Assembly (NCBI GenBank): GCA_003661385.1
Contig: QMWA01000041.1
Span: 1-10,959, forward strand
Direction: 5' to 3'
DNA from: Thermoproteota archaeon
Lineage (GTDB): Archaea > Korarchaeota > Korarchaeia > B14-G2
Length of the DNA: 10,959 bases
The notes under the pieces are model-generated. The model worked only from the letters and a program-made list of their open reading frames with translations. It did no database searches and was not told the origin of the DNA. The translations under genes were made by a program, and so were the position numbers. Every line of letters starts with the position of its first letter. The first letter of the stretch is position 1. This document shows, piece by piece, positions 1 through 10,959 of this stretch.

Positions 1-614
1 AGTAGGAAGTCATCTTTGGGAATAACAGACACAGGTACAGGTATCTTTAAGATGATAAACCACGAGATTTCAGAGGGGCTTCTATAGAACTCTAGCATAG
101 GACCTTCTATATCAAGCACTCCAACTACAGCAGAAGCATACCCTGAATGTAGAGCAACGTACAGCTCATCAGGCTTCACCTCTTTGAGAAGCCTCATGAC
201 CTCGTTGTCTCTGGATAAGGCATCAGCTAGCTTCCTAGATGGTGAAAACCCTTCTACGTTTCTGACGAGAATCGAAAGCGAGCTCATCGGCTTGAAGTGA
301 AACTTCTTGAAAAAGAAACCCTTAGCTTCAAGCTCGCACTCCAGAGTCTTTAAACGCCTGTAAAGCTCAGCATGCTTGCTTCTCATCTCAGTACTGTTTA
401 CGATGGTGGTCTTCCCGATGAGCGTGAGCTGATGCTCCATCCCAAATACACCGATGCTTCTCAGTTCGAGGGTAAGCTCGTCTAAATATGGGTTCTTAAG
501 GATCTTCACAGTGAGTTTGTCTCTTTCAGCCTTGAACTCCCCAGCATTATCACCTAGGTACTCGATGAGGAGCACAGGTTCTCTTGAGAAGATCTTCTTA
601 AGCAGTGACCGCAC
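1..614 (-). CDS. Uncharacterised protein, C-terminus cut by window edge
   Basis: An open frame of 204 codons runs without a stop from a GTG at 614 off the left edge, so the C-terminus is missing. I do not recognise the family. The visible part begins RSLLKKIFSREPVLL, then a stretch that reads like alternating strands and helices, and a charged helical stretch (about residues 75-100). No membrane helix, signal peptide, nucleotide-binding loop or metal-binding cysteine cluster is seen, so a soluble cytoplasmic protein is likely. GTG 614 is the only start codon in this frame near the promoter; no clear Shine-Dalgarno sequence precedes it, which fits a short-leader or leaderless transcript. It is divergent from the M28/FtsX gene and shares its 74-base upstream region. 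The frame is supported by its length, balanced charged-residue content and codon use (AGA/AGG arginine, ATA isoleucine) like its neighbours; function is unknown. Confidence 0.75.
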   Translation of the reverse strand, partial: MRSLLKKIFSREPVLLIEYLGDNAGEFKAERDKLTVKILKNPYLDELTLELRSIGVFGMEHQLTLIGKTTIVNSTEMRSKHAELYRRLKTLECELEAKGFFFKKFHFKPMSSLSILVRNVEGFSPSRKLADALSRDNEVMRLLKEVKPDELYVALHSGYASAVVGVLDIEGPMLEFYRSPSEISWFIILKIPVPVSVIPKDDFL

Positions 615-638
615 AGAGACCCCAGATGCCCTAAAGGC

Positions 639-660
639 AGGAGTTAAGTTTTTAACTCCT
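639..660. repeat. Perfect inverted repeat in divergent promoter region
   Basis: Arms AGGAGTTAA (639-647) and TTAACTCCT (652-660) are exact reverse complements around a 4-base centre. The repeat lies between the divergent starts at 614 and 689 and touches the TATA-like box at 659-668. As DNA it has the shape of an operator for a dimeric regulator such as a winged-helix or Lrp-type protein. As RNA the minus-strand transcript could form a hairpin, but only if it starts upstream of the repeat. Regulator identity is unknown. Confidence 0.6.
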
Positions 661-668
661 ATAAAAGG
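659..668. promoter_or_regulatory. Candidate TATA box for divergent promoters
   Basis: The AT-rich run CTATAAAAGG lies about 25 bases before the TTG at 689. Archaeal transcription usually starts 25-28 bases after the TATA box, so a plus-strand transcript from here would be leaderless or nearly so. The same box read on the other strand (CTTTTATAG) could serve the gene starting at 614, giving a leader of roughly 20-25 bases. A second candidate on the plus strand is TTTTTAA at 649-655, which overlaps the right part of the inverted repeat; from it the leader would include the G-run before 689. Confidence 0.4.
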
Positions 669-688
669 CTAAAACTCAGGGGGGGTAT

Positions 689-3600
689 TTGGCTAAAGGA
701 GCTAAAAGCAGGGCAATTGCAGCCTTAGCAGCTTTGGCTGTGCTCTTAACACCAACCACTCTGATGACAACCTGCTGGCAAGCAGCCAGCAGCTCAGAGA
801 TAGACTACAAGAGCATAGTCAAGAGCATAGACTATGATGCCATGAGAAAGCACATAGAATACCTCTCAAGCTTCTCAAGATTCCCTGGCTCAAAGGGAGC
901 TGAAAGGGCCCTAGAGTATGTCGCAGAAGAGCTTAGGAAGGCTGGAGTGGAGGTGCGTAAGGAGCCATTTGAGGCGACAACGCTGACAGTATACGAATGC
1001 AAGCTCAGGATATCATATGGTGGGGAAGCCTACAATATAGAGACACACCCACTTTACCCGAATGGAGTAGAAACCTGCACGACACCACCAGAGGGCATTA
1101 CAGGAAGACTCGTGTACGTGGGCAGAGTCTCGCTGGAAGACTTGAGAGGCAAAGACCTAAATGGGGCTATAGCTCTAGCTGAGTTCGACAGCGGCAAGCT
1201 CTGGGCAGATAGGCTAGTATCGCTTGGAGCCAAGGGGGTTGTATTCATTGAGCCTGAAGAGTACAGGATGTTAGAAGTTAACCTAAAGTGGATGTGGACT
1301 ATACCACTAGACTTCCCAAGAGTCGTGGTAGATAGGGAGCATGGCAAAAAGCTCATAGAGATGGCTGAGAAGGGAGCTGAAGCCACCATCATGCTCAAAA
1401 TGGAGTTCGAGAAGAAGACCATGTACAACCTGGTCGGCGAGATCAAGATAAACGAGGAAGCTGAGAGCATCCTCTTCGTAGCGCACTATGATGCCTGGTC
1501 TCCCATAGTAGACCAGGCATACGGTGCCACTGATGCAGTAGGAGTAGCGGTCATGATAGAGCTAGCTAGGTTCCTCAGCAAGAACAGGGATAAGCTTGCT
1601 AGGAACGTGATGTTTCTGGCCACGGCAGGAAACGGGTTGAGCCTGCTTGGAGCTAGAATGTTCATAGAGCAGCACTTCGACGAGCTGGCAGACATTCCAG
1701 CTGTCATAGCGATAGACATCAGAGGGCTAGGGAGCAAAATAGCAGTATACGATAGCGGGAGCATGTATAAGTGCATAGCAATGAGGCAGTCGCTGAGAAA
1801 CAAGTGGCTAAGAACAAGGATAGAGGAGCACAGCGAACAGATGCAGGAAAAACTGAAAGGCAACTACACAATAGTGGAGATAGAGTACAACACACAGTTG
1901 ATAACAAGCCCAACATACTTCTACTTCTCAGACCTTGAGCCATTCCTGCAAGCTGGGATGGTAGGACATAGCTTCTTTGACAAGGGGGGGGAGGAATGGA
2001 TAAGATTCACACCACACGATACAGCAGACAAAGTAAACCTTGAGACCTCTAAGAACGCAATAGAGCTACTTTACGCCACAGCTTACGACCTAGCTACAGG
2101 CTATGTTGAAAACAGGGTAGAGGGGCCGCTGAAGGTTGGAGCAGGGCTTGGATTCGCAACAATAGAGGTAAGAGTCATGGAGTACAACTTCACCAAAGCA
2201 GACTATGACCCACTTCCAAACGCAATAGTCTTGGTGCTTCCATTTGAAACAGGATTCCTCATGGAGGGGGGAGCAGTCCTCGGAAACTTTAGGATCATTG
2301 AGAAAACAGACAGCCGAGGGCGTGCTAAGATAGTAGGGATCCCGTCTGGATCAACGTGTATAGTTGCGCCATTTAAAGACAGCCCATCAGCCGGGCCAGT
2401 AGAGTATGCCCCTAACGCTGGAATGCTTTCACTTCCAGGGATTATGACTACAGCAAGCCGTGCAGTAAATTACGCGTATGTAGCAGCATTCCGCTGTGCC
2501 TCGGTATTCATACCTGAGTGCGAAAACCCGCTTGCTAGAACAGAGCTTGAGAAAATAGTATTTCCGCTTGCAATAGACCATGATTCGAAGGACTTTCTCG
2601 CAATGAAATACCCATATGCGATGAGCCAGGATGTAGAGCCCTTTTCAACAGACATATCAGGGCTCACTTCATGGGCAATGTTATACTTACCTCCCGGGAA
2701 GAAGTTTGACATAATTATAGTGAGGATAACTCCTAGAATGGAGGTGCTGGGAGTTCTTACCAATGCTATGGAGGATAAGCCTCTTGGAGAAGGGCTGGTA
2801 CTAGAAGAGGGGCAGCAGCTCATATTAACCCGGTTCATGGGGAGAATCGTCCACGATACGCATATACTCAACCTCTATAGGATCAGGATAGCTGATGAAA
2901 ACGACATCTACGCCGAGAACCCGATGAGATACATGGAGAAGGCTGAGTTTTATAGGAGAAGAATGGAGGAAGGCATCGCCAAGAATGACTACTTGAAGTA
3001 CATATCAAATGCGAGAGCTGCATGGAAGTTTGAGGCGAGAGCACATGGTGAGCTGGTCTCGCTGCTGTATAGTGCAGGCAAGTCCACTTACATATTCCTG
3101 CTAATACTCTTGCCATTTGCCGTCATAGGAGAGAGGTTGGTGTTCGAATACCGTGACATCAAAAAGAGGCTCCAGACTATAGCCTTGATATTCGCTGGAT
3201 CAGTCATCGTCCTATACGTACTTCATCCAGGATTTAGGCTGCTGACGAGCTTCGGGATGATACTGGCAATATTCCTCATGAGCGTGTTTACTACGGTGGC
3301 TATATTCCTCATTGGAGCAGAGACCTGGAGAGCTATTTCAGAAACCAGAAAGGTGAGGATAGGACTGCATGAAGCTGAGATAAGTAGAGCAGGAGCAGCA
3401 ATAGCAGCATTCTCCGTCGGGATCAGAAACCTGAGAAAGAGAAAGGACAGGACTATAATAACGATCCTGTCTATAGTGCTAGTGACTGCAGCGTTAGTCT
3501 CCTCCGTCTCTGTTCAAACAGTATTCCTTCCATCAGGGAAGAAAGGGGTAGAGAGAGCAACACCATACTCTGGGATACTCCTCAAGCAGCAGAGATGGAA

Positions 3601-5101
3601 CCCACTTGATGAAGGGCTGTCTGAAGCCATAGCAAGCGAGTACTCCAGCGTATTTTACCCTGTCACAAGGAGGGTATGGCTTATACCGCTAGGCAGGTTG
3701 AAGTTTATACCACCAACGGGGGAGGTAGGCGAGATATCAGGTGTATTAGGGCTAGATCCCGAGGAAGCAGAGCTACTACCTCTAAGAGACACTATAACCG
3801 AGGGGAGATGGCTAAGTGGTAGTAGACAAGAGTGCTTGATAAGCAAGCATATGGCATCAGTCTATGGCATCAAAGTTGGGGAGAAAGTCTCAGTTGGCGG
3901 GAGAGAGTTCACTGTAGTCGGGATATTCGATGACTACAAGTTTGAGAAAATCACAGACCTCGATGGATATCCTGCTAGGCCAGCCATTGGAGCTGGCAGA
4001 GCTATGCTTGTGAGAAGAGCAGTAGAGCAGAGACTTGAGTTCATAACTCCATCTAGTATGGTCATAGTCACAAGTGAGGTAGCACGTGGCATGGGAGGAT
4101 ACATATCATCGGTGGCAGCAAAACTTAGGAAAGATGTAGACATAGAGAAAGCTAGGGAAGCTTGTGAAGACATAGCCTACAAGTACAGTGTAGTAGTGAT
4201 ATTTGGCCACGAGGGCACAGTGGAGGAGTTTGAAGTCGTTCCCATCTCCATAACTAGAGGGATAACCCAGCTGCTTATACTAGTCGGGATCCTGATGCTC
4301 ACCATACTTGATACCATGCTTGCTGCAGTCCATGAAAGGAAAGACGAGATATCAATATACAGCGCGGTGGGGCTCTCACCGCTCCATGTCATGGGGCTAT
4401 TCCTGGCAGAAGCCCTCACGATAGGTGTCATAGGAGCAGTACTAGGATATGTTGGAGGCATGGGGATGCACAAGATGTTTAACCTGCTGGGGATTCTAAC
4501 CGAACTCCACCCGAACGTAACTACAAGCTGGATACCAGCTACACTAGTGTTCGTAGTGCTAGTGACATGTCTCTCATCGCTTTATCCGCTGAGCAAGGCA
4601 GCTACACTGGTGACCCCAGGTGTTGAGAGGAGGTTTAAGCTGCCATCCCCGAAAGGAGATGAATGGCACATACCTCTGCCATTTACGTCGAGCACGCTAG
4701 AAGCTGAAGGCGTGCTGGCATTTCTGCGAGAGTACATAGAAGGACAGAGCACAGAGAGAGAAGGAGACTTTACAGCAGATAAGCTCTGGCTAGAAGAAGA
4801 GGAAGAAGACGAGAACATAGTGAAATCGCTGACGATGGTGACTAGGCATGCACCATGGGACTTTGGCATATCGAACATCATAAAGATCAGAGCCATCATA
4901 CCGAAAGCCAAAGAGGGGGTCTGCAAGTTCGACATCTATGTTAAGAGGAGAAGCGGCTACGAGTCACAGTGGAAGAGCGCGGTAAGGAAGTTTGTGGACC
5001 ACATCAGAAAGCAACTGCTTATATGGAGAGGCCTCTCCCCGAGCGCCAGAGCAAGATACACTGGGCTGCTCTTGGAAGTTGAGAGAAGGAAGGGGGAGTA
5101 G
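689..5101 (+). CDS. M28-peptidase-like ectodomain fused to FtsX/MacB-type permease
   Basis: A 1470-residue membrane protein. Order seen: a hydrophobic signal or anchor (about 8-28); a cap/PA-like insert (about 100-235); an M28-like peptidase domain (about 240-470); a beta-rich stretch resembling a carboxypeptidase regulatory module (about 500-570); more external sequence to about 798; three helices (about 800-876); then a typical FtsX unit of one helix (922-945), a MacB-like external core (946-1188, with KVGEKVSVGGREFTVVGIF) and three helices (1189-1212, 1232-1260, 1283-1303) with the FtsX signature around YSAVGLSPLHVMGLFLAEAL. A cytoplasmic tail of about 165 residues has an acidic run (1368-1375). 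M28 metal ligands H266, D282 and D343 are visible, but the Glu-Glu motif is replaced (AGNGL, 313-317) and the usual HTxxDT histidine is F440. It may therefore be a binding pseudo-peptidase. The TTG start is chosen because it keeps the signal sequence, follows a G-run, and has a stop just upstream. No partner ATPase lies nearby. Confidence 0.9.
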   Translation: MAKGAKSRAIAALAALAVLLTPTTLMTTCWQAASSSEIDYKSIVKSIDYDAMRKHIEYLSSFSRFPGSKGAERALEYVAEELRKAGVEVRKEPFEATTLTVYECKLRISYGGEAYNIETHPLYPNGVETCTTPPEGITGRLVYVGRVSLEDLRGKDLNGAIALAEFDSGKLWADRLVSLGAKGVVFIEPEEYRMLEVNLKWMWTIPLDFPRVVVDREHGKKLIEMAEKGAEATIMLKMEFEKKTMYNLVGEIKINEEAESILFVAHYDAWSPIVDQAYGATDAVGVAVMIELARFLSKNRDKLARNVMFLATAGNGLSLLGARMFIEQHFDELADIPAVIAIDIRGLGSKIAVYDSGSMYKCIAMRQSLRNKWLRTRIEEHSEQMQEKLKGNYTIVEIEYNTQLITSPTYFYFSDLEPFLQAGMVGHSFFDKGGEEWIRFTPHDTADKVNLETSKNAIELLYATAYDLATGYVENRVEGPLKVGAGLGFATIEVRVMEYNFTKADYDPLPNAIVLVLPFETGFLMEGGAVLGNFRIIEKTDSRGRAKIVGIPSGSTCIVAPFKDSPSAGPVEYAPNAGMLSLPGIMTTASRAVNYAYVAAFRCASVFIPECENPLARTELEKIVFPLAIDHDSKDFLAMKYPYAMSQDVEPFSTDISGLTSWAMLYLPPGKKFDIIIVRITPRMEVLGVLTNAMEDKPLGEGLVLEEGQQLILTRFMGRIVHDTHILNLYRIRIADENDIYAENPMRYMEKAEFYRRRMEEGIAKNDYLKYISNARAAWKFEARAHGELVSLLYSAGKSTYIFLLILLPFAVIGERLVFEYRDIKKRLQTIALIFAGSVIVLYVLHPGFRLLTSFGMILAIFLMSVFTTVAIFLIGAETWRAISETRKVRIGLHEAEISRAGAAIAAFSVGIRNLRKRKDRTIITILSIVLVTAALVSSVSVQTVFLPSGKKGVERATPYSGILLKQQRWNPLDEGLSEAIASEYSSVFYPVTRRVWLIPLGRLKFIPPTGEVGEISGVLGLDPEEAELLPLRDTITEGRWLSGSRQECLISKHMASVYGIKVGEKVSVGGREFTVVGIFDDYKFEKITDLDGYPARPAIGAGRAMLVRRAVEQRLEFITPSSMVIVTSEVARGMGGYISSVAAKLRKDVDIEKAREACEDIAYKYSVVVIFGHEGTVEEFEVVPISITRGITQLLILVGILMLTILDTMLAAVHERKDEISIYSAVGLSPLHVMGLFLAEALTIGVIGAVLGYVGGMGMHKMFNLLGILTELHPNVTTSWIPATLVFVVLVTCLSSLYPLSKAATLVTPGVERRFKLPSPKGDEWHIPLPFTSSTLEAEGVLAFLREYIEGQSTEREGDFTADKLWLEEEEEDENIVKSLTMVTRHAPWDFGISNIIKIRAIIPKAKEGVCKFDIYVKRRSGYESQWKSAVRKFVDHIRKQLLIWRGLSPSARARYTGLLLEVERRKGE

Positions 5102-5105
5102 GAGA

Positions 5106-6944
5106 ATGGGAGAGGAGGTAACTGAATACAGAGAGGGCTTTACGCCTCGTGTAGTCCTGATAACAGCGATAGCAGGCCTCGTACTGTATCCTGTGATGCT
5201 ATGGGGGCACATAGCTGGAGTAGGAGCATTTGGGATAGCGGCAGCATTCATGACAATGGTCCTCTTTGGCGAGCTGACCAGGATATTTGGGTCACCACTC
5301 ACAGCAGCTGAGCTTGCTACAATAAGGTGGAGCGAGTCGATGTCGGTTATGTTCTTTGCAGCCTCCTCTTTCGTTTTCGCGTCATGGTTCAGAAGACATG
5401 AAATCGCGAAGGCGTTTGGAGTAGCAGACTTGCTTCCAGAATGGTATGCACCTCCACCGACGTCTCCAGCAGTGCTCACAAGAAACCTTTACCACAGGGA
5501 CTTCTGGTTCGCAGAAAATGCCCCATTTGGCATGGGGCCAGGACTTAAGTGGCTGATAGAGATAGGGCCTACATTGCTTGGTGTGGTAGCGCTCGCCATA
5601 ATAATAAGGCAGCTCTTCATCGTGGAGGAGAAGCTTCCATGGCCTACTGGAGCTATAGCTGGAGAGCTTGCTGTAGCGATGAGCAAGGAGAGAGACCCAA
5701 GTAGATTCAGATACTTCGCTGTAGCTGCAGTAGCAAGCATGATATACACGATAGTCCAGCTGGCTACGGTAGGGCTTATAGGATTCTTCGATCTAACACC
5801 AACACTAGGCCGTAGGCTGCCGGGCTGCATATTTACGATGACACCTGTACTCTATGACTTCGCACTAGGCCTAGTACTATCTCCACAGTTCATCTTAGGA
5901 TGGGCTATAGGAACGCTAGCAACTCAGTTCATCCTGAACCCAATCCTAGTAAGCAAGGGGATTATTAGGTGGATTCCTGGGATAAACTGGTCCCTAGCAT
6001 ACCAGTACTCGAGCCTAGACTTCTGGATAACTGCAGGCATAGCTATAGCGTTTGCAGTCGCGATACCCCCTCTACTGAGAGCCAGAGCGCTCCTTCCCAA
6101 AGCCATTAAGAGCTTATCTAAGATTTCGAGAGTGGAGGGAATGGGGCTCTTCTCACCTAAGGTTCTGATAGCTATGATCTTAGCAAGCTACACCTTCTCT
6201 GTTATATGGGCTAAGATATTTGCTCCAGACTACCCAATGTGGATAGCAGCCTTGTCAGCATTCCTACAAGTGATCTTCACAGTAGTCTCAGGGTACACTG
6301 TCGGTTTGATAGTAGTACCTGTATACCCGCCGTACATAACTAGGCTGCTCAACTTGACCTTCTATGATGGAATTAAGGGGTGGATAGTAGCACCTGAAGC
6401 TGCGCCTAGCATAGCTGTCGACCTAGGCATCGGGTTTAAGGCTGCTGAGATAGCAAAAGCCAACCCAATGAGCATAATAAAGGCGCATGTGTTCGGGTAC
6501 CTCTACGCCTCCCTACTAGGGTTCATATTCGTCCAGTTCTTCTGGAAGACCTTCGATATACCAAGCAGAGTTCTGCCAGCTCCAATGTGGCTCTTCAGCG
6601 TAATAGACTACAGCGTATGGTGGACAAGACGCGTGGAGATACTGTTCAGGTGGCACATACTCGTGCCATTCTTCATAGTAGGGCTAGTGCTGGCGTTCCT
6701 GCCCAACATGTATGCCCTTGGCCTCGGGATTGCACTAGGGCTAGGAGGGCTACCAACTGTCGTCATAATGTACCTGCTCGGAGTGGTAGCTAGGAAAATG
6801 CTAATCAGAAGATATGGGAAGGAGTGGTATGACAAATATCACATGAGCATTGCAGCAGGAATTTTCGCCGGGACAGCAACGATACAAGTGCTGTACCTGG
6901 TAATGCAGTTCCTGCCCAGCATACTGTGGCCTCTTCCCTACTAG
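5106..6944 (+). CDS. OPT-like oligopeptide transporter
   Basis: A 612-residue polytopic membrane protein with about 13-14 predicted helices (for example 16-36, 40-58, 78-94, 150-171, 203-225, 262-282, 305-324, 352-370, 377-403, 456-477, 515-533, 537-562, 580-604). Features that recall the OPT (oligopeptide transporter) family are the EEKLPWPTGAIAGEL segment (174-188), the NPMSIIKAHVFGYLYASLLG segment (453-472) and the late GLGIALGLGGLPTVVIMYL stretch (539-557). OPT proteins import small peptides or metal chelates, usually with protons; the substrate here is inferred only. The start is ATG 5106 rather than an upstream in-frame codon: GGGGGAG at 5092-5098 sits 7 bases before it, and the upstream option would overlap the previous gene by over 100 bases. 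It begins 4 bases after the M28/FtsX stop, so the two are very likely one operon. Family assignment is by general resemblance, not by a full profile match. Confidence 0.75.
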   Translation: MGEEVTEYREGFTPRVVLITAIAGLVLYPVMLWGHIAGVGAFGIAAAFMTMVLFGELTRIFGSPLTAAELATIRWSESMSVMFFAASSFVFASWFRRHEIAKAFGVADLLPEWYAPPPTSPAVLTRNLYHRDFWFAENAPFGMGPGLKWLIEIGPTLLGVVALAIIIRQLFIVEEKLPWPTGAIAGELAVAMSKERDPSRFRYFAVAAVASMIYTIVQLATVGLIGFFDLTPTLGRRLPGCIFTMTPVLYDFALGLVLSPQFILGWAIGTLATQFILNPILVSKGIIRWIPGINWSLAYQYSSLDFWITAGIAIAFAVAIPPLLRARALLPKAIKSLSKISRVEGMGLFSPKVLIAMILASYTFSVIWAKIFAPDYPMWIAALSAFLQVIFTVVSGYTVGLIVVPVYPPYITRLLNLTFYDGIKGWIVAPEAAPSIAVDLGIGFKAAEIAKANPMSIIKAHVFGYLYASLLGFIFVQFFWKTFDIPSRVLPAPMWLFSVIDYSVWWTRRVEILFRWHILVPFFIVGLVLAFLPNMYALGLGIALGLGGLPTVVIMYLLGVVARKMLIRRYGKEWYDKYHMSIAAGIFAGTATIQVLYLVMQFLPSILWPLPY

Positions 6945-7336
6945 CCCCCTCTAATTTGTTTAGACTCTGGAACCTCGACTTCAATGAGCCTTCTCTTGCT
7001 GAGCATAGATAGGAATGCTGTTACTGACAGCTCTGCTTCTCTTGGTGTGAAGTTAAACTTCTTGGCAAACTCCCTTATGATTTCCTCTATTGTCGTTTTC
7101 CCATCTAGCTTCTTCCATACAAACACCGCTCTGGGGTCGTCTAGTATCGTCTTTCTGACCTTTGGCTTCATGAGAAGCACGTTCACGGTCTTGCGCAGTA
7201 TGCTCTTGTCTTCTCTGGTCCACGTTATCACAACCTCTCCACTGTCATACTCCCTCCACTCGATGCTCAGGCTCTTCTTTGGCTTGAGGGACAAGAAGCT
7301 CCTCCTGTCAAGCTTTAGAGTCTTCTTCCTCAGCAT
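6941..7336 (-). CDS. PqqD-like (RRE-fold) protein
   Basis: A 131-residue soluble protein. The C-terminal half (about 60-122) has the PqqD pattern: ILDDPRAVFVWKKLDGKTTI, then an amphipathic helix EEIIREFAKKFNF and a final helix ending FLSMLSKRRLIEVE. PqqD-type domains bind leader peptides of ribosomal peptide natural products and hand them to modifying enzymes; many archaeal homologues stand alone and have no known role. No radical SAM or other modifying enzyme and no obvious precursor peptide is visible nearby. The N-terminal half is basic (KLDRRSFLSLKPKKS) and beta-rich. ATG 7336 is chosen because GGTGG at 7346-7342 lies 5 bases before it and it follows the zinc-ribbon stop by one base; TTG 7348 or GTG 7345 would add 3-4 residues (135 residues at most) and overlap the previous gene. 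Its stop overlaps the transporter stop in the shared CTAG. Confidence 0.8.
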   Translation of the reverse strand: MLRKKTLKLDRRSFLSLKPKKSLSIEWREYDSGEVVITWTREDKSILRKTVNVLLMKPKVRKTILDDPRAVFVWKKLDGKTTIEEIIREFAKKFNFTPREAELSVTAFLSMLSKRRLIEVEVPESKQIRGG

Positions 7337-7337
7337 C

Positions 7338-7553
7338 TCATCCACCAAACAGCAGGAACTTGGCGACTAGTAGGAATATTATCAGGAGAACTGGTGATAT
7401 TAGGGTGGTGACTGTTATAACTCGCTTTGCTCTAATCAACGACTCTACTTCAGCTATGTATTTCTTCTCGCAAGCAACTGAACAGAACTGGTTACCGGCT
7501 TTAATCACTCTGCCACAGACCTTGCAGTGAGAGTGCTCAGGTATGGAGCTCAT
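7338..7553 (-). CDS. Membrane-anchored zinc-ribbon protein, DUF2116-like
   Basis: A 71-residue protein with an N-terminal treble-clef or zinc-ribbon motif HSHCKVCG...FCSVAC, giving four cysteine ligands C10, C13, C24 and C28, then a charged helix (about 29-44) and one C-terminal membrane helix (about 47-69). This is the layout of DUF2116-type archaeal proteins (HCxxCG, FCSxxC, linker, hydrophobic tail). The zinc module should face the cytoplasm if the tail is inserted C-terminus out. Role unknown; such ribbons usually bind RNA or protein. ATG 7553 is chosen over an in-frame start 33 bases upstream (7586): a near-perfect GAGGTGA (7565-7559) lies 5 bases before it, and family members start close to the first cysteine. 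The upstream gene's TGA is the end of that ribosome binding site, so translation of the two is probably coupled. Confidence 0.85.
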   Translation of the reverse strand: MSSIPEHSHCKVCGRVIKAGNQFCSVACEKKYIAEVESLIRAKRVITVTTLISPVLLIIFLLVAKFLLFGG

Positions 7554-7558
7554 GAAAG

Positions 7559-7565
7559 TCACCTC
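7559..7565 (-). promoter_or_regulatory. Strong ribosome binding site that sets the zinc-ribbon start
   Basis: GAGGTGA on the minus strand matches the complement of the archaeal 16S rRNA 3' end and lies 5 bases before ATG 7553. Its last three bases are the stop codon of the upstream 115-residue gene. This both fixes the start of the zinc-ribbon gene and supports the upstream frame being translated. Confidence 0.75.
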
Positions 7566-7906
7566 ACATCCTTTAGAAAGGGCCACATCTTAACCCATTC
7601 TCTTCTTTTTAACTGTGACCACGCTCCAGGTAATGTGCGTACTAGCATTGGAAGAAGCCTTCTGAGAAGGGGGTGGCTACTGTCAGCAGGGTGTATCTCC
7701 ATTAGAGTGCCACTGCTGTGGGTGTGTAGGATTACTGTTATCTGAGGAGAAGACTGGACTCTTACAACTCGGACTAACTGCAAGGAAGCAGTAGGCTCGG
7801 TGCTTATGGTGTGAGGCTCATTCAACTTTCTGAGGCAGCTGACGATGAAGTAGAGTAACTCTTGTGGAGGTAGCTTTACTACGGTGGTCCAGCTTCCTGG
7901 CATCAA
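7559..7906 (-). CDS. Unrecognised 115-residue protein in four-gene operon
   Basis: A frame starting TTG-ATG (7906 or 7903) five to eight bases after the stop of the three-helix membrane protein gene and ending inside the ribosome binding site of the zinc-ribbon gene. I do not recognise the family. The sequence reads as a helix (PPQELLYFIVSCLRKL), a beta hairpin (LQLVRVVRV, QITVILHTHSSGTLMEIHP), then a helix (LLRRLLPMLVRTL) and a basic, tryptophan-containing end. No signal, membrane helix or cysteine cluster is present, so it is probably a small cytoplasmic alpha/beta protein. The evidence that it is a gene is positional: a GGAGG at 7920-7916 precedes the start, it fills the gap between its neighbours almost exactly, and there is no better frame on either strand. 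TTG 7906 is kept because its spacing from GGAGG (9 bases) is better than that of ATG 7903 (12 bases). Confidence 0.7.
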   Translation of the reverse strand: MMPGSWTTVVKLPPQELLYFIVSCLRKLNEPHTISTEPTASLQLVRVVRVQSSPQITVILHTHSSGTLMEIHPADSSHPLLRRLLPMLVRTLPGAWSQLKRREWVKMWPFLKDVR

Positions 7907-7911
7907 GCCTT

Positions 7912-8790
7912 TCAGCCTCCTGGGGACTCACATGGCTCTTTGAGGTACAGGAATACACCCTTATCTAAGCGTGCTGCTGGAGTGAGTGTGTATTCTGATG
8001 GAAAGTAGAGCAGTTGGTTATCCCTTAACATTATGAAGCAGCCAAATGATGTCAAGTTGAGGCTGCTGCACTCAGGCATGGTGAACCAAGTGCTCTCTAC
8101 CATTAGTATACCCTCCCCTACCAGCATCACCCTTAAGGTGATGTTATCAGACTCTATCTCAATCGGCTTCTCGCTGACTGTCAGGTTTCCGCTAGGTGAA
8201 GCTATCGACACTCCGTGAGCGCTGTAGTAGGCTTCATATCCACACCATGGTAGGCTGGCTGTGCCATCAAGCTCTAAGTGCAGTGTTGAGAACAGCTTAA
8301 TGGAGCAGTTCTCACGTGAGAATATTATCCCTGACTTAGCGTGGGGGATGTATAGCCTTGAGATGTTTTCTGTTATCTCTATGCTCCTACCAAGTAGGAT
8401 TGTAGCCTTTTTCTCGTGACAGCTGACGACGTAGTAGCAGTTATACCCCATACTTAGAACAGATGGCACGTAGAAGTGGCCTATTTTCTGGCTGGGGTCT
8501 ATGAAGATTACTGTAGGAAATCCTTGAAAGACGTTGTATGCCATGATCCAGCATGTCAGGAATACCAGCAAAGATGCCATCGCAGCAGGTTTATAGAAGT
8601 CGCCTAGCTTCTGTAATGCCTTTATGTACACTTTCTTAGCTGTTGCTATGACCGCTGTGCTGGCTAGATATACTGCTATGTACGTGGAGAAAGCTACTGC
8701 AGGCTTCAAGTTAGCAGCTCCAGTGATTAAGCCTGTTATGGCAGCTATTGTACAGTGGTAGAGGTATAGCTTTAACTTGGGTCCTTCCAT
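7912..8790 (-). CDS. Three-helix membrane protein with external domain, possibly EMC6-like
   Basis: A 292-residue protein. Residues 1-90 hold three membrane helices (about 8-27, 31-50, 68-87) with a basic cytoplasmic loop between helices 2 and 3. The pattern (AAITGLITGAANL in helix 1, a WIMAY-type end of helix 3) resembles EMC6-like archaeal membrane proteins, relatives of a subunit of the eukaryotic ER membrane protein insertase; I hold this as a moderate-to-weak match. By the positive-inside rule the C-terminal part (about 90-292) faces outside. It is beta-rich, contains seven cysteines (118, 124, 162, 183, 241, 251, 287) that could form disulphides, and five N-X-S/T sequons (N142, N161, N202, N216, N245), as expected for an exported glycosylated domain. 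ATG 8790 is preceded at four bases by GGTGGA. It is first in the minus-strand operon and divergent from the NFACT gene. Confidence 0.8.
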   Translation of the reverse strand: MEGPKLKLYLYHCTIAAITGLITGAANLKPAVAFSTYIAVYLASTAVIATAKKVYIKALQKLGDFYKPAAMASLLVFLTCWIMAYNVFQGFPTVIFIDPSQKIGHFYVPSVLSMGYNCYYVVSCHEKKATILLGRSIEITENISRLYIPHAKSGIIFSRENCSIKLFSTLHLELDGTASLPWCGYEAYYSAHGVSIASPSGNLTVSEKPIEIESDNITLRVMLVGEGILMVESTWFTMPECSSLNLTSFGCFIMLRDNQLLYFPSEYTLTPAARLDKGVFLYLKEPCESPGG

Positions 8791-8830
8791 GTATCCACCA
8801 GCTAGGTCCTGTAGTAGAGGTTAAAATGTT
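8770..8830. promoter_or_regulatory. Compact divergent promoter region, NFACT versus membrane-protein operon
   Basis: Only 35 bases separate the two divergent ATGs (8790 minus, 8826 plus), so each promoter must reach into the opposite coding sequence. A candidate TATA box for the minus operon is ATTTTAA, read on the minus strand near 8828-8822, about 35 bases before its start. A candidate for the plus gene is CTTTAACTT at 8770-8778, about 50 bases before its start. Each start has its own short ribosome binding site (GGTGGA for minus, GAGGT at 8817-8821 for plus). The TATA assignments are by eye and weak. Confidence 0.35.
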
Positions 8831-10697
8831 ACCCATAGCGGGGATTAGCTTGAAGATAAGAGAAATATCATCGCTAGAGCTGGCTAGAATCGTGGAGGAG
8901 ATCAGAGAGGAGCTGATAGGAGCTAGGGTAGGCAAGATATACCACATAGACGGGGGGCTGCTGAGCATTGTGCTTAGAACTAGAGAGCATGGAAGAAAGG
9001 AGCTGCTGATCTGGCCAGGAGCTGCTGTGTTCGTGACTAACTCTAAGTGGATTAAGCCACAGAGCCCAAGCAGCTTTGCAATGCTGTTGAGGAAGTACTT
9101 GGAGGGAGGTGTCATCGAGGAGGTTAGGCAGGAGGACTTTGACAGGGTGTTTACGCTCAGAATCAGGCATAGAGGCAGATTCTATAGGCTCGTAGCCTTT
9201 CTACACAGCAGAGGGGATGTGGTATTAGCTGATGATGAATACAGGGTCATTTCAGCTGTTAACTGGAGTATAGCTGGGAGAAAGCTGCATAAGGGCGATA
9301 AGCTGGAGTTTAAGAGGTACAATAATCCATTAGACGGGTTAGATGCAGGAAAACTAGCTGAGCTATCTGACATGGAGCTCTGGAGAGTGCTTGCAATAGA
9401 ATTGGGGCTCGGAACAGCTTACGCGACCATACTCGCTGGAAAGCTTGGACTTAACATGAAGCTGAAGCTAGGTGAGCAGCAAGTTTCCTATGATAAGCTG
9501 GCCAGGGCCATTGTGGAGTACGCAGAGCTCCTCTATAAAGCTCCAGCTAAAGTCCTCTATCATGGGGAGAATGTAGAGGGGTATCTGCTAAACCCAAGTG
9601 GGGAGAGAAAGCTGCTGAATGATGCATTAGACGAGTACTATACGCATGTATATGAGCAGCTTACTGGGCATAGAGAGGGCTTAGATAAAAAGACCAGGAA
9701 GAAACTTAGATCTCTTGAGAGAAGAGCTGGGGAGCTCAGGCAGAAGGCTGAAGAGTATAGAGCCCAGGCAGAAGCCGTCTACTCACAGCTTCATGTAATA
9801 GACGAAGCGCTAAAGGCTGTTAGGCAGGGAAAAAGCTTCCCTGATGGCTTGATCAAGATAGTTTCCATTGATAGAAGAGGGCATAGGGTTACCATGGAAG
9901 TAGATGGGCAAGCCGTCACACTGGACTTTTTGCAAACAGCCTCTGAAAATGCAAACACGCTCTATGAGAAAGCTAAGAAGGCTGAAAGAAGGCTAAGAGA
10001 GACCTTAGACTTGATGAAGAGATTGAGAGAAGCAGCGTCTGAAGCTGAGAAAGCGCCCGTAAGAGCTGTCATGAGAAGAAGGTGGTTTGAAAGGTTTAGG
10101 TGGTTTATTTCATCAGAGGGTATTCTGGTTGCTGCTGGCAAAGATGTTAAGAGCAACAGAGAGCTAGTGAAGAAGTACATGAGCCCTGAGAACCTGTTCT
10201 TCCACTCCGAGTTCGAGGGAGCCTGCGTGATAGCTTTCTGTAGCCCTGGAGATGAGGTTGAGAAGACTGTCGTAGAGGCGGCAGAGTATGCTGCTTCCCT
10301 CTCAAAGGCTTGGGAGCAAGGATTGTCTTCAGCAGAAGTCTACTATGTGCAAGGGAACCAGGTAAAAGCTACAGCTCCTCATGGACACTACATACCTAAA
10401 GGGGGCTTTTACATCGAAGGGCCTAGAAGGTATGTTAGAGCTCAACTTAAGCTAGCACTGGGCATTATGCTTACTGACGAGGGAGCTAAGCTTGTCTTAG
10501 GGCCTATATCGGCGATAAAAAGCAGCTGCAAGTACTATGTGGTGGTAAGACCTGGAGGAAGTAGCAAGGGTGAGTTAGCTAGGAAGGCTAGAGACATGCT
10601 TTTAAAGAAAGTCGGAACAAGCCTAGGGGAAGTACTGGAGCTAGATGAGCTGGCGTCTGTGCTTCCAGCTAGTGGTGAGCTAGTTGAGGAGGAGTAG
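8826..10697 (+). CDS. rqcH: NFACT family protein, archaeal RqcH/Rqc2/NEMF homologue
   Basis: A 623-residue cytoplasmic protein with the usual NFACT order: NFACT-N (about 10-280, including a helical HhH-like part near 170-215), long coiled coil (about 285-405) and NFACT-R/DUF814 domain (about 418-545) with the hallmark WFERFRWFISSEGILVAAGKD, YMSPENLFFHSEFEGA, EAAEYAASLSKAW and APHGHYIPKGGFYIEG stretches. The Asp-Arg motif that Rqc2/RqcH proteins need for tRNA recruitment is present as DFDR (D106, R107). Family members bind large ribosomal subunits that carry stalled nascent chains and add C-terminal alanine-type tails marking them for degradation; tailing by this protein is inferred. Length is normal for archaeal members. 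ATG 8826 is chosen because GAGGT lies four bases before it and earlier in-frame codons would run back over the opposite gene. A CBS-domain gene follows after 13 bases. Confidence 0.92.
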   Translation: MLPIAGISLKIREISSLELARIVEEIREELIGARVGKIYHIDGGLLSIVLRTREHGRKELLIWPGAAVFVTNSKWIKPQSPSSFAMLLRKYLEGGVIEEVRQEDFDRVFTLRIRHRGRFYRLVAFLHSRGDVVLADDEYRVISAVNWSIAGRKLHKGDKLEFKRYNNPLDGLDAGKLAELSDMELWRVLAIELGLGTAYATILAGKLGLNMKLKLGEQQVSYDKLARAIVEYAELLYKAPAKVLYHGENVEGYLLNPSGERKLLNDALDEYYTHVYEQLTGHREGLDKKTRKKLRSLERRAGELRQKAEEYRAQAEAVYSQLHVIDEALKAVRQGKSFPDGLIKIVSIDRRGHRVTMEVDGQAVTLDFLQTASENANTLYEKAKKAERRLRETLDLMKRLREAASEAEKAPVRAVMRRRWFERFRWFISSEGILVAAGKDVKSNRELVKKYMSPENLFFHSEFEGACVIAFCSPGDEVEKTVVEAAEYAASLSKAWEQGLSSAEVYYVQGNQVKATAPHGHYIPKGGFYIEGPRRYVRAQLKLALGIMLTDEGAKLVLGPISAIKSSCKYYVVVRPGGSSKGELARKARDMLLKKVGTSLGEVLELDELASVLPASGELVEEE

Positions 10698-10710
10698 AGA
10701 AAGTGAGGAG

Positions 10711-10959
10711 ATGCCTGTCTACGAGGTTATGAGTAGCCCTGTTATCACTATAAGTAAGAGAGCTACTGCAGCTGATGCAGCCAAGCTGTTGAAGAAACAC
10801 AAGATCGGCTCGCTTGTAGTAGTTGATGAAGAAGGGGTTGTTGGAATAATCACAGAGAGAGATCTTGTCGAAAGAGTTGTAGCAGAGGATAGGAAGCCTT
10901 CTGAAGTGGCTGTAGAGGAGGTCATGACGAGGAGACCTGTAACGATATCCTCTAAGCAG
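10711..10959 (+). CDS. CBS-domain protein, C-terminus cut by window edge
   Basis: The frame from ATG 10711 stays open for 83 codons to the window end. It begins PVYEVMSSPVITISKRATAA and continues with IGSLVVVDEEGVVGIITERDLVERVV, a textbook CBS motif (beta-alpha-beta-beta-alpha), followed by VEEVMTRRPVTIS, the start of a second CBS repeat. Paired CBS repeats form a Bateman module that binds adenine nucleotides or related ligands and often regulates an attached or partner protein; small archaeal proteins made only of CBS repeats are common. AGGAG ends directly against the ATG, which is closer than usual; an internal ATG at 10729 also has a GAGG before it, but the longer start matches the normal CBS N-terminus. 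It starts 13 bases after the NFACT stop and is likely co-transcribed. Whether more domains follow cannot be seen. Confidence 0.88.
   Translation, partial: MPVYEVMSSPVITISKRATAADAAKLLKKHKIGSLVVVDEEGVVGIITERDLVERVVAEDRKPSEVAVEEVMTRRPVTISSKQ

Follow-up and report, generated by a model that had tools for sequence, protein, structure and literature searches.

The M28 peptidase fold, stripped of its catalytic residues, is found in nicalin, nicastrin and the transferrin receptor, eukaryotic single-pass subunits or receptors that are anchored in the membrane and use the fold for binding. Quite different machines are the type VII ABC systems, in which ATP drives mechanical work outside the membrane (PMC12646458; PMC5985334), with no passage of substrate through a pore (PMC12646458).

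The korarchaeal locus that we describe here lies in a window of 10,959 nucleotides (the whole stretch of DNA analysed) and encodes a fusion protein in which a MacB/FtsX-type (type VII ABC) permease carries an M28-fold domain as its ectodomain (Table 1). The fusion shares the MacB_PCD and FtsX domains with MacAB, LolCDE, FtsEX and YbbAP-TesA, and many loci of its family encode an ATPase of the LolD/MacB type. In YbbAP-TesA, too, an enzyme accompanies a permease (PMC12646458), whereas in the present system the enzyme-like domain is fused to the permease and apparently degenerate in catalysis, and the locus has OPT transporters. When compared with BSAP/YwaD (6hc7) and the AM-1 aminopeptidase (2ek8), the domain has the same fold, including a PA-like insert. 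It keeps the HxD, the GAxD and the later Asp of the M28 aminopeptidases, including that of Vibrio (1amp), but differs from them in being without the general-base Glu, a ligand Glu and the last ligand His, and in being joined to a membrane permease. Nicalin and the transferrin receptor are profile matches of this domain, though neither of them, nor nicastrin, belongs to an ABC permease; the match to the Nicastrin Pfam family reached 20.2 bits, under the cut-off of 25. The gene that follows belongs to PF03169, the family of OPT transporters such as Smar_1400 (PMC2678158). The literature that we searched yielded nothing on an M28-FtsX fusion, on DUF6785 or on a PqqD/FtsX/OPT locus, and described no OPT transporter as the partner of an ABC permease or a pseudo-peptidase; nor did a term search of papers on Brockarchaeota and Tardisphaera find a mention of the fusion. 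We thus found no description of a fusion/OPT system in that literature.

Table 1. Features of the fusion gene, its predicted domains and site residues, and its neighbours (positions in the window).
Feature	Position	Strand	Basis
Predicted pseudo-M28/MacB-FtsX fusion protein, 1470 aa	689..5101	+	TTG start; Pfam
Putative signal peptide, residues 1-29	689..775	+	hydrophobic stretch 9-27 after K/R residues
N-terminal M28-fold part with PA-like insert, residues 42-245	812..1423	+	AlphaFold model, fold matches
M28-fold core, residues 247-463	1427..2077	+	PF04389; PDB fold matches
H266-Y-D268, retained HxD	1484..1492	+	alignment with M28 proteins and homologues
D282, bridging-ligand position kept	1532..1534	+	alignment
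N315-G316 replacing general-base Glu and ligand Glu	1631..1636	+	alignment, profile alignment
D343, ligand position kept	1715..1717	+	alignment
F440-T-P-H-D-T replacing H-T-P-x-D-T	2006..2023	+	alignment
Beta-sandwich and helical linker before membrane, residues 469-785	2093..3043	+	secondary structure of model
Three predicted TM helices ahead of MacB unit	3071..3328	+	hydropathy
MacB_PCD periplasmic-type core domain including first TM, residues 922-1160	3452..4168	+	Pfam
FtsX C-terminal three-TM domain, residues 1196-1306	4274..4606	+	Pfam
C-terminal domain, likely cytosolic, residues 1310-1470	4616..5098	+	hydropathy; 54% identity in G021
OPT-family transporter gene	5106..6944	+	PF03169, 40.9 bits (cut-off 25.8)
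PqqD-like protein	6941..7348	-	Pfam; homologues in same locus elsewhere
Unnamed protein, divergent from fusion	3..614	-	32% homologue, same place in G021

Domain layout and catalytic site of the fusion

Pfam assigns residues 247-463 to Peptidase_M28 (PF04389) with 83.9 bits against a cut-off of 21.3, and the first-pass annotation, which had put an M28-like domain at 1406-2041, was nearly right in its placement. Both MacB_PCD and FtsX score above their Pfam cut-offs, and they follow the order of type VII permeases, with MacB_PCD between the first and second transmembrane helices and the three-TM FtsX domain after it (domains from Pfam, helix order by hydropathy). The region ahead of the M28 core, residues 42-245, contains a conserved NGVETCTTP segment, and residues 120-249 are 50% identical to the counterpart in a second korarchaeal genome, G021. 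A PA domain is also seen, below the Pfam cut-off, in members of the family from Poribacteria.

Taking up the proposal of the first-pass annotation to predict the structure, we ran AlphaFold on residues 42-785 with 30 family members and obtained a model with a mean pLDDT of 85.3 and a pTM of 0.88, which confidently predicts the M28 fold for the ectodomain. Its best PDB matches have Z-scores of about 30: the top match is BSAP (6hc7; Z 31.7, rmsd 5.3, 378 residues), the Vibrio aminopeptidase is also found (1amp; Z 29.8, rmsd 2.3 Å, 261 residues), the transferrin receptor and GCPII come lower and M28-fold glutaminyl cyclases are matched too, in a fold comparison that bears mainly on the model up to about its residue 511 (552 of the protein).

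We assigned the site from a profile alignment with M28 enzymes of solved structure (2ek8, 6hc6) and from alignment to intact archaeal M28 proteins. H266, D282 and D343, which had been noticed in the contexts AHYDAW, GATDAVG and AIDIRG, are indeed present at these residues. The proposed replacement of AEExGLxGS by AGNGLSLLGA also stands: ATAGNGLSLLGAR pairs with A-E-E-x-G-L-x-G-S with no gap, which puts N315 at the position of the base Glu and G316 at that of the ligand Glu. The first-pass view of FTPHDT, that the histidine of HTPxDT had moved by three places, survives in part: F440 does occupy the place of the ligand His, but H443 is the variable x of the motif and not a shifted ligand. We rejected H443 as a rescued ligand, since it is not conserved among the homologues.

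Our alignment of homologues has 44 rows; in one of them (L197:6276-8999), a C-terminal fragment, the M28 part is missing, which leaves 43. None of these 43, from Archaea and Bacteria, has a Glu at 315 or 316 or a His at 440, and the same is true in a smaller set of 29. The base, one ligand Glu and the last His are thus lost family-wide, though N315 and F440, from the AGNG and FTPHDT variants whose conservation the first-pass annotation had asked about, themselves differ between members. D268 is the most conserved of the remaining site residues (43/44 rows); P442 is kept in 43 and D343 in 39 of the 44, and position 315 is His in 36, with Asn in the fusion of the window. His266, Asp282 and Asp343 persist in most archaeal members, with His266 present in most rows of the first archaeal set, whereas bacteria conserve another set, made up of Asp268, His at 315, Asp343 and Asp at 440. 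Position 266 is Tyr or Phe in bacteria, and position 440 is Asp in nearly all of them, compared to Ala, Gly, Phe, Gln or Ser in archaea. By a pattern check, five Poribacteria members share the bacterial YYDS and HFQG features.

For comparison we considered M28 proteins outside the family, 17 in all, encoded in the window genome and in related ones. By simple patterns, 10 of them show all four motifs and 14 keep the last His; this control is rough, since L169, L171 and L178 among the 17 also failed these patterns. Because the loss spans the rows of the family while other M28 proteins mostly keep their motifs, the degenerate site is old and common to the family. A sequencing error or assembly artefact was rejected as the origin of the lost residues, given that homologues share the loss, and the Korarchaeum-type M28 proteins (728-780 aa) were rejected as family members, being ordinary M28 proteins with intact motifs. 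Two korarchaeal proteins (L046:2665-4581 and L047:4721-6532) look like ordinary M28 proteins with His for the general-base Glu and the ligand Glu kept (GHESG), a site resembling that of the E151H mutant of the Vibrio aminopeptidase (2anp). Between two Staphylothermus-type genomes (G203 and G465) the M28 part has a dN/dS of 0.12, which indicates purifying selection. Taken at the level of sequence, this argues strongly that the M28 domain of the fusion is a pseudo-peptidase and not an active two-metal M28 peptidase. The first-pass annotation had read it in this way from one protein, and the reading is borne out by a loss that runs through the family in two domains of life with the fold and purifying selection kept. 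The conservation of D268, the permease half, the OPT locus and the breadth of the family go beyond that annotation.

Family distribution and gene neighbourhood

A whole-protein pattern search of the genome contigs gave no match, whereas profile searches did find members: a two-row profile reached G203, and a three-row profile then found the wider set. Among korarchaeal relatives the same fusion occurs only in G021, with 39% identity, in a gene that is spread over the ends of two contigs, with 127 nt common to both. The idea that the fusion is confined to two korarchaeal genomes was overturned by the match in G203, a complete genome of 1,580,347 bases that we take to be Staphylothermus hellenicus; G465, presumably S. 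marinus, has 1,570,485 bases. By profile search, archaeal carriers are found in Thermoprotei, Brockarchaeota, Bathyarchaeota and Thermofilaceae, and bacterial ones in Armatimonadota (including Zipacnadia), Omnitrophota, Planctomycetota and Poribacteria. A quick tree splits the archaeal from the bacterial members, and SH-aLRT gives this split full support. Weak M28 matches in Sphingomonas (L139 and L140) were excluded. Complete fusion frames range from about 1460 to 2560 aa, and the fusion of L118 is split into three frames. Those of Poribacteria (L129, L131, L132, L134 and L135) have 2400-2560 aa and extra inserts, and a LysM insert is present in both that were scanned (L129 and L135). Brockarchaeota and Thermoprotei genomes have several paralogues (nine and eight matches, respectively, some of which are partial or other M28 proteins).

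The ATG of the OPT gene in the window (position 5106) comes 4 nt past the stop of the fusion. This association is widespread: of the 48 loci with enough flank, 43 have an OPT gene, or one for the OPT-like DUF6785, no more than 2.5 kb from the fusion, paralogues included (the exceptions are L106, L118, L126, L132 and L198). The PqqD-like gene, whose product might be a peptide binder or a tether for a partner, recurs in the loci of G021, of Staphylothermus-type genomes (G203), of Armatimonadota and of Poribacteria (with L119, L121, L124, L129 and L134 among these loci). On the other side of the fusion, the G021 homologue of the unnamed protein is followed by an OPT-like DUF6785 gene. Six fusion loci encode a protein of about 320 aa that has no credible Pfam match. 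Further downstream the window encodes a membrane protein with a weak EMC6 match (7912-8790, minus strand; a 22.5% homologue lies downstream in G021 too), an NFACT/Rqc2-RqcH homologue (8748-10697, plus strand; NFACT_N and NFACT-R_1) that is unlinked to the fusion finding, and, judged by eye, the first part of a CBS-domain-like protein that runs off the contig (10684-10959, plus strand).

Sixteen loci also contain a half FtsX permease of about 200 aa, a closely related ABC ATPase, or both, and these ATPases are 57-78% identical to the korarchaeal one, those of bacteria included. The window genome has an orthologous half-permease and ATPase pair on another contig (G000:C4), unlinked to the fusion, so we infer the partnership of the fusion with this pair from the other genomes. 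The large permease that precedes this pair in G020 has no M28 part and carries an N-terminal CarboxypepD_reg-like domain instead, and in G025 the pair also stands behind a large permease, as far as the cut contig shows. One half-permease/ATPase pair would thus seem to serve large permeases with differing outer domains. In two loci (L165:13509-15586 and L162:3598-5668) a half-permease is accompanied by two ABC ATPases side by side, which share 64-71% identity with the korarchaeal one, and the ATPase pair of L165 sits between two GH57 genes. The window genome (L163:3489-4232, G000) and G021 (L164:4762-5517) each have a further related ABC ATPase, in both cases without an adjacent half-permease.

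A possible uptake machine and its alternatives

The presence of a dead-peptidase fusion beside OPT genes across Archaea and Bacteria points to an uptake machine rather than a peptidase. We propose that the pseudo-M28 domain is a non-hydrolytic arm that captures substrate, is moved by ATP together with the half-permease and ATPase, and feeds the adjacent OPT carriers, a reading that we rate at about an even chance. The arm would bind an extracellular oligomer, and the large permease would work with the separate half-permease of about 200 aa and the ABC ATPase. The ATPase cycle would then move the arm by mechanotransmission, so that it catches, strips, releases or presents the oligomer, which OPT-family carriers would take over and import. 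Binding by the arm, its partners, the direction of transport and the class of substrate are all what we infer from the comparisons above. As the characterised type VII systems act outward or laterally, the case for import comes from the OPT genes alone. In a bolder version, the type VII permease with its pseudo-M28 receptor arm would be a widespread uptake machine comparable in function to SusCD, handing polymers, probably glycans, to OPT importers; this we consider somewhat unlikely.

The clues to the substrate come from neighbouring genes. Loci of archaeal paralogues often adjoin sugar-degrading genes, and GH57, GH66, GH42, GH130, CBM4_9, GFO/IDH/MocA and TrmB are among the neighbours of archaeal members (raw occurrences). 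A bacterial paralogue (L198) adjoins a PcRGLX-type protein; otherwise the neighbours in bacterial loci are mostly generic, with no trend to sugar genes. The names OPT and M28 suggest a peptide, and the OPT gene of S. marinus, Smar_1400, has been read as a peptide transporter, with glycogen synthase at Smar_1393 (PMC2678158). By gene order the S. marinus fusion would be about Smar_1398. For archaea the neighbouring genes lead us to favour glycans slightly.

A different role is conceivable in export or maintenance of the envelope, as with LolCDE, MacB and FtsEX, where the arm would hold on to a lipoprotein or to a component of the S-layer or cell wall, and OPT would be a mere frequent neighbour. 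All characterised type VII systems of E. coli act on the envelope (PMC12646458), and the LysM domains of the Poribacteria members and the generic neighbours of most bacterial loci would fit as well. This role, however, gives no reason why 43 of the 48 loci (paralogues included), from two domains of life, should be linked to OPT/DUF6785, and the multiple copies in single Thermoprotei and Brockarchaeota genomes look like substrate-specific uptake and not housekeeping; we judge it somewhat unlikely. The site might also have been remodelled into that of a one-metal enzyme, the second option of the first-pass annotation, or of a metal-free one, for instance like a cyclase or hydrolase, from the residues that remain. 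The conservation of D268 (43/44), D343 (39/44) and His at the base position (36/44) would agree with this, as would the E151H mutant of the Vibrio aminopeptidase, titled 'functional' in the PDB (2anp), and the glutaminyl cyclases among the structure matches. Yet the lost ligand Glu has no conserved substitute, the fusion of the window has Asn at 315, and the set of ligands differs by clade, with His266 replaced by Tyr or Phe in bacteria and position 440 also different. Because the retained residues differ between clades in this way, we regard such an enzyme as improbable, less likely than an envelope role. That a peptidase has recently decayed and is degenerating without a new function would account for the loss of several catalytic residues, and for an Asn at 315 where the family has His. 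It is nevertheless very hard to reconcile with a loss common to archaeal and bacterial clades, with frames that stay open over 1460-2560 aa in many genomes and with the low dN/dS, which speaks against decay, and we give it hardly any weight.

The capture-arm reading can be put to the test, as members of the family occur in Staphylothermus-type genomes, which appear to be those of cultivated species. The pseudo-M28 domain would bind a substrate instead of cleaving it. In archaea and Armatimonadota, a count of extracellular peptidases by Peptidase_M28 matches can include proteins that are none. A dead peptidase fold would here have found a new use as the outer arm of an ABC machine, in a cross-domain family with linkage to OPT importers; what these carry in prokaryotes is poorly known. 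If the comparison with SusCD is true, some OPT carriers would move oligosaccharides, by a machine that has multiplied within the genomes of some archaeal lineages.
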